NCBI GenBank assembly: GCA_031285565.1 | Contig: JAITVY010000046.1 | Coordinates: 1-64,000 of the forward strand | Direction: 5' to 3' | Length of the DNA: 64,000 nucleotides | Source of the DNA: Tannerella sp. | GTDB taxonomy: Bacteria; Bacteroidota; Bacteroidia; Bacteroidales; Tannerellaceae | Shown here: positions 1 to 64,000 of the stretch, in pieces | Layout: each line of letters begins with the position of its first letter | Numbering within the stretch: position 1 is the first letter of the stretch | The notes under the pieces: generated by a model | Seen by the model: the letters and a program-made list of their open reading frames with translations, nothing else | What the model was told of the DNA's origin: nothing | The model's database searches: none | Translations under genes and position numbers: made by a program

Positions 1-2
1 AC

Positions 3-116
3 AAATATTCAAAGAGCGATGAAGGTCAGATCTACACCTGGGCTTCTGGTACATACGATGGGAAAAATCGCCATCGCATTCATTTATCTAATTTTTTAAA
101 TACTGATTCGCATTAA
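3..116 (+). CDS. C-terminal fragment of an upstream gene (start outside window), product unknown
   Basis: Open frame from the window edge: KYSKSDEGQIYTWASGTYDGKNRHRIHLSNFLNTDSH followed by TAA TAA, 22 nt before the GH31 start. Confidence 0.5.
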   Translation, partial: KYSKSDEGQIYTWASGTYDGKNRHRIHLSNFLNTDSH

Positions 117-137
117 TAATTAAACATATATTCTTTT

Positions 138-2957
138 ATGCGTTACAGTTTTATACATTTCCTGATAGGAGGAATGATTTTATTTTCATGCAATACGCCA
201 TCTTCATTTCAAAAGGAGAAGACCGGCATCCTCGTATCAGTTCAATCAGATCAGGTAAAGTCCGTCAGGTTGGAAGTGATTACCGATGATGTGATCCGTG
301 TGATGGCGTCACCTACCGGTGTATTTAATAATGAAATCAACCTGATAAAGGATGTACAGGAACGTCCTGTCCCGGTATTTGACGCTCGTCAAACAGGAGA
401 CACGATTATTTTGGAAACATCAACTCTCCTGGCTAAGGTATTACAGACAACAGGTGAGGTGTGGTTTACCGACAAAGACGGAAATCTTCTGTTGCGTGAA
501 AAGAGTGGTGGAGGAAAAACGTATGAACCCATTGAAGTAGAAGGTGTAAAAGGATATGCTTTACATCAGGTGTTTGACGGAAAAAAAGGTGAAGGTCTGT
601 ATGGGTTAGGACAGCATCAAAGTGATGAGTTCAACTATAAAGGAAAGAATGAAGAATTGTTTCAATACAATACGAAAGTAAGTGTGCCCTTTATTGTCTC
701 AACAGAAGGTTATGGAATCCTATGGCATAATTATTCGTTGAGCCGTTTTGGTGATAAACGTCCGTATAGCGACTTAGACAAGGTCTTTAAATTATATAAT
801 AAGGATGGAGGAGAAGGTAGCCTGACTGCCACTTATTATAAAGATCAATCCTGTAAAGAAATACTAACGGTACAGGAAGAATCTACGGTTAATTACGAAG
901 ACCTGGTGACAATTAAAAACTTCCCTGATAATTTCCCTACAAATGAAGCTTATGCTACCTGGCAAGGCGAACTGGAACCTGCAGAAAATGGTAAATATCA
1001 TTTCAGGTTACATTATGCAGGCTATACGAGAGTCTTTTTAGGAGATCAGGAGATTATACCGGAGAGATGGCGTACGGCCTGGAACCCGAATGACTATAAA
1101 GTTGCAGTTGAACTTGAAAAAGGAAAACGTTATCCGTTACGTATCGAATGGCAACCTGATGGTGGCGTTTCATATCTCGGTTTAAAGGTATTAAGTCCGG
1201 TTGCAGAAACCGAACAAAATCAAATCGCATTCTTTAGTGAAATGGGTGATGAGATTGACTATTATTTCATTAACGGAAAAACGATGGACGATGTTATCCG
1301 TGGTTACCGTGCCGTAACCGGGAAAAGCCAGATTATGCCTAAATGGGCGATGGGATACTGGTTAAGCCGTGAGCGCTATAAAACCCAGGACGAACTTCTG
1401 GGAGCGTTGGGAGAATACAGGAAACGCCAGGTTCCGCTGGATGTAATTGTTCAGGACTGGAGTTACTGGCCTGTAGATGCATGGGGAAGTCATGAGTTTG
1501 ACAAAGAGCGTTATCCTGATCCTGCAGGTATGATAAAATCTATTCACGACCAGCAGGCGCGTATTATGATCTCCGTTTGGCCTAAGTTTTATATCACTAC
1601 AGACCATTATAAGGAACTGGACGCAATCGGCGCAATGTATCAACAGGCTGTAAAAGACAGTATCCGCGATTGGATTTATCCCGGTTATATAGGCTCGTTT
1701 TATGATGCCTATAACCCTGAAGCCCAGAAGCTATTCTGGAAACAAATGAACGAACACCTGTATTCGTTAGGAATTGATGCCTGGTGGATGGATGCTTCCG
1801 AACCGAATGTACAGGATAATACGGATATGGATTATCGTAAGGCACTATGCGGTCCTACTTATTTAGGACCTTCAACAAAATATTTCAATGCTTATTCCTT
1901 GGAAAATGCAAAAGCAATCTATGACGGTCAACGTGGTGTGAATCCGGATGACCGTGTGTTTTTATTGACCCGTTCCGGTTTTGCAGGATGCCAGCGATAT
2001 TCCACAGCCACATGGAGTGGAGATATCGGGACAAGATGGGAAGATATGAAAGCGCAGATCAGCGCCGGTCTAAACTTTGCATTGTCGGGGATACCCTACT
2101 GGACAATGGATATCGGGGGCTTTTGTGTTGAGAACCGCTATGTGCGTGCAAAAGAAGGCAGTGAAGACCTGAACGAATGGCGTGAATTAAATACCCGTTG
2201 GTATCAGTTTGGCGCCTTTTGCCCGTTATTCCGCAGCCATGGGCAGTATCCGTATCGTGAAATTTATCATATTTCGCCTGAAGGAAGCCCAACTTACGAG
2301 AGTATGAAGTATTATACCGAATTGCGCTACCGGATGATGCCTTATATTTATAGTCTAGCCGGTATGACCTGGTTCAACGATTATACAATCATGCGTGCCT
2401 TAGTGATGGATTATGCGAATGACAAAAAAGTATATGATATAGATGACCAGTTTATGTTTGGTCCGGCTTTAATGGCTTGTCCGGTATATACGTATAAAGA
2501 AAGAAACCGGAATGTGTATTTCCCCGAAGGTACCTGGTACGACTATTATACAGGTAAGAACCAGACGGGAGGAATGAGCAAAACAGTAGATGCGCCGTAT
2601 GAACGGATGCCTTTGTATGTGAAAGGTGGTTCGATTATCCCGATGGGAGAGTTGATACAATCAACTACCGAAATACAGAAAGACCTGACTGTTTATGTGT
2701 ATGCCGGTAGCAATGGCAGCTTTACTTTATACGAAGATAACGGAACGACATATGATTATGAAAAAGGAGAATATAGTACGATTGCTTTTAAATACGAAGA
2801 TGCCGGGAAAACGTTGACAATAGGAAAAAGACAGGGAGAATATGCCGGAATGGAAGCAAACCGGAATATTTCTGTTATCTTTATCACACCGGATAACCCG
2901 GAGGGGAAGATGGTTGATGCTTCATATGGTGGGGAAGAGGTTGAGATCGCATTGTGA
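138..2957 (+). CDS. GH31 alpha-glycosidase (alpha-xylosidase-like) with PA14-type insert
   Basis: 939 aa lipoprotein-like N-terminus (ILFSCNTP); GH31 motifs DAWWMDASEPN, LLTRSGFAGCQRYSTATWSGDIG and FRSHGQYPYRE; PA14-like insert (YATWQGELEPAENGKYHFRLHYAGYTRVFLGDQ). Confidence 0.93.
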   Translation: MRYSFIHFLIGGMILFSCNTPSSFQKEKTGILVSVQSDQVKSVRLEVITDDVIRVMASPTGVFNNEINLIKDVQERPVPVFDARQTGDTIILETSTLLAKVLQTTGEVWFTDKDGNLLLREKSGGGKTYEPIEVEGVKGYALHQVFDGKKGEGLYGLGQHQSDEFNYKGKNEELFQYNTKVSVPFIVSTEGYGILWHNYSLSRFGDKRPYSDLDKVFKLYNKDGGEGSLTATYYKDQSCKEILTVQEESTVNYEDLVTIKNFPDNFPTNEAYATWQGELEPAENGKYHFRLHYAGYTRVFLGDQEIIPERWRTAWNPNDYKVAVELEKGKRYPLRIEWQPDGGVSYLGLKVLSPVAETEQNQIAFFSEMGDEIDYYFINGKTMDDVIRGYRAVTGKSQIMPKWAMGYWLSRERYKTQDELLGALGEYRKRQVPLDVIVQDWSYWPVDAWGSHEFDKERYPDPAGMIKSIHDQQARIMISVWPKFYITTDHYKELDAIGAMYQQAVKDSIRDWIYPGYIGSFYDAYNPEAQKLFWKQMNEHLYSLGIDAWWMDASEPNVQDNTDMDYRKALCGPTYLGPSTKYFNAYSLENAKAIYDGQRGVNPDDRVFLLTRSGFAGCQRYSTATWSGDIGTRWEDMKAQISAGLNFALSGIPYWTMDIGGFCVENRYVRAKEGSEDLNEWRELNTRWYQFGAFCPLFRSHGQYPYREIYHISPEGSPTYESMKYYTELRYRMMPYIYSLAGMTWFNDYTIMRALVMDYANDKKVYDIDDQFMFGPALMACPVYTYKERNRNVYFPEGTWYDYYTGKNQTGGMSKTVDAPYERMPLYVKGGSIIPMGELIQSTTEIQKDLTVYVYAGSNGSFTLYEDNGTTYDYEKGEYSTIAFKYEDAGKTLTIGKRQGEYAGMEANRNISVIFITPDNPEGKMVDASYGGEEVEIAL

Positions 2958-2994
2958 TGATTACTAAGTAATCAGGTAAAAAGGAGAAAGTATC

Positions 2995-3117
2995 CGTTAT
3001 TCCGATCGAAAAGAGGAATCGCATAAAAACAAATCGTCATTTCGACCAACGGGAGAAATCGCATATGTACTGATAAAATTGTGATTATACGATCTCTCAC
3101 ATTCGTTCGATATGACG
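2995..3117. repeat. BIME-like palindromic repeat, copy 1 (three half-units)
   Basis: cgttattccgatcgaaaagaggaatcgcat, cgtcatttcgaccaacgggagaaatcgcat and inverted atacgatctctcacattcgttcgatatgacg. Confidence 0.75.
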
Positions 3118-3138
3118 AAAATAAATAAAAATATAACC

Positions 3139-5443
3139 ATGAAACAACTACTAATTGTTATTTGCTGTATGTCCTTTATAGGTTGCACAACTGAAAAAAG
3201 CGACCGGGAACGGATTTCATTGAATGAGGACTGGAAATTCTTTTTGACGAAAGAAGCAATGGATGCTTCTGCCCCGGGATTTGAAGATACCGGATGGCGT
3301 ACGCTAAACCTGCCGCACGATTGGAGTATAGAAGCTGATTTCAACCGGGATAATCCGGCGGGAACAGGCGGTGGAGCGCTTCCCGGAGGGTCTGGATGGT
3401 ACCGGAAGCATTTTAAGATGCCCGAATCGGATAAAGGAAAAATGATATATATCGATTTCGATGGTGTATACCGTAATAGTACGGTCTGGATAAACGGTCA
3501 TCAGCTAGGATTCCGTCCGAACGGATATATTTCTTTTCGTTATGATATGACTCCTTACCTGAACTATGGAGAAGAAGGGAACGTACTGGTTGTTCATGCT
3601 GATAACTCACAGCAACCCAATTCCCGTTGGTATTCCGGATCGGGTATTTACCGGAATGTTTGGATGGTTAAAACACATCCGGTGCATGTAGACTTATGGG
3701 GAACATTTGTTACCACTCCGGTAGTGACCAATGAAAAAGCTACAGTAGTAGTGGAAACAACGGTAAAGAATAATAAAGAAGATGCTGCTATCAAAGTTAT
3801 AAGCAGGATTGTAGATGCATCCGGTAAAATGGTATCGGAAGGGCAGCAGGAAATTACGGTTTCCGGCAATGAGACACAACATCTGACTGAAACCCTGGAA
3901 GTCCTTTCGCCTCAACGGTGGACGTTTAATGATCCCTACCTTTATACGTTGGTTACTGAAATCATCAGTGATAATAAAGTAGTTGATACATATAAAACAC
4001 CTTTTGGTATCCGTACGTTGCGCTGGGAACCGTCTACCGGTTTTTACCTGAATGATGAACCTACCAAGATATTAGGGGTTTGCATGCATCATGACCTGGG
4101 ATGTCTGGGAGTTGCTATTAATGACCGGGCGCTTACCCGTCAGGTTGAGATATTGAAAGAGATGGGTGTGAACTCAATCCGTACCAGCCATAATCCGCCT
4201 GCTCCCGAATTGCTGGAGATTTGCGACCGTATGGGTATTCTGGTACAGGATGAGTCGTACGATATGTGGAGGCGTCGTAAATCGCGCTACGATTATGCAC
4301 AGTATTTTGATGAATGGCATGAAAAAGACCTTACCGACCAGATCCTCCGCGACCGGAATCATGCTTCGGTATTTATGTGGAGCATCGGCAATGAAGTGCT
4401 GGAACAGTGGACACATGCACATGCCGATACACTTAGTTTACAGCAGGCAAACCTGATCCTGAATGCAGGGCACCATATTGATCCAGACTTATTGAAAGAT
4501 ACAACCATGAGTGTACAATCATTGATTACACATACACTGGCAAATATTGTACGTAAATTGGATAAAACACGCGTGGTTACAGCCGGATGTAACGAAGTGA
4601 GTCCTGGCAATCACTTGTTCCGTTCCGGAGCATTGGATGTATATGGTTTTAATTACCATCATCAGGATTTCGCACCGTTTCCGGAGGTCTTTCCGGGTAA
4701 AATCAGGTCTGATGTCAAGAGGTATCTATGAGATGCCGTCCGACCAGATCTATATCCGTCCGGATCGGTGGGATATACCGTTTGACCTGCCCGAACATAT
4801 TTGTTCTGCTTATGATAATTGCCATGTGCCCTGGGGATCTACACATGAGACGAGTTGGTTGGAAGTGAAGAAATATCCTCATGTTTCGGGATTGTATGTA
4901 TGGACCGGTTTTGATTATCTGGGTGAACCGACTCCTTATGGCTGGCCAAGCCGGAGTAGCTTCTTTGGAATTATAGACCTTGCCGGTATACCTAAAGATG
5001 TATACTATATGTATCAAAGTGAGTGGACGGATAAGCCGGTTCTTCATGTATTTCCGCATTGGAACTGGATAGAAGGGCAGGATGTGGATATCTGGGCTTA
5101 TTATAATCAGGCGGATGAAGTTGAACTGTTTCTGAATGGGGAAAGTATGGGCAAGAAAAGTAAAAATGATTCAACATTGCATGTTTGCTGGCGACTTAAA
5201 TATGTACCTGGAACCCTGCAGGTTGTTTCCAGAAAGAACGGAAATGAAGTATTGACCCGTACTATCCATACTGCCGGAGCAGCGGCACGGATTGAGTTAA
5301 TTCCTGACCGCGCGACAATTACGGCTGATGGTAGAGATTTATCGTTTGTTACAGTTGAAGTGAAAGATAAGGATGGAAACCTGGTCCCTGATGCAGCTAA
5401 TCTGATTCGTTTTTCCGTTGAAGGAGAAGGATTCATAGCCTGT
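3139..5443 (+). pseudogene. GH2 beta-galactosidase (DUF4982-type C-terminal region), disrupted: internal deletion near 4701/4703 and 3' end lost near 5443
   Basis: ORFs 3112-4731 and 4637-5458 are consecutive parts of one GH2 protein in different frames (…FPEVFPGK | SGLMSRGIYEMPSDQIYIRP…). Start at 3139 (MKQLLIVICCMSFIGC, lipobox) is more likely than 3112. Acid/base motif SIGNEVLEQW is present; the K-F-I-A-x-E-T segment expected after FPGK is missing. Confidence 0.85.
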
Positions 5444-6041
5444 ACGGACAAATTTTGACGAAGAAAAGCTGGGATTCGAATGGCAGTACCTTCGGAATCC
5501 TATCCGCGAAAATTATTCTTTAACAGAGAAAAAGGGTTCTTTCCGTATTACAGCTTCTCCTTATACGCTGGATGAAACCGCATCAGTTTCTTTTATCGGA
5601 CGCCGGCAAACCGAGCATGATTTTGAAGCAGCAACTCATCTTACTTTTAACCCGTCTGGTGCGGATGAGGAAGCCGGTATGACATTGATTCAGAATAATA
5701 CACATCATTACGACCTGTTAATGAAGAAGAAAGACGGACAAAACGTTGTCCAGTTGCGTGTTCGCGTAGGTTCACTATCGTATATTGCTGCCGAACAGGT
5801 TGTAAACGGCGAAGAATTGCTATTAAAGATTACCGGTACACCTTTGGAATATGCATTCCATGTAGGGAATTCCAAAGATAATACGTATACCGAATTAGGA
5901 AAACTGGATACGCGATATTTGAGTACGGAAGTAGCCGGTGGGTTTACAGGTGTTATGATTGGATTATATGCTTCTTCCAACGGTAAGCCAGGAAATGCAA
6001 AAGCGTATTATGACTGGTTTGAATACAGTAGTAAGAAGTAG
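5444..6041 (+). pseudogene. C-terminal concanavalin-A-like domain remnant of a GH43 beta-xylosidase/arabinofuranosidase
   Basis: Frame 3 reads NFDEEKLGFEWQYLRNPIRENYSLTEKKGSFRITASPYTLDETASVSFIGRRQTEHDFEAATHL…YYDWFEYSSKK, typical of the GH43 C-terminal domain. No start codon, signal peptide or beta-propeller catalytic domain precedes it. ORF 5679-6041 is only its internal-Met part. Confidence 0.8.
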
Positions 6042-6096
6042 AAAGGAGAAATCAATTGAAAATTGAAAGTGGAAAATTGAAAATGAAAGCACTATT

Positions 6097-6180
6097 CGTC
6101 ATCTCGAACAAATGTGAGAGATCGCATTAGCACTATATTATTGGTGGCTATGCGATTCCTCACTATGTTCGGAATGACGG
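6097..6180. repeat. BIME-like palindromic repeat, copy 2
   Basis: cgtcatctcgaacaaatgtgagagatcgcat … atgcgattcctcactatgttcggaatgacgg, inverted arms. Confidence 0.8.
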
Positions 6181-6250
6181 ATAACTATTACTTCGTTCAA
6201 CAGAATTTATAATCCGAGGATAGATGTGTAACATATAAAAATAACATATC

Positions 6251-8773
6251 ATGAAAAAACAAAAACTTTTATTCCCTATTATAGGATGTTTATTCTTTTT
6301 ATCTCAATCACTTTTCTCCCAGAAGTTTGAGCTGTCATCAGCCGGATATTTCCAGGACAGGGGCGTTGACGTAATGGCATTTGACGATATATATCCCGAA
6401 GGTCACCAGGGAGGTGTGTCATTGATCATGCATGGTAACCGGGTGGCAACGAATGGTGATATTCGCTTGGAACCTACACCCGGACAATGGCAGCCTGTAC
6501 CCAAGCAACGGGAACGTAAACTAGATAATGCAACCAATACGATTACGGCATGGTTGAGCTATCCGGACACATCCCGGCACATGACTGGCTTTAACCCGAT
6601 GATCTATCCTGATCTTGTATTAGACTATGTGGTAAATGTAAAAGGGGAAGGGAAATCTGTTATTGTTACTGTCGATCTGGATCGTCCTATACCGGCTGAA
6701 TTTGTAGGAAAGGTGGGATTCAATCTGGAATTATTTCCGGGCGCTTTGTTCGGAAAGCCATGGATTATGGATGGTTTGACCGGAATATTTCCCCAACAAC
6801 CGAATGGTCCTACTTTATCGGAAAAGGCAAACATTAGTCATACCGGTAATTTTAATCCGGAAGGAAAAGCGAGTGTAGAACAATTAACCGGGCATGGGTA
6901 TAGCCCAATAATAGCAGATGATATTGTCGCAGAACCTTATGCGGTTGGAAAACGTTTTACGGTTCGTCCGGATGATCCGTATAACCGTTTTACAATTGTA
7001 TCGGAGGGTGCCGACCTGAAACTTTTTGACGGACGGATGAATCATAATAACGGTTGGTTCGTGGTACGGAGCGAAGTTCCTGCAGGAGCTACAAAAGGTG
7101 CTATCAAATGGGTGATCACACCCAATGTAGTTGAGGATTGGATCTATATGCCGGTTATACAGACCTCGCAGTTAGGATATCATCCTGATCAGCCCAAAGT
7201 GGCTGTGATTGAATTGGATAAACGGGATAACCGGAAAGAAACCCCACAATTGTATAAGATTACAGACGATGGGGATAAAGCGATGACAACCGGAACGAAG
7301 AGTGAATGGGGACAGTTTCTGCGCTATAATTACCTGAAATTTGATTTCACGGATGTAAAGGAAGAAGGTCTTTACCAGGTGAAGTACGGAGATTCGTTCT
7401 CGTCTGTTTTCCGTATTGCCAAAGATGTATACGACCGGGGAGCCTGGCAACCGGTACTGGAATATTTTCTTCCGGTACAAATGTGCCATATGCGTATAAA
7501 TGAGAAATACCGGGTCTGGCATGGCTGCTGCCATATGGATGATGCGCGTATGGCTCCGGTAAATTTTAACCATATTGACGGTTATGAACAAGGACCTTCA
7601 ACTCTGACAAAATATCAGCCGGGAGATGTTGTTCCGGGTTTAAATATCGGAGGTTGGCATGATGCGGGTGATTTTGATTTACGGGTGGAATCGCAGGCTG
7701 GTGAGACTTATATTCTGGCATTAGCGTATGAAGCATTTAAAGTGGATTATGATGCAACAGCGATAGATCAACATACCCGTGTTACTGAAATTCATCAACC
7801 GGATGGTAAAGCGGATTTATTGCAACAGGTGGAAAACGGTGCATTGACGGTAGTGGGTGCTTACCGGGCATTGGGACGGCTATACAGGGGAATTATTTGT
7901 AATGACCTCCGACAGTATGTTTTGCTGGGTGATGGTATGACTATGACGGATAATGTAACCGGTAATGAGGATGATCGTTGGGTGTTTACCGAAGATAATC
8001 CAAACCGGGAGCTGACTACGGCAGCCCATCTTGCCGCTGCTTCGCGTGTGCTCAAAGGTTTCAACGATACATTGAGCGTACAATTGTTAGAAGCAGCCCG
8101 TGAGATATACAAAGTAACGAATGTGACAGACCATGCTAAATCGGCTAAAATACAGGCAGCAGTGGAATTATATCTTGCAACAGGAGAGAAAGAGTATAAG
8201 GATTATCTGCTTTCGGAATCAAAGTTTATTACTGAAAATATAGACCGTGTAGGCTGGTTTATTGGTCGGGCAGATAAGAAAATGAATGACCGGAAATTCT
8301 CACAGGCTGTTCATAAAGCCATGTTAGGATTGCGTAATAAATTGGAAGAGCAAGGAGCCGAAACACCTTATGGTATTCCTTACCGTCCGCATATCTGGGG
8401 AGCCGGCTGGGATATCCAGGCTTTCGGATACCGTCATTATTTCCTGCATACGGCTTATCCGGAGATCTTTGGTGCTGAATTTATTTATAATGCATTGAAT
8501 TTTATTTTAGGTTGCCATCCGGGTTCGAATACATCTTCCTTTGCTTCCGGAATAGGTGCTAAGTCGGCAACAGTTGGTTACGGACTGAACCGGGCTGACT
8601 GGTCATATATACCCGGAGGTGTAGTTTCCGGTACGGCTTTAATCCGTCCGGATTTCCCTGAACTGTTGGAATTTCCTTTCTTATGGCAACAGGTGGAGTA
8701 TGTAATGGGTGGCGGTTCGTCACATTATATGTTTCTGGTATTGGCAGCACAGCAATTATTATCGGGCAAATAA
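6251..8773 (+). CDS. GH9 family glycoside hydrolase with ~300-aa N-terminal extension
   Basis: Signal peptide; Ig-like GH9 N-domain motif (TSQLGYHPDQPKVAVIE); catalytic GGWHDAGDFD; C-terminal WQQVEYVMGGGSSHYMFLVLAA. Confidence 0.85.
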   Translation: MKKQKLLFPIIGCLFFLSQSLFSQKFELSSAGYFQDRGVDVMAFDDIYPEGHQGGVSLIMHGNRVATNGDIRLEPTPGQWQPVPKQRERKLDNATNTITAWLSYPDTSRHMTGFNPMIYPDLVLDYVVNVKGEGKSVIVTVDLDRPIPAEFVGKVGFNLELFPGALFGKPWIMDGLTGIFPQQPNGPTLSEKANISHTGNFNPEGKASVEQLTGHGYSPIIADDIVAEPYAVGKRFTVRPDDPYNRFTIVSEGADLKLFDGRMNHNNGWFVVRSEVPAGATKGAIKWVITPNVVEDWIYMPVIQTSQLGYHPDQPKVAVIELDKRDNRKETPQLYKITDDGDKAMTTGTKSEWGQFLRYNYLKFDFTDVKEEGLYQVKYGDSFSSVFRIAKDVYDRGAWQPVLEYFLPVQMCHMRINEKYRVWHGCCHMDDARMAPVNFNHIDGYEQGPSTLTKYQPGDVVPGLNIGGWHDAGDFDLRVESQAGETYILALAYEAFKVDYDATAIDQHTRVTEIHQPDGKADLLQQVENGALTVVGAYRALGRLYRGIICNDLRQYVLLGDGMTMTDNVTGNEDDRWVFTEDNPNRELTTAAHLAAASRVLKGFNDTLSVQLLEAAREIYKVTNVTDHAKSAKIQAAVELYLATGEKEYKDYLLSESKFITENIDRVGWFIGRADKKMNDRKFSQAVHKAMLGLRNKLEEQGAETPYGIPYRPHIWGAGWDIQAFGYRHYFLHTAYPEIFGAEFIYNALNFILGCHPGSNTSSFASGIGAKSATVGYGLNRADWSYIPGGVVSGTALIRPDFPELLEFPFLWQQVEYVMGGGSSHYMFLVLAAQQLLSGK

Positions 8774-8836
8774 GATTGATAGGGTAGTTTTAAAAGTTGC
8801 CGGTAGTAGGGCTGCAAACTCTTATATGAGCTAAAG

Positions 8837-8872
8837 ATAAGCACTTTATCCCGACCGAGATAGAGTGCTTAT
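8837..8872. repeat. Hairpin: ATAAGCACTTTATC-ccgaccga-GATAGAGTGCTTAT
   Basis: Inverted repeat with 13/14 matching arms and 8-nt loop, 64 nt after the GH9 stop. Loop is nearly identical to that of the 30.5 kb hairpin. Confidence 0.7.
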
Positions 8873-8920
8873 TTCGTCCGAGATAAACTATTGATCCCGC
8901 CCGGGATAAGATGTCTATTC

Positions 8921-8960
8921 CGAGGCTATCCGGATTATTCAGGAGCAATTGCTCCATCAC
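8921..8960 (-). pseudogene. Relic of a TPR/HTH regulator gene (MEQLLLNNPDSL fragment)
   Basis: 40 nt CGAGGCTATCCGGATTATTCAGGAGCAATTGCTCCATCAC match 14456-14495 (inside the regulator CDS) with 2 mismatches. The surrounding frame is broken. Confidence 0.7.
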
Positions 8961-9042
8961 TATTTCAATGCTTCGTCGAACAATGTTCCCGCATGACGGG
9001 GTGTTTGTTCAACGACGCAGGGCTCTTGACGCCCTTTCTTCT

Positions 9043-9984
9043 TCATAGCCGTTTAAATTTAAATACGCTTTGTAGATGTATGATGCCACTTTTTGTAGTG
9101 CCAAATTCGGTTTGACGGCTGGCGACATTAAAAGCCTCATAAAATTCCATACGCAATTCATCTTTGTCGACAAGGGTTAATTTGTAGACGGTTTCTTTGC
9201 TGAACGGGGATAATATCAAATCGCAGGAAAATATATAATTGTCTTTTTCCTGTTGTCCCAACACGAAATTTTCATATTTCCAAGAATCATTTTTATCAAT
9301 TTTCAATGATTTGGACGCTTTTAATTCTCCGTCAAATAAGTCTGAGAAATTAATATTAGATTTGAATGAATCGTTTTTTTCAAAGGTCAAGGTAGACGAT
9401 TTTATATCGTTGAATGTAATACCAACATTTTGTAAACCAAATACATCGCCTGGTTGGGTATTTAGCCCGATTTCGCTCAATCCCCATGCCCCTAAAAGAT
9501 ATTGTAATTCCTTATACTGGAAAGGAACAATTATTGCACCTGTTGTATCAATACTGCCAATCTTTCCGTCTAACTCTACTTCTGCCAAACCTTCTGAAAA
9601 GGGTGCGGCTTTGTCGTATTTTATGGAGATTTTTTCTACTCCTGTTTTATCTATAAACCCCCACTTGCCGTTGAGTGATACAAGCGCCAAATCATTGGAG
9701 AAATTTCCTGTAAAGTCATACTTTATCTGAATAATTTCTATTCCCGTTTCGTCGATATAACCATACTTGTTGTTTAATCCAACTACAGCCATACATTCGG
9801 AAAAATCGTTTGCCGTATCCCATTGGGGAGTAATTATCATTTTTCCCAATGTGTCTGCAAACCCCCATTTGCCAGTGCTATTATCTAACATTGGTACTAA
9901 TTTTCCCTGATATTTCTGCCCACACGCAAAAAACATCGCCAAACTAACACTTATTAAAATCGTAATTGCATTTTGTTTGTTCAT
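9043..9984 (-). CDS. WG-repeat lipoprotein
   Basis: Signal/lipobox SLAMFFACGQK; repeated GKWGFADTLGKMIITPQWD / NKYGYIDETGIEIIQIKYD / GKWGFIDKTGVEKISIKYD / GKIGSIDTTGAIIVPFQYK units. Confidence 0.85.
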   Translation of the reverse strand: MNKQNAITILISVSLAMFFACGQKYQGKLVPMLDNSTGKWGFADTLGKMIITPQWDTANDFSECMAVVGLNNKYGYIDETGIEIIQIKYDFTGNFSNDLALVSLNGKWGFIDKTGVEKISIKYDKAAPFSEGLAEVELDGKIGSIDTTGAIIVPFQYKELQYLLGAWGLSEIGLNTQPGDVFGLQNVGITFNDIKSSTLTFEKNDSFKSNINFSDLFDGELKASKSLKIDKNDSWKYENFVLGQQEKDNYIFSCDLILSPFSKETVYKLTLVDKDELRMEFYEAFNVASRQTEFGTTKSGIIHLQSVFKFKRL

Positions 9985-10156
9985 ATTTACTTCTTTTTAT
10001 GCTCCTTTCGGGAGCGGTTTATACTAATTTTCTCCCAATCCCCCGGATCTCAGATCACTAAAGGGTAATTTTGAGACAGTGCTACTTTAAGAAGTTTACC
10101 CTCATTAAAAGTAAAGAACACCGGAGCAAAAATAGCAGATGTTTTATTGCTTATAC

Positions 10157-10174
10157 TACCCCATAAATGGGGTA
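10157..10174. promoter_or_regulatory. Perfect palindrome TACCCCAT-AA-ATGGGGTA, candidate operator
   Basis: 8-bp perfect arms with 2-bp spacer in the non-coding region upstream of the WG-repeat gene. Confidence 0.4.
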
Positions 10175-10277
10175 AATTCATTTATTTCCCTAATTAATTT
10201 GTTAAAAATGTAAGAGGCGAAGAAAACCGGCTGTTTTGTGGGTGGCTAGTATAGGTGTTGAAGTAGGGCTATTCCCA

Positions 10278-12602
10278 TCAATTTGTTCGCATAATTCCCG
10301 TATCGGTATCCGTGTTATTCAGGCGTTTGCTGCCGCTTTTGGCTTTTCGTCCATAGTTGAAGTTCCATGCAAATTTCAGTAGAATCATCCGTGAGAAGTC
10401 ATTGGCATACATGTTCATCTTACTTGAAGCATATATATTCCTGTTTTCAGCATACCGTTTATACTGGTCAGAGAATGGTAACATAATTCCAGCTCCAACC
10501 GTGAACTTGCCTGCATTGTAACTGAGCATGAATAAATGTATTTTTTCACCTCCATTTAGTGATTCTCCTGAAAAACTATCGTATGCACTATATGATTGAA
10601 ATATGCCGGAGAATTTCTTATACATGCCCATTAATTGTAAGCGGTAATAAAAGTTTGTATATGTGTGGCTGTATGAATTACCATTGCTGATGTAATGATT
10701 AACGCCTCCGGTCAATGAAAGCATGAGAATCTTTTTGATAGGTCCGGCAGAGAGTGTTAATTCACTATTCAGCTTTTGCCAGTTTCTATGATTTTCAAAA
10801 CTATGAATGAACAGATTGTTCTCCCTGTATGTGGTTTCCATGATCGGTTTCGGGCTATACATATACGAATTCTGGAAATTCACTCCATAGATTCCTTTTT
10901 TCCAGCTGTATAGCAGGTTTATGTGATAGTTGAGGTTCGGTTTTAAAGCCGGATTACCTCTCATTACCTGTAGTGTATCCATATATTGGTCGACTGCGCT
11001 TATCCTTGAAAGTGAAGGCGATGTGTTGTATACTTCTCCTTTTAAACGTAGGAACATACTTCGGGTAAAATCGTATTGTACCGTAAGTTTTGGTCTGAAA
11101 GTGTAATATGTATAATCGTCTTCATCTTCTTGTTTTGCCCATGAACGCGACAACCCAATGCCAGCTATATAGCTGAACTTATCTTTCTTCCCTGAATATT
11201 CGGCATATATATACGAATCTGCCTGATCCATTTTTGTCAAAGAGTTTACTGTTCCGGTGTAATCATTATTAGCAAATGCCTGTGTATGTTTTATACCGGT
11301 CGTGAGCCGGCTTGCATTTTCGAATGTTTTTTCGTAAATCCCTTCGCCAATGATCGAGTATTTTTTCCCATCGACATCGGAAATGACATCCGTAATGCTT
11401 AATTCATCTTTTGTCTCTTCATATTTTTGATTGAGGTTTGAATGAATATATGTTCCTACTACGTTAAATAGGATTGTTTGTTTATTTTTCAGGGAATGAG
11501 AGTAATACAAGTCGATGGATGGTATATGCTGGCGTGTGTCGGTTCCCTGGTGTACGAATGTGATATCGTCAGGGTGTTGAGCTATATATCGTTGTGATTG
11601 CCTCATCTTATCATCTTCCGTAAAAGAATAGCGTACAGTGGCATTGAAATAATATGTATCGTTTTCTAACAGGTTATAATTGATATTTATGTTGTGGGAG
11701 TTTTCTGATAAATTTCCGGGCGAACCTTTATCAAACCGTTGCAGGCTGCTGCCATCTGAAAAATTAAATGTACGTTCTTCGTCTCCCCAGACTTTTGTGG
11801 GATTACGGTAACGGATTGAATAGTTCAGTCCGAACTCCGATTTTTTATAATTGAATTTAGCTGCTATCTGATCATCCCCGAAACTGGTTGTTACTGCATT
11901 ACCTAAATCCATGCTAACGGAACCTCCGGCAATTTTGCGTTTCAGGATATAGTTAATAACCACATCTGCATCTCCGTAACGCACTCCGGGATTGTCAAGG
12001 TATTCTATGCGGATTACTTCATAGGGTTGGATCGCCCGTATATCCGGCATGTTAACAATTACTCCATTGATACAGAATGCCACACTCTCATCACCCGGCA
12101 GGGATACTTCATTCATGATCGGGTTAACTGTCAGACGGGGCAATTGCATGGTTGTTAGGAGATTTATCCCATTGCTGGAATTGGCTTTTTGCTGGTCGGT
12201 GACGAAAATGATTAACCGGTCGGCTTTATTTGTTATGTTGGATGCCGTAACAGTAACCGTTTCTAACTGGTTATTTTCTTCCGTCATAAAGATATCTCCG
12301 ATATCAATCGGTTTGCTTAATCCGTTTAAGGAGATAGCCTGTGTGGTAAAACCTAAATAGGATGCTATAAGCAGATAATCTCCTGATGGGATATTTTTTA
12401 GTAGAAAATGCCCTTTCTGGTCGGTAGTTGTACCGGTAACAAATACGGAATCGGCTGTACTTAGTGTTATGTTGGCAAACTCCAGTGGATTTGCATTCTC
12501 TTCATGTATAACACGTCCTGATATCTGGTGTTGTGCATATGTATTTGTTACTCCGCATAAACAAATCAGATAGATTATAAATTTTATTCCTGACTTTCTC
12601 AT
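10278..12602 (-). CDS. Outer-membrane beta-barrel / TonB-receptor-like protein with carboxypeptidase-regulatory-like N-domain
   Basis: MRKSGIKFIIYLICLCGVTNTYAQ signal; HQISGRVIHEENANPLEFANITLSTADSVFVTGTTTDQKGHFLLKNI (CarboxypepD_reg); long C-terminal beta-barrel. Supplied ORF starts at 12695; 12602 fits the signal peptide. Confidence 0.8.
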   Translation of the reverse strand: MRKSGIKFIIYLICLCGVTNTYAQHQISGRVIHEENANPLEFANITLSTADSVFVTGTTTDQKGHFLLKNIPSGDYLLIASYLGFTTQAISLNGLSKPIDIGDIFMTEENNQLETVTVTASNITNKADRLIIFVTDQQKANSSNGINLLTTMQLPRLTVNPIMNEVSLPGDESVAFCINGVIVNMPDIRAIQPYEVIRIEYLDNPGVRYGDADVVINYILKRKIAGGSVSMDLGNAVTTSFGDDQIAAKFNYKKSEFGLNYSIRYRNPTKVWGDEERTFNFSDGSSLQRFDKGSPGNLSENSHNININYNLLENDTYYFNATVRYSFTEDDKMRQSQRYIAQHPDDITFVHQGTDTRQHIPSIDLYYSHSLKNKQTILFNVVGTYIHSNLNQKYEETKDELSITDVISDVDGKKYSIIGEGIYEKTFENASRLTTGIKHTQAFANNDYTGTVNSLTKMDQADSYIYAEYSGKKDKFSYIAGIGLSRSWAKQEDEDDYTYYTFRPKLTVQYDFTRSMFLRLKGEVYNTSPSLSRISAVDQYMDTLQVMRGNPALKPNLNYHINLLYSWKKGIYGVNFQNSYMYSPKPIMETTYRENNLFIHSFENHRNWQKLNSELTLSAGPIKKILMLSLTGGVNHYISNGNSYSHTYTNFYYRLQLMGMYKKFSGIFQSYSAYDSFSGESLNGGEKIHLFMLSYNAGKFTVGAGIMLPFSDQYKRYAENRNIYASSKMNMYANDFSRMILLKFAWNFNYGRKAKSGSKRLNNTDTDTGIMRTN

Positions 12603-12773
12603 AATTCTAACTTTTAAATTTATTGTTCCTGGTATGATAAAGTTAGGCCGGAAAAAGCCGGAGAGGCTTTTATTTATATGGACAGAGGTGGACAATTGAT
12701 GGTGTGAAATCGATTGAAATATAGTTGATTAGTGTCTTTAGCGCTGAGCCAATGTGGACATTTTATTTCACCG

Positions 12774-14588
12774 TTAGTTCCAAAGGTAAATTTCAAGCGG
12801 TTGTTCTTTCCGGATCTCGTCCGGACGTTGTTGATTCATCTTTTCTTTGATCCGTTGTTTGCGTTTCGTAACCGACGAAGGTGAAATACCCATTAACAAA
12901 GCAATCACCGAAGTGGAAAGGCGTAATTTGATAAGACATGCATAGCGTATATCTTCTTCGGTCAATGAGGGAAAGTCTGTATGTAAACGATAGGAAAAGC
13001 CATCAAACAGTTGATTAACGGCATGGATGATTTCCGGCCATTGCGATTCTTCGATATAGCGGGGTTTTTTGCTTAATTGGTCAAGTACTGTAGTATGGGT
13101 AATTAATTGAGCGGTAAGAAAGCGTTCGCGTTCCTGTAGCCTGGCATTTTCTTCAGTTAGCATTCCTGAGCTATATAATTCCTGGTCTTTTTGATCGATA
13201 GATTTAGTGTACTGTTCAATCTCGGTATGTAGTAAATCGTTTTTTTGTTTTAGCCTTTCATTTTCTCCGATAAGCTGGTCTATTTCTTCCTTTAAGTCAT
13301 CGTTTTCATTGACCTGTGTGGATAATGACCGGATTAATTCCTCATTTCTGGTAATGGTAGCTTCATTTTCGGCTAACTGAATGGTATGCCGGTGTAACTG
13401 TTCTTTTGCCTTTTGGATAGTACGTTCTTTTTTTAGCAATTTTCGTTGATAAATATAAATGATTACAGCGATGACAATTAATACTATTATACCAAGCCAT
13501 AAGAAACGTTGTCGCAGTTTACCACGTTCGATATCAAGCGTCAGATTTTCTTTGAGGAGTTTGTTTTGCACAAATTGTCGTTCGCGGTCAACTTTAATCA
13601 TATTGCGGCTGTATTGTAGTACATTGTCGACGCCTTCTACATTATAAACATTAAAGGGCTTTCCTTCTTTAGCATCAATGACGGATTGAAATATTTGAAG
13701 GACTAAGTTGATAACATATATTTCTTCAGGAACCTGGAACCTGTATTTTTCAATAATAGGATAGAACTGGTTAATACATGCTTTTGCAGAATCATATTCG
13801 TGCATATTAATCCAGGTACTTATATAATTCAACTTGAATTCATTTCCAACAGGTATGTTTGATTCTGTTGTGCGTAAAACCGATAATGCCTCTTTACTTT
13901 TCCCCCGGGAGTTTAGCGCTTCAACATATTGCCTTGTTATATAAAACTCCAATGGATCATGTAATTTCTGTGCTAACAATCTTCCATCGTGTGCATATTT
14001 ATAAATAGAATCGGGTTCCTGTAATTGTTGAAATAATCTTGTTAAAAGTAGGTAACCGGAAACATTATCTTTGCTTACATATTCTTTTGTTATTTGAAGC
14101 AAATTTTCTGTTCGTTGTCTGTCTTTCAGGATGTCGTATTGTAATAAAAAATTCGCTATATTTAAAATTTTTGCTGTATCCTTTTGTATTACCGCAATCT
14201 GTAAGGCTTTATTAAATAAGGAATCTTGAATAGCAGCTTTTTCTGTCCAACTTACTTGTCCTGCTGCAAGCAAATATGTTTCTAATAAACGAGGGGATGC
14301 TGTTCTATTATAGTAATCCAATGAGAAAAAGATCAGGCTGTCATTTACCAGGCTTCGCTGTTGCTTTTGATGTGCTTTGGTTAGCCAGAAAGCATAATCA
14401 GCCTTACCGGCATCGGATAATGCCAGGGGATCTACTTTTTCTTCCAGCAATGTTGCGAGGCTATCAGGATTATTCAGGAACAATTGCTCCATCACCGCTT
14501 CTTCCGGCATATCCGAATACATGGTAGGCTGGCAGGCAATCAGTATAAATGAAATACCTATGATGCAGTAGTAAATTTTTTTTCCCAT
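12774..14588 (-). CDS. Membrane-anchored TPR / coiled-coil / HTH transcriptional regulator
   Basis: N-terminal lipobox-like IISFILIACQP; TPR-like region; TM helix FLWLGIIVLIVIAVIIYIYQ; coiled coil; C-terminal LuxR-like HTH (LTEEDIRYACLIKLRLSTSVIALLMGISPSSVTKRKQRIKEKM). Confidence 0.8.
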   Translation of the reverse strand: MGKKIYYCIIGISFILIACQPTMYSDMPEEAVMEQLFLNNPDSLATLLEEKVDPLALSDAGKADYAFWLTKAHQKQQRSLVNDSLIFFSLDYYNRTASPRLLETYLLAAGQVSWTEKAAIQDSLFNKALQIAVIQKDTAKILNIANFLLQYDILKDRQRTENLLQITKEYVSKDNVSGYLLLTRLFQQLQEPDSIYKYAHDGRLLAQKLHDPLEFYITRQYVEALNSRGKSKEALSVLRTTESNIPVGNEFKLNYISTWINMHEYDSAKACINQFYPIIEKYRFQVPEEIYVINLVLQIFQSVIDAKEGKPFNVYNVEGVDNVLQYSRNMIKVDRERQFVQNKLLKENLTLDIERGKLRQRFLWLGIIVLIVIAVIIYIYQRKLLKKERTIQKAKEQLHRHTIQLAENEATITRNEELIRSLSTQVNENDDLKEEIDQLIGENERLKQKNDLLHTEIEQYTKSIDQKDQELYSSGMLTEENARLQERERFLTAQLITHTTVLDQLSKKPRYIEESQWPEIIHAVNQLFDGFSYRLHTDFPSLTEEDIRYACLIKLRLSTSVIALLMGISPSSVTKRKQRIKEKMNQQRPDEIRKEQPLEIYLWN

Positions 14589-14656
14589 TACAAATGGATC
14601 ATATTAATCAGGAATAAAGGATATTATCGCTTGCTACCTTCAACTTCATTGGTCAT

Positions 14657-15670
14657 TTATTTCCCAAACGATATGCCCATCCGTTCTCCCTGGGTAATTA
14701 AATCGTGTTCGGGATCTACTAATTTTAGTTTTCCGGCAACTTCACTGAGTGGGAGTGACGTGATTTTCTCTTCTTTCAGGCAGACCATTTGACCGAATTG
14801 TTTATTTGCGATCAATTCTGTTGCATGACTTCCAAGGCGGGTAGCCAGATTGCGGTCGAAAGGAGAGGGGCTTCCTCCTCGCTGAATATAACCCAAAACG
14901 GTTTCACGTGTTTCAATACCGGTTGCTTCTTCAATGGCATGTGAAATATAATCAGCCGGGCGTTTTGAGGAACCTGTTTTTATTCCTTCTGCTACAACAA
15001 CAATTGAACTGGGTTTCCCTCGTTTTGAACGATTCAGGATTGCCTCATTCACCTTATTGATATCGAATTCAATCTCGGGAATCAGAATTACATCTGCACC
15101 TCCGGCCATACCTGCATATAATGCAATCCATCCGGCATGGTGTCCCATGACTTCGACAACCATCACACGTTTGTGGGAACTGGCGGTAGAATGCAAACGG
15201 TCAATAGCATCTGTAGCGATATTGACCGCAGTATCAAATCCAAACGTAATATCGGTACCCCAAACATCATTGTCAATAGTCTTAGGGATTCCGATTACGT
15301 TTAACCCCATTTCCGAAAAACGATTCGCTGTTTTTTGCGTACCGTTACCTCCGATACAAACCATACAATCTAAACCTAGTTCAATATAATTTTGCCGGAT
15401 TACCAGTGGTTTATTTATATCTCCGGGCTCTGACTTCTTTTTGAAGGGTTTCTCGCGTGAAGTTCCTAAAATCGTTCCACCCAGGTTTAAAATTCCGGAA
15501 AGTTTGCCCTCGTCAAGTACTTCAATGTCTTTATTTAGTAATCCGGTAAAACCATTGTGAATACCAATAACTTCCATTCCATAGTGCCAGATCGCAGTTT
15601 TCCCAACCCCGCGAATGGCTGCATTAATACCCGGACTGTCTCCTCCGGCAGATAGTATTCCTATTTTCAT
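14657..15670 (-). CDS. pfkA: ATP-dependent 6-phosphofructokinase
   Basis: MKIGILSAGGDSPGINAAIRG; GGNGTQ; PKTIDNDVWGTDITFGFDTA; VVEVMGHHAGWIAL; GYIQRGGSPSPFDR. Confidence 0.95.
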   Translation of the reverse strand: MKIGILSAGGDSPGINAAIRGVGKTAIWHYGMEVIGIHNGFTGLLNKDIEVLDEGKLSGILNLGGTILGTSREKPFKKKSEPGDINKPLVIRQNYIELGLDCMVCIGGNGTQKTANRFSEMGLNVIGIPKTIDNDVWGTDITFGFDTAVNIATDAIDRLHSTASSHKRVMVVEVMGHHAGWIALYAGMAGGADVILIPEIEFDINKVNEAILNRSKRGKPSSIVVVAEGIKTGSSKRPADYISHAIEEATGIETRETVLGYIQRGGSPSPFDRNLATRLGSHATELIANKQFGQMVCLKEEKITSLPLSEVAGKLKLVDPEHDLITQGERMGISFGK

Positions 15671-15733
15671 ATGATATGTAATTTATTACAAAGATAAAAA
15701 ATATCTATATTTGCTTTTAGAAAAAAGAGATCA

Positions 15734-16243
15734 ATGACAAAGATTATTCTTATAACCGGTGGTCAACGCTCCGGAAAAAGTCGTTATGCAGAGCAAAGAG
15801 CGCTATCATTGTCGGATTGTCCTGTTTACCTGGCAACTGCCCGTATCTGGGATGAAGAATTCCGGCAACGTGTATTGCGGCATCAGGCAGATCGGGGATC
15901 GCAATGGGAGAATATTGAAGAGGAAAAAGAACTGTGCAGGCATAATTTTACCGGACGAACTGTTCTGGTGGATTGTGTGACCCTCTGGAGTACGAACTTT
16001 TTCTTTGATTTACAATCAGATGTAGAGCAATCACTTCAGGCTGTGAAACATGAATTAGACTGTTTGACGTTGCAAGATGCTACATTTTTGTTTGTTACCA
16101 ATGAAATTGGAATGGGTGAGACACCAGCAAACGAACTTCAACGAAAATTTACGGATTTGCAAGGTTGGGTGAACCAGTATATTGCTTCCAAAGCTGATGA
16201 AGTTCTTTTGATGGTAAGTGGCATTCCAGTTCGGATAAAGTAA
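15734..16243 (+). CDS. cobU: Bifunctional adenosylcobinamide kinase / adenosylcobinamide-phosphate guanylyltransferase
   Basis: ITGGQRSGKSRYAEQRAL P-loop; VYLATARIWDEEFRQRVLRHQADRG; VDCVTLW; FVTNEIGMGETPANELQRKFTDLQGWVNQYIA. Confidence 0.92.
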   Translation: MTKIILITGGQRSGKSRYAEQRALSLSDCPVYLATARIWDEEFRQRVLRHQADRGSQWENIEEEKELCRHNFTGRTVLVDCVTLWSTNFFFDLQSDVEQSLQAVKHELDCLTLQDATFLFVTNEIGMGETPANELQRKFTDLQGWVNQYIASKADEVLLMVSGIPVRIK

Positions 16244-16458
16244 CAAGTTAATTGAATATTGAATTGGAGCGAAGCGGAAATCGGCCATAGTCAAAGTGGA
16301 AAATTGAAAATGAAAGAGACGGTAAAAGGAGCACTAGTTTGGAAACTAGCCCCGGCAAGAGACGCAGGGAACGCTTCTTTTGATAATTCTGTAGATTATG
16401 AGATTTTGTGAACATTGAACTTTTAGTATATTAGTATTGTTTTATAATAAAAATAATT

Positions 16459-17358
16459 ATGGCCTATATTGATTACTACAAAGTCTTGGGAGTCAATAAA
16501 GATGCATCTCAAGACGAGATCAAAAAAGCATACAAGAAATTAGCCCGGAAATGCCATCCTGACCTGAATCCGAATGATCAGAATGCGCATCAGAAATTCC
16601 AGGAGATTAACGAAGCTAATGAGGTTCTCAGTGATCCTGAGAAGCGGAAGAAGTATGACCAGTATGGAGAGCACTGGAAACATGCAGACCAGTTTGAGGC
16701 GCAGCAGCAACAGCAGCAGCAATACGGACAACCATTTGGTGGTTCCGGAGGTGGTTCGTCCTGGTATTCGAGTGATGGTGGGGAATTCTCTGACTTTTTT
16801 GAATCATTGTTTGGTTCGCGAAGAGGCGCGAAAAGTCGTACCCATGGTTTCAGGGGGCAGGATTATAATGCCGAATTACACTTATCGCTGACGGATGCGG
16901 CCAAAACACATAAACAGGTCATTACGGTTAACGGGAAGAATCTCCGGATAACGGTGCCGGCAGGTATAGCCAATGGACAAACCATTAAGTTGAAAGGGCA
17001 AGGTGGTGAAGGAATGGAAGGCGGCCAAAACGGCGATTTGTATATCACATTTATTATTGCCGAAGATGCCCGGTTTAAACGGGTAGATAACGATTTGTAT
17101 ACGACTGCTCCTTTAGATTTGTATACTGCTATTTTGGGAGGTGAACAGATTGTAGAAACAATGGATGGAAAAGTAAAAATGAAAGTGGCGCCCGGGACAC
17201 AAAATAATACAAAAGTCCGTCTGAAGGGTAAAGGTTTTCCTATCTATAAGAAAGAGGATCATTTTGGTGATTTAATTATCACTTATTCTGTTGAGATTCC
17301 TACAAATCTGACTGATAAGCAAAAGGAATTATTCAGGGAAATTAAAAGTCTTAATTAA
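16459..17358 (+). CDS. cbpA: DnaJ-class co-chaperone / curved-DNA-binding protein
   Basis: J domain [35 protein letters not shown]-rich linker; DnaJ C-terminal domain; followed by a cbpM-like gene. Confidence 0.9.
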
Positions 17359-17370
17359 AAACAGATCATT

Positions 17371-17670
17371 ATGGAAGCAGATTTAATTATCATCAATGAA
17401 TATTGCCGGAAGATTAATTTAGAACCTTCGTTTTTTGATTTGCTCGAAGAAAACGATCTGATCACTATTTTTATAGAAGAAGGTGAGCGGTATTTTCCTT
17501 CTTCAGAATTGAATGCCCTGGAGAAATATATACGCTTATATTACGACTTATCCATTAATATGGAGGGCATTGATGTGATCCGGAATTTACAAAACCGGAT
17601 ACAGGCATTAGAAGACCGGATTAACCTTTTACGTCAGCGGCTTAAGATCTATGAGTCGGATGTGTTTTAA
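17371..17670 (+). CDS. cbpM: CbpM-like chaperone modulator (MerR-type)
   Basis: 99 aa, 12 nt after cbpA; IINEYCRKINLEPSFFDLLEENDLI … IRLYYDLSINMEGIDVIRNLQNRIQALEDRINLLRQRL. Confidence 0.8.
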   Translation: MEADLIIINEYCRKINLEPSFFDLLEENDLITIFIEEGERYFPSSELNALEKYIRLYYDLSINMEGIDVIRNLQNRIQALEDRINLLRQRLKIYESDVF

Positions 17671-17682
17671 AATCGAATTAAA

Positions 17683-17722
17683 TTAAATAATAAAGGAGCT
17701 TTAAAGCCCCTTTATTATTTAA
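17683..17722. terminator. Bidirectional intrinsic terminator between convergent cbpM and susD genes
   Basis: TTAAATAATAAAGG…CCTTTATTATTTAA perfect arms with A/T tracts on both sides. Confidence 0.85.
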
Positions 17723-17730
17723 TTCTCTTA

Positions 17731-19455
17731 TTATTTATATCCCGGGTTCTGCGGGAAGTCTGCGTCAATATTCAAGTCAATTTGTTCCTGGGGAATAGGG
17801 AGTAATACATGATAATCCTGAATATTCAATCCTGGTGTTAACGGATTATTGTTGTACTTCCGTACCCGTTCTACCAGTTTACCTGTTCTGCGTAGTGCAA
17901 AGAAACGGCATTCTTCCTGATATAACTCACGCGCCCGTTCATCCAGCAGGTAGTCTATATTTACTTTATCAGCCGTAACAGGTGTAGCATTTGCCCTTTT
18001 CCGGATAACATTGATATCTTCCGTAGCTTTATCAATTTGACCTAATTGAATATAGGCTTCGGCACGGTACAAATATGTTTCGGCTAAGCGCATTGCATAT
18101 ACATCTTTAAAACCTGCACCATTTCCGGATGTTGCTGCATTTTCAAGTATATTACACGGATCAAAGAACTTTAAAAAGAACGGATAGATATACTGGCAAG
18201 AATCCCGGATTGCATCCCGACCGGCACTTGCCGGATACAAACTAAAATCAATCAATTGTCCATGATAAGCTGATTCCGGATTATCAAAATAGAAATCCCG
18301 TTTTACCATATGTTTTGCATTCCGGATGTCATTGTTAAAATCTGCCCCCCATACTATATGCGACATAAAATAGGTCGGACGAATCCAGGAAACACCACGG
18401 CCTAAAGTATCCGAATATCCTGTATATTTACCATCTATTAATTCTCCTCTGAAAGCAGGGAAACCATCGGGTGTATTTCCCATACGGAAATAAGCCGGTC
18501 CCCACGCACGTCCCCCACGGTTATTGCTTCCGCCAATTACACTTGGGTCATCGAATTGGATTGCCCAGATTGTTTCCGTATTGTCAGCTAAATTCTGGTT
18601 ATTTGTCGCAAACAAATCCCAGAATACATCGCCTGTGCCCCAAACGGAGTTACCGGCACTACCGAAACGATTGGTCATTATGGCATACCCCATGTTTTCT
18701 ATTAAAAGAGTGGATGTTTCTACTGCTTGTTGGTATTTTTGCTGCATTAAATATACTTCGGTTAATAAATGCAGGGCTGCTCCTTTTGTGATTCGCCCGG
18801 GATCTTCTTCTTTTCCGCGATCAGGTAAAGAGGCTATTGCCTGTGTCAAGTCACTTTCCATTAACTGAAATGCCTCAGATTTCGGATTACGAATGAAGTC
18901 GGTTTTTGCTTCGCTGGTTACCTCTGTAACAACAGGTACGTCCCCATAGTTAGAAACCAAGTGGCGATAACACCAGGCGCGGAAGAATAATGCTTCTCCA
19001 TAAAATTCTTCTTTTTTGGCAGGAGAAGACCAAATTGATTCATCTGAATTTTCAACATATTGCAAAATGAGATTAGCTCGTTGAATAAGACGGTATGGGC
19101 GCCGCCACCATTCTCTTACGATACCATTGGTAGAGGTAAAGTAATTTACATAGTTGCTGACAAACTTAGTACTGTTCGGGTCTTCACCATGAAAAGCTAC
19201 ATCTGTACCTACCCCCTTGTAAGTGCTGCTATGTTCTTGAATCTCTTCTCCAAAGAAAAAGTCATAGCGAACAGACCAATGAAGTCCGTTTATGCCTTGC
19301 CTTAGCCCGGCTTCCGTATTATATGCATTATCCGGAGCTAAGAAATCCATCGGTTTTTCTTCCAGGAAACCATCGTCATCGCAAGATATCCATATGAAGG
19401 GAATTGCGAATAAAATCACGAAAAACAGATTTTTATTATTTATAGATGTTTTCAT
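17731..19455 (-). CDS. SusD/RagB-family nutrient-binding lipoprotein
   Basis: Lipobox IPFIWISCDDD; SusD motifs (FLAPDNAYNTEAGLRQGINGL, GEALFFRAWCYRHLVSNYGDVPVV, C-terminal PIPQEQIDLNIDADFPQNPGY). Confidence 0.93.
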   Translation of the reverse strand: MKTSINNKNLFFVILFAIPFIWISCDDDGFLEEKPMDFLAPDNAYNTEAGLRQGINGLHWSVRYDFFFGEEIQEHSSTYKGVGTDVAFHGEDPNSTKFVSNYVNYFTSTNGIVREWWRRPYRLIQRANLILQYVENSDESIWSSPAKKEEFYGEALFFRAWCYRHLVSNYGDVPVVTEVTSEAKTDFIRNPKSEAFQLMESDLTQAIASLPDRGKEEDPGRITKGAALHLLTEVYLMQQKYQQAVETSTLLIENMGYAIMTNRFGSAGNSVWGTGDVFWDLFATNNQNLADNTETIWAIQFDDPSVIGGSNNRGGRAWGPAYFRMGNTPDGFPAFRGELIDGKYTGYSDTLGRGVSWIRPTYFMSHIVWGADFNNDIRNAKHMVKRDFYFDNPESAYHGQLIDFSLYPASAGRDAIRDSCQYIYPFFLKFFDPCNILENAATSGNGAGFKDVYAMRLAETYLYRAEAYIQLGQIDKATEDINVIRKRANATPVTADKVNIDYLLDERARELYQEECRFFALRRTGKLVERVRKYNNNPLTPGLNIQDYHVLLPIPQEQIDLNIDADFPQNPGYK

Positions 19456-19476
19456 CTTTTGATTTTTTTAAGGTTG

Positions 19477-22400
19477 TTAAAATGCTAATTTAATTCCAAA
19501 CACAACGTTACGGGTATTTGGTATATGCTTTTTATTTTTCAAAGGGTCATTGTCGCTATCATCATCAGCCAATTCCGGATCCCATCCCTGATAATTGGTC
19601 CAGGTATACAGATTTTTTGCTGAAACATAGAGTTGCAGGTATTCAAATCCACCTAATGCTTTTAAGATTTTCGGACTGAATTTATACATAAGCGATATAT
19701 CCTGTAAACGAACAAAGCTTCTGTCCTGATAGATGCCGCCTGATTGAGGTTGTGAGTTATAAATGCCGGTTGCGTTGGTAACTCCATTATCTGGTGTCCA
19801 ATATTGACGGATAGCTGGTTGGTTTATACGGTATACATCGTCTGACCGTTCGGCTACGTTTAGATAAGTCGCATTATTTAATATATAATATCCATTACCT
19901 CCCTGGACAGAATTCAGTAAAAAATACAACGACCAGTTTTTATAGGCAAATGTATTACTGAAACTGAAGCGGAAGTTTTCAGCTTTGGTACCGAGTACTT
20001 TTCGATCATTATCCGGATCAATTACACCGTCACCATTCAGGTCTTCATATTTCCATTGTCCAGGATACCAACCTTTATAGATTGTTCCGTTATATAAATC
20101 TTCTTCTCTCCATAAGCCGATAATATTGTAATTATAAATTGCCTGAATTGATTCTCCTACAAACCATGAATTTCCAATATCCGAGTCTCCTCCATTTCCA
20201 TATAATTTTGAAATTTCATCACGGCTTAAAGAGAATGTGAAAGCGGATGTCCAGTTAATATCTTTTGTAATGATGTTATTCGATCTTAACTCCAGGTCAA
20301 TTCCTTTTGTATTAACGCCTCCGATATTGGTCCAGCCTTGTTCGTAGCCGGAAGAGTAAGGAAGTTTTCTTGTTACCAATACATCGGTTGTTTTGGATGT
20401 ATACATATCTATTGATCCGGATATTCGTCGGTTGTCCAATAATCCGAAGTCTATACCCAGATTAAAAGAAGAAGTCTTTTCCCAGGCGAGCGATGAGTTA
20501 CCTAATTCGTTGTAATTAGGGTAGATTGCAACACCGGTGGAGCCGTTGTATACATAGTTATCGTTTGACATTTTAGCAAGACTGGTATAACGTCCGGCCC
20601 CTTGATTTCCATTTTGTCCATAGGAAAGCCTTAGTTTTAAATATAACCAATTTAACTTTTCCATAAACTGTTCTTCGGATGTAACCCAACCCAAAGAAAA
20701 AGACGGCAAAGTAACATATTTCGAATTGACTCCGAATCCTGAAAAACCATCGCGGCGTACGGTTGCAGTTGCCATATACCGGTTTTTGTAGGTATAATTA
20801 GCGCGTCCCATATAAGAAACACCCGTCTCTTGCCACTTTTGATTGTCTCCGGTACTAAGTTTAGTTCCAAAAGCCATATTGTGAAATCCTAATGCATCAT
20901 TATCGAAGTTTTCAGAGGTGAATCGATATTTTTCTCCCATGTATTTTTCACGACTGTATAGTAGGGTTGCATTTACACTATGATCACCAAATGTACGTAG
21001 ATATGTAATAATATTATTGAAAATCCAGCTTCTTTTTTCTTCCGGTATTTTTTCTGCTTTTCCATTATTGGTTATTCCTTCTTTTGTTGATGCCGGGTAA
21101 AATGAATTATTCTTCCGGTTCCAATAAGTATTTGAATAGTTAAAGTCGTAAGATAAACCTTTTATAAAAGGTATATTTATTTTAGTGTTTGCCACAAAGA
21201 ATAAACTATTACGGATATCCTCATTGGTTGTTTTAGTTCGCCATAATGGATGCGGCATATAATTTTCACCAGTTAAATAAGTTACATAATCGTCAGGGGA
21301 GCTCAAATCGTTGTTTGCGAGTGGACTGGCATACCTGGCGTCAACAAGTTCCGGTTCCAGACCAGAATAGTCCTGATACGAATAATTAACATTAAATCCT
21401 ACCGACATCCAGTCTGTAACCTTACCATCTATTTTGGTATTAAATGTGAAACGATCCCATTGGTCATTTACAAGTATACCCTCTTCTCCCGTATATGAAC
21501 CGGAAAAGTAATAATTTACTTTATCGGTACTTCCCGAATAGCTTAGGTCATAATTCTGGATGATCGGATTATCACGCATTACCACGTCAAACCAGTCAAT
21601 TTCATTATATCCATTCCCCATTGCCAGGTAATTATCTCTTTCTTCTTGTGTACGAAGGGTTGAGGCAACTACTTCACGATTGGTTACATCCGGTCGTACC
21701 GGTTTTCCGGCACTACTGGTCGGATTGGTAGCATACCATGCATACAAACTTTGTTGATAGTAATAATCGGTTAAACGAACTGCATATTGATCCGCATTCA
21801 TATATTTTACGGGATGATTTGTCTCAAATTGTGTCCCATAATATGCATTGAAAGCAATCCTGGGTTTTTCACTTTTTCCTTTTTTTGTAGAGATAATAAT
21901 TACTCCATTGGCAGATCTTGATCCGTAGACGGCTGCTGCACTGGCATCTTTCAAAACGTCGATATATTCAATATCGCTTACATTGATATCATTTAATTCA
22001 CCATTGTAAATAATTCCATCTAATACAATTAGTGGAGTTTTGCTAGCCGATAATGTAGTCTGACCACGGATGGAAAGATTCGATCCCCCTCCGGCCATCC
22101 CTTTGCTGGAAAGATTTACGCCGGCCATTGTTCCGGATAATGCCTGTGCCAGACTCATGTTAGGTAGTGAACTTTTATCATCTAAGGTAACACGGCTTAC
22201 TGCACCGGTAAGGTCACTCTTTTTCATGGTGCCGTAACCTACCACTACCACTTCATCTAATGCTTTTACATCTTCTCTTAAAACTATGTTCAACGTTTTT
22301 TGATTGGTGACATGTACTTCTATTGGTTCGTAGCCGATATAACTGATACTTAGTGTTGCATTTCTGGGTACAGTGATCGAAAAATTGCCATCAATATCAG

Positions 22401-22641
22401 ATATTATACCGTTTGTTGTCCCTTTTTCAACGATACTGGCTCCGATGATCGGTTCTCCTTTTTCATCTGTAATTGTTCCGCGAATAGTATTGGTTTGTTG
22501 ATCGATTGTTGAATTTGTTGCAGGAAGCACTTCCGGTATTGCATTTACGTGGTTTGTAAATAAAATGATACAGGATAAAACACTGCAAATGTACAAAAGG
22601 GTCTTTTTCCTGTATGATACAGTTTTTTCTTGTTTCTTCAT
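19477..22641 (-). CDS. SusC/RagA-family TonB-linked outer-membrane protein
   Basis: CarboxypepD_reg domain (IRGTITDEKGEPIIGASIVEKGTTNGIISDIDGNFSI), plug domain LDEVVVVGYGTMKKSDLTGAVSRV, beta-barrel. Confidence 0.95.
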   Translation of the reverse strand: MKKQEKTVSYRKKTLLYICSVLSCIILFTNHVNAIPEVLPATNSTIDQQTNTIRGTITDEKGEPIIGASIVEKGTTNGIISDIDGNFSITVPRNATLSISYIGYEPIEVHVTNQKTLNIVLREDVKALDEVVVVGYGTMKKSDLTGAVSRVTLDDKSSLPNMSLAQALSGTMAGVNLSSKGMAGGGSNLSIRGQTTLSASKTPLIVLDGIIYNGELNDINVSDIEYIDVLKDASAAAVYGSRSANGVIIISTKKGKSEKPRIAFNAYYGTQFETNHPVKYMNADQYAVRLTDYYYQQSLYAWYATNPTSSAGKPVRPDVTNREVVASTLRTQEERDNYLAMGNGYNEIDWFDVVMRDNPIIQNYDLSYSGSTDKVNYYFSGSYTGEEGILVNDQWDRFTFNTKIDGKVTDWMSVGFNVNYSYQDYSGLEPELVDARYASPLANNDLSSPDDYVTYLTGENYMPHPLWRTKTTNEDIRNSLFFVANTKINIPFIKGLSYDFNYSNTYWNRKNNSFYPASTKEGITNNGKAEKIPEEKRSWIFNNIITYLRTFGDHSVNATLLYSREKYMGEKYRFTSENFDNDALGFHNMAFGTKLSTGDNQKWQETGVSYMGRANYTYKNRYMATATVRRDGFSGFGVNSKYVTLPSFSLGWVTSEEQFMEKLNWLYLKLRLSYGQNGNQGAGRYTSLAKMSNDNYVYNGSTGVAIYPNYNELGNSSLAWEKTSSFNLGIDFGLLDNRRISGSIDMYTSKTTDVLVTRKLPYSSGYEQGWTNIGGVNTKGIDLELRSNNIITKDINWTSAFTFSLSRDEISKLYGNGGDSDIGNSWFVGESIQAIYNYNIIGLWREEDLYNGTIYKGWYPGQWKYEDLNGDGVIDPDNDRKVLGTKAENFRFSFSNTFAYKNWSLYFLLNSVQGGNGYYILNNATYLNVAERSDDVYRINQPAIRQYWTPDNGVTNATGIYNSQPQSGGIYQDRSFVRLQDISLMYKFSPKILKALGGFEYLQLYVSAKNLYTWTNYQGWDPELADDDSDNDPLKNKKHIPNTRNVVFGIKLAF

Positions 22642-22945
22642 GGGTATAAATTAATTAGATTTGTAAAGTGAAATGAATTGTAACTTAGGTAGTTTCTTTA
22701 GATTTAGCTTATACAGTATGTTTCATAGGCATTTATTTTTGTGTTAGACAATTGTTTTTTTATAGTGTTACCGCGCACACATAAACATCATTCAAACATA
22801 ATTGCTTGTATGCGTAAGTTTTGAAGCATCAAATTCATTTTGATTAGGGATCTGAAATCAACCAATATATAAGTGTTGATTAAATTAAAATAAAATGAGC
22901 GTTTTTTCATACATAAGTACATGTGTTTTTCTTTTAGATTTGCTA

Positions 22946-22975
22946 CAAATATAGATGTTTTTTATATAATTCAAA
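22946..22975 (-). promoter_or_regulatory. Putative Bacteroidetes promoter for the 19-22.6 kb SusC/D operon
   Basis: Minus strand TTTG-N18-TATATTTG (matches -33 TTTG / -7 TAnnTTTG consensus); start would lie ~300 nt upstream of the SusC ATG. Confidence 0.4.
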
Positions 22976-23284
22976 AAAAAATACAAAATAATTACGGTGT
23001 ATTGTATATTAATATTGAGGGAGAAATATGTGCGGTTTTTTGTGTGTGAATTAAGATAGTATTAATCTCGGTTGTATGTTGTTATGAATCAATTGATCAC
23101 TTGGAGGTTTTGCTGGGTGATAAGACAGAATTGAAATAAATAGGCTTTAGTGTGAAAGTAGACTGCATGTGTGTTTTTTTTAACAATTAAATGTTAAATG
23201 ATGATAGGGTTTGAGAGTGTAGATCATTGATTCTTTAATGATATATTTTATGAGTAAGTTTTAATAATTCAAAATAGAATGGTG

Positions 23285-24178
23285 TTACCCTTTCTTCATT
23301 TTTTTATATTCACGGGGAGACATTCCCATTATTTTACTGAAAAGACGTGAGAAGTAATAGGTATCATCAATGCCAATTTTATAGCAAATCTGATTGATCT
23401 TCATATCTGTAAAGTCGAGCAGTTTGCAGGCTTGCTGGATTTTCAACTGATTAAAATAAGTCAAGGGTGCAAATCCGGTTCGTTTATTGAACATATTTGT
23501 GAAATAAGAAATTGAATATCCGGTATGTTCGGCTATTTCGTCTAACGAAAGCTTTTTCTCCAGATTTTCTTTCATGTAGTGGATAGCAGCCGTAACAATG
23601 TCATCTTTTTGCGATTCATCTTTTTTGACATTCCTGTATTGTTGTATGTAATGCAATGTTCCCAGGTAATGGTGAAATATGGTGCAGGCGTACATCAGGT
23701 TCTCGCGGCTGTAACCCATTTCGAGTGTCCGGAAAATCTCCTCGAACAGTTCGATCCGGTCACTGATCCGGGAATGAAGTCCCGGACGGATTTCGATTGG
23801 CCGGTCTTGCTTTTGGGCAAATGAAGAAGCGAGTTTACCTTTGAAATGTATCCAGTAAATAGTCCAGGGGTTGCTCTCATCACTACCATAGGTGTGTGGA
23901 GCTCCGGCAGGTAAAATAAAATATTGGTTTTCTGTAACTGTGTGTTCGGAAGAACCGGTTTTAAACCATCCCCCTCCTTCTATGCAATAAATAAACACAT
24001 ATTGATTGATCGGTTCATTGCGTTCCCGGTAATGGTGATAGGCTTTGGGATAATAACCGATATCTGTGATGTGCAATACAGAAGAATAGGTGTCTTTCTC
24101 CATTTCCTGTATGATAGCCGGAGGAAGCACAATCGCTCTTTCGCCACTGAATCCGTCTTTACGCTTAATCATTGTCAT
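23285..24178 (-). CDS. AraC-family transcriptional regulator with cupin-like sensor domain
   Basis: N-terminal FIYCIEGGGWFKTGSSEHTVTENQYFILPAGAPHTYGSDE; C-terminal HTH LSLDEIAEHTGYSISYFTNMFNKRTGFAPLTYFNQLKIQQACKLLDFT…MSPREYKK. Confidence 0.93.
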   Translation of the reverse strand: MTMIKRKDGFSGERAIVLPPAIIQEMEKDTYSSVLHITDIGYYPKAYHHYRERNEPINQYVFIYCIEGGGWFKTGSSEHTVTENQYFILPAGAPHTYGSDESNPWTIYWIHFKGKLASSFAQKQDRPIEIRPGLHSRISDRIELFEEIFRTLEMGYSRENLMYACTIFHHYLGTLHYIQQYRNVKKDESQKDDIVTAAIHYMKENLEKKLSLDEIAEHTGYSISYFTNMFNKRTGFAPLTYFNQLKIQQACKLLDFTDMKINQICYKIGIDDTYYFSRLFSKIMGMSPREYKKMKKG

Positions 24179-24243
24179 ATATTCAAAGGTGAAGTTAATG
24201 ATTATAATTCAATATTAATCATTAATTTGAAGAAAAAAGTGGT

Positions 24244-24321
24244 CGTTATTCCGACTGTAAGGATAAGCACAATAAAGACTTTTGTTACAATGCGATATCT
24301 CACATTCGTTCGATATGACGG
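24244..24321. repeat. BIME-like palindromic repeat, copy 3
   Basis: cgttattccgactgtaag…atgcgatatctcacattcgttcgatatgacgg; same family as copies at 2995, 6097 and 25522. Confidence 0.75.
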
Positions 24322-24439
24322 ATAGCTTAAATGATAATAATTTTATTGTGAGATGTTTTAGGGTAATAATTACCCGTTTTGCATAGCTTATTTTCTGTAT
24401 TGTGCAAAAGTGTATCATTTGCATCCACACTAGAGGCTT

Positions 24440-25507
24440 TTAATTAAACCTATATTCTGTTATATGCCTGTATGGATTGTTTTTATCAATTATTATGGAT
24501 AGGGATTGTGGTTGATTTGGAGCGTCAGGATATCCTTGCGGTTCTAAAGCTATACCGGCACCGGCAAAATATTTAGCATTCTCACGACCAATATCACTCC
24601 CATCCATAAAATACCCGGTGTATACCTGTAAAGAGGGTTGGTTGGTATAAATCTCAACACTACGTCCGCTTTCTGTATCTTCCAATGTTGCTGCCCAATC
24701 CAGATCTGTATCTTTGTCGCTTAATACAAAAGCGACTGAAAAGCCTTTGTCTTTTTTTACCATATCGTCTCCAGCCGAAATAGATGCTGCAATTGTTTTA
24801 GGCGAAGTGAAATTGAGAAAAGTATTTGAAATATCTTTTAGGGTTCCGGTTGGGATCAGTTCTTTATCACAGGCAACAATCGAAGTGGATCGGAGTTTGA
24901 GGAAGTGAGATAGCACGCTTTTGTGTTGTTTGTTTTTTTGAAGATTGAAAAAGGCATGATTGGTTAAGTTCACTGGGCTAGGTTGATCTGTTGTTGCAGT
25001 GCATTCCATCCGGAGACTATTTTCCGGAGTTAGTTTATAGGTTACATGAACCGTTAGGTTGCCCGGATAAGATTCATCTCCATCGGGAGAGAAAAGTGAG
25101 AATGTAACTGTATTTTCGTTTTCATTACTGATATCCCATAATTGTTTATGAAAGGCTTTAATACCTCCGTGCAGATGATTTTTTACCGGATCGCCGTATA
25201 CATCATTTGAATCCAATTTGTATTCTTTACCGCATAAAGAGAAACGCGCCTGGTTGATTCGTCCGCATACTCTGCCTACAATGGCTCCGTGATACTGCTC
25301 ACCGGCATTCATATAGCCGGTGAGGGTATCAAATCCTAAAAGTATATCGTCAAATTCTCCATGTTGGTCGGGTACCCACATATTCACCCATCGCGCTCCG
25401 TAATTGGTAAATTGAGCAACCAGTCCGTTTGGGTTTTTTAAGGTGACCAGCCGGGCTGTATTGCCCGGGATACCTTTCAGGAAATCGGATTCTTTTAGCG
25501 AGTTCAT
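24440..25507 (-). CDS. galM: Aldose 1-epimerase (mutarotase)
   Basis: GARWVNMWVPDQHGEFDDILLGFDTLTGYM; NHLHGGIKAFHKQLWD; VNLTNHAFFNL; GIALEPQGYPDAPN. Confidence 0.93.
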   Translation of the reverse strand: MNSLKESDFLKGIPGNTARLVTLKNPNGLVAQFTNYGARWVNMWVPDQHGEFDDILLGFDTLTGYMNAGEQYHGAIVGRVCGRINQARFSLCGKEYKLDSNDVYGDPVKNHLHGGIKAFHKQLWDISNENENTVTFSLFSPDGDESYPGNLTVHVTYKLTPENSLRMECTATTDQPSPVNLTNHAFFNLQKNKQHKSVLSHFLKLRSTSIVACDKELIPTGTLKDISNTFLNFTSPKTIAASISAGDDMVKKDKGFSVAFVLSDKDTDLDWAATLEDTESGRSVEIYTNQPSLQVYTGYFMDGSDIGRENAKYFAGAGIALEPQGYPDAPNQPQSLSIIIDKNNPYRHITEYRFN

Positions 25508-25521
25508 GTTTTATGCATTGT

Positions 25522-25603
25522 CGTCATCTCGAATGAAATGAGAGATCTCATTAGCACAATGTTATTGTGACTATGCGATTTCTCCCGTTGGTCGAAATGA
25601 CGG
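25522..25603. repeat. BIME-like palindromic repeat, copy 4
   Basis: cgtcatctcgaatgaaatgagagatctcat … atgcgatttctcccgttggtcgaaatgacgg, inverted arms. Confidence 0.75.
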
Positions 25604-25636
25604 TTGTTTTTTGGCTTTTGAGACACATTTAATGTT

Positions 25637-28447
25637 TTAATTTGCCGAAAATAATCTCTTTATTAATTCCGGTTGCAGTTCCTGTTGAGGGTTGAATTTG
25701 TCGGACGCTATGTATTCCAGCAGACTTTGTTTAAACTGTGCAGCGGCAGGGTATTTCTGCGGATCTTTGTTTAATCCGGCGCTGCATACCATCAGTTTAC
25801 CTTTGCCTACTTTGGCTTCGAACAGTATGCCTAATCTACGGTTTTTAAACCAGTCGTCAATCAGATGAACAGTCGGACGAAAATCGGCAGGAAATTCATC
25901 CAGAACCATGGCATCGCAATCGGAAACAATGTCCCACCATTGGTAATCACTATAGCCTTCGTTCGGGAAAGCAGCCAATGCCGGGTGGGTAGGATTACAA
26001 AGAACACCTAATGTATGTGGCGCCTGGTTTCTTGTCCACGCTGTATTCCAGAATATGCTTGAAAAACCTACAGCAATGTCTCCACCTTTGCCGGGTTGTA
26101 CACTTCCTTTGGATGAAAGAAGCAGTACGGACTCCCCGTTATTCAACCGGTTGATAACTGACTGGTCAAATTTTGAGGCAATATAAGGTGAATTGCTTAC
26201 TGTTTGTTTTTGAGCAGGATATACCCATATGTTCCACTGATTCTTGCTGTTTAGATTTTCAGCCTGAACGGTTACTGTCAACTGCGTAGGCTCTTTTATC
26301 TGATCAAAAGAAACCTCGATGTTACCGACCGGAATACAATTGTCTAACGGTAGATCTTTGGTGAAACTACCTTTACCTATAAAACGGTTGTCGGATGTGA
26401 TGACCGTCCAGACGATATTCGCATCTTTAATGGGTTTTTCTCCGAAATGAGCGAATTCAACCGGTACGTTCATCGTTTCATTATTCAGCCATACCATTTT
26501 GGGAAAACGAACGAGGGGAACCGTTTGATTACAGAACATGCTGTAAGCTGTACCATCCACATATCCTTTTGTATCCCAGAATACATCTAATACACCCACC
26601 AAAGCAGTACCTTGTCCGGGGAAATCATTCAGGTCTAATAACTGGAATCCGGCAAATCCGGGGGTGCGTAAGGCTGCTTCAATATCTGCTTTATAACAAA
26701 GGGTTTGTAGTTTACCGGAAGCATACAGGAAATCGTCTGACAGATCACCCATGTGATTGTTCTCCAATGTTTCTTTGAAGATTTCAAAGTTCTTCGCTTT
26801 TAATACACCTGTATATTTTTGTATTTCATTGAGGTTAGGATATACGCACCACTGACCTATTTCGTGACTGACGGTAGGCATATCTTTTTTGATTATGTCG
26901 GCAAAATCGTAGTCAGAACGGGGTGGTTGTGCATTGATAATACTGCGTAATTCTTGTCCCCAGCCCTGGATACGTGGATCGGGTGCATTCCAGTAATCAG
27001 CGTTCGGTATATATGGCCAGCCTGCCGCACTGGTGTAAACCCTCCGGGAGTCTTTATCTTTCCAATGGTCTACCAGATCAGACAGATATTTTACCTGGTT
27101 TGCACCGCCCGGTTCATTTCCATAAGCCAGCATACAGAAAGAGGGATGGTTGCCATATTCTTGTAAAATACGGTCGCTTTCTTCGTAAAACCATTTGTCT
27201 AAATAACCGCCATCGCCAACGCTTGCCCATGCAGCGCATTCTACCTGCAGGTAAATACCCATACTGTCAGCTACATTGAAAGCTACTTCGGGCGGACACC
27301 AGGAATGGAATCGCACGTGGTTTAACCCGAAGTCTTTACACGTACGGTAAATCTTTTCCCAATAGCTGTTTTCCATAGCAGGATACCCTGTCAATGGGAA
27401 TATACAACACTCCAGCGTTCCACGCAGGAATATAGGTTGACCGTTTACGTGGAAGCGGGTACCTTCTTTTTTAAATTCACGGAAACCGAATGTCGTATAT
27501 CTCTCATCTGTTCCGTCCGGAGATTCAATTACTGTTTTTAGCCGGTAAAGGTTAGGTGTATGTTCAGACCAAAGTAGGGCATCTTCGCCCGCTTCTACAA
27601 CGGTGTTGTAATGAATCCTACCCTTGTCTTGTCCTTCCAGAAAAGCTGGTTTGCCAACCGGTTCCCCTTTTAGTGTTTCAATTTGTAGCGTGATTTTATA
27701 ATCATTCGCAGCAGGATCGCTATGACCGGTAATATCTACCCGTATTTGCTTTGTCTTAGTATCAGGATAGATTTGTATATCCGAAATAAATACATAGGGT
27801 TTAACCGAAAGTGAAAGGTCACCGGTTATACCGTTCCAGTTACTTTGTGTATGATCGGATACGCTGTGCGCATTGACGCCGACCGGAATATTTACGCGGT
27901 TATCTACGCGAAGTGTAAGGATATGCTTTCCGGCTTTCAGGTCGGTTAGTGCGTATCGGTGAGGAGTGGATAATCCGTTTTGTCTTCCTTTTTCAACTCC
28001 GTCAATGTATAAAGTTGTTTCCCAGTGCGTGCGTTCTAATTCCAATACGGCAATTCTGTCTTTCCAACCGGATGGTATATCAATCTCTTTTTGATACCAG
28101 GCAACTCCTACATAATGCTTTTCAGGATTCAGCCAGAATGGAACTTTTATATTTCCATCTTTCCGGTAATTTGCATAAGCCGGAGATGTGTACCAGGAAC
28201 TGTCAACAACCTGCCCCGTCCATTGGGTATGGATGTCTACATCATTACCATAGCCTTGTTCCTGTAGCGATCCGGGCAATTTGATCGGATCGTTAAAGGT
28301 AGCATCAAACCATTTCTCGTTGACCCCTATATCCGTTGGGTCGAGCTTGATTTTCCATTCACCGGATAGTGAGATGTTTTGTTCAGCCTGCTGACAGGCA
28401 GAACAAAACAATATTGCTAACATGAAGAAGAAGATTTTTTTTATCAT
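25637..28447 (-). CDS. GH2-family glycoside hydrolase with extra C-terminal domain
   Basis: Lipobox LFCSACQQ; GH2 sugar-binding and TIM-barrel motifs; YGNEPGG acid/base-like, SHEIGQW nucleophile-like; paralogue of 35233-38028. Confidence 0.88.
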   Translation of the reverse strand: MIKKIFFFMLAILFCSACQQAEQNISLSGEWKIKLDPTDIGVNEKWFDATFNDPIKLPGSLQEQGYGNDVDIHTQWTGQVVDSSWYTSPAYANYRKDGNIKVPFWLNPEKHYVGVAWYQKEIDIPSGWKDRIAVLELERTHWETTLYIDGVEKGRQNGLSTPHRYALTDLKAGKHILTLRVDNRVNIPVGVNAHSVSDHTQSNWNGITGDLSLSVKPYVFISDIQIYPDTKTKQIRVDITGHSDPAANDYKITLQIETLKGEPVGKPAFLEGQDKGRIHYNTVVEAGEDALLWSEHTPNLYRLKTVIESPDGTDERYTTFGFREFKKEGTRFHVNGQPIFLRGTLECCIFPLTGYPAMENSYWEKIYRTCKDFGLNHVRFHSWCPPEVAFNVADSMGIYLQVECAAWASVGDGGYLDKWFYEESDRILQEYGNHPSFCMLAYGNEPGGANQVKYLSDLVDHWKDKDSRRVYTSAAGWPYIPNADYWNAPDPRIQGWGQELRSIINAQPPRSDYDFADIIKKDMPTVSHEIGQWCVYPNLNEIQKYTGVLKAKNFEIFKETLENNHMGDLSDDFLYASGKLQTLCYKADIEAALRTPGFAGFQLLDLNDFPGQGTALVGVLDVFWDTKGYVDGTAYSMFCNQTVPLVRFPKMVWLNNETMNVPVEFAHFGEKPIKDANIVWTVITSDNRFIGKGSFTKDLPLDNCIPVGNIEVSFDQIKEPTQLTVTVQAENLNSKNQWNIWVYPAQKQTVSNSPYIASKFDQSVINRLNNGESVLLLSSKGSVQPGKGGDIAVGFSSIFWNTAWTRNQAPHTLGVLCNPTHPALAAFPNEGYSDYQWWDIVSDCDAMVLDEFPADFRPTVHLIDDWFKNRRLGILFEAKVGKGKLMVCSAGLNKDPQKYPAAAQFKQSLLEYIASDKFNPQQELQPELIKRLFSAN

Positions 28448-28448
28448 A

Positions 28449-30395
28449 TTACTTATATATTTTATGGGTTAACACATTGTATCCCGTTGGTCTTTCAATA
28501 GAAAATTGCTTTGTATCTTCAGGCAACTCAATCTCTGTAATTTCTCCGGGTCGCAGTAGAGGTAAAGGTAGTATTTTATTTTCATATACGACTTTATAGC
28601 CATCAACTGTATATGATGGAAGAGCGTTTCTGTTTTTTAAGGATATCTTATTTTTCCCGTCTACTGTTTGAATATTTAATATTTCAATGGGTGAGCTTAA
28701 TTCTTTTAAGGTATAGAAAGAGGGCTTTCTTTCGCGATTCATCCCCGAAATGCCATGGGTGCGTCTTTTATATTTTCCTGCTCCTTCTTCGCCCATATGT
28801 GTTCTATAGTCGTTCAACGAAAAGTATATTGCGCCTACGACCCAGTCGTATTTATTCCATTCGCGAAGATGAAAATGCATTTCTTCTATTCTACGGGCAT
28901 CCCCACCTGTGAAAGCCGGTTCGCAAAGACCATGTTCCGTAATCATAATGGGACGATTGCCTACCGTTTCTTTTACTATCTGAAAATAATGCCCCAATTC
29001 ATCCCTTGATTTTCCATGCCAGGTGCCGATGTATTCATTCCATGTAGGGATACTACCCAGCAAAGATTCGTCTTTTTCTTTTCTGAAAGGCATCCTGTTT
29101 GATACAACCTGAATATGACGGGTTGGGTCTAAGTTTTGTGCATACCGGATAAGATCTACATATTGCTGGGGTGTTGTATTACCATTTACTTCATTACTTA
29201 TTCCCCATGAGAATATACATGGATGATTGTAATGTGTTTCTATCATTTCCGATAGCTGGTTTTCAATAATCTTTTGTGTCTCAGGTGTAAGATTCCCGGG
29301 CTGTTGCCACCAGGGGATTTCTTCCTGTACCAGGATTCCCATTTCATCCATTTTATCCAGGATATATTCATCCTGTTGCCAATGGAAACGGGTGATGACG
29401 CAATTTACGTCTTTCATGTCATTCAGTATGCCGTCTATGAAATCTCTTGGTTCTGCCATTCCATATTGAGGATTGCTTCCCGGCATCCATTCCACTCCAA
29501 TCAGCCTTACCGGATCGCCATTTAAAAGCATTTTTTCTCCATCTACCTTGATTTCTTTAAAGCCGAAATGGGTTGTGTAGGTATCTGCTGTTTTTCCGTT
29601 TACAACCGTTGATACCTGGAGATCATACAAATCAGGATGATCGAAATGCCACAATGCAGGATTGGGAATGCTGAAAGAAATAGCTGTCAATTGTTTATTT
29701 CCTGCTTTTTCAGAGACGGAAAAAACTTCTTTTCCCGATGTACGTTCTTTTACCTGTATCTTATATTCAAATTCTTTTTGCGGTTTTTCCCAAAGGTTGA
29801 TGTCCAATTTAACATTGCCTGTGTTTTGTGTATTGACATGCACATAACGTATAGCGGGTTTTTCCGCAACAATTAAATCGACATTACGGATAATACCACC
29901 ATCGTTAGCCCAGTCAAAGGATTTTTCGAAAGGAATAGCTTTGCCGGAATATTCGTTGGATACAGAGACGACAAGTTTATTATCTTTTCCGTATCTGACT
30001 GCATCAGCTATTTTTACATAAAAGATGGTATACCCTGAAGAAAAATGTTCGCCTATTTTTTCCCCGTTCATATAGATGACTGCATCCCGGTATATGGCAT
30101 GGAATTTCAGGCGAAGATCTTTTCCTTTATATGTATCCGGTATAGGTAATGTGTATTCGTACCAGGCAAGTCCTTTATAATCTTCCAACCCCTCCATAAT
30201 ATTCCACGTATGCGGAACCTGTACTTTTGTGGCGTTTGAGGGCAAACCTTTCGGGTAACCTTTTGCGCCCTGGTTCAAACTATCCACACAAAACAGCCAT
30301 TCACCATTGAGCGATTTAAGAGTTCGTTCTGCTAACAGGGTGCTAAATGAGAATGATATCATGAAGAAGAGTAATATTGTTATTCTTTTGTTCAT
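28449..30395 (-). CDS. GH2 beta-galactosidase/beta-glucuronidase-like enzyme
   Basis: Signal peptide; LNGEWLFCVDS…VQVPHTWN; FSWGISNEVNGN (acid/base) and PIMITEHG (nucleophile). Confidence 0.92.
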   Translation of the reverse strand: MNKRITILLFFMISFSFSTLLAERTLKSLNGEWLFCVDSLNQGAKGYPKGLPSNATKVQVPHTWNIMEGLEDYKGLAWYEYTLPIPDTYKGKDLRLKFHAIYRDAVIYMNGEKIGEHFSSGYTIFYVKIADAVRYGKDNKLVVSVSNEYSGKAIPFEKSFDWANDGGIIRNVDLIVAEKPAIRYVHVNTQNTGNVKLDINLWEKPQKEFEYKIQVKERTSGKEVFSVSEKAGNKQLTAISFSIPNPALWHFDHPDLYDLQVSTVVNGKTADTYTTHFGFKEIKVDGEKMLLNGDPVRLIGVEWMPGSNPQYGMAEPRDFIDGILNDMKDVNCVITRFHWQQDEYILDKMDEMGILVQEEIPWWQQPGNLTPETQKIIENQLSEMIETHYNHPCIFSWGISNEVNGNTTPQQYVDLIRYAQNLDPTRHIQVVSNRMPFRKEKDESLLGSIPTWNEYIGTWHGKSRDELGHYFQIVKETVGNRPIMITEHGLCEPAFTGGDARRIEEMHFHLREWNKYDWVVGAIYFSLNDYRTHMGEEGAGKYKRRTHGISGMNRERKPSFYTLKELSSPIEILNIQTVDGKNKISLKNRNALPSYTVDGYKVVYENKILPLPLLRPGEITEIELPEDTKQFSIERPTGYNVLTHKIYK

Positions 30396-30437
30396 AAGTT
30401 TAGAGTCTTTTTTGTTAAGTAAATTGACTGTGGTTTA

Positions 30438-30475
30438 ATAAAGACCTTTTATCAATACGGATAAAAGGTCTTTAT
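30438..30475. repeat. Hairpin 1: ATAAAGACCTTTTATC-aatacg-GATAAAAGGTCTTTAT
   Basis: 16-bp perfect inverted arms, 6-nt loop, in the SusD/GH2 intergenic gap. Confidence 0.9.
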
Positions 30476-30484
30476 CCGGGAATC

Positions 30485-30520
30485 TAAAGGGTCTTTATCC
30501 GCCCGAATAAAGACCCTTTA
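30485..30520. repeat. Hairpin 2: TAAAGGGTCTTTAT-ccgcccga-ATAAAGACCCTTTA
   Basis: 14-bp perfect inverted arms, 8-nt loop, 10 nt after hairpin 1. Confidence 0.9.
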
Positions 30521-30534
30521 TCAGTACATCATAA

Positions 30535-32049
30535 TTATTTCCAGGCGTCGTTTTGTGTAATATTGGGATTGTTATTCAGTTCTTCTTCAGGGATCGGATA
30601 ATAGTTGTAACGCGGTGTATAATTGTTGTATCCTTCTACCTGGCTTTCTTTTATAACCTGTTCAAGTATACCCCATCTTCTGAGGTCATAAAAACGCATT
30701 CCTTCACGTGCAAATTCCAGATTTCGCTGATGCATGATTTCCTGCATCATCTGGTTCTGATTCCATGAGTTCATTGTTGAACTGATATCTTTTAATTGAG
30801 CTCTTTCACGAATCCGGTGTACCAACGGAGCAGCAAGGGAAACTTTATTCTGCATGGTGTAGGCTTCCGCCAGCATTAATAATACGTCAGCATAACGCAT
30901 TGGATATTCATTTAAGGTAGACTTCCAGTCTCCCTCATCCTTATTCCACCAGTTTTGTCCTTTTCGCGGCCATACAGCATCTTTTTCAAATTTTTCCGTG
31001 AAATTATATGTGTAGTATACACAACCCGGATAGTCCCAGGCAAGTGTAGCCAAAGCACGTGGGTCAAAATTATCGTCTTTCGTTCCTTCTTTCATGAAAG
31101 CTTCCAGTAATACTTTGGTAGGTATTAACTCGAACCATCCGCCTACTTCGCCCGGTGCACATTCCTGCGCCATTGTTGTTGAGTGTACTTTCATTGCCGG
31201 GTTATTCTCTGTCCCCCAGATGTCCGGGCCTCCTTCGAGGCTGAACTGTATTTCGAAAACAGACTCTTTACTGTTTTCATGCATGCCATCGAATAAATGG
31301 GCGTAATTTTCTAACAAACCGTACCCGTATTCCGCTTCATTATCAGTCAGTAATCTGAACTCCTGTTCTGCTTTGTCCCACATTTCCTGAAAAAGATATG
31401 CTTTTCCAAGAAATGCAATAGCTGCACCTTTTGTCGCACGTCCTATCTTATCTGTCGGATACTTGACCGGTAAGGATGCTTTTGCATCCTGTAAGTCGCT
31501 GACAGCTTGATTCCATACTTCAACCTGTGGAGATTTTGAAGTAAAGTATTCGCTTTGATCAGTGATTAATTGGGTAATAATGGGAGCATCTCCAAATTCT
31601 ATTGCGAGTATGAAGTAATTTAATCCGCGGAGGAATTTTGCTTCAGCAACTAATTGTTGTTTTTTTGTTTCATCTGTACCCGTTATTTCTTCCGCATAAT
31701 GGATTACCTGATTGGCTCTGAATATTCCGACATACAGGGACCTGAATATTTTCGTGCTTTCATTGGTGCTGGGGGTATTCTTGAAAGTAGAAATGGCATA
31801 ACGTCCCTGAACATCATTGCGTGTTGTATAATTCTCCGTTCTACATTCTTTCATTTGCATGGCCTGAATTTCCCAGTATCCTGCCGGTTCTTCCAGGAAC
31901 GCGTTGTATATTGTAGCAACACCCGATTCAAGATCTTCATTTGTTTTCCAGGAAGATAAAGTGGTCTTCTTATTCGGATTATCCAGGTCTAAAAAATCCG
32001 AGCAGGAAACAAATACTAAAAGTGCTAATAAAAAAACTATATTTTTCAT
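30535..32049 (-). CDS. SusD/RagB-family nutrient-binding lipoprotein
   Basis: Lipobox ALLVFVSCSDFLDLDNPNKKT; AEAKFLRGLNYFILAIEFGDAPI; C-terminal YYPIPEEELNNNPNITQNDAW. Confidence 0.95.
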   Translation of the reverse strand: MKNIVFLLALLVFVSCSDFLDLDNPNKKTTLSSWKTNEDLESGVATIYNAFLEEPAGYWEIQAMQMKECRTENYTTRNDVQGRYAISTFKNTPSTNESTKIFRSLYVGIFRANQVIHYAEEITGTDETKKQQLVAEAKFLRGLNYFILAIEFGDAPIITQLITDQSEYFTSKSPQVEVWNQAVSDLQDAKASLPVKYPTDKIGRATKGAAIAFLGKAYLFQEMWDKAEQEFRLLTDNEAEYGYGLLENYAHLFDGMHENSKESVFEIQFSLEGGPDIWGTENNPAMKVHSTTMAQECAPGEVGGWFELIPTKVLLEAFMKEGTKDDNFDPRALATLAWDYPGCVYYTYNFTEKFEKDAVWPRKGQNWWNKDEGDWKSTLNEYPMRYADVLLMLAEAYTMQNKVSLAAPLVHRIRERAQLKDISSTMNSWNQNQMMQEIMHQRNLEFAREGMRFYDLRRWGILEQVIKESQVEGYNNYTPRYNYYPIPEEELNNNPNITQNDAWK

Positions 32050-32061
32050 ATTATTGTAGAT

Positions 32062-35000
32062 TTAAAAATTCAACTGTAATCCGATTTGATATGTTTTATT
32101 TAGTGGATAGACCCTGAAGTCAATACCTCTGGTACCTAAACCGTTGCCTGCAATGTCAGGGTTGTAGCCTGAATAATCAGTAATGGTAAACAGGTTATCG
32201 CCTGCTACATAGATACGGCATCTTTCAATAAAGGCTTTCTTTGTCAGTGCAACGGGTAATGTATAGCCTAACTGAATTGTTTTACATCTGAAATAAGAAC
32301 TGTTTTCAAGGAAACGGTCTGAATAATCAGCGCCATTATCATTGGGATCATCAATATTCAACCGGGGAAAATTTGAGTTCGGATTGTAAGTATATGAATT
32401 CAGTGTTTCTTTGCTGTAGTTTGTGTTTAAACGAACTGTTTCCGTATATGATTTGGCTCCATTATATATTTTCCCTCCTTGCGTTCCCTGGAAAAACATG
32501 CTTAAGTCAATGCCTTTCCATTCGCCTTGCAAACGGATACCATATTCAAAATCAGGGAATGGACTCCCACAATATTGGCGGTCTTCCCCGTTTATTTGTC
32601 CGTCTCCATTTGCGTCAACGTAACGGATGTCTCCTAAATCGGCTCTGGGCTGGATCAGTTTTCCATCTTTACTGTGTGCATTGATTTCTTCCTGCGAACG
32701 GAATAAACCGTCTGTTTTAACCAGGAAGAATGAATAAATGGGATACCCGGCTTCGCTATATGTTACAGCCGAACCGTGATGGGAGGCAGTACCTCCTGAT
32801 ATTTTCTGTGTACCTGTACTCAATTCTACTACTTCGTTTTTAGTGTGGGATAGGTTTCCTGTAACTGAATAATTAAAATCACGAATATTACCATTGTATT
32901 CAAGAGACATTTCAAATCCTTTATTAGAAACTTTACCTGCGTTTGTGTACGGATTTTCTTTTGCTCCTACTGATAAAGGAATAGGAACCCGTAATAACAG
33001 ATCGGATGTTGTTTTTTCAAAATAATCGAAAGTGAAGTTCATTCTACCATTCCATAAACCCAGATCGAGACCGACATCAAATGTAGCTGTCGACTCCCAT
33101 TTTAATCCTGCAGCCGGATATTCGGTCTGTATATTGCCTACCCATAACTTATTCGGTTCCCCCACGGCGTAACTGATTGCTGGAGTGATTAAGCCAAGAT
33201 ATTGGTAGTTCCCGATTTCCTGATTACCCAGTATTCCGTAACTTGTTCTTAGTTTCAATTCTGTTACGGGAGTATTCAGATCAGCGAAAAAGCGTTCGTT
33301 TTCTAAATTCCATGCACCCGAAATAGATGGAAAATTACCCCATCTGTTTTCCGGGCTGAAACGGGAAGAACCGTCTCTACGAAACGTTGCAGTCATAATG
33401 TATCTGTTATCATAGGAGTAAATAGCTCTTCCTAAAAATGATAGCAAACGGTTTTTTTCGGTATATCCTGTTGCGGCTGCTTGTTCTGTTCCTGCGTCCA
33501 GTACTTTGATTCCATCGGGCATACCTTTGGCGGAAGCCCTTATAATGCGGTAATCATTTTGATAAACCGTTTGCCCGACCAGTAAGTTAATGGAATGCTT
33601 GCCAAAGTCTTTCATATACGAAAGTGTGTTTTCTACCTGATAATACTTGGTCAGATCGCTTGTTTCGGCCAATGAATTTAACGTATTACTAAAAATACTG
33701 CCTACTTCATATACGGGTGTGTATAAATATGATTTATGCTCTGTAGTAGTTACACCGACATTTAATTTATATTTTAAACCTTCGTATAGACTTACTTCTC
33801 CATACAAGTTTACCAATGCCTGATAATAATCATTTTTACTGTCAATTAAATTTAATGCTGCAACAGGGTTAAAAACATCCAGAACTGCACCTTTTGCACC
33901 TCCGTAACCTCCGATCGCATTTTCGTCATAGACTTTAAATCCCGGAAGCATCATGGTGGCGGCCCCGATTACGTTTCCTCCTTGTCCGCCCACACCCGGC
34001 ATATCTTTCCGGTTTTCTTTTGTAATCATTACAGTCTCACCTATTTTAAAAATACCTTTCGTATAATCTGTTTTTACACGCAGGTTCAATCTGTCATAAT
34101 TCGTTTTTTCAATAACTCCCTCCTGGTTATAGTAGCCTAATGACATGTTGTATTTCAGATTATCGGATCCACCGGAAAGTCCTAACGAATAATTTTGTGT
34201 AGGTGCTGTTCTGAAGATCTCATCCTGCCAGTCTGTTCCTTTTCCGGGGACTTCCGGATTTTCTGCAATATCCAAGTGGGCTTTACCTGCTGCATCATAA
34301 GCGGCGTTGCTCACTTTTGTCCATTCTTCGGCCGTCAATAAATCCAGTTTTTTATTTACTTTGGAGATTCCATATACGGCATCAAACGATACTTTCATTT
34401 CTCCCCGTTTACCACTTTTTGTCGTAATCATAATTACCCCGTTAGCTGCACGGGAACCGTAAATTGCTGCTGCCGAAGCATCTTTCAAAACCTGGATTGA
34501 TTCGATATCGTATGGGTTCAGGTTATTCATAGAGGTAACGGCAATATCGTCTACTAAAATCAACGGATTATTGTTATTCAATGATCCGGCTCCCCTTACC
34601 TGGATTCTTGTTCCGGAACCAGGCGCTCCACCGGCGGATTCGACCGTTACTCCGGCAATTTTACCCTGAATAGCGCTACCCAGATTTCCATTACTTTGCT
34701 GGTCTAATTGTTCAGCTTTCAACCCGCCTATAGCACCTGTTAAATCTTTCTTTTTAATTACCCCGTAACCGATTACTACTACTTCTTCCAGTGTTTCGGT
34801 GTCGGAGACCAACGTGATTTTTAAATCGCGTTGGTTAGTGATTACAATCTCCTGGGTAACCATACCAATAAAGGAAATCACGATCGTGCTACCCTGTTGT
34901 ACATCTAATGAAAATTTCCCGTCAACATCCGTGATCGTTCCCTGTGTCGTTCCCTTTACTACTACGTTTACGCCAGGCATCGTTTCTCCTGTCTCATCGA

Positions 35001-35187
35001 TAACAGTACCGGATATTTTAACCGTCTGGTTTTGTTGATTAAAAGACCCTACTTCATTTTTTAAACCTGCTTTGGCCTGAAGATTAAGACTCAATAGAAA
35101 TAATCCGGCCAGACAACAGAGAAACCGTTTGGATATGGCATCTCTTTTTTCAGGATTCTTATATCCTGGGAATACTTTTTTATTCAT
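32062..35187 (-). CDS. SusC/RagA-family TonB-linked outer-membrane protein
   Basis: VKISGTVIDETGETMPGVNVVVKGTTQGTITDVDGKFSL; LEEVVVIGYGVIKKKDLTGAIGGL; beta-barrel. Confidence 0.96.
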   Translation of the reverse strand: MNKKVFPGYKNPEKRDAISKRFLCCLAGLFLLSLNLQAKAGLKNEVGSFNQQNQTVKISGTVIDETGETMPGVNVVVKGTTQGTITDVDGKFSLDVQQGSTIVISFIGMVTQEIVITNQRDLKITLVSDTETLEEVVVIGYGVIKKKDLTGAIGGLKAEQLDQQSNGNLGSAIQGKIAGVTVESAGGAPGSGTRIQVRGAGSLNNNNPLILVDDIAVTSMNNLNPYDIESIQVLKDASAAAIYGSRAANGVIMITTKSGKRGEMKVSFDAVYGISKVNKKLDLLTAEEWTKVSNAAYDAAGKAHLDIAENPEVPGKGTDWQDEIFRTAPTQNYSLGLSGGSDNLKYNMSLGYYNQEGVIEKTNYDRLNLRVKTDYTKGIFKIGETVMITKENRKDMPGVGGQGGNVIGAATMMLPGFKVYDENAIGGYGGAKGAVLDVFNPVAALNLIDSKNDYYQALVNLYGEVSLYEGLKYKLNVGVTTTEHKSYLYTPVYEVGSIFSNTLNSLAETSDLTKYYQVENTLSYMKDFGKHSINLLVGQTVYQNDYRIIRASAKGMPDGIKVLDAGTEQAAATGYTEKNRLLSFLGRAIYSYDNRYIMTATFRRDGSSRFSPENRWGNFPSISGAWNLENERFFADLNTPVTELKLRTSYGILGNQEIGNYQYLGLITPAISYAVGEPNKLWVGNIQTEYPAAGLKWESTATFDVGLDLGLWNGRMNFTFDYFEKTTSDLLLRVPIPLSVGAKENPYTNAGKVSNKGFEMSLEYNGNIRDFNYSVTGNLSHTKNEVVELSTGTQKISGGTASHHGSAVTYSEAGYPIYSFFLVKTDGLFRSQEEINAHSKDGKLIQPRADLGDIRYVDANGDGQINGEDRQYCGSPFPDFEYGIRLQGEWKGIDLSMFFQGTQGGKIYNGAKSYTETVRLNTNYSKETLNSYTYNPNSNFPRLNIDDPNDNGADYSDRFLENSSYFRCKTIQLGYTLPVALTKKAFIERCRIYVAGDNLFTITDYSGYNPDIAGNGLGTRGIDFRVYPLNKTYQIGLQLNF

Positions 35188-35232
35188 GGCAATAATTTAG
35201 AAGTTAAATAATGTGTTTTGTTAAGTAAGTTC

Positions 35233-38028
35233 TCAATAAATTGATTCGGGTTTTGCCCTTTTATATTCTTTTTTTTCCGGATCAATCAATGAGGTTATTT
35301 TATTGAATGTTATTTGCTTTTGGGGCTTGAAATCATCCAACTTCATGTATTCAAGAATGCTATACAGGAGTTGTCGTTTTTCAGGAATTGCAGATGTCTT
35401 ATGTAATAAATCCATGCTGCATACGATTAGTTTCCCTTTTTCGCAATTGGTTTCGAAGAGTGTAGCTAATCTTCTGTTATTCGCAAAATTATCTACAGCT
35501 TCAATCAATGGTTCTATCTCTGTGTGTAAACTATCCGTAATCAACGTTTTCGATTCAGTCAACAGGTGCCACCATTGCCAATCGGTATGCATACGGGTTG
35601 GGAAGTGTGAAAATATCTTATGTGCCGGATTGCAAAGGATACCCATCGTACCTGCCTGTTTAGGGAAATGTACAGGGCTCCAGAACACAGGAAGAAATTT
35701 TCCTTCGAGTCCGGTTAATGTTTCGTATGCAGGATTAAATAAAACTTTTTGTCCCTCTTTTAATGCTTTTTCTGCTTCCTGTATATTTGAGGTAAGAACG
35801 ATATCTCCTTTTTCTATGTTTAAAGAGTGGGGATATACCCATATTCTCCATGAATTCAAATATGCAGTGTTTTGGATAGAAACGGAAAGTGTTAATTCAT
35901 CGGCATTACTGATATCATTTAACGGACAATTAATCTCACCCATTTGCTGATTGGTGCCGGCGGTTGAATTTATATTGTTAATGGCACCCTCTTTTATCGT
36001 TTGCCCTTTTGAATCTTTGAGTTGCCAGATAATTGTTTGATTATTCAAATCGTTTTCTCCGTAATTCGCAATCTCTACGGTAGCATGAAATGTTTCCGAA
36101 TTCAGATAGGCAGCTTTCGGAAAACGGATTAATGGAACGACCGGTGAACAGAACTGGCGAAATTCGGATGCATCAATAAGTCCTTTGCTGTCCCAGAATG
36201 CATCTAATAATCCGACTAAAGCTGTTCCTTGTCCGGGGAAATCATGCAAATCCAATAGCTGGAAGCCGCTGCACCCGGGTGTTTTTAATGCTCTTTCAAT
36301 TTCTTCTTTATATAATAGCGCTGCTAATTTTCCGGAAGCATTCAGATAGTCATCAGCTTTGTCGAGCAATCCTTTTTGCTCAAGTTCTTTTTTTACACCT
36401 TTAAAGTTTAATGGCTCCAGGACACCCGTATATTTATCTATTTCTTTCAGGTTCGGATATACGGCATATTGTCCGATCTCGTGGGTAATCAATGGTACTG
36501 TCATGTCTTTTACAGCTTCAGCATAGTCTTTGTTGAAACAAGGTGGTTCTGTGTTAAATATACCTTGCCCGCGTACCCAACCGTTTTTAGTCCATTGGGT
36601 AATAAAGAAATCATCATCTGACTCCGGCCAGTCTCCATGACCTTTCTCAAACGTGAAAGATGTGGTGGTGTATAAATGCCTGGAATCTTTTTGCTTTAGA
36701 TACATCATCAGGTCTCTTAAGAAGTCGAAATCAGGTTGTAGTTCGTTGCCCATGCTGAAGAAGCAAAAGGATGGATGATTGCCATATTCGGCAATGATAC
36801 GATCTGCTTCTTCATATAAGAACCGGTTTGTACCAGAATCTTTGCCGACATTGAGTGACCATAATGGTAGTTCTACCTGTAAATAAAATCCCATTTCATC
36901 GGCAATCTCAAAGGCTGCTTTGGGTGGGCACCATGAATGGAAACGCAGGTGATTTAATCCCCATTCGCGTGCTGATTCCATTACTTTACTCCAGCCTGTT
37001 TTATCCATAGGGGGATGACCTGTTAACGGGAAAATACAACATTCCAGCGTGCCCCGCATAAAAGCTCTTTTTTTATTAATCAGAATAGATGCATTTTGTT
37101 GTTTTAGTTCCCGCATGCCGAATGTTGTACTTTTAGATGAACTGTTTTTTCCTGCATCCAGGGAAACAGCCAGTTCATAAACCGATGGAGTTAATTCGCT
37201 CCACAGGTAGATTTCATCCCCCATAGGATAAGTAATCTCAACAATCTGCTCTTCTTTGTCAAGGGATATGTTTTCAAGGATAACATCTTTCAGGATTATG
37301 TTTTTATGAGGTAAACTAACTGTTGCCGTGAGTTTGCCCGATGATTGTGAGCCTGTGTTTTTGATGTGAACTTTCGCCCGTATATTTTTTTGACTGATAT
37401 CGGGATATACATCTATTTGTTGGATTGAAACAACATCTTCAGCTATTAATGCTAATTCCCCAAGCATACCATTCCACATGATCTGTGTTTCGTTGGTGTA
37501 GGCATGTCCCATATCGTTGACTGATATATCATATTTCTTCCGGTTATCAATCCGTACACAGATCGTATGTTTTCCGGGAGTAAGGTAGCCGGTCAGATCA
37601 AAAGAATGAGGAGCAATCAGGCTTTCTTCTTTTTCTTTTACTTCCTGACCGTCAATCCATACAGATGTGCCCCAGATTACGCGCTCCAGTTTTAAATAGA
37701 TATTTTTTTCTTTCCAGCCGGAGGGTATCGATACTTCCTTTTTGTACCATGCCGGCCCGATGTAACTATGTTTTCTGGTAAGATGTAATATCTGCGGTTT
37801 GGTAATTGCCGGTTCGAGGGCATTGGGTATACCTTTTTGAGCATCGTCAGTAGTACCGGGCAGGGATATTTTATCTGAAAACTCTTTGGCAGACCAGTTT
37901 TCTTTAAGTCCGATATCCGTAGAATCAAGTGCAAACTGCCATTCCCCGGCTAATGAGATGTGTTGTATGTTTTCCTGTCGGCATGAGAAAAGCATAATGG
38001 TTATAAAAATTAAATAGATGTATTTCAT
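35233..38028 (-). CDS. GH2-family glycoside hydrolase with extra C-terminal domain (paralogue of 25637-28447)
   Basis: Shared blocks GTLECCIFPLTGHPPMDKTGW, LNHLRFHSWCPPKAAFEIADEMG, GNHPSFCFFSMGNEL, THEIGQYAVYPNLKEIDKYTGVL, GFQLLDLHDFPGQGTALVGLLDAFWDSKG. Confidence 0.88.
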   Translation of the reverse strand: MKYIYLIFITIMLFSCRQENIQHISLAGEWQFALDSTDIGLKENWSAKEFSDKISLPGTTDDAQKGIPNALEPAITKPQILHLTRKHSYIGPAWYKKEVSIPSGWKEKNIYLKLERVIWGTSVWIDGQEVKEKEESLIAPHSFDLTGYLTPGKHTICVRIDNRKKYDISVNDMGHAYTNETQIMWNGMLGELALIAEDVVSIQQIDVYPDISQKNIRAKVHIKNTGSQSSGKLTATVSLPHKNIILKDVILENISLDKEEQIVEITYPMGDEIYLWSELTPSVYELAVSLDAGKNSSSKSTTFGMRELKQQNASILINKKRAFMRGTLECCIFPLTGHPPMDKTGWSKVMESAREWGLNHLRFHSWCPPKAAFEIADEMGFYLQVELPLWSLNVGKDSGTNRFLYEEADRIIAEYGNHPSFCFFSMGNELQPDFDFLRDLMMYLKQKDSRHLYTTTSFTFEKGHGDWPESDDDFFITQWTKNGWVRGQGIFNTEPPCFNKDYAEAVKDMTVPLITHEIGQYAVYPNLKEIDKYTGVLEPLNFKGVKKELEQKGLLDKADDYLNASGKLAALLYKEEIERALKTPGCSGFQLLDLHDFPGQGTALVGLLDAFWDSKGLIDASEFRQFCSPVVPLIRFPKAAYLNSETFHATVEIANYGENDLNNQTIIWQLKDSKGQTIKEGAINNINSTAGTNQQMGEINCPLNDISNADELTLSVSIQNTAYLNSWRIWVYPHSLNIEKGDIVLTSNIQEAEKALKEGQKVLFNPAYETLTGLEGKFLPVFWSPVHFPKQAGTMGILCNPAHKIFSHFPTRMHTDWQWWHLLTESKTLITDSLHTEIEPLIEAVDNFANNRRLATLFETNCEKGKLIVCSMDLLHKTSAIPEKRQLLYSILEYMKLDDFKPQKQITFNKITSLIDPEKKEYKRAKPESIY

Positions 38029-38045
38029 ATTATTAGTTGGTGTAT

Positions 38046-40445
38046 TTATTTGAGTGTGAAATCCAGTTTATATTCCGGAATAACTTTCAGACCGTTCACC
38101 TTACAAACTGTTTTTTCTTCAAAGACAGGAATTTTGTCTTTTTCAAAATCAATCAGGTAGGTAGCGTCTTGATGCATCGGGCGGAAGTAGAAATACATGC
38201 CCTTTTTATCTAACGCATTAGCATATTGTTTTAAACCGATTTGCCAGCTATTACCGTAATACAGATGATCATTTATCATCTTGCCATCAATGAATGCGAC
38301 TGCATTATCTCCCACATAATCTATGTCTAAAATGATATCGCTCAGGTTTTCAGTAAAGTTGTCTTGCTTCATGTCGAATGTATAACGCTGTTTACTGATT
38401 TCTTTTGCTTTATAATCTATTTGAACAGCAGGTATCTCAATAACATATTCAGTGAAAAGTCCTTGCTTTTTTGTTACCGGGTTAAACTTGCCGAAAACGG
38501 GTTTTGCTGTAGCCGGCAGCACACATTTGAAGATGTTGGAGCGTGCTTGCAATGTGATTTCCGAACCATTCCGGATCAAAGTAGCATCGGTTATGCAAAA
38601 ATTGTCTTTCCATTGATTAAAATTTAATGCCTGTTTCCGGGTAAGTGTAGTTATGATTGTCTCGTTACCGTTAGCATCTGTTATTACAAATGAACTTTTT
38701 AAACCCGGAACGGGTTGCACATAAACCTTTCCATCTTTTTCTGTTTTTCTGCCGGTTACTTTTTTTACCGTTGTTTTTTCAAATACATATTCAGGTGATA
38801 TGCCATCGTGACTATAGAAAAAATAATGAGGTTTACCATCTGTTTGTACAATAGACAATGGTTGCACTGTTGCATATTTGAGTATTGCATCACCTATGGA
38901 AAAGTTAAATGGTAAAATAGCGCTTACTCCTTTCTTTAGGATAAAAGCCGGGTAATGAACTGTTTCATTTGCCAGTTTTATTTGTAGTGTATTGACCGGT
39001 TGGTCTATGCGCTCATCGTGATCCTGGAAGTTATTAAGGAATACGAAACCGGATGTTCCATTTGACCGGACGGCATAACGCAATGTTTCTCTATCCTGCG
39101 GTGAAATGTTCGCATTTGTTTCAGGCAAAACTACTCCCATAGGAGCCAGCCTGTCCCCGAAATTTTCAGTAAAGAGGTGAATAATCCTCAGGTATTGATA
39201 AGCGTCTTTTGTCTTTCCGTATTCACCGATCGGCGCCTGAAAATCATAAGAGATTTTGGGTACACCCATAGGTTCGTCACTGAAGAAACCGCCTCCTTTG
39301 CGTTGCGGGGTAAGTCCGCCATGATACATGTAGTATCCAATGCCGTTGGCGCCCGAACCCAATGTACGCAGCATTAATGCTTCGGAAGCTTCGGCTACCA
39401 CACGTGGACGACGTGCGTATGTTATTTGAATGCCGGCACCCATTTCTGCGCAGAAAGACGGGTATTTTGAACCGTCATAACGTACTGGCGAATAATCCGG
39501 GTTCCGTTGGATATCTTTAAATAGAAAGAATGGAGACATAGATGGTTCTGCCCAAAATGGATATGGGTATGCGGCTGTTACCGGAATTGCTTCATTCTCT
39601 AATATGGCTGCCATACCCCATCCGGTTACGGTGTACATAGGGGCAATAATGCCTTCGTCTGTTGCTATTTTCTTTAAAGTTGCTAAATGTTGCGTTCCCA
39701 GGTCAGCATAAGTAATCTTTTCATCCTGGACACTTACACCGATGCGGGTAATGGAAGCATCATAGTTTGCAGAAGTCATTTCGTTGGGTTGTCCCGGATA
39801 AGAAAAAGCCCAGGGAGCGGCAGAGTGCTGTAACTCGTTTTCAAATTGTATACCGACTATCGTACCGCCATCTTTATAATAAAGTCCCTGTAATTGTTGT
39901 GCTATATTTTGGTACAAACGTCTGACATAAAAAAGATATCCATCGTCGTTGGAACGTACTTCAAAAGGACGGCCATAGATCCAATCGGGTAACCCTCCGT
40001 TCCTTATCTCTCCATGACAGAATGGGCCTATGCGTACTATCGTAAACATGCCGTGCTTTTGGCAAAGCAGAAGGAACTTACGCAAGTCTTTATCTCCTGA
40101 CCAGTCGAAAACATTTTCGTCGGTTTCGTGTATATTCCAGAACACATAGGTGGCAATAACATTGATCCCGCCTGATTTCATTTTTAAAATCTGCTCTTCC
40201 CAGTATTGATTGGGTAAACGTGAATAATGAATTTCGCCCATGATCGGAATAAAAGGCTTATTATCCACACGCATGTAAAAACTATTGAAATTGATAGGGA
40301 TACCTGCCGGATTCGTGCCTCCCAGATTCAAATGTCCCGTGGTGATTTGATGGGGTTTTTCCGGTATAGATACGGAATATTCTGTTTGTGCTGCTATGGT
40401 TTGATATAACAGCAGCATCAAAAGGGATAGAATCGATTCTCTCAT
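38046..40445 (-). CDS. GH35 beta-galactosidase
   Basis: Signal peptide; NKPFIPIMGEIHYSRLPNQYWEEQILKMKSGGINVIATYVFWNIHE; TIVRIGPFCHGEIRNGGLPDWI; GIQFENELQ; SFCAEMGAGIQITYARRPRV. Confidence 0.93.
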   Translation of the reverse strand: MRESILSLLMLLLYQTIAAQTEYSVSIPEKPHQITTGHLNLGGTNPAGIPINFNSFYMRVDNKPFIPIMGEIHYSRLPNQYWEEQILKMKSGGINVIATYVFWNIHETDENVFDWSGDKDLRKFLLLCQKHGMFTIVRIGPFCHGEIRNGGLPDWIYGRPFEVRSNDDGYLFYVRRLYQNIAQQLQGLYYKDGGTIVGIQFENELQHSAAPWAFSYPGQPNEMTSANYDASITRIGVSVQDEKITYADLGTQHLATLKKIATDEGIIAPMYTVTGWGMAAILENEAIPVTAAYPYPFWAEPSMSPFFLFKDIQRNPDYSPVRYDGSKYPSFCAEMGAGIQITYARRPRVVAEASEALMLRTLGSGANGIGYYMYHGGLTPQRKGGGFFSDEPMGVPKISYDFQAPIGEYGKTKDAYQYLRIIHLFTENFGDRLAPMGVVLPETNANISPQDRETLRYAVRSNGTSGFVFLNNFQDHDERIDQPVNTLQIKLANETVHYPAFILKKGVSAILPFNFSIGDAILKYATVQPLSIVQTDGKPHYFFYSHDGISPEYVFEKTTVKKVTGRKTEKDGKVYVQPVPGLKSSFVITDANGNETIITTLTRKQALNFNQWKDNFCITDATLIRNGSEITLQARSNIFKCVLPATAKPVFGKFNPVTKKQGLFTEYVIEIPAVQIDYKAKEISKQRYTFDMKQDNFTENLSDIILDIDYVGDNAVAFIDGKMINDHLYYGNSWQIGLKQYANALDKKGMYFYFRPMHQDATYLIDFEKDKIPVFEEKTVCKVNGLKVIPEYKLDFTLK

Positions 40446-40463
40446 GATTGCATTCTTTTTTAC

Positions 40464-43400
40464 TTATAGCATTTCTTTCAAAACAAACCGAATATCCTGA
40501 TTATTTACATCCAGTTCCAGTGCTTTCTGCAGGTAATGCCTGGCTTCTGCAATATTGCCAAGCCCTAATTCTCCCAATCCGATCACATAGAAGCAATGGA
40601 TGTGATTTCGTACGTTCAGGTCGTCTTCCCATATCGCCAGGTCGGGCAATGAAACGGCGAAATAATCAATTTTGCATTTGTCGAAAAGATGTTTTTTGCC
40701 ATGATCAATCAACCGGTTGAAACGTCCTTTGGCTTTATCTGTTTCGCCCAGAGCTTTCAAAGCCTGTCCCTGGTAAAAGATCTTGTCAGGTTGCTGGTCG
40801 TTATAATAGAAAGCCTGTTTGGGTTCGGAAGAACCGATGGTTGCTTTCTGAAAATACCGGATAGCTTCTTCTTCCTTACCCAGAGCGCGGTAAGCAAGCC
40901 CTTTGAGGTAATCAATATCATTTTCTTCTGCATTGAAGAGTTTTCCTTCCCCTAAATTATGAGGATAGACATCTGTGTCGTTCAGCAGAAGCAGCGCTTT
41001 TTCGTAGTCTTTATTCTTTATAGCTTCTTTAGCTAAATGTGTTTTACAGATTGTAAATTGTTTGGTCGTCTTTCCTTCGCCACCTTCCCACGGATGGAAC
41101 TTATGTTGATCAATTAGTTGCATTGCTTCATGATAGCGTCCGAGTTGATTTAACAGTGTGATGTATTCCAGGTATAAATCGTCACGTTTCCATACGGTTT
41201 CTTTGTATTGATCCAGGAATGCCAGCCGTTCTTGATGCGGACGGTTGAGCCGTTTGTACAATTGGTCGAGTTCCATTAATAGGCGGGCATCTGCGGTATC
41301 CAATGCAAATGCTTTTTCCAATAGCCGGATTGCTTCTTCTTTTTTGTTCAACTTATTGAAGTAGGCAAGCGAGAGGTTACGTAAAACCGTAGGGAATGTA
41401 TCGTCCAGTTGTTGTGATTGTTCCCAACATGCGATGGCTTCTGTGTACTGGCGTTTGTCATACCATAAGTTTCCCAGCAAGTAGGCTGCTTTGGGTGTAT
41501 AATCGACTAATTGCATAGCGGCTTGCAGTGCCGGAATGGCTTCCAGTTGATTCGGGAAACAGTAACCGGGTGCTTTTTGTTCGGCTATTTCTATCATATG
41601 GATGGCTTCTTCCTTTCTATCAAGTTGAAGCAGGCACCATGCCCTGAAATAGTAAAGGATTACTTCCGGTTCTGCAATGTATTGCAGGGCTATATTGCTG
41701 ACGGTTACGGCTTCCTGCCAACATCCTGCTGAGGCATAGTCAATCAGCAATTCGATATAGTTGTGCGATTCGCCACGTAACGAGTGGTTGAAGTTATCAG
41801 TATCGGCAGGGGCGCCGGTAAGTAGTTCTTTTTCCAGCAGGCAACCAAAGTTGAAAGGGTCTATTCCGATTGATTCTTCAATTAACGACAGGGCTTCTTC
41901 AGTTTTTCCCAGATGGCATAGGATAGTGGTTTTCAGATGACGTGCCCGGTGGTTATGCCAGTTCCTGATCAGCGATTTATCAATTTCCTCCAATGCTGTT
42001 TCCCAGTTTCCTTTCATACAGGATATTTGGGCCAGTGAATAATAACCTGCATCCTGCCAGGCTGCATTCCAACATGCCTTGTAGAAATATTCATATGCTT
42101 CATCGTTTTTGCCTTGGTATTTTAAGGATAATCCCAGGTTGTATAACGGTTCTCCGTCATATGGATTCGGATTTCGTTCCGTTAATGTTTTTACGGCTTC
42201 GCGTAGATAGGTTTCGGCTTTGGCAAATTGGCCTTTACGGATCAGCCATAATCCCATCGCATTGTTATTACGGACATCACCCGGATCACGCCGGAGGGCT
42301 TCCAGATAATAATCCGTTGGTTTATAGGTGGCATGGCGATATTGTTCAAGGTGCAGACCAGTAAGATATAGTTGCTCTGTAGAGGATATTTCTGCAGGAT
42401 CTAAGGCTGCTTTAGCCGGATTGGGAATCGGTTTTATGGTTTCAACTTCTGCCTGCCAGCTCAATATGCATTTACCTGTAGGTGCATAAATAGATACTTT
42501 TACATCTTTCAAATCGGATATTGCGATGGAAGTTTCGAATACTTTTTCGGGTGAAAGGTTTTCGGTTGTTTCGAAACAAAGTGTGCCAGCCTTTTCTACT
42601 CTGATTTTCAGGTTTTCTTGTTGGGAGGTGGCAAAGATTTTCAGTTTGTATGTATCGCTTTCCGGTTCGATGTTCATTAACAGATCGGCAGAAGCATTTT
42701 TAACAACCCCTAATTCTCTGTAAGGCATAAAATATTGTGTGAATGTTTTTTCCTCATAGGGTTGCAACCAGGTAAAATCGGGTTGGTTATCGGTAAATAC
42801 TCCTGTCATTAGTTCGATGTAAGGGCCATCGGAATCTGTCAGGTTGCGATCCCATGCTTGTCCGAAATCGCCATTACCCCAAGTCCATTGTTTCTTTCCA
42901 GGCGAAACGTGATGGTTGGCCACGTGGAGAAGACCTGCACGTGTATCGTTTTCGTATCCGCCAACGAAGTCGTATTTGGATTTAATAGCCATATAAGACG
43001 TAGGTACGGGGATGTTTTTATAGCGGGAGATATCTACACCAGCCGAATAATCCATTTTGTAGTAGGTGCCCGTTGCAATAGGATAGCTTGACACATCCCG
43101 TTTGCCATGATCGAACACTGCATTTACGTCGTCAGGAAAAACCGACTGGTAATGATCATTTACTGCAACAGCCGGATTAGCCCACCAAAGGAATGTTTGA
43201 GGGGTAGGGGTGGGGTTGTAAACCCTGCCTAATATTTCGAGGACTGCCCTGTCCGGTGATAGTTTAAACCCCGCCATTCCTTTTTGATGGAACATGCGTT
43301 CGCGTTCGTTTACCCATACAATAGCGCTTCCGTCTTCGCATTTTTCAATGGTGAAATCGACAGGCATAAACGTGCTGGGACGATGGTGCTGAGGCCAGTT

Positions 43401-43754
43401 GAATTCAATACCTCCGGAGATCCATGGCCCTGTTAACCCTACCAATGCCGGTTTAATTACATGGTTGTAATAAATAAAATGGCGTTCTTTTATTTTGTCG
43501 TAAGCCATTTGTATCCGGCCGCCCAGTTCGGGCAATATCATTATTTTAAGGTATTCATTTTCCAGGAAAACAGCTTGATATGGCTTTTCTTCGCAGGTAT
43601 CTTCTATTTTTTCAATGACGGGATAAGGATATACGACACCGCTGCTTCCCTGATAAACCCGCTTTTCCAGGAACATCGGATTCTTTTCCGGCAAGCCAAT
43701 ACCATAGCTGGGGAGAAGAATTTCTTCCTCCCACACATTTACTTTGTTGTTCAT
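40464..43754 (-). CDS. DUF5107-type N-terminal domain fused to TPR repeats (no signal peptide)
   Basis: N-terminal mutarotase-like region (LKIMILPELGGRIQMAYDKIKERHFIYYNHVIKPALVGLTGPWISGGIEFNWPQHHRPSTFMPVD) followed by many TPRs (NAMGLWLIRKGQFAKAETYLREAV …). Confidence 0.78.
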   Translation of the reverse strand: MNNKVNVWEEEILLPSYGIGLPEKNPMFLEKRVYQGSSGVVYPYPVIEKIEDTCEEKPYQAVFLENEYLKIMILPELGGRIQMAYDKIKERHFIYYNHVIKPALVGLTGPWISGGIEFNWPQHHRPSTFMPVDFTIEKCEDGSAIVWVNERERMFHQKGMAGFKLSPDRAVLEILGRVYNPTPTPQTFLWWANPAVAVNDHYQSVFPDDVNAVFDHGKRDVSSYPIATGTYYKMDYSAGVDISRYKNIPVPTSYMAIKSKYDFVGGYENDTRAGLLHVANHHVSPGKKQWTWGNGDFGQAWDRNLTDSDGPYIELMTGVFTDNQPDFTWLQPYEEKTFTQYFMPYRELGVVKNASADLLMNIEPESDTYKLKIFATSQQENLKIRVEKAGTLCFETTENLSPEKVFETSIAISDLKDVKVSIYAPTGKCILSWQAEVETIKPIPNPAKAALDPAEISSTEQLYLTGLHLEQYRHATYKPTDYYLEALRRDPGDVRNNNAMGLWLIRKGQFAKAETYLREAVKTLTERNPNPYDGEPLYNLGLSLKYQGKNDEAYEYFYKACWNAAWQDAGYYSLAQISCMKGNWETALEEIDKSLIRNWHNHRARHLKTTILCHLGKTEEALSLIEESIGIDPFNFGCLLEKELLTGAPADTDNFNHSLRGESHNYIELLIDYASAGCWQEAVTVSNIALQYIAEPEVILYYFRAWCLLQLDRKEEAIHMIEIAEQKAPGYCFPNQLEAIPALQAAMQLVDYTPKAAYLLGNLWYDKRQYTEAIACWEQSQQLDDTFPTVLRNLSLAYFNKLNKKEEAIRLLEKAFALDTADARLLMELDQLYKRLNRPHQERLAFLDQYKETVWKRDDLYLEYITLLNQLGRYHEAMQLIDQHKFHPWEGGEGKTTKQFTICKTHLAKEAIKNKDYEKALLLLNDTDVYPHNLGEGKLFNAEENDIDYLKGLAYRALGKEEEAIRYFQKATIGSSEPKQAFYYNDQQPDKIFYQGQALKALGETDKAKGRFNRLIDHGKKHLFDKCKIDYFAVSLPDLAIWEDDLNVRNHIHCFYVIGLGELGLGNIAEARHYLQKALELDVNNQDIRFVLKEML

Positions 43755-43761
43755 ATTTAAA

Positions 43762-45135
43762 TTATTTTGTTAGTTCTTTTTCAATTTCTTCCAGACTTTT
43801 TCCTTTTGTTTCAGGAAGCCGGAAACGGATAAACAGGAAGCCGGCCAGGCAAATACCTCCGTATACCCAGAATGTTCCGGAAGCTTTTAAGTATTCGTTT
43901 AATAATGGAAATGTATACGTCAGTAAAAAACAAGCTGCCCACAAGAAGAATGTGGAGACAGCCATCGCAGCACCACGTATCCGAACCGGGAATATTTCGG
44001 ATAGTACAACCCATACAACAGGCGCTAATGACATGGCATAGCATGCAATTGCCAGCACTACCAATAATAGCATTGGCCAACCGCTTACCCCCATGAAGTA
44101 ACAGGCGCCCATAACCAGATAGATAACAGCCAGACCGGATGAACCAAATAACATCAATCCTCTTCTTCCCCACCGGTCTACGGTGAAAATGGCAACGAAT
44201 GTGAATATTACATTGGTGATACCGGTAACCACAATATTCATCAATACATCGGAAACAGCATATCCTGCCGCTGAAAAGATTTCGTGTGCATAATTGAAGA
44301 TCACATTGATTCCGCACCATTGCTGGAATACGGCAAGTACAATCCCGATGACCAAAACGTTTCTTACATTGGGTTGTAATAATGCTTTCCAGTCAAATTG
44401 TTCTTTGGTTTGAGATAGCTTTTTAATCTCTTCCATTTCTGCCTGTGCATTATCTTCGCCTCCGATACGTGCGAAAATCTTCCGTGCTTTTTCTTCCTGT
44501 TGGTTGATGGCCATCCAACGGGGGCTTTCGGGAATCATGAAAGAAAGGATAAAGAACAGAATTGCCGGGACTAATTCTGCCCAGAACATCCATCGCCATG
44601 CCCAGTTTATTCCTATATCAGATAAGACATTGGCATCCGGCATATAATGTTCGCCGATACGCCAGTTTACTAATTGTGCAGAGAGAATTCCCAATACAAC
44701 AGTCAACTGATTTAACGAAACAAACCGTCCCCTGACGGATGCAGGGGATACTTCGGCGATATAGATGGGTGATATGTTAGAGGCGATACCTATGCCAAAT
44801 CCTCCTAATATACGGTATATTATAAACCATGTAAAGTTATTAACGGCTCCTGTTCCATAGGCAGATATGGTAAATAAGACAGAGGCGATGATGAGCATCT
44901 TTTTTCTTCCGTACCGGTCGCTCCATGCACCAGCCAGTAATGCGCCGACCAGGCAGCCGATTAATGCGCTACTCATTGCCCAGCCACGTAAGGCTGCTGA
45001 TCCCTCAATTCCGAAAAAGGGTTCGTAAAAGATTTTTGCTCCACCGATAACTACCCAATCGTACCCGAACAGTAGTCCTCCCATAGCGGAAACCAGCGTA
45101 ATTAACAGAAGATAAGCTGTGTTTGTATTTTTCAT
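43762..45135 (-). CDS. Sugar porter family MFS transporter
   Basis: 12-TM protein; GGLLFGYDWVVIGGAK; GAWSDRYGRKKML; RILGGFGIGIASNISPIYIAEVSPASVRGRFVSLNQL; RFRLPETKGKSLEEIE. Confidence 0.94.
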   Translation of the reverse strand: MKNTNTAYLLLITLVSAMGGLLFGYDWVVIGGAKIFYEPFFGIEGSAALRGWAMSSALIGCLVGALLAGAWSDRYGRKKMLIIASVLFTISAYGTGAVNNFTWFIIYRILGGFGIGIASNISPIYIAEVSPASVRGRFVSLNQLTVVLGILSAQLVNWRIGEHYMPDANVLSDIGINWAWRWMFWAELVPAILFFILSFMIPESPRWMAINQQEEKARKIFARIGGEDNAQAEMEEIKKLSQTKEQFDWKALLQPNVRNVLVIGIVLAVFQQWCGINVIFNYAHEIFSAAGYAVSDVLMNIVVTGITNVIFTFVAIFTVDRWGRRGLMLFGSSGLAVIYLVMGACYFMGVSGWPMLLLVVLAIACYAMSLAPVVWVVLSEIFPVRIRGAAMAVSTFFLWAACFLLTYTFPLLNEYLKASGTFWVYGGICLAGFLFIRFRLPETKGKSLEEIEKELTK

Positions 45136-45379
45136 GTCTTTCTTACTTTAATACCAAAGGGACTGATTGTGTATACAAGAGTCCTTTCATGTATAATAGT
45201 TCGTGTTTTTTAACATTTGGATCATGCTGCTTTTTTAGCGTATGATGCCTTCTATTCTTTATTATAATATATGATATGCGTATTTGCCATGTAAAAGCAC
45301 ATCGTACATTTTTACATTACAAAGAAAAGGTAATAGTAAGCCTCAAAAAATAGACAAAAATAAAAAAAGATGGACTATT

Positions 45380-46597
45380 TTATTTTTTCTGGTTTCTGCT
45401 TGAGTAATTATCAAGAAAGTCGAATGGCTGGCTGAAATCAATCCATATTTCTTCCAATCCGTCTTTGTTGGGTTCTAAGTATAAAACATTATAATATCCT
45501 TCTTCAACTGATTGGCCTCGTAACGATAGACCATTAAAAAACAGATAGTCAAAGTTATGAGGCACAGCAGGTACAGCAATAATATGTATTGCAGTCTCTT
45601 TTAACAACCCATCGCCGGAATATGCCTGAGCAGTGAGAAGGCACTTTATTTTTCTGAGATTTCTTTCTGATTCATCCGGTTTATTTAAAGCATCGTATGC
45701 AACACTTTGATAATAGAGATATAAGCAGTTAAATGGTTCTGCTTTTATTGATTCATTGAATGATGAAACTAATTCTTCCCATTCTTCTTTTGTCGGATTT
45801 TCTTTTTTTAATATGTCATCCATTTGTTTTGGATCGTGTACAGACAAAGCTGGTGAGTAATCTTTATCGAATACATAACCATAATACAAATGATGGACTT
45901 CTTCTTTCGTCATAGTACTGTCTCCTTGTTGAAACCTATCCCATAGTTTAGCGTAGTATAAGTTGGATCGTTTGTTTTCTATATTCAACTTTATCTGCTT
46001 ATAATCAGGTCTTAAAAAGGGATCTTTCCATAAAAGGCTATCATTGTCGAAAAATTCCCGGGCCAAAGAATCACCCAATTGTGCTGCCCTCATTATATGT
46101 GCCTTTGAATGAATATAATTACTCTTCTCTGCATATAAAAATCCCAGTCGATAATGTGCTTCAGATGAATTTGGATTTTGCTTTAGCTTAAAGCCTTTCT
46201 TAAACATTTCTATTGCTTTATCATAATCCTTTACTTCCTCATAAATATTACCCAAAGAAAAATATGTAATTTCAATTGTATCGTTTTTTGCTATTGCTTT
46301 ATTATAGTATTCTATCGACTTATCAAATTCAAGAATACAAGAATACGCAACTCCTAAATTAAAATAGGCCTCAAAGTAATTACTGTCTGCTTCAATGGCT
46401 TTTTGATAGCATTCTATAGCCTTGTTGTAGTCATCACTATCGAGCGCTTCATTACCGAGTTTTTTCCATTCTTCTGCTGTTGATAATGAATTGAGAGGAA
46501 TAGAGTCTGTTTTAATTGGTTGATTTTCTTTCTTTTGGGAACAGGCGGCTAATGTTGTCGCCCACCAAATGAAAAACATAATGTATTTATACTTCAT
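45380..46597 (-). CDS. TPR-repeat lipoprotein
   Basis: Lipobox TTLAACSQKKEN; repeated TPR units (AIECYQKAIEADSNYFEAYFNLGVAY, SIEYYNKAIAKNDTIEITYFSLGNIY). Confidence 0.85.
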   Translation of the reverse strand: MKYKYIMFFIWWATTLAACSQKKENQPIKTDSIPLNSLSTAEEWKKLGNEALDSDDYNKAIECYQKAIEADSNYFEAYFNLGVAYSCILEFDKSIEYYNKAIAKNDTIEITYFSLGNIYEEVKDYDKAIEMFKKGFKLKQNPNSSEAHYRLGFLYAEKSNYIHSKAHIMRAAQLGDSLAREFFDNDSLLWKDPFLRPDYKQIKLNIENKRSNLYYAKLWDRFQQGDSTMTKEEVHHLYYGYVFDKDYSPALSVHDPKQMDDILKKENPTKEEWEELVSSFNESIKAEPFNCLYLYYQSVAYDALNKPDESERNLRKIKCLLTAQAYSGDGLLKETAIHIIAVPAVPHNFDYLFFNGLSLRGQSVEEGYYNVLYLEPNKDGLEEIWIDFSQPFDFLDNYSSRNQKK

Positions 46598-46615
46598 ATC
46601 TTTGTGTTAGCTACT

Positions 46616-46871
46616 TAGAAACCGTCTTGAATTTTATGAAATTAATTTTTATGATCTGTATCAGGCTAAATCAACTTTCTTTTTCATTAGTCGTTTTGCG
46701 TGACTCGGCATAATCCGAACAAGTTCGGCTTCTGCACTCGCTACTTAAAACGTTCGCTTATCTGCCCCTCTGCTTTTAATCACATAGCTCGCTATGCTCA
46801 TAAAACCAGATGCACAGCTAAACAAAAAATAATGTCAATTTACCTCTGAATAAAATTCAAAACAGTTTCTT
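46616..46871. mobile_element. MITE-like element, 256 bp, 22-bp terminal inverted repeats, no ORF
   Basis: TAGAAACCGTCTTGAATTTTAT (46616-46637) versus reverse complement of ATAAAATTCAAAACAGTTTCTT (46850-46871): 19/22 matches. A third copy of the terminus lies at 52087-52108. Confidence 0.6.
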
Positions 46872-46883
46872 AAAATGTGAGTA

Positions 46884-47669
46884 CTAAATGTAAATTTCAC
46901 CGGAAAGGTATAACTTGCATTGCCCGCTTATTTCGACCCGGTCATCTAGGTTTTTGCATATCAGAAAACCGGTACGTTCGGATAATTGCATTGCTGTAAG
47001 TTCCTTTTTATTTAGTATGCCAGACCAGTATGGAGTTAATGTGGTATGTGCCGACCCGGTAACCGGATCTTCATTGACACCGACTCTGGGGGCGAAAAAG
47101 CGTGAGACAAAGTCGTTTTTTTCTCCTTTAGATGAAACGATTATGCCTCGTGCATCCAGTTTGGAGATTATGTTTAAATCCGGTTTTAAAGACCTTATTT
47201 CATTTTCGTTATCATATATGAGCAAGTAATCTGTTTTGCCTTTGAATGCCAAATGGGGCTTTATATTGAAACCGTTTGTAATTTCGCTTGTCAATTCTAT
47301 ACTTTGCAATGTATCTGCCGGAAAATTAAGGGTGAAATATTGATTGTTTTTAGTTACGGTTAACAAGCCGCTTCTGTGTGAGTAAAGCCGGATTTCATTT
47401 CCCGGATGATTTTCAATATCAAAAAGAACGAATGCTGTTGCGAGCGTGGCATGTCCACATAGATCAACCTCGACCGCGGGAGTAAACCATCTTATTTCGT
47501 ATTGAGTATCTTTTTTTACATAGAAAGCAGTCTCCGCAAGGTTGTTCTCCGTTGCTATTTGTTGCATGGTTTCATTACTCAGCCATTTTTCCAATGGACA
47601 AACGGCAGCAGGATTACCTGAAAATAACTTGTCGGCAAAAGCGTCAACCTGATATATTTTTTGTTTCAT
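46884..47669 (-). CDS. PhzF-family phenazine biosynthesis-like isomerase
   Basis: QVDAFADKLFSGNPAAVCPLEKWL; ENNLAETAFYV; IRWFTPAVEVDLCGHATLATAFVLF; NEDPVTGSAHTTLTPYW. Confidence 0.94.
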   Translation of the reverse strand: MKQKIYQVDAFADKLFSGNPAAVCPLEKWLSNETMQQIATENNLAETAFYVKKDTQYEIRWFTPAVEVDLCGHATLATAFVLFDIENHPGNEIRLYSHRSGLLTVTKNNQYFTLNFPADTLQSIELTSEITNGFNIKPHLAFKGKTDYLLIYDNENEIRSLKPDLNIISKLDARGIIVSSKGEKNDFVSRFFAPRVGVNEDPVTGSAHTTLTPYWSGILNKKELTAMQLSERTGFLICKNLDDRVEISGQCKLYLSGEIYI

Positions 47670-47719
47670 GGATCATTGTTTTGTTTACGTAACAAAAGTA
47701 TATATAAATGGGACAATTA

Positions 47720-48490
47720 TTATTCTATAGTTACTACTTTGTCAAATCGTGAATCCATACAGGCGCTAAGGTCGGTAGTGACAAATTTACCATTCAGAAA
47801 CAAGCTGAATATGGTTGCAGGAGTAGGGGCTGCTTGTGCCTGCTCCATTGTTTCCAGTTTAATTATTTTCAACGGGAGGTTTCTTTTTTGAACGGTTTCC
47901 GGTAGTGAATTGGTGATATGATATTCGGTAAACGGACAACGATTGGAATAGTATACAACCAATCCGTCTTTATCAGGAATTTCACCGTTTAATACCTGCT
48001 TTCTGAAAGATGGATCCGGAGCATCCGGATTGATTTTCTTTACTAACAGGCTAAAGCCGTAAGGTAGCGCTTGAATGGTTTCAAATCCCTGGCGTAAAAG
48101 CCATTTTGTATCACTCATAAAATGAAACTTTTTTGTTCCGACTATTGTTACCAGTCCATCTTTCCCTTGCTGTTTTGCATCATCGAACGCTGATTGTAAT
48201 AATGCTTTGGCATATCCTTTTCCTTTATACTGGCCTGACACCCAAAAGCAATTTATCATCAGGTAATTCGGAGCGTCGACCGGAACCCATGCTTTTTCAG
48301 CAGGGACGTATTCAATAAAGACTTTTGCGCGTTCGTCCAACCGTCTGAAAACATATCCGTTGTCAAATTCCTTTTTTAGCCATTCTTTCTTTAGCTCGTA
48401 GCTTTCTTTGCATTTTTTATAGGAAAAAGCACAGCATATATGTTCTTTTCCTATGTTTTCTTTTGTAAGGGTTATGAATTTAGCTTCCAT
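47720..48490 (-). CDS. GNAT-family N-acetyltransferase with YoaP-like C-terminal domain
   Basis: NCFWVSGQYKGKGYAKALLQSAFDDAKQQGKDGLVTIVG acetyl-CoA motif; C-terminal VVYYSNRCPFTEYHI. Confidence 0.85.
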   Translation of the reverse strand: MEAKFITLTKENIGKEHICCAFSYKKCKESYELKKEWLKKEFDNGYVFRRLDERAKVFIEYVPAEKAWVPVDAPNYLMINCFWVSGQYKGKGYAKALLQSAFDDAKQQGKDGLVTIVGTKKFHFMSDTKWLLRQGFETIQALPYGFSLLVKKINPDAPDPSFRKQVLNGEIPDKDGLVVYYSNRCPFTEYHITNSLPETVQKRNLPLKIIKLETMEQAQAAPTPATIFSLFLNGKFVTTDLSACMDSRFDKVVTIE

Positions 48491-48580
48491 ATGATTATTT
48501 ATTTGTTGAGTCGTTAAATCGTTTAAGTGTTGAGTTGTTTAATCGTTAAGCCACTCATTGGTATGCTTCGTTTTGTAAGT

Positions 48581-49450
48581 TCAGAATAATGATTGTTGTT
48601 TATATTGTGAGGGCTGGTAAAACTGCATGCTGGTTTTTATCCCTAGTCTGGCAGATAAATCCATGAATGTTTCGGTTAGCTCTTTGTGCCTGAATGATAA
48701 ACACTCGTAGCGCTCGCCAAAATATGTTTTGTATTTTTCTTTGATACCGGGGAATTTATCATCCAGGGCTGTATAGAAATAATCGCGGGAACCTTTCCGT
48801 AAAGTTACGCCGAACATTGGCAGTATGTATGATGCTCCCGAATCTTTTGCTTTCTGCAAAAGAAGCCGGATGTTTTCTTTTGTGTCATTAATAAAAGGTA
48901 ATATGGGCATGAGGGTTATTCCTGTATAGATTCCGTTTTTAGCCAATTGCTCCATAGCCTTGAATCTTTCGGACGATTGGGGTGCATTGGGTTCAATTAA
49001 TTTTGATAGGTGATCATCGGCTGATGTAATTGTAAAGCTGACTGCTGCATATGTTTTTGAAATCTCCTGTAGTATTTCTTTGTCACGTACTACCAGATCG
49101 CTTTTTGTAATGATATGAACGGGAAACCTTTCGGATGCAATGGTTTGTAAAGCGCTTTGGGTTAATTTCAGTTCTTTTTCGACCGGCATATATGGGTCGT
49201 TCATAGAACCTGTGCCAATGGTTGCCCTATTTCTCTTTTTAGAATGCAGTTCTTTTGCTAATAATTCTAAAGCATTTGATTTTACAGAGATGGTTGCAAT
49301 ATTCTTTATCCCATAGCATTCGCTTCGGGTGTCGCAATATATGCAGGCATGCTGGCAACCCCGGTACAGGTTCATATTGTAAGTAAGACCGAACCAGTTA
49401 TCCTGTCCCCTAAGTTTAGAAAGAATTGATTTTGCTTCTATATATTGCAT
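48581..49450 (-). CDS. Radical SAM protein, SPL-like family
   Basis: NMNLYRGCQHACIYCDTRSECYG (CxxxCxxC); VHIITKSDLVVRDKEILQEIS; GITLMPILPFINDTKENI. Confidence 0.88.
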   Translation of the reverse strand: MQYIEAKSILSKLRGQDNWFGLTYNMNLYRGCQHACIYCDTRSECYGIKNIATISVKSNALELLAKELHSKKRNRATIGTGSMNDPYMPVEKELKLTQSALQTIASERFPVHIITKSDLVVRDKEILQEISKTYAAVSFTITSADDHLSKLIEPNAPQSSERFKAMEQLAKNGIYTGITLMPILPFINDTKENIRLLLQKAKDSGASYILPMFGVTLRKGSRDYFYTALDDKFPGIKEKYKTYFGERYECLSFRHKELTETFMDLSARLGIKTSMQFYQPSQYKQQSLF

Positions 49451-49578
49451 ATTTTATATATGTAAATTAGAGACGTAGTGCACTGCGTCTGTACTTAATG
49501 TATTATAAGGCATAACTCTGTATATTATGAATTTTATATCTATTTGGTGTATTGTAAAATATATATTGTTTCAATTAA

Positions 49579-50427
49579 TTATTTTATTGGTATAAAAATT
49601 TTTGTAAGTAATTCTTCTTCATTTGTGTTATGAGGACTGTTCAGGTATTCTTCAAAAGCCAAACTGTGACGTATGGTATAATCGAGATTTATACTTATAT
49701 TGTTATAGAGTTCTTGCAGACCGGAATAACTCCCTTCCAGTATATAAACGGCATATTTTCCTTTCTTTATTTGTATAGTACCAAATTCTCCGGAAGGAGC
49801 AATTTTATTTTGTACGGATGCGCATGCATAAAAGCGGCATTGGCGTGATTGGGTAACATTGGGATCATCGAAACTAATACCAATGAAACGAGTCGTTTTT
49901 GATAGTGCCTCTTTTTCTTTCAGGAAGCGTATGAGTTTGTTCCATGCTGATTTATATGGGTCTTCTTCTCCGTATGTACCGATGATTCGTATATAGACCA
50001 ATTCCAGTCCGTCTTCTTCATGAATTTCGGGGGATAGATGACTTTGCCTGTTACCACTGCTTTTTACGGCGCTTTCCAGCCGCAACTGTAGTTCGTCTTT
50101 ATATACTTTGGGAGAAATGCCGAACTGCTTTTTGAATGCTTTTGAAAATGATTGTGCGTTGTCATACCCAACCATTTCGGCCAGTTTCGTCAAACTCATT
50201 TCTTCTGTCTGCATATATAAAACCGCACGTTCCACGCGTTGCCTGGCAATATACGAATACAGGGATTCATTTAGGAATGAGCGCATAATCCGGAGTAATT
50301 GTCGTTGGGAAACATTTATATTGTCTGCAATTACAGCCAGATTTAAGGGATTATGAAGATGAGAACTGATGTAATCGATTACATAATTCGCCTTTTGCCG
50401 GTATATATTTGTCGTATCTTGTCGCAT
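49579..50427 (-). CDS. AraC-family regulator with GyrI-like/effector-binding C-terminal domain
   Basis: N-terminal HTH (NLAVIADNINVSQRQLLRIMRSFLNESLYSYIARQRVERA…FGISPKVYKDELQ); C-terminal LVYIRIIGTYGEEDPYKSAWNKLIRFLKEK. Confidence 0.9.
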   Translation of the reverse strand: MRQDTTNIYRQKANYVIDYISSHLHNPLNLAVIADNINVSQRQLLRIMRSFLNESLYSYIARQRVERAVLYMQTEEMSLTKLAEMVGYDNAQSFSKAFKKQFGISPKVYKDELQLRLESAVKSSGNRQSHLSPEIHEEDGLELVYIRIIGTYGEEDPYKSAWNKLIRFLKEKEALSKTTRFIGISFDDPNVTQSRQCRFYACASVQNKIAPSGEFGTIQIKKGKYAVYILEGSYSGLQELYNNISINLDYTIRHSLAFEEYLNSPHNTNEEELLTKIFIPIK

Positions 50428-50550
50428 GTCGTATTTTATATATGCAAAGATACAAACAGTCTGTATGCTTTATGTTGTCCGATCCAGCCAAATTTGGTGG
50501 GAATGTGTGGTAAGCTTTCACTATCTTTGTGTTTCGATATAACAAGATTT

Positions 50551-51372
50551 ATGAATATGAAAATAGAATCCTATTCTTTTCCCAACAAAGTAAAATCTGT
50601 TATTTGTTCGGATCTGGATGAAACTTTTCTTCCTTTTGCTGACGAGCATAAACCATATAGCGGGATTGCCGGACTTGAGCAATATTTATCGGATAATATC
50701 GAGAGTAAATCGATGATATTCGGGTGGATAACTGGAAGTAATTTGTCGTCGGTTTTGCGAAAAACGAAAGGGTATATTACACGCTATCCTCATTTTGTAG
50801 CCAGTAGTCTGGGCACGGAATTTCATTGGATCATCAATAATGAGATAAAAGAGTCTGATTCGTGGAGAAACAGGATTGTGGCATCCGGATATGAGCATTC
50901 GAATGTGGATTTAATTGTTGCGGAATTGGAGAAGCAGGATATTTATCTGGAAAAAGAGGACGATGATTATCAGGGTATATATAAGTCGACTTACTATTAT
51001 CATATAAATGGAGATACGGCTGCTGATTTTCTTTTGATGGAAAAACTGGCTGCTGAATATCATGTAAAAGTTTTGTTTAATAAGTGCACTCTCAGAGCGG
51101 GTGATCCTGAGAATTGTTATGATATTGAATTTATGCCTCACGGTTGTGGAAAAGGGGAAGTGGTAGATTTTCTGATAAAAGAATTGGATGTGAGTCCGGA
51201 AAACGTTTATTGTTTCGGGGACAGCTTTAATGATTTTTCGATGTTTGCACGAACCAAGAATGCTTTTCTTGTCGGGAATGCTGATCCTGAAGCAAAACGA
51301 CAGCATCCACAGGTGTTGGAAAAAGAGTATTGCTACGGCATCAGAAGTAAATTAGAGGAGCTACTTAACTAA
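50551..51372 (+). CDS. HAD-superfamily phosphatase (Cof/sucrose-phosphatase-like)
   Basis: SVICSDLDETFLPF (DxDxT/E), GWITGSNLSS, VYCFGDSFNDFSMFARTKNAFLVGNADPEAK. Supplied ORF start 50353 overlaps the divergent AraC gene; ATG at 50551/50557 preferred. Confidence 0.85.
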   Translation: MNMKIESYSFPNKVKSVICSDLDETFLPFADEHKPYSGIAGLEQYLSDNIESKSMIFGWITGSNLSSVLRKTKGYITRYPHFVASSLGTEFHWIINNEIKESDSWRNRIVASGYEHSNVDLIVAELEKQDIYLEKEDDDYQGIYKSTYYYHINGDTAADFLLMEKLAAEYHVKVLFNKCTLRAGDPENCYDIEFMPHGCGKGEVVDFLIKELDVSPENVYCFGDSFNDFSMFARTKNAFLVGNADPEAKRQHPQVLEKEYCYGIRSKLEELLN

Positions 51373-51529
51373 TTGTCAATTATTAATCCCAATCAGTAGT
51401 TAAAGAAGTTATCATTGCTTTACGCTACGCTAAGCGATCTTCGATTCGCTACGCTCGTTCGTAGTCAAGGAATTAAGAATAATGCAAATGCATTTCTACT
51501 TAACTACAAAGTTGCGAAACAACTGATAA

Positions 51530-52021
51530 CTACTTGACATCTTTGACTACTGATTTGCATAATTCATGGATTTCGTTTATGTGCAGATTTAGATGTGACA
51601 GATATCCTTCAATCATATCCTGTAGGGTAACTTTTGTTCCCTCAAAGTCATGCCAGTAATTATTCAGTTTGGTAATGTCAACTGTTTTTATGATATGTAT
51701 TATATGTAGGTTGAAAAATTTCCATAATTGAATCAGGTCATTCCAATCTGCGTTTTGATAATCTTGTAGCGCTATCCAAAGATCATTATCCTGCCTGTAA
51801 TCAGGAAATTCTAATACCTCATTGTATTGCAACCGTACCATCCGTTGATGATTATTTGATGCAGAATCAATCAGGTGCCCTAAAATCTGCCTGATTGACC
51901 GGTTTTGCACATTGTATCGTGCAGATATCGTTTGCTGATCTAATGACTTCAGAAAGTCTTCCTCTGTATTTATTACTTGCAGGATACCTTTTGTTATATG
52001 AGAAAAATTAATGTTTGCCAT
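51530..52021 (-). CDS. DinB-like family protein
   Basis: MANINFSHITKGILQVINTEEDFLKSLDQQTISARYNVQNRSIRQILGHLIDSASNNHQRMVRLQ; start at 52021 preferred over 52069. Confidence 0.75.
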   Translation of the reverse strand: MANINFSHITKGILQVINTEEDFLKSLDQQTISARYNVQNRSIRQILGHLIDSASNNHQRMVRLQYNEVLEFPDYRQDNDLWIALQDYQNADWNDLIQLWKFFNLHIIHIIKTVDITKLNNYWHDFEGTKVTLQDMIEGYLSHLNLHINEIHELCKSVVKDVK

Positions 52022-52086
52022 ATCTTTTGTTTTTGATATGCAAAGATAGATATCCCAATATAGAATCATTTGTAAAAAACTGACTT

Positions 52087-52108
52087 TAAGAAACTGTTTT
52101 GAATTTTA
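52087..52108. repeat. Solo copy of MITE-like terminus (TAAGAAACTGTTTTGAATTTTA)
   Basis: Same sequence, reverse-complemented, as the right end of the 46616-46871 element. Confidence 0.65.
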
Positions 52109-52122
52109 CAACCAATAATATT

Positions 52123-52947
52123 TTAGTAATTGATAAGATTTATCCTGCATTCGTTTGAAAAGAATGTCGAATGCGGTTTTCGTGAGGAAACATATTCAGT
52201 AGGTGTGCAGCCTGACATCGATTTGAAATCTTTTACTAAATGAGGTTGATCATAGAATCCGCTACTATACGCTAATTGGGCCATATCGATAGCAGGCATG
52301 TTTTGAAGTGAATGTAATGTTCTTTGAAAGCGGATAACTTTTATAAATTCTTTAGGGCTCATGCCTGTATATTTTGTGAACACTCTTTTGAAGTGCCTGT
52401 ATCCTAAACATGCCTTATCAGCAAGACCAGAAACAGTTATGCTGGTTTGCTCTTTTATTGATTGAATGGAATCAGAAATTCTATTGTAATTATAATCATT
52501 TGCATTACGGATTCTGTTAAGGAGAAAATGCTCAATCAACCGGATACATTCCGTAGTGTTTTCCTCGTTGGAAATCCTTGTTTTTAATTCATTTAAACCT
52601 GTATCCCGGATGGTGTCAATATCCAGATATTGATTATATACTTCGCTTGAGGGAAGTTTTAAAAAGGGAATTAAGCCCAGAGGATAAAAAATAATAGCAA
52701 TCATATCTATATTTCCTGAAAAAGATAAAGTCCCCGGAAAAGAAAGCTGACCTCTGATAAAGTTTTTGGGCTGTTTGTCTCCAGTTGAGAAATATAAATC
52801 ATTACCCCTATGAAATACAAGATGAATACAGCCGGATGGGATTGTCTGGATAGCATTTGAAACCGTACTATTTGTCTTTACGACCCAATAGTATTTAACA
52901 TATTGAGATAACGGAGGTGATGGGTATATGATGTTGCCGTTTTTCAA
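52123..52947 (-). CDS. AraC-family transcriptional regulator (DUF6597-like N-domain)
   Basis: N-terminal YPSPPLSQYVKYYWVVKTNSTVSNAIQTIPSGCIHLVFHRGN; C-terminal HTH ITVSGLADKACLGYRHFKRVFTKYTGMSPKEFIKVIRFQRTL. Confidence 0.88.
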   Translation of the reverse strand: MKNGNIIYPSPPLSQYVKYYWVVKTNSTVSNAIQTIPSGCIHLVFHRGNDLYFSTGDKQPKNFIRGQLSFPGTLSFSGNIDMIAIIFYPLGLIPFLKLPSSEVYNQYLDIDTIRDTGLNELKTRISNEENTTECIRLIEHFLLNRIRNANDYNYNRISDSIQSIKEQTSITVSGLADKACLGYRHFKRVFTKYTGMSPKEFIKVIRFQRTLHSLQNMPAIDMAQLAYSSGFYDQPHLVKDFKSMSGCTPTEYVSSRKPHSTFFSNECRINLINY

Positions 52948-53058
52948 GTTCTCTTATTTTTTTTGAGTAAGCCTGATGCAAAGATTATCAAAAAAAGCAG
53001 AAAAGGAGATTCTTCTATTGATCTACCTCGTTTGATTTAACGTTTTTTCGTATTGCAT

Positions 53059-53100
53059 TCGCTCTAGTTTCGCTCTAGTTTCGTTCTGACTTCGCTCAAA
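53059..53100. repeat. 11-bp tandem repeat (tcgctctagtt x2, then degenerate units)
   Basis: TCGCTCTAGTT TCGCTCTAGTT TCGTTCTGACT TCGCTCAAA read directly. Confidence 0.8.
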
Positions 53101-53327
53101 GTTGGTTGAAAATCTAAATGAAACCTTAACAAACTATAATTTTCAATTAAGGGAAAGGAGAATGATGGACATGAAAGCTATCGTTATTCCGACTTTCAGG
53201 AATTGCTGAAAAATTAATAAGAAATATCATGTCAATGTAATGTGTCACATGGGGACTTCTATTACTACTTTATTTACAGGTTGGCATCGTTAACAGAAAA
53301 AGATTATGTATATTTGAAACAAGAAAT

Positions 53328-53696
53328 ATGGCAGAGAAAAACGAAACCGGAAAAATAGGTGAAGCTGTAGCTTGTTCATACCTGAAGATTAACGGATATA
53401 CCATTCTACATACCAATTGGCGATATCGCCGGTACGAATTGGATATCGTAGCAACGAATGGAGAAGAACTTGTTGTTGTAGAAGTGAAGACACGCTCGGA
53501 ATCTTATCTGATTTATCCGGAAGAGTCGGTGAACCGGATTAAAATAAAACATATCGTATCTGCAACAGACGTATATATTCGTCGCTATAATATTGAGCTA
53601 CCGGTTCGTTTTGATATTATTTGTATGATTAAAAAAGATAATTCTTATACGGTTGAAAGGCATATTGAGGATGCTTTTTATGCGCCCATGAGATAG
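53328..53696 (+). CDS. YraN/UPF0102 family putative endonuclease
   Basis: GKIGEAVACSYLKINGYTILHTNWRYRRYELDIVATNGEELVVVEVKTRS. Confidence 0.93.
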   Translation: MAEKNETGKIGEAVACSYLKINGYTILHTNWRYRRYELDIVATNGEELVVVEVKTRSESYLIYPEESVNRIKIKHIVSATDVYIRRYNIELPVRFDIICMIKKDNSYTVERHIEDAFYAPMR

Positions 53697-53788
53697 CCCT
53701 AAGCTCCCCTTGGAGAGCTTAGGAGAAAGGTAAAAGTAGAAAGGTAAAAGAAGAATACCAATGAGAATTGAAAATTAAAGCATAAAGT

Positions 53789-54142
53789 ATGAATGCAGAA
53801 GATATTCGTAATTATTGTTTGAGTTTGAGAAATACTACAGAGGAACTTCCGTTTGATGATGTATCCCTGGTTTTTAAGGTTGAAAACAAGATGTTTTTAT
53901 TGATAGCGTTGGATGCCCCGGATCCCAATATTGCCGTGAAATGTGATCCTGAAAAAGCAGAACAGCTTCGTGACCGTTACTCGGCTGTAGAACCGGCTTA
54001 TCATTTTAATAAGAAATATTGGAATAATATTTATTTGAACCGGGATATGCCGGCTGATGAAATAAAGTACTGGATTGATCATTCATACGAAGAAGTTATC
54101 CGTAAATTACCTAAGAAAGTCAGAGAACAATATGGTTTCTAA
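53789..54142 (+). CDS. MmcQ/YjbR-family DNA-binding protein
   Basis: IRNYCLSLRNTTEELPFDDVSLVFKVENKMFLLIALDAPD…PAYHFNKKYWNNIYLN. Confidence 0.9.
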   Translation: MNAEDIRNYCLSLRNTTEELPFDDVSLVFKVENKMFLLIALDAPDPNIAVKCDPEKAEQLRDRYSAVEPAYHFNKKYWNNIYLNRDMPADEIKYWIDHSYEEVIRKLPKKVREQYGF

Positions 54143-54881
54143 AGATGATCAATTGATTTTTGTACCTGAAACAGATTCTACCAATAATTACCTGCAATTA
54201 CTGAATCAAACACAAACCCTTGCTGATGAAACAGTAGTCTGGACTGATTTTCAGACATCCGGACGAGGACAAACCGGTAACTCATGGGAGTCGGAGGCCG
54301 GAAAAAACCTTATGTTCAGTATCTTTTTTTATCCCAAACGAATGCCAGCCAACCAACCATTTGTTATAGCGGAATTGGCTGCATTGTGTGTTAAGCGCAC
54401 TTTAGATAAATTGGTGCCGGGCATTACCGTAAAGTGGCCGAATGATATTTACTGGAACGATCGGAAGATCTGCGGAATTCTGATTGAAAATCAACTTGCC
54501 GCAGGTTTAATCAGTCATTCCGTTATCGGTATTGGCGTGAATCTGAATCAGGATATATTTCATAGTGGTGCAACGAATCCTGTTTCTTTGAAGCAGATTA
54601 CCGGTTATTCATTTGACCGGTTGGAAGTTCTGGAGCAATTACGCAGTGAATTTCATGAGATTCGTGAACAGCTTGAAATTGACGGAGCAGACATTATTCA
54701 TCGTGAGTATATGCAGGCGTTATATCGTTGTGATGGTTTTTATCTTTTTAGTGATAAAGATGGGAGTTTTGAAGCTCGTATTCATCATGTCGAATTATCT
54801 GGTCATTTGGTGCTTGAACGGAAGAATGGGGTGCTGTCGATGTATGCGTTTAAGGAAGTAAGTTATTTAATTGACAATTGA
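54132..54881 (+). CDS. birA: Biotin--[acetyl-CoA-carboxylase] ligase
   Basis: VPETDSTNNYLQLL; TDFQTSGRGQTGNSWESEAGKNLMFSI; VKWPNDIYWNDRKICGILIE. Start at 54132 preferred over 54075. Confidence 0.93.
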   Translation: MVSKDDQLIFVPETDSTNNYLQLLNQTQTLADETVVWTDFQTSGRGQTGNSWESEAGKNLMFSIFFYPKRMPANQPFVIAELAALCVKRTLDKLVPGITVKWPNDIYWNDRKICGILIENQLAAGLISHSVIGIGVNLNQDIFHSGATNPVSLKQITGYSFDRLEVLEQLRSEFHEIREQLEIDGADIIHREYMQALYRCDGFYLFSDKDGSFEARIHHVELSGHLVLERKNGVLSMYAFKEVSYLIDN

Positions 54882-54944
54882 CAGTGGACAATTGACAATT
54901 TAAAGAAAATTAAATTAGTTATCGTTGATAATACGATTCGTACT

Positions 54945-55000
54945 CCATAATTCATATTTCATAATTTATACCTCATAATTCATACCTCATAATTCATAAA
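54945..55000. repeat. 14-bp tandem repeat x4 (tcataattcatacc)
   Basis: ccataattcatatt / tcataatttatacc / tcataattcatacc / tcataattcataaa. Confidence 0.85.
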
Positions 55001-55033
55001 ATTTCTATCTTTACATCCAAAACTAATTAAACT

Positions 55034-55744
55034 ATGAACAAATATAAACGGATTCTACTGAAGCTGAGTGGCGAATCGTTGATGGGAAATAAACAATATG
55101 GCATCGATGAAGTGCGCTTAAACGAATATGCAACACAAATTAAAGATGTTGCTGATGCAGGTGTACAAATCGGAATTGTGATTGGCGGAGGAAATATTTT
55201 CCGAGGATTGAGTGGGGCTGCAAAAGGTTTTGATCGCGTAAAAGGTGACCAAATGGGTATGCTGGCAACGGTAATTAACAGCCTGGCGCTTAATTCGGCT
55301 TTGAATGCGGTTGGCGTAAAATCGAATGTGTTGACAGCAATACGTATGGAGCCGGTCGGTGAATATTATAATAAATGGCGCGCGATAGAGCTGATGGAGC
55401 AGGGGCATGTGGTTATTATCGCCGGAGGTACAGGAAATCCTTTCTTTACAACAGATACGGCTTCTTCGTTGCGTGGTATTGAAATTGAAGCTGATGTAAT
55501 GCTGAAAGGTACCCGTGTGGATGGCATATATACGGCTGATCCGGAGAAAGACCCCAATGCTACAAAGTTTGATGAAATTACATATGATGAAGTGTATACA
55601 CGCGGACTAAAAGTGATGGATCTCACTGCTGTCGCAATGTGTAAAGATAATAATCTTCCGTTAATTGTGTTTGATATGGATACGGTAGGTAACCTGAAGA
55701 AAGTGATGAATGGTGAGGGTATAGGCACCCTTGTACATGGTTAA
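55034..55744 (+). CDS. pyrH: UMP kinase
   Basis: MNKYKRILLKLSGESLMG; IGIVIGGGNIFRG; GGTGNPFFTTDTASSLRGIEIEADVMLKGT. Confidence 0.97.
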   Translation: MNKYKRILLKLSGESLMGNKQYGIDEVRLNEYATQIKDVADAGVQIGIVIGGGNIFRGLSGAAKGFDRVKGDQMGMLATVINSLALNSALNAVGVKSNVLTAIRMEPVGEYYNKWRAIELMEQGHVVIIAGGTGNPFFTTDTASSLRGIEIEADVMLKGTRVDGIYTADPEKDPNATKFDEITYDEVYTRGLKVMDLTAVAMCKDNNLPLIVFDMDTVGNLKKVMNGEGIGTLVHG

Positions 55745-55905
55745 TTGACAATTGACAGGGGACAATTGACAATTAAGGGACAGGGGAAGCTACACCGGTT
55801 TTCTCTTTGAGGAGATTACGAGGAGCTCTCTTTATTGCTTCTTTTCCGGTTTGTAAAATGAAAAAAATAAACTACTTTTGTTACATCATATAAAATGAAT
55901 AAGCT

Positions 55906-56466
55906 ATGACCGACATTAAACCTATCCTGAAAAAAGCAGAAGAAAAGATGGCTTCAGCCATTGCTTTCTTAGATGAAGAATTAGCACGGATTCGTGCCGG
56001 TAAAGCGAATCCGAAAATATTAGATGGAGTAAGAGTTCCATATTATGGGGATGTTGTACCTCTTTCGAATGTGGCTTCCATTAGTACGCCGGATGCAAAG
56101 ACAATTATAATTACACCCTGGGAAAAATCTCTGATGAAAGAGATCGAAAAAGCGATTATGAATTCCGAAGTGGGTATTACCCCCGAAAATAATGGTGAAG
56201 TTATTCGTTTGGGTATTCCTCCATTAACGGAAGAACGCCGTCGGGATTTGGCAAAGCAGGCCAAACAGGAAGCTGAAAATGCAAAAATCAGTGTACGAAA
56301 TGCCCGCCGTGATGCAATTGATGCTTTGAAGAAAAGTGTAAAAGACGGTGTACCTGAAGATGTAGCCAAAGATGCTGAAGGTGATATGCAGAAAACGCAC
56401 GATCGTTTCATAAAGAAGGTCGAAGAGTTGTATGCAGCTAAAGAAAAAGAGATTATGACTGTGTAA
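55906..56466 (+). CDS. frr: Ribosome recycling factor
   Basis: [59 protein letters not shown]. Confidence 0.97.
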
Positions 56467-56471
56467 TCTTT

Positions 56472-57404
56472 ATGCACGGTCTGGTCATTAAAAATACAGG
56501 TAGCTGGTATTCTGTTCGTACAGATGATGGCCGGATTATTGAAAGTAAAATTAAAGGTAATTTTCGTTTAAAGTCAATCCGAAGCACCAATCCTGTAGTG
56601 ATTGGTGACCGGGTTTTGATTGAAATAAATAACGAAGGAACAGCGTTTATTACAGCTATTGAAGATCGCAAAAATTATATGATCCGGCGGGCTTCAAATC
56701 TATCCAAACAATCACATATTCTTGCTGCAAATATTGATCAGGCGTTATTGATCGTAACCGTTAATTATCCGGTTACGACTACTACATTTATTGACCGTTT
56801 CCTGGCTACAGCCGAAGCTTATGAGGTTCCTACAAAAATTGTTTTTAATAAAATAGACCGGTATAATGAGGAAGATCTGGAGTATCAACAGGGTTTGATA
56901 CATCTGTATTCGACCATCGGTTATGCGTGCTATTCGGTTTGTGCATTAACCGGTGAGGGTATGGAGCAGTTGAAAGCGCTTGTGCAGGATCAGATATCTT
57001 TGTTAGCCGGACATTCCGGAGTCGGCAAATCAACTATTATTAATTATCTGCTTCCGGATGTGAACTTAAAAACCGGGGCTATCTCCGAATATCATAAGAT
57101 GGGAATGCATACAACTACCTTTTCCGAAATGTTACCGTTGCCGACAGGTGGTTATTTAATCGATACTCCCGGTATAAAAGGGTTCGGGACACTGGAGATG
57201 AATGAGGGAGAGGTATCCCACTATTTTCCTGAAATATTTAAGTTTTCAGCAGATTGCCGTTTTCATAATTGTACACATCGTCATGAGCCGGGATGTGCCG
57301 TAATGGAGGCCTTAGAAAATCACTATATCAGTGAATCCCGTTATAAAAGTTACCTGAGCATTATCAGTGATAAGGAGAGTGGTAAGTATCGGGAAGAATA
57401 TTGA
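56472..57404 (+). CDS. rsgA: Ribosome small-subunit-dependent GTPase A
   Basis: [32 protein letters not shown]; zinc-finger [16 protein letters not shown]. Confidence 0.97.
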
Positions 57405-57582
57405 ATTGAAATAATGATTAATTGTTAATGATTAATTGTTATAAGACAGAAGTCACTTTTTCTTTTTTATCTTTCTCCTAAGTTGTCCTTTGGAGCGGCA
57501 GGGGGAAGTTTTTATCTGACTATTGAATGGAAGCGATAATTTCTTAAACTATTAATTAATCATTAACAATTAACCACTATAC

Positions 57583-58302
57583 TTACAGTTTTCTGATTTT
57601 TATGTTTTTAAACCAGCAATCATATCCGTGGTCTTGTAAACCGATATAACCTTCTTTTGCCGGACCTTCCTTGAAACCAGGCCAGTCTTTAAACTTACTG
57701 TTTGCAACCAGTTCATACCATTCCGGAGTCCAAAGTGTATATTCTACGACTTTCACACCATTTTGTGTGTGGGTTACTTTTCCGTCTTTTACACGTATAA
57801 CGATTGTATTCCATTCACCGGCCGGTTTTGCATTTTGCGGTAATGCAGGAAGCATGTCGTATAAAGAACCTGCCAGGTGGTTTGTTAATTTATTATCAGA
57901 AGCATTCCAATTATCAAGTACCTGAATTTCGGGTGCTGCATTATAAATAGGTTTACCTGGTTCTTCGACAATATAATAGAAAATACCGGAGTTCCCTTCT
58001 TTTTCGATTTTCCAATCAATAGAGAGTTCGAAGTTGGCAAATTTTTCCGTTCCAAACAGGATATCACCACCTTGTCCGTGTCCGGCTTTTTCTCCGCGTT
58101 TTACTTTCATTGACAGATCATCAATTTCCCAATTGGCTGCCATTTCGGTAGCATTGCATTTGCGCCACCCATTAAATGTTTTACCATCAAAAAGTAGTTG
58201 CCAGCCTTCGCTCTTTTCCTTCTCGGTAAGCGTGTTGTTTTGTGCAGACATTGTCATCATTGTAAATGCTGCGAAAAGCATCAGTGATAAGATTCGTTTC
58301 AT
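57583..58302 (-). CDS. DUF1080-family (3-keto-disaccharide hydrolase-like) protein
   Basis: Signal peptide; GWQLLFDGKTFNGWRKCNATEMAANWEIDDLSMKV; FELSIDWKIEKEGNSGIFYYI; GYIGLQDHGYDCWFKNIKIRKL. Confidence 0.9.
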   Translation of the reverse strand: MKRILSLMLFAAFTMMTMSAQNNTLTEKEKSEGWQLLFDGKTFNGWRKCNATEMAANWEIDDLSMKVKRGEKAGHGQGGDILFGTEKFANFELSIDWKIEKEGNSGIFYYIVEEPGKPIYNAAPEIQVLDNWNASDNKLTNHLAGSLYDMLPALPQNAKPAGEWNTIVIRVKDGKVTHTQNGVKVVEYTLWTPEWYELVANSKFKDWPGFKEGPAKEGYIGLQDHGYDCWFKNIKIRKL

Positions 58303-58359
58303 GTTAAATAGGTTTTTAATGTATGAATTGCTAAGAAATGATAAAGATAATTATTTTTT

Positions 58360-59697
58360 TTAGACAGCGGGAAGACTCATGCCTGTAATTTTCCGATATA
58401 AATCCAGTGCATACACATCCGTCATTCCGGAAATATAATCGAGTACACATTGGATTTTACCATATGTTGTGGGAGCTTTGGTGTCGTATTGCTCAGGAAT
58501 GCGCTGTAATAATAATTTACTGTATGCATGTTTTTGATTCATTACGGCATCGGTTAATACACTGATAAGATGGCTGAATATATGATAACCGGCTAATTCA
58601 ATGTCAAGTACTTCTTTTGCAGAATAGATTTTCTGATAGGCAACTGACGAACAATTTGAATAAGCCTTGGCAGCATGTTCGTCAATCTCTTTAATCAGGG
58701 TAGTTTCGAATGTCCCGTTCATGATAGCTTCTTCATTTTCTAAGAAAACACGTGAGCACTGGTCAACTAATAAACCGATAATGCTGGAGCGAAGATAAGC
58801 AATCTGCTCATTTACATCGTCCACCAGGCGCATGATGTCTATAATATGCTTTAGTCGTTCGCCTTCGAAAAAGCCTAATAATAATTGGATTGTTTCCTCG
58901 CTGGTTAAAATACGTAGTTTGTGTGCATCTTCGATATCCATGACCTGATAACAAATATCATCGGCTGCTTCTACCAGGTAAACAAGGGGGTAACGACTAA
59001 AGCAACCGGGTTTTGAGATGTTTTCATGTATGCCTAATTCGGCTGCTATCCTTAAAAATGTATTTTCTTCCGACTGGAAAAAACCAAATTTTCCGTTTTT
59101 CCCGGATAAGGTGGATGCATGTGGGTATTTAACAATAGAGGCTAAAGTTGCATACGTTAGAGCAAAGCCACCTTTTCGCCGGCCAATAAATTGGTGGGTA
59201 AGCAGGCGCATAGCATTGGCATTTCCTTCAAAGTGAACAAAGTCTTCCCATCGACAGCCTTCTCCGCGAACTATCTCTTCCAGTTTTTTTCCTTTACCTT
59301 CGGAGAAGTAAGCTGATATAGCGCGTTCGCCTGAATGGCCAAAAGGAGGATTTCCCATGTCATGTGCCAGGCATGCTGCTGAAACGATAGAGCCTATCTC
59401 CGGAAAGTTAACACTGCCTTCCGGATATTTTTGAATTAATCCTTTAGCGACGTTATTTCCTAATGAACGCCCTACACATGAAACTTCCAGGCTATGTGTC
59501 AGTCGATTGTGTACAAATATGCTTCCGGGTAGCGGAAAAACCTGCGTTTTGTTCTGTAGCCTGCGAAAAGGAGATGAAAATATCAGGCGGTCGTAATCGC
59601 GTTGAAAATCAGTCCTTTCATGTTTTCGCTCATCGTGGTATTCTTCCATTCCGATACGTTTACCCGAGAGTAATCTGCTCCAATTCATAAGCTCCAA
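58360..59697 (-). CDS. dgt: Deoxyguanosinetriphosphate triphosphohydrolase
   Basis: FQRDYDRLIFSSPFRRLQNKTQVFPL; HNRLTHSLEVSCVGRSLG; AACLAHDMGNPPFGHSGERAI; EAADDICYQVMDIEDA. Confidence 0.95.
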   Translation of the reverse strand: MELMNWSRLLSGKRIGMEEYHDERKHERTDFQRDYDRLIFSSPFRRLQNKTQVFPLPGSIFVHNRLTHSLEVSCVGRSLGNNVAKGLIQKYPEGSVNFPEIGSIVSAACLAHDMGNPPFGHSGERAISAYFSEGKGKKLEEIVRGEGCRWEDFVHFEGNANAMRLLTHQFIGRRKGGFALTYATLASIVKYPHASTLSGKNGKFGFFQSEENTFLRIAAELGIHENISKPGCFSRYPLVYLVEAADDICYQVMDIEDAHKLRILTSEETIQLLLGFFEGERLKHIIDIMRLVDDVNEQIAYLRSSIIGLLVDQCSRVFLENEEAIMNGTFETTLIKEIDEHAAKAYSNCSSVAYQKIYSAKEVLDIELAGYHIFSHLISVLTDAVMNQKHAYSKLLLQRIPEQYDTKAPTTYGKIQCVLDYISGMTDVYALDLYRKITGMSLPAV

Positions 59698-59898
59698 TCA
59701 TTTATAATTTGTTGTACAAAGGTAGAAATTTATCGCTATCTTTACCCCACTTTAAAATTTCAAAATTATGAAACGAAGCACTTAAATTAGTGGTTAATTA
59801 TTAATTATTAGTGATTAATTAATCGTTTACCTCTATCCGTTAGTCACTTGACCGGTTTATTACATATGATCTTAATTTCTAAAGTTAAATATAATCAC

Positions 59899-62544
59899 AT
59901 GAAAACTATCTACATTTCCTTGCTTTTTTGTCTGTTATTCGGATTGGTAAATCCGATGTATTCTCAGTCTGCATCTCTAACATTGCCTGATGCCGGAGAA
60001 AAAATCTTATTAAATAATGGTTGGTATGCTCGTCGGGCAAATGAGTTGATTACAGATGGGAATACGTTGTCGGCTTCCTCATTTAGTCCGGAAGGTTGGA
60101 TGAAAGCTAAAGTGCCGGGAACAGTATTAACTACAATGCTGGAGAACGATATGTTTCCGGCTCCGGAGTTTAGCCTGAATAATAACCTGATCCCGGATAT
60201 AAACGATATAGGTAATGATTTTTATACATTTTGGTTTGTAAGGCCTTTTGAAATAAAGAATGTAGATAAAAACAAACAAGTATGGCTGAACTTTCGTGGT
60301 ATCAATTATAAAGCGGATATTTACCTGAATGGAAAACGTATTAATACGGTTACCCATGAGGGAATGTTTTTACGGAAAACATTTAATATTACAGAATATA
60401 TCAAGGAAAATGGAGAGAATCTGCTTGCTGTTATTGTTTATCCTCCCGATTATCCGGGAAATGCAAACGGCGGACAAGGGGGTGACGGAGAGATTGCCCG
60501 TAATATGACGATGCAGTTTACTCCCGGTTGGGACTGGATACAGCCGGTTCGCGACCGTAATACCGGAATCTGGGATGAAGTATCCATAACAACAACGGGT
60601 AGTGTTAAAGTACAGCATCCATATGTTGTAACTAAAGTGCCGGGTGTCCGGATGCCCGGAGGAAACCAGAAAGATGCTGTTATACGGACATCGGTTGAAT
60701 TGGAAAATACATCCGGCCAGTCGCAAAAAGGTTTGTTGATTTGCGAAACAAACGGCAACCGGATTACACAGGATATAACACTGGCTCCCCGTGAAAAACG
60801 TACGGTTTCGTTTAAAGACCTGACGGTTAAAAATCCCCGTTTATGGTGGCCGAATGGAATCGGTGAACAGCCTTTGTACGATATGCGTATTGCATTTGAT
60901 ATAAATGGACAGACAAGTGATAGTGAACAATTACGTTACGGTATTCGTGAAATCGCGACAGAAAAAGATCCAGCAACGGGAGGACGTAAATTTTATGTGA
61001 ATGGTCAGCCGGTTTATATAACAGGTGGTAATTATATTGCATCTGACTGGCTACTTCGTTTGTCTCCCGAGCGCTACCGTGCAGAAGTAAGATTTCATGC
61101 CGAAATGAATGTGCGTATGATCCGTGTCTGGGGTGGCGCTTTACTTGAACGTCCGGAGTTCTATAATGCATGTGATGAATATGGCATTTTGGTTTTTCAG
61201 GATTTGTGGGGTAGCGGCGATTGTAATGGAGCATGGTTGGATCCGATGAAACTTCATTCGCGTGAACGGCGCTGGGAATATCCCGATAATCATGACCTTT
61301 TTATCGTTTCTGCTGAGGATCAGATTAAAATGGTTCGTAACCATCCGAGTCTAGCTTTATGGTGTGGTGCTAATGAATGGCCATTGGCAAAGGATATCGA
61401 TGAACGTTTGCAGAATGATATTTTTCCCCGTTTGGATCCGGAACGTTTATTTGCCAGTTATTCAACAGATACGGTTTTTACGCGTAATACGATCGGCGGA
61501 GTAGGGGATGGCCCTTATGGTATACAGGAACCGGAATGGTTTTTCACTTTCCGGTCGACGCCTTTTAATCCGGAAGCCGGATCGGTAGGCTCACCTGAAG
61601 TGGAAAGTATGCGTGAAATGATGACAGAAGAGGAATTGGCAGAATTGCCACAGGCAGGAAGAGCTACCAATTATACCTGGCGCTACCATAAGGATCTGGG
61701 CTACAGGGATCATTTGGAGAGATATGGTGAAGTGAAAGATATCGAAACTTATTGTAAATATGCGCAGGTTGTTAATTATGATCAGTACCGTACTTTTATG
61801 GAGGGTTGGGCTTCGCATATGTGGGAATGGTATACCGGAATCCTGATCTGGAAAACACAAAATCCGTGGACATCGCTCCGCGGACAGATGTATGACTGGT
61901 TCCTGGATGTAAATGCATCATTATATGGTACCCGCAAAGGGTGTGAACCGTTGCATCCGCAGTATAACATTATTACAAAGAAAGTTGAATTAGTCAATAC
62001 GGCTTTAGGAAACCATAATGTAACAGTAAAGGCTTTATTGTATGATCTGAATGGGAAAGAGATCTGGAATAGTGAGCTTCAAACGCCTATTGCGGCTAAT
62101 CAGGTGTTGCAGTTGTTTGATATACCTGCACCCCAGGGGGTAACAGGTACTTATTTCTTAAAGCTAGTATTGCTGGAATCAGGAAAAGAAGTAACGGATA
62201 ACATTTATTGGCTCACCACTATCGATAAAAATTATACATCTTTGGCTAATCTTCCGAAAGCAGTATCAGATGTACAAATCGCTATTAATAAAAAAGAAAA
62301 CGTTTATCAGGGCAAGGTTGCTCTAAAGGCAGATAAAAATATTTCATTCTTCAATCGCATTAAAGTCTTTGATAAAAAGACCGGAAAACGGATTCTTCCG
62401 GTACATTATTCGGACAACTATATTACATTAATGCCCGGAGATAAACGGGAAATCGAAGTTGAATTTACATCCGGTTTACCAAAAGATCAAATTGAAATTG
62501 TTATTGAAAGCTGGACTGCTGACCGGAAGGCATATTCTTTGTAG
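59899..62544 (+). CDS. GH2 exo-beta-glycosidase (beta-mannosidase / exo-glucosaminidase-like)
   Basis: Signal peptide from Met at 59899 (MKTIYISLLFCLLFGLVNPMYSQ); ALWCGANEWP acid/base; FRSTPFNPEAGSVGSPEVES nucleophile region. Confidence 0.88.
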   Translation: MKTIYISLLFCLLFGLVNPMYSQSASLTLPDAGEKILLNNGWYARRANELITDGNTLSASSFSPEGWMKAKVPGTVLTTMLENDMFPAPEFSLNNNLIPDINDIGNDFYTFWFVRPFEIKNVDKNKQVWLNFRGINYKADIYLNGKRINTVTHEGMFLRKTFNITEYIKENGENLLAVIVYPPDYPGNANGGQGGDGEIARNMTMQFTPGWDWIQPVRDRNTGIWDEVSITTTGSVKVQHPYVVTKVPGVRMPGGNQKDAVIRTSVELENTSGQSQKGLLICETNGNRITQDITLAPREKRTVSFKDLTVKNPRLWWPNGIGEQPLYDMRIAFDINGQTSDSEQLRYGIREIATEKDPATGGRKFYVNGQPVYITGGNYIASDWLLRLSPERYRAEVRFHAEMNVRMIRVWGGALLERPEFYNACDEYGILVFQDLWGSGDCNGAWLDPMKLHSRERRWEYPDNHDLFIVSAEDQIKMVRNHPSLALWCGANEWPLAKDIDERLQNDIFPRLDPERLFASYSTDTVFTRNTIGGVGDGPYGIQEPEWFFTFRSTPFNPEAGSVGSPEVESMREMMTEEELAELPQAGRATNYTWRYHKDLGYRDHLERYGEVKDIETYCKYAQVVNYDQYRTFMEGWASHMWEWYTGILIWKTQNPWTSLRGQMYDWFLDVNASLYGTRKGCEPLHPQYNIITKKVELVNTALGNHNVTVKALLYDLNGKEIWNSELQTPIAANQVLQLFDIPAPQGVTGTYFLKLVLLESGKEVTDNIYWLTTIDKNYTSLANLPKAVSDVQIAINKKENVYQGKVALKADKNISFFNRIKVFDKKTGKRILPVHYSDNYITLMPGDKREIEVEFTSGLPKDQIEIVIESWTADRKAYSL

Positions 62545-62730
62545 TTAATGTGAATCAGTAGTCCATAAAGTTCAATTTTTCAAGTTTAATGTTCAAAGTT
62601 TTAATAATTTCTACTAACTACTTTTTAAATAACTTCTTTAACCACTGATTGATATAATTGATAGAGAGTTTCATAAATAAATGGGTTAGATTGCATATTT
62701 GCTTATGTGATTTAGCCTATTAACTTATGT

Positions 62731-62762
62731 TTTGTTTTATTTTAGATAAAATATTACATTTG
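62731..62762 (+). promoter_or_regulatory. Bacteroidetes-type promoter TTTG-N20-TACATTTG
   Basis: Both boxes match the -33 TTTG / -7 TAnnTTTG consensus with canonical spacing, ~110 nt upstream of the 62871 ATG. Confidence 0.65.
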
Positions 62763-62870
62763 CAAAGCACGATTTTTATTGACAGGAGAAGGAGCACTGA
62801 TGGATGCAATTTTTCTCAGACTGCCTTCTCTTATTGTATACGCTACTTACGGAAAAATAATGTAATAGAT

Positions 62871-64000
62871 ATGAATAAATATCTTCTTTTAAGCCTATTT
62901 TTTATCTGTGTATCATGTAGTAAAGAATCTGTTCTTACTGATAAAGACGGAAATAATGGTTCGCAAACAGTTGAGTCTGACTTTCGCAATTTTTATGGAA
63001 TTGCATGGGTCGGAACAAATGACGATAATCTGGCGTATGCTAAACAGATGGGATACGAATCTATTTTTTATAGATCCGGAATGGCGAGTAATGCCAATTC
63101 CGATAGTATAAAGTTTTTTCTGGAGTCTCCCGAATACGACTGTTACCAAAGGAGGATTGACAAGGGCAAAACATATTCACAAGCCGAAAAAGATTATATA
63201 TCGCGCTTTGTCGCGTTGAAAGACGCATCAAAACCCTTTTATGAAAATGTGGCGACGGGTTGGTTTTTTAGTGCTACGAATTTTTCTACCGAACCGGACT
63301 TTCAGCAGCAACGGGTCATCGATTTTTTAGTTGATAGTGTTTTGAATAAGGTTGCTGCCTTAGAGCGTAAAGAGAAAGGATTTGAGTTTGCAGGATTTGC
63401 ATGGGATGTTCCGCAATTAACAGGCGATTTCTGGAATAAGCTTCAGTCTGCCGGTGGGAGTCAGATAACATTAGAGTATTGGACCGAACATGACGGAGGA
63501 GATAAACATCCTGATGTGACTCATAAATATGCAACATACAGTGATGGCCGTGCTGCTTTCTATAAGACTTTATTTAAGAAGACAAAAGAGAAATATCCGG
63601 ATGCGAAATTTATTATGGAACCCTGGGAACCGTATACCAGCTATCTGAAACAGATTGAGAATCGCCCGGATGCAAAAGAACTTGTACCAGACCTGCTGAT
63701 ACAGGAAAAAGGAGGGATTGATTTTGTGACAAATGCAAATGTTATGAAAAGTGGGCTGGTTAATTACTCTCAGTTAGGATGTACGTCTCCCAATATTTTT
63801 ACGGAAGAAAAAAACAGGGAAGTGGCTGGAACCGCTGCTTCATTGGGCAGTACGTTCGGCTGGTATGGACGCTTCGGAGGAACAGGGGATATGCCGAAGT
63901 ATACAAGTATCCGGGAGGTTCCTGCACGCTTGAAGTTAATAAGGGTTGTCCCAAACTGGGATAATATGCATAAAGTGCCTTTAGATGAAAGGAACTGGGA
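62871..64000 (+). CDS. Uncharacterised lipoprotein (partial, runs off right edge)
   Basis: Frame open from ATG 62871 to the window end: MNKYLLLSLFFICVSCSKESVLTDKDGNNGSQTVESDFRNFYGIAWVGTNDDNLAYAKQMGYESIFYRSGM…; lipobox CVSC. Absent from the supplied ORF track (no stop in window). Confidence 0.88.
   Translation, partial: MNKYLLLSLFFICVSCSKESVLTDKDGNNGSQTVESDFRNFYGIAWVGTNDDNLAYAKQMGYESIFYRSGMASNANSDSIKFFLESPEYDCYQRRIDKGKTYSQAEKDYISRFVALKDASKPFYENVATGWFFSATNFSTEPDFQQQRVIDFLVDSVLNKVAALERKEKGFEFAGFAWDVPQLTGDFWNKLQSAGGSQITLEYWTEHDGGDKHPDVTHKYATYSDGRAAFYKTLFKKTKEKYPDAKFIMEPWEPYTSYLKQIENRPDAKELVPDLLIQEKGGIDFVTNANVMKSGLVNYSQLGCTSPNIFTEEKNREVAGTAASLGSTFGWYGRFGGTGDMPKYTSIREVPARLKLIRVVPNWDNMHKVPLDERNW

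Follow-up and report, generated by a model that had tools for sequence, protein, structure and literature searches.

Gene content and genomic setting of the locus

The window analyzed in this study is a 64,000-nucleotide stretch of a Tannerella sp. draft assembly (contig C71) that spans 5.0 Mb in 118 contigs, is 83% complete, and has the character of a gut-type Bacteroidales genome. Near its start, the + strand carries, in order, an intact GH31 gene, a GH2 gene split over two reading frames, a GH43 gene of which the tail is left, and a GH9-type gene that is likewise intact. The features are listed below, with domains named according to Pfam.

138 to 2957, + strand: intact GH31 neighbor, which accompanies the GH2 ortholog in most relatives (Pfam)
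3142 to 4701, + strand: 5' part of the GH2 gene, with a lipoprotein-like leader, two beta-sandwich domains, and the start of the TIM barrel (Glyco_hydro_2_N, Glyco_hydro_2, Glyco_hydro_2_C)
4701 to 4703, + strand: site of the 23-bp deletion, where the xLIVSEST nucleophile segment is gone and the frame is shifted (24 nt in close relatives versus 1 nt)
4703 to 5451, + strand: 3' portion of GH2, read in a different frame, with the barrel remainder, DUF4982, and the first half of Glyco_hydro2_C5 (1-53 of 103; Pfam, with DNA homology to 5451)
5437 to 5451, + strand: junction zone AGCC[T]GTACGGACAA, which fits both parent genes except at T5441 and looks like what is left of a short, imperfect direct repeat
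5439 to 6041, + strand: GH43 remnant, a complete concanavalin-like domain with its natural stop but no start codon or propeller (GH43_C2)
6251 to 8773, + strand: intact GH9-type neighbor, which adjoins GH2 without an intervening GH43 in Parabacteroides sp. PH5-46 (Pfam)

The best matches to the GH2 gene are Parabacteroides and Tannerellaceae records. The relative closest to this locus, Parabacteroides sp. PH5-46, shows the order GH31-GH2-GH9 and lacks the GH43. The Tannerella genome itself holds at least three other GH2 genes of the same architecture and several further GH43 genes. The large ORFs neighboring the broken GH2/GH43 pair are intact, and no Rfam families were found in the window.

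A dispersed intergenic repeat of ~85 bp occurs at 3034-3119, 6095-6179, and 25509-25611. It has palindromic ends (CGTCATNTCGA...ATCGCATA...TATGCGATTNCTC...TTCGNAATGACG), and dozens of partial copies are scattered throughout the genome. The first two of these copies border the broken GH2-GH43 locus and are inverted relative to each other, and the matching gaps in PH5-46 measure only ~10-40 bases. A search of a plasmid collection with this repeat gave no match.

The GH2 reading frame and its nucleophile segment

The GH2 frame reads ...FPEVFPGK up to position 4701, is interrupted by a single extra base (A at 4702), and resumes from 4703 with SGLMSRGIYEMPSD (SGLMSRG), exactly where an earlier note on this DNA had placed a frame jump (4701/4703). 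Past the lesion, the 5' ORF runs on in the wrong frame until it meets a stop at 4731. All 10 of the closest orthologs checked, which include PH5-46 and P. faecis, have precisely 24 nt between these two points, whereas the window has 1 nt. Therefore, 23 bp are missing. The 24 nt encode VLIVSEST, KLIVSEST, NFIVSEST, KLHISEST, and similar segments. Thus the earlier note was right that relatives carry about eight additional residues at this site, one of them a Glu, but the KFIAxET-like motif that it anticipated is in fact xLIVSEST. An in-frame Glu occupies the deleted position in 79 of 80 public GH2 loci, and the single exception (L104) reads out of frame.

When an intact ortholog is aligned with the beta-galactosidase BgaD-D (PDB 8q2h and 4ypj), the Glu of the deleted segment matches E532 and the Glu of WSIGNE matches E447. 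Mutagenesis of BgaD-D has identified E532 as the nucleophile and E447 as the acid/base residue (PMC11858185). Therefore, the window copy keeps the acid/base Glu, located in the 5' part, and has lost the nucleophile. A functional enzyme would carry both catalytic Glu residues in one reading frame; here, WSIGNE is present, the nucleophile is deleted, and the frame is broken. GH2-domain homology nevertheless extends on both flanks of the lesion, as is characteristic of a decayed gene. Elsewhere in the family, the GH2 ortholog of Tannerellaceae MAG MO.1_2 (L051, about 5824) has a premature stop directly after WSIGNEVLE.

The transition from GH2 to GH43

Downstream of the GH2 gene, P0003 (5445-6038) matches Pfam GH43_C2 over positions 1-203 of 203 (E 6e-55). 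A functional GH43 is defined by a five-bladed propeller with catalytic residues (Pfam Glyco_hydro_43), whereas only GH43_C2 is present here. As the earlier note had stated, both the start and the propeller of the GH43 gene are absent, and a TAG lies in frame just before the remnant (5436-5438). Elsewhere in the family, genomes carry close homologs (65-72% identity) in which an in-frame propeller precedes this domain.

Two of the close GH43 relatives are themselves broken. The copy in G085 (L204 5938-7507) has a 26-bp tandem duplication and another frame shift, and that in G092 (L206 7390-8868) has several frame shifts and a small deletion. These breakages are independent of the one in the window and consist of different lesions. 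Together with the premature stop in MO.1_2, they make loss in this gene set look repeated, albeit in draft genomes. Perhaps the family has shed this GH43 subgroup repeatedly and independently because its members underwent a common ecological shift or because the enzyme was selected against, and not by random decay, although we regard this as rather unlikely.

At the junction, the GH2-type sequence ends with the residues VEGEGFIA-C-TD (IAGTDNG in relatives), and the GH43 frame begins with PV-RTNFDEEKLGFEW (PVRTDFD... in relatives). DNA alignments with intact GH2 genes end at 5451 for most relatives, whereas the match to the GH43 gene of G073 extends no further upstream than 5438. The switch from GH2 to GH43 described in the earlier note is therefore real, but the two homologies overlap over about 5437-5451, and this zone should replace the single position of about 5443 given there. 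The GH2 relatives use the codons GCC GGN ACN GAY AAY GG, and the GH43 relatives use codons like CCN GTN CGN ACN GAY TTY GAY. The window reads GCC TGT ACG GAC AAA TTT TGAC, which is compatible with both parents except at T5441. This base fits GH43 only, as G is invariant at that position in the GH2 relatives. Thus, the parent genes have in common an imperfect stretch, AGCC[G/T]GTACGGACAA, of up to ~15 bp with one certain mismatch. The true parental repeat may have been somewhat shorter, because the lost GH2 allele could have differed at third codon positions.

Similarity between the two parental breakpoints was evaluated by directly comparing 16 intact GH2 genes with 11 GH43 genes, with the window left out. 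The true breakpoint register gave 5.96 expected matches of 14, compared with a mean of 3.53 (SD 0.68), which places it in the top 0.16% of registers. The breakpoints of intact relatives thus resemble each other, and this supports deletion between short direct repeats, a feature that the earlier note had proposed looking for. We conclude from these comparisons that the second deletion probably arose in this manner. In bacterial genomes, small variable segments have been proposed to arise mainly by illegitimate recombination (PMC2884548). Judged from intact relatives, this deletion spans ~55 GH2 residues, a spacer, and ~330 GH43 residues, or roughly 1.2 kb. Intact relatives thereby support the earlier proposal of two deletions, the second of which cost GH2 its C-terminus and GH43 its catalytic domain. 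The frame jump and the second junction together are far beyond chance.

We searched for the lost parts elsewhere in the same assembly. Both the absent propeller of GH43 and the absent tail of GH2 gave only distant matches (best 37% and 39% identity, respectively), all within other open genes, and translocation was rejected on this basis. No GH2-GH43 fusion occurs in the 89 loci with this GH2, and the closest relatives of the GH43 have no GH2 within 1.5 kb on either side. On the basis of these loci and flanks, a natural fusion family with the same junction was rejected, a result that leaves the two-deletion reading of the earlier note standing.

Nor does a functional product seem plausible. Because the sequences of GH43_C2 and of most GH2 domains are preserved, one could imagine a GH2-GH43_C2 chimera that is rescued by frameshifting and serves in binding. 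However, three frames would be needed, the second GH2 frame ends at a stop at 5458, ahead of the GH43_C2 domain, and the TAG described above precedes the GH43 frame. Considering also that relatives lack such a fusion and that the nucleophile is lost, we view this explanation as extremely improbable.

Because no relative shows an undeleted GH2-GH43 tandem, and none of the 89 loci has a GH43_C2 relative adjoining this GH2, we infer the ancestral gene order from the junction alone. The arrangement in PH5-46 means that the GH43 was either gained here or lost there, and an already truncated GH43, or its C-terminal module alone, might have come in behind GH2 and fused with it. Homology to the GH43 relatives, however, spans the linker (PVRTNFD), and the breakpoint is common to the GH2 tail, such that one deletion in a full tandem fits better. 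Arrival of a truncated gene is thus improbable in our judgment.

Finally, the genes might be intact in the cell if the segments were skipped by the assembler, either through simple error or through a mixture of strains. The fragmented and incomplete state of the draft favors this possibility, as does the lack of any other decay in the surviving sequence. On the other hand, there are two separate, clean lesions within one gene pair, adjoining large ORFs are intact, and the lost pieces are on no other contig. The junction repeat is imperfect and, at ~15 bp, shorter than the k-mers usually employed in assembly. Moreover, losses of 23 bp and ~1.2 kb do not resemble homopolymer slips, as the earlier note had argued for both lesions. 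We therefore assign such an artefact only a small likelihood.

Age, proposed history, and relation to known systems

Synonymous sites are saturated between the window and PH5-46 (pS about 0.77), so we set dN/dS aside and instead counted unusual residues at outgroup-invariant sites. The GH2 gene of the window has 4 such residues versus 5 in the intact PH5-46 gene. The neighboring genes behave similarly (window versus PH5-46: 17 versus 25 for GH31, 16 versus 15 for GH9). The lack of an excess of unusual substitutions in the surviving GH2 indicates that the decay is recent. By this measure the gene was normally constrained until recently, although assembly errors would give the same pattern.

Overall, we consider it very likely that the locus is a recent double pseudogene, in which a GH2/GH43 tandem was hit by a 23-bp and a ~1.2-kb deletion. 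The starting point would have been a beta-galactosidase-type GH2 and an arabinofuranosidase/xylosidase-type GH43 in tandem between GH31 and GH9. Through the 23-bp deletion, GH2 would have lost both its nucleophile segment and its continuous reading frame. The ~1.2-kb deletion would have eliminated the end of GH2, the spacer, and the catalytic domain of GH43; its endpoints probably lay in two short, imperfectly matching direct repeats, one within the C-terminal domain of GH2 and the other within the linker of GH43. Slippage or illegitimate recombination is the presumed mechanism. At most, the locus might yield a truncated, catalytically dead GH2 fragment of ~530 residues, with a GH43_C2 tail that lacks a start. 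Selection was presumably relaxed by redundant GH2 and GH43 genes, and the loss may have been tolerated thanks to the further copies in the genome.

This is ordinary recent gene decay with an unusually readable breakpoint. It alters no general idea, but provides a clean recent case of shrinkage in carbohydrate-degrading gene clusters in which the breakpoint is still legible. In addition, automatic annotation could falsely assign GH2 and GH43 activities to the locus. Our literature search on pseudogenes in polysaccharide utilization loci found nothing directly relevant.

Three known systems provide useful comparisons. First, the intact ortholog aligns over 800 residues with BgaD-D, a GH2 beta-galactosidase from Bacillus circulans. 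Compared with this enzyme, the copy in the window has a frameshift, no nucleophile segment, and only half of the C5 domain. Second, the alpha-L-arabinofuranosidases BoGH43A and BoGH43B (PDB 5jow and 5joz) have a C-terminal domain homologous to the GH43_C2 of the window, which is full length, whereas their catalytic propeller is missing here. Third, bacterial pseudogenes formed by short-repeat deletion (illegitimate recombination) likewise show loss between short imperfect direct repeats. Nothing essential distinguishes the locus from such pseudogenes, except that here two neighboring genes were both hit at a single place.
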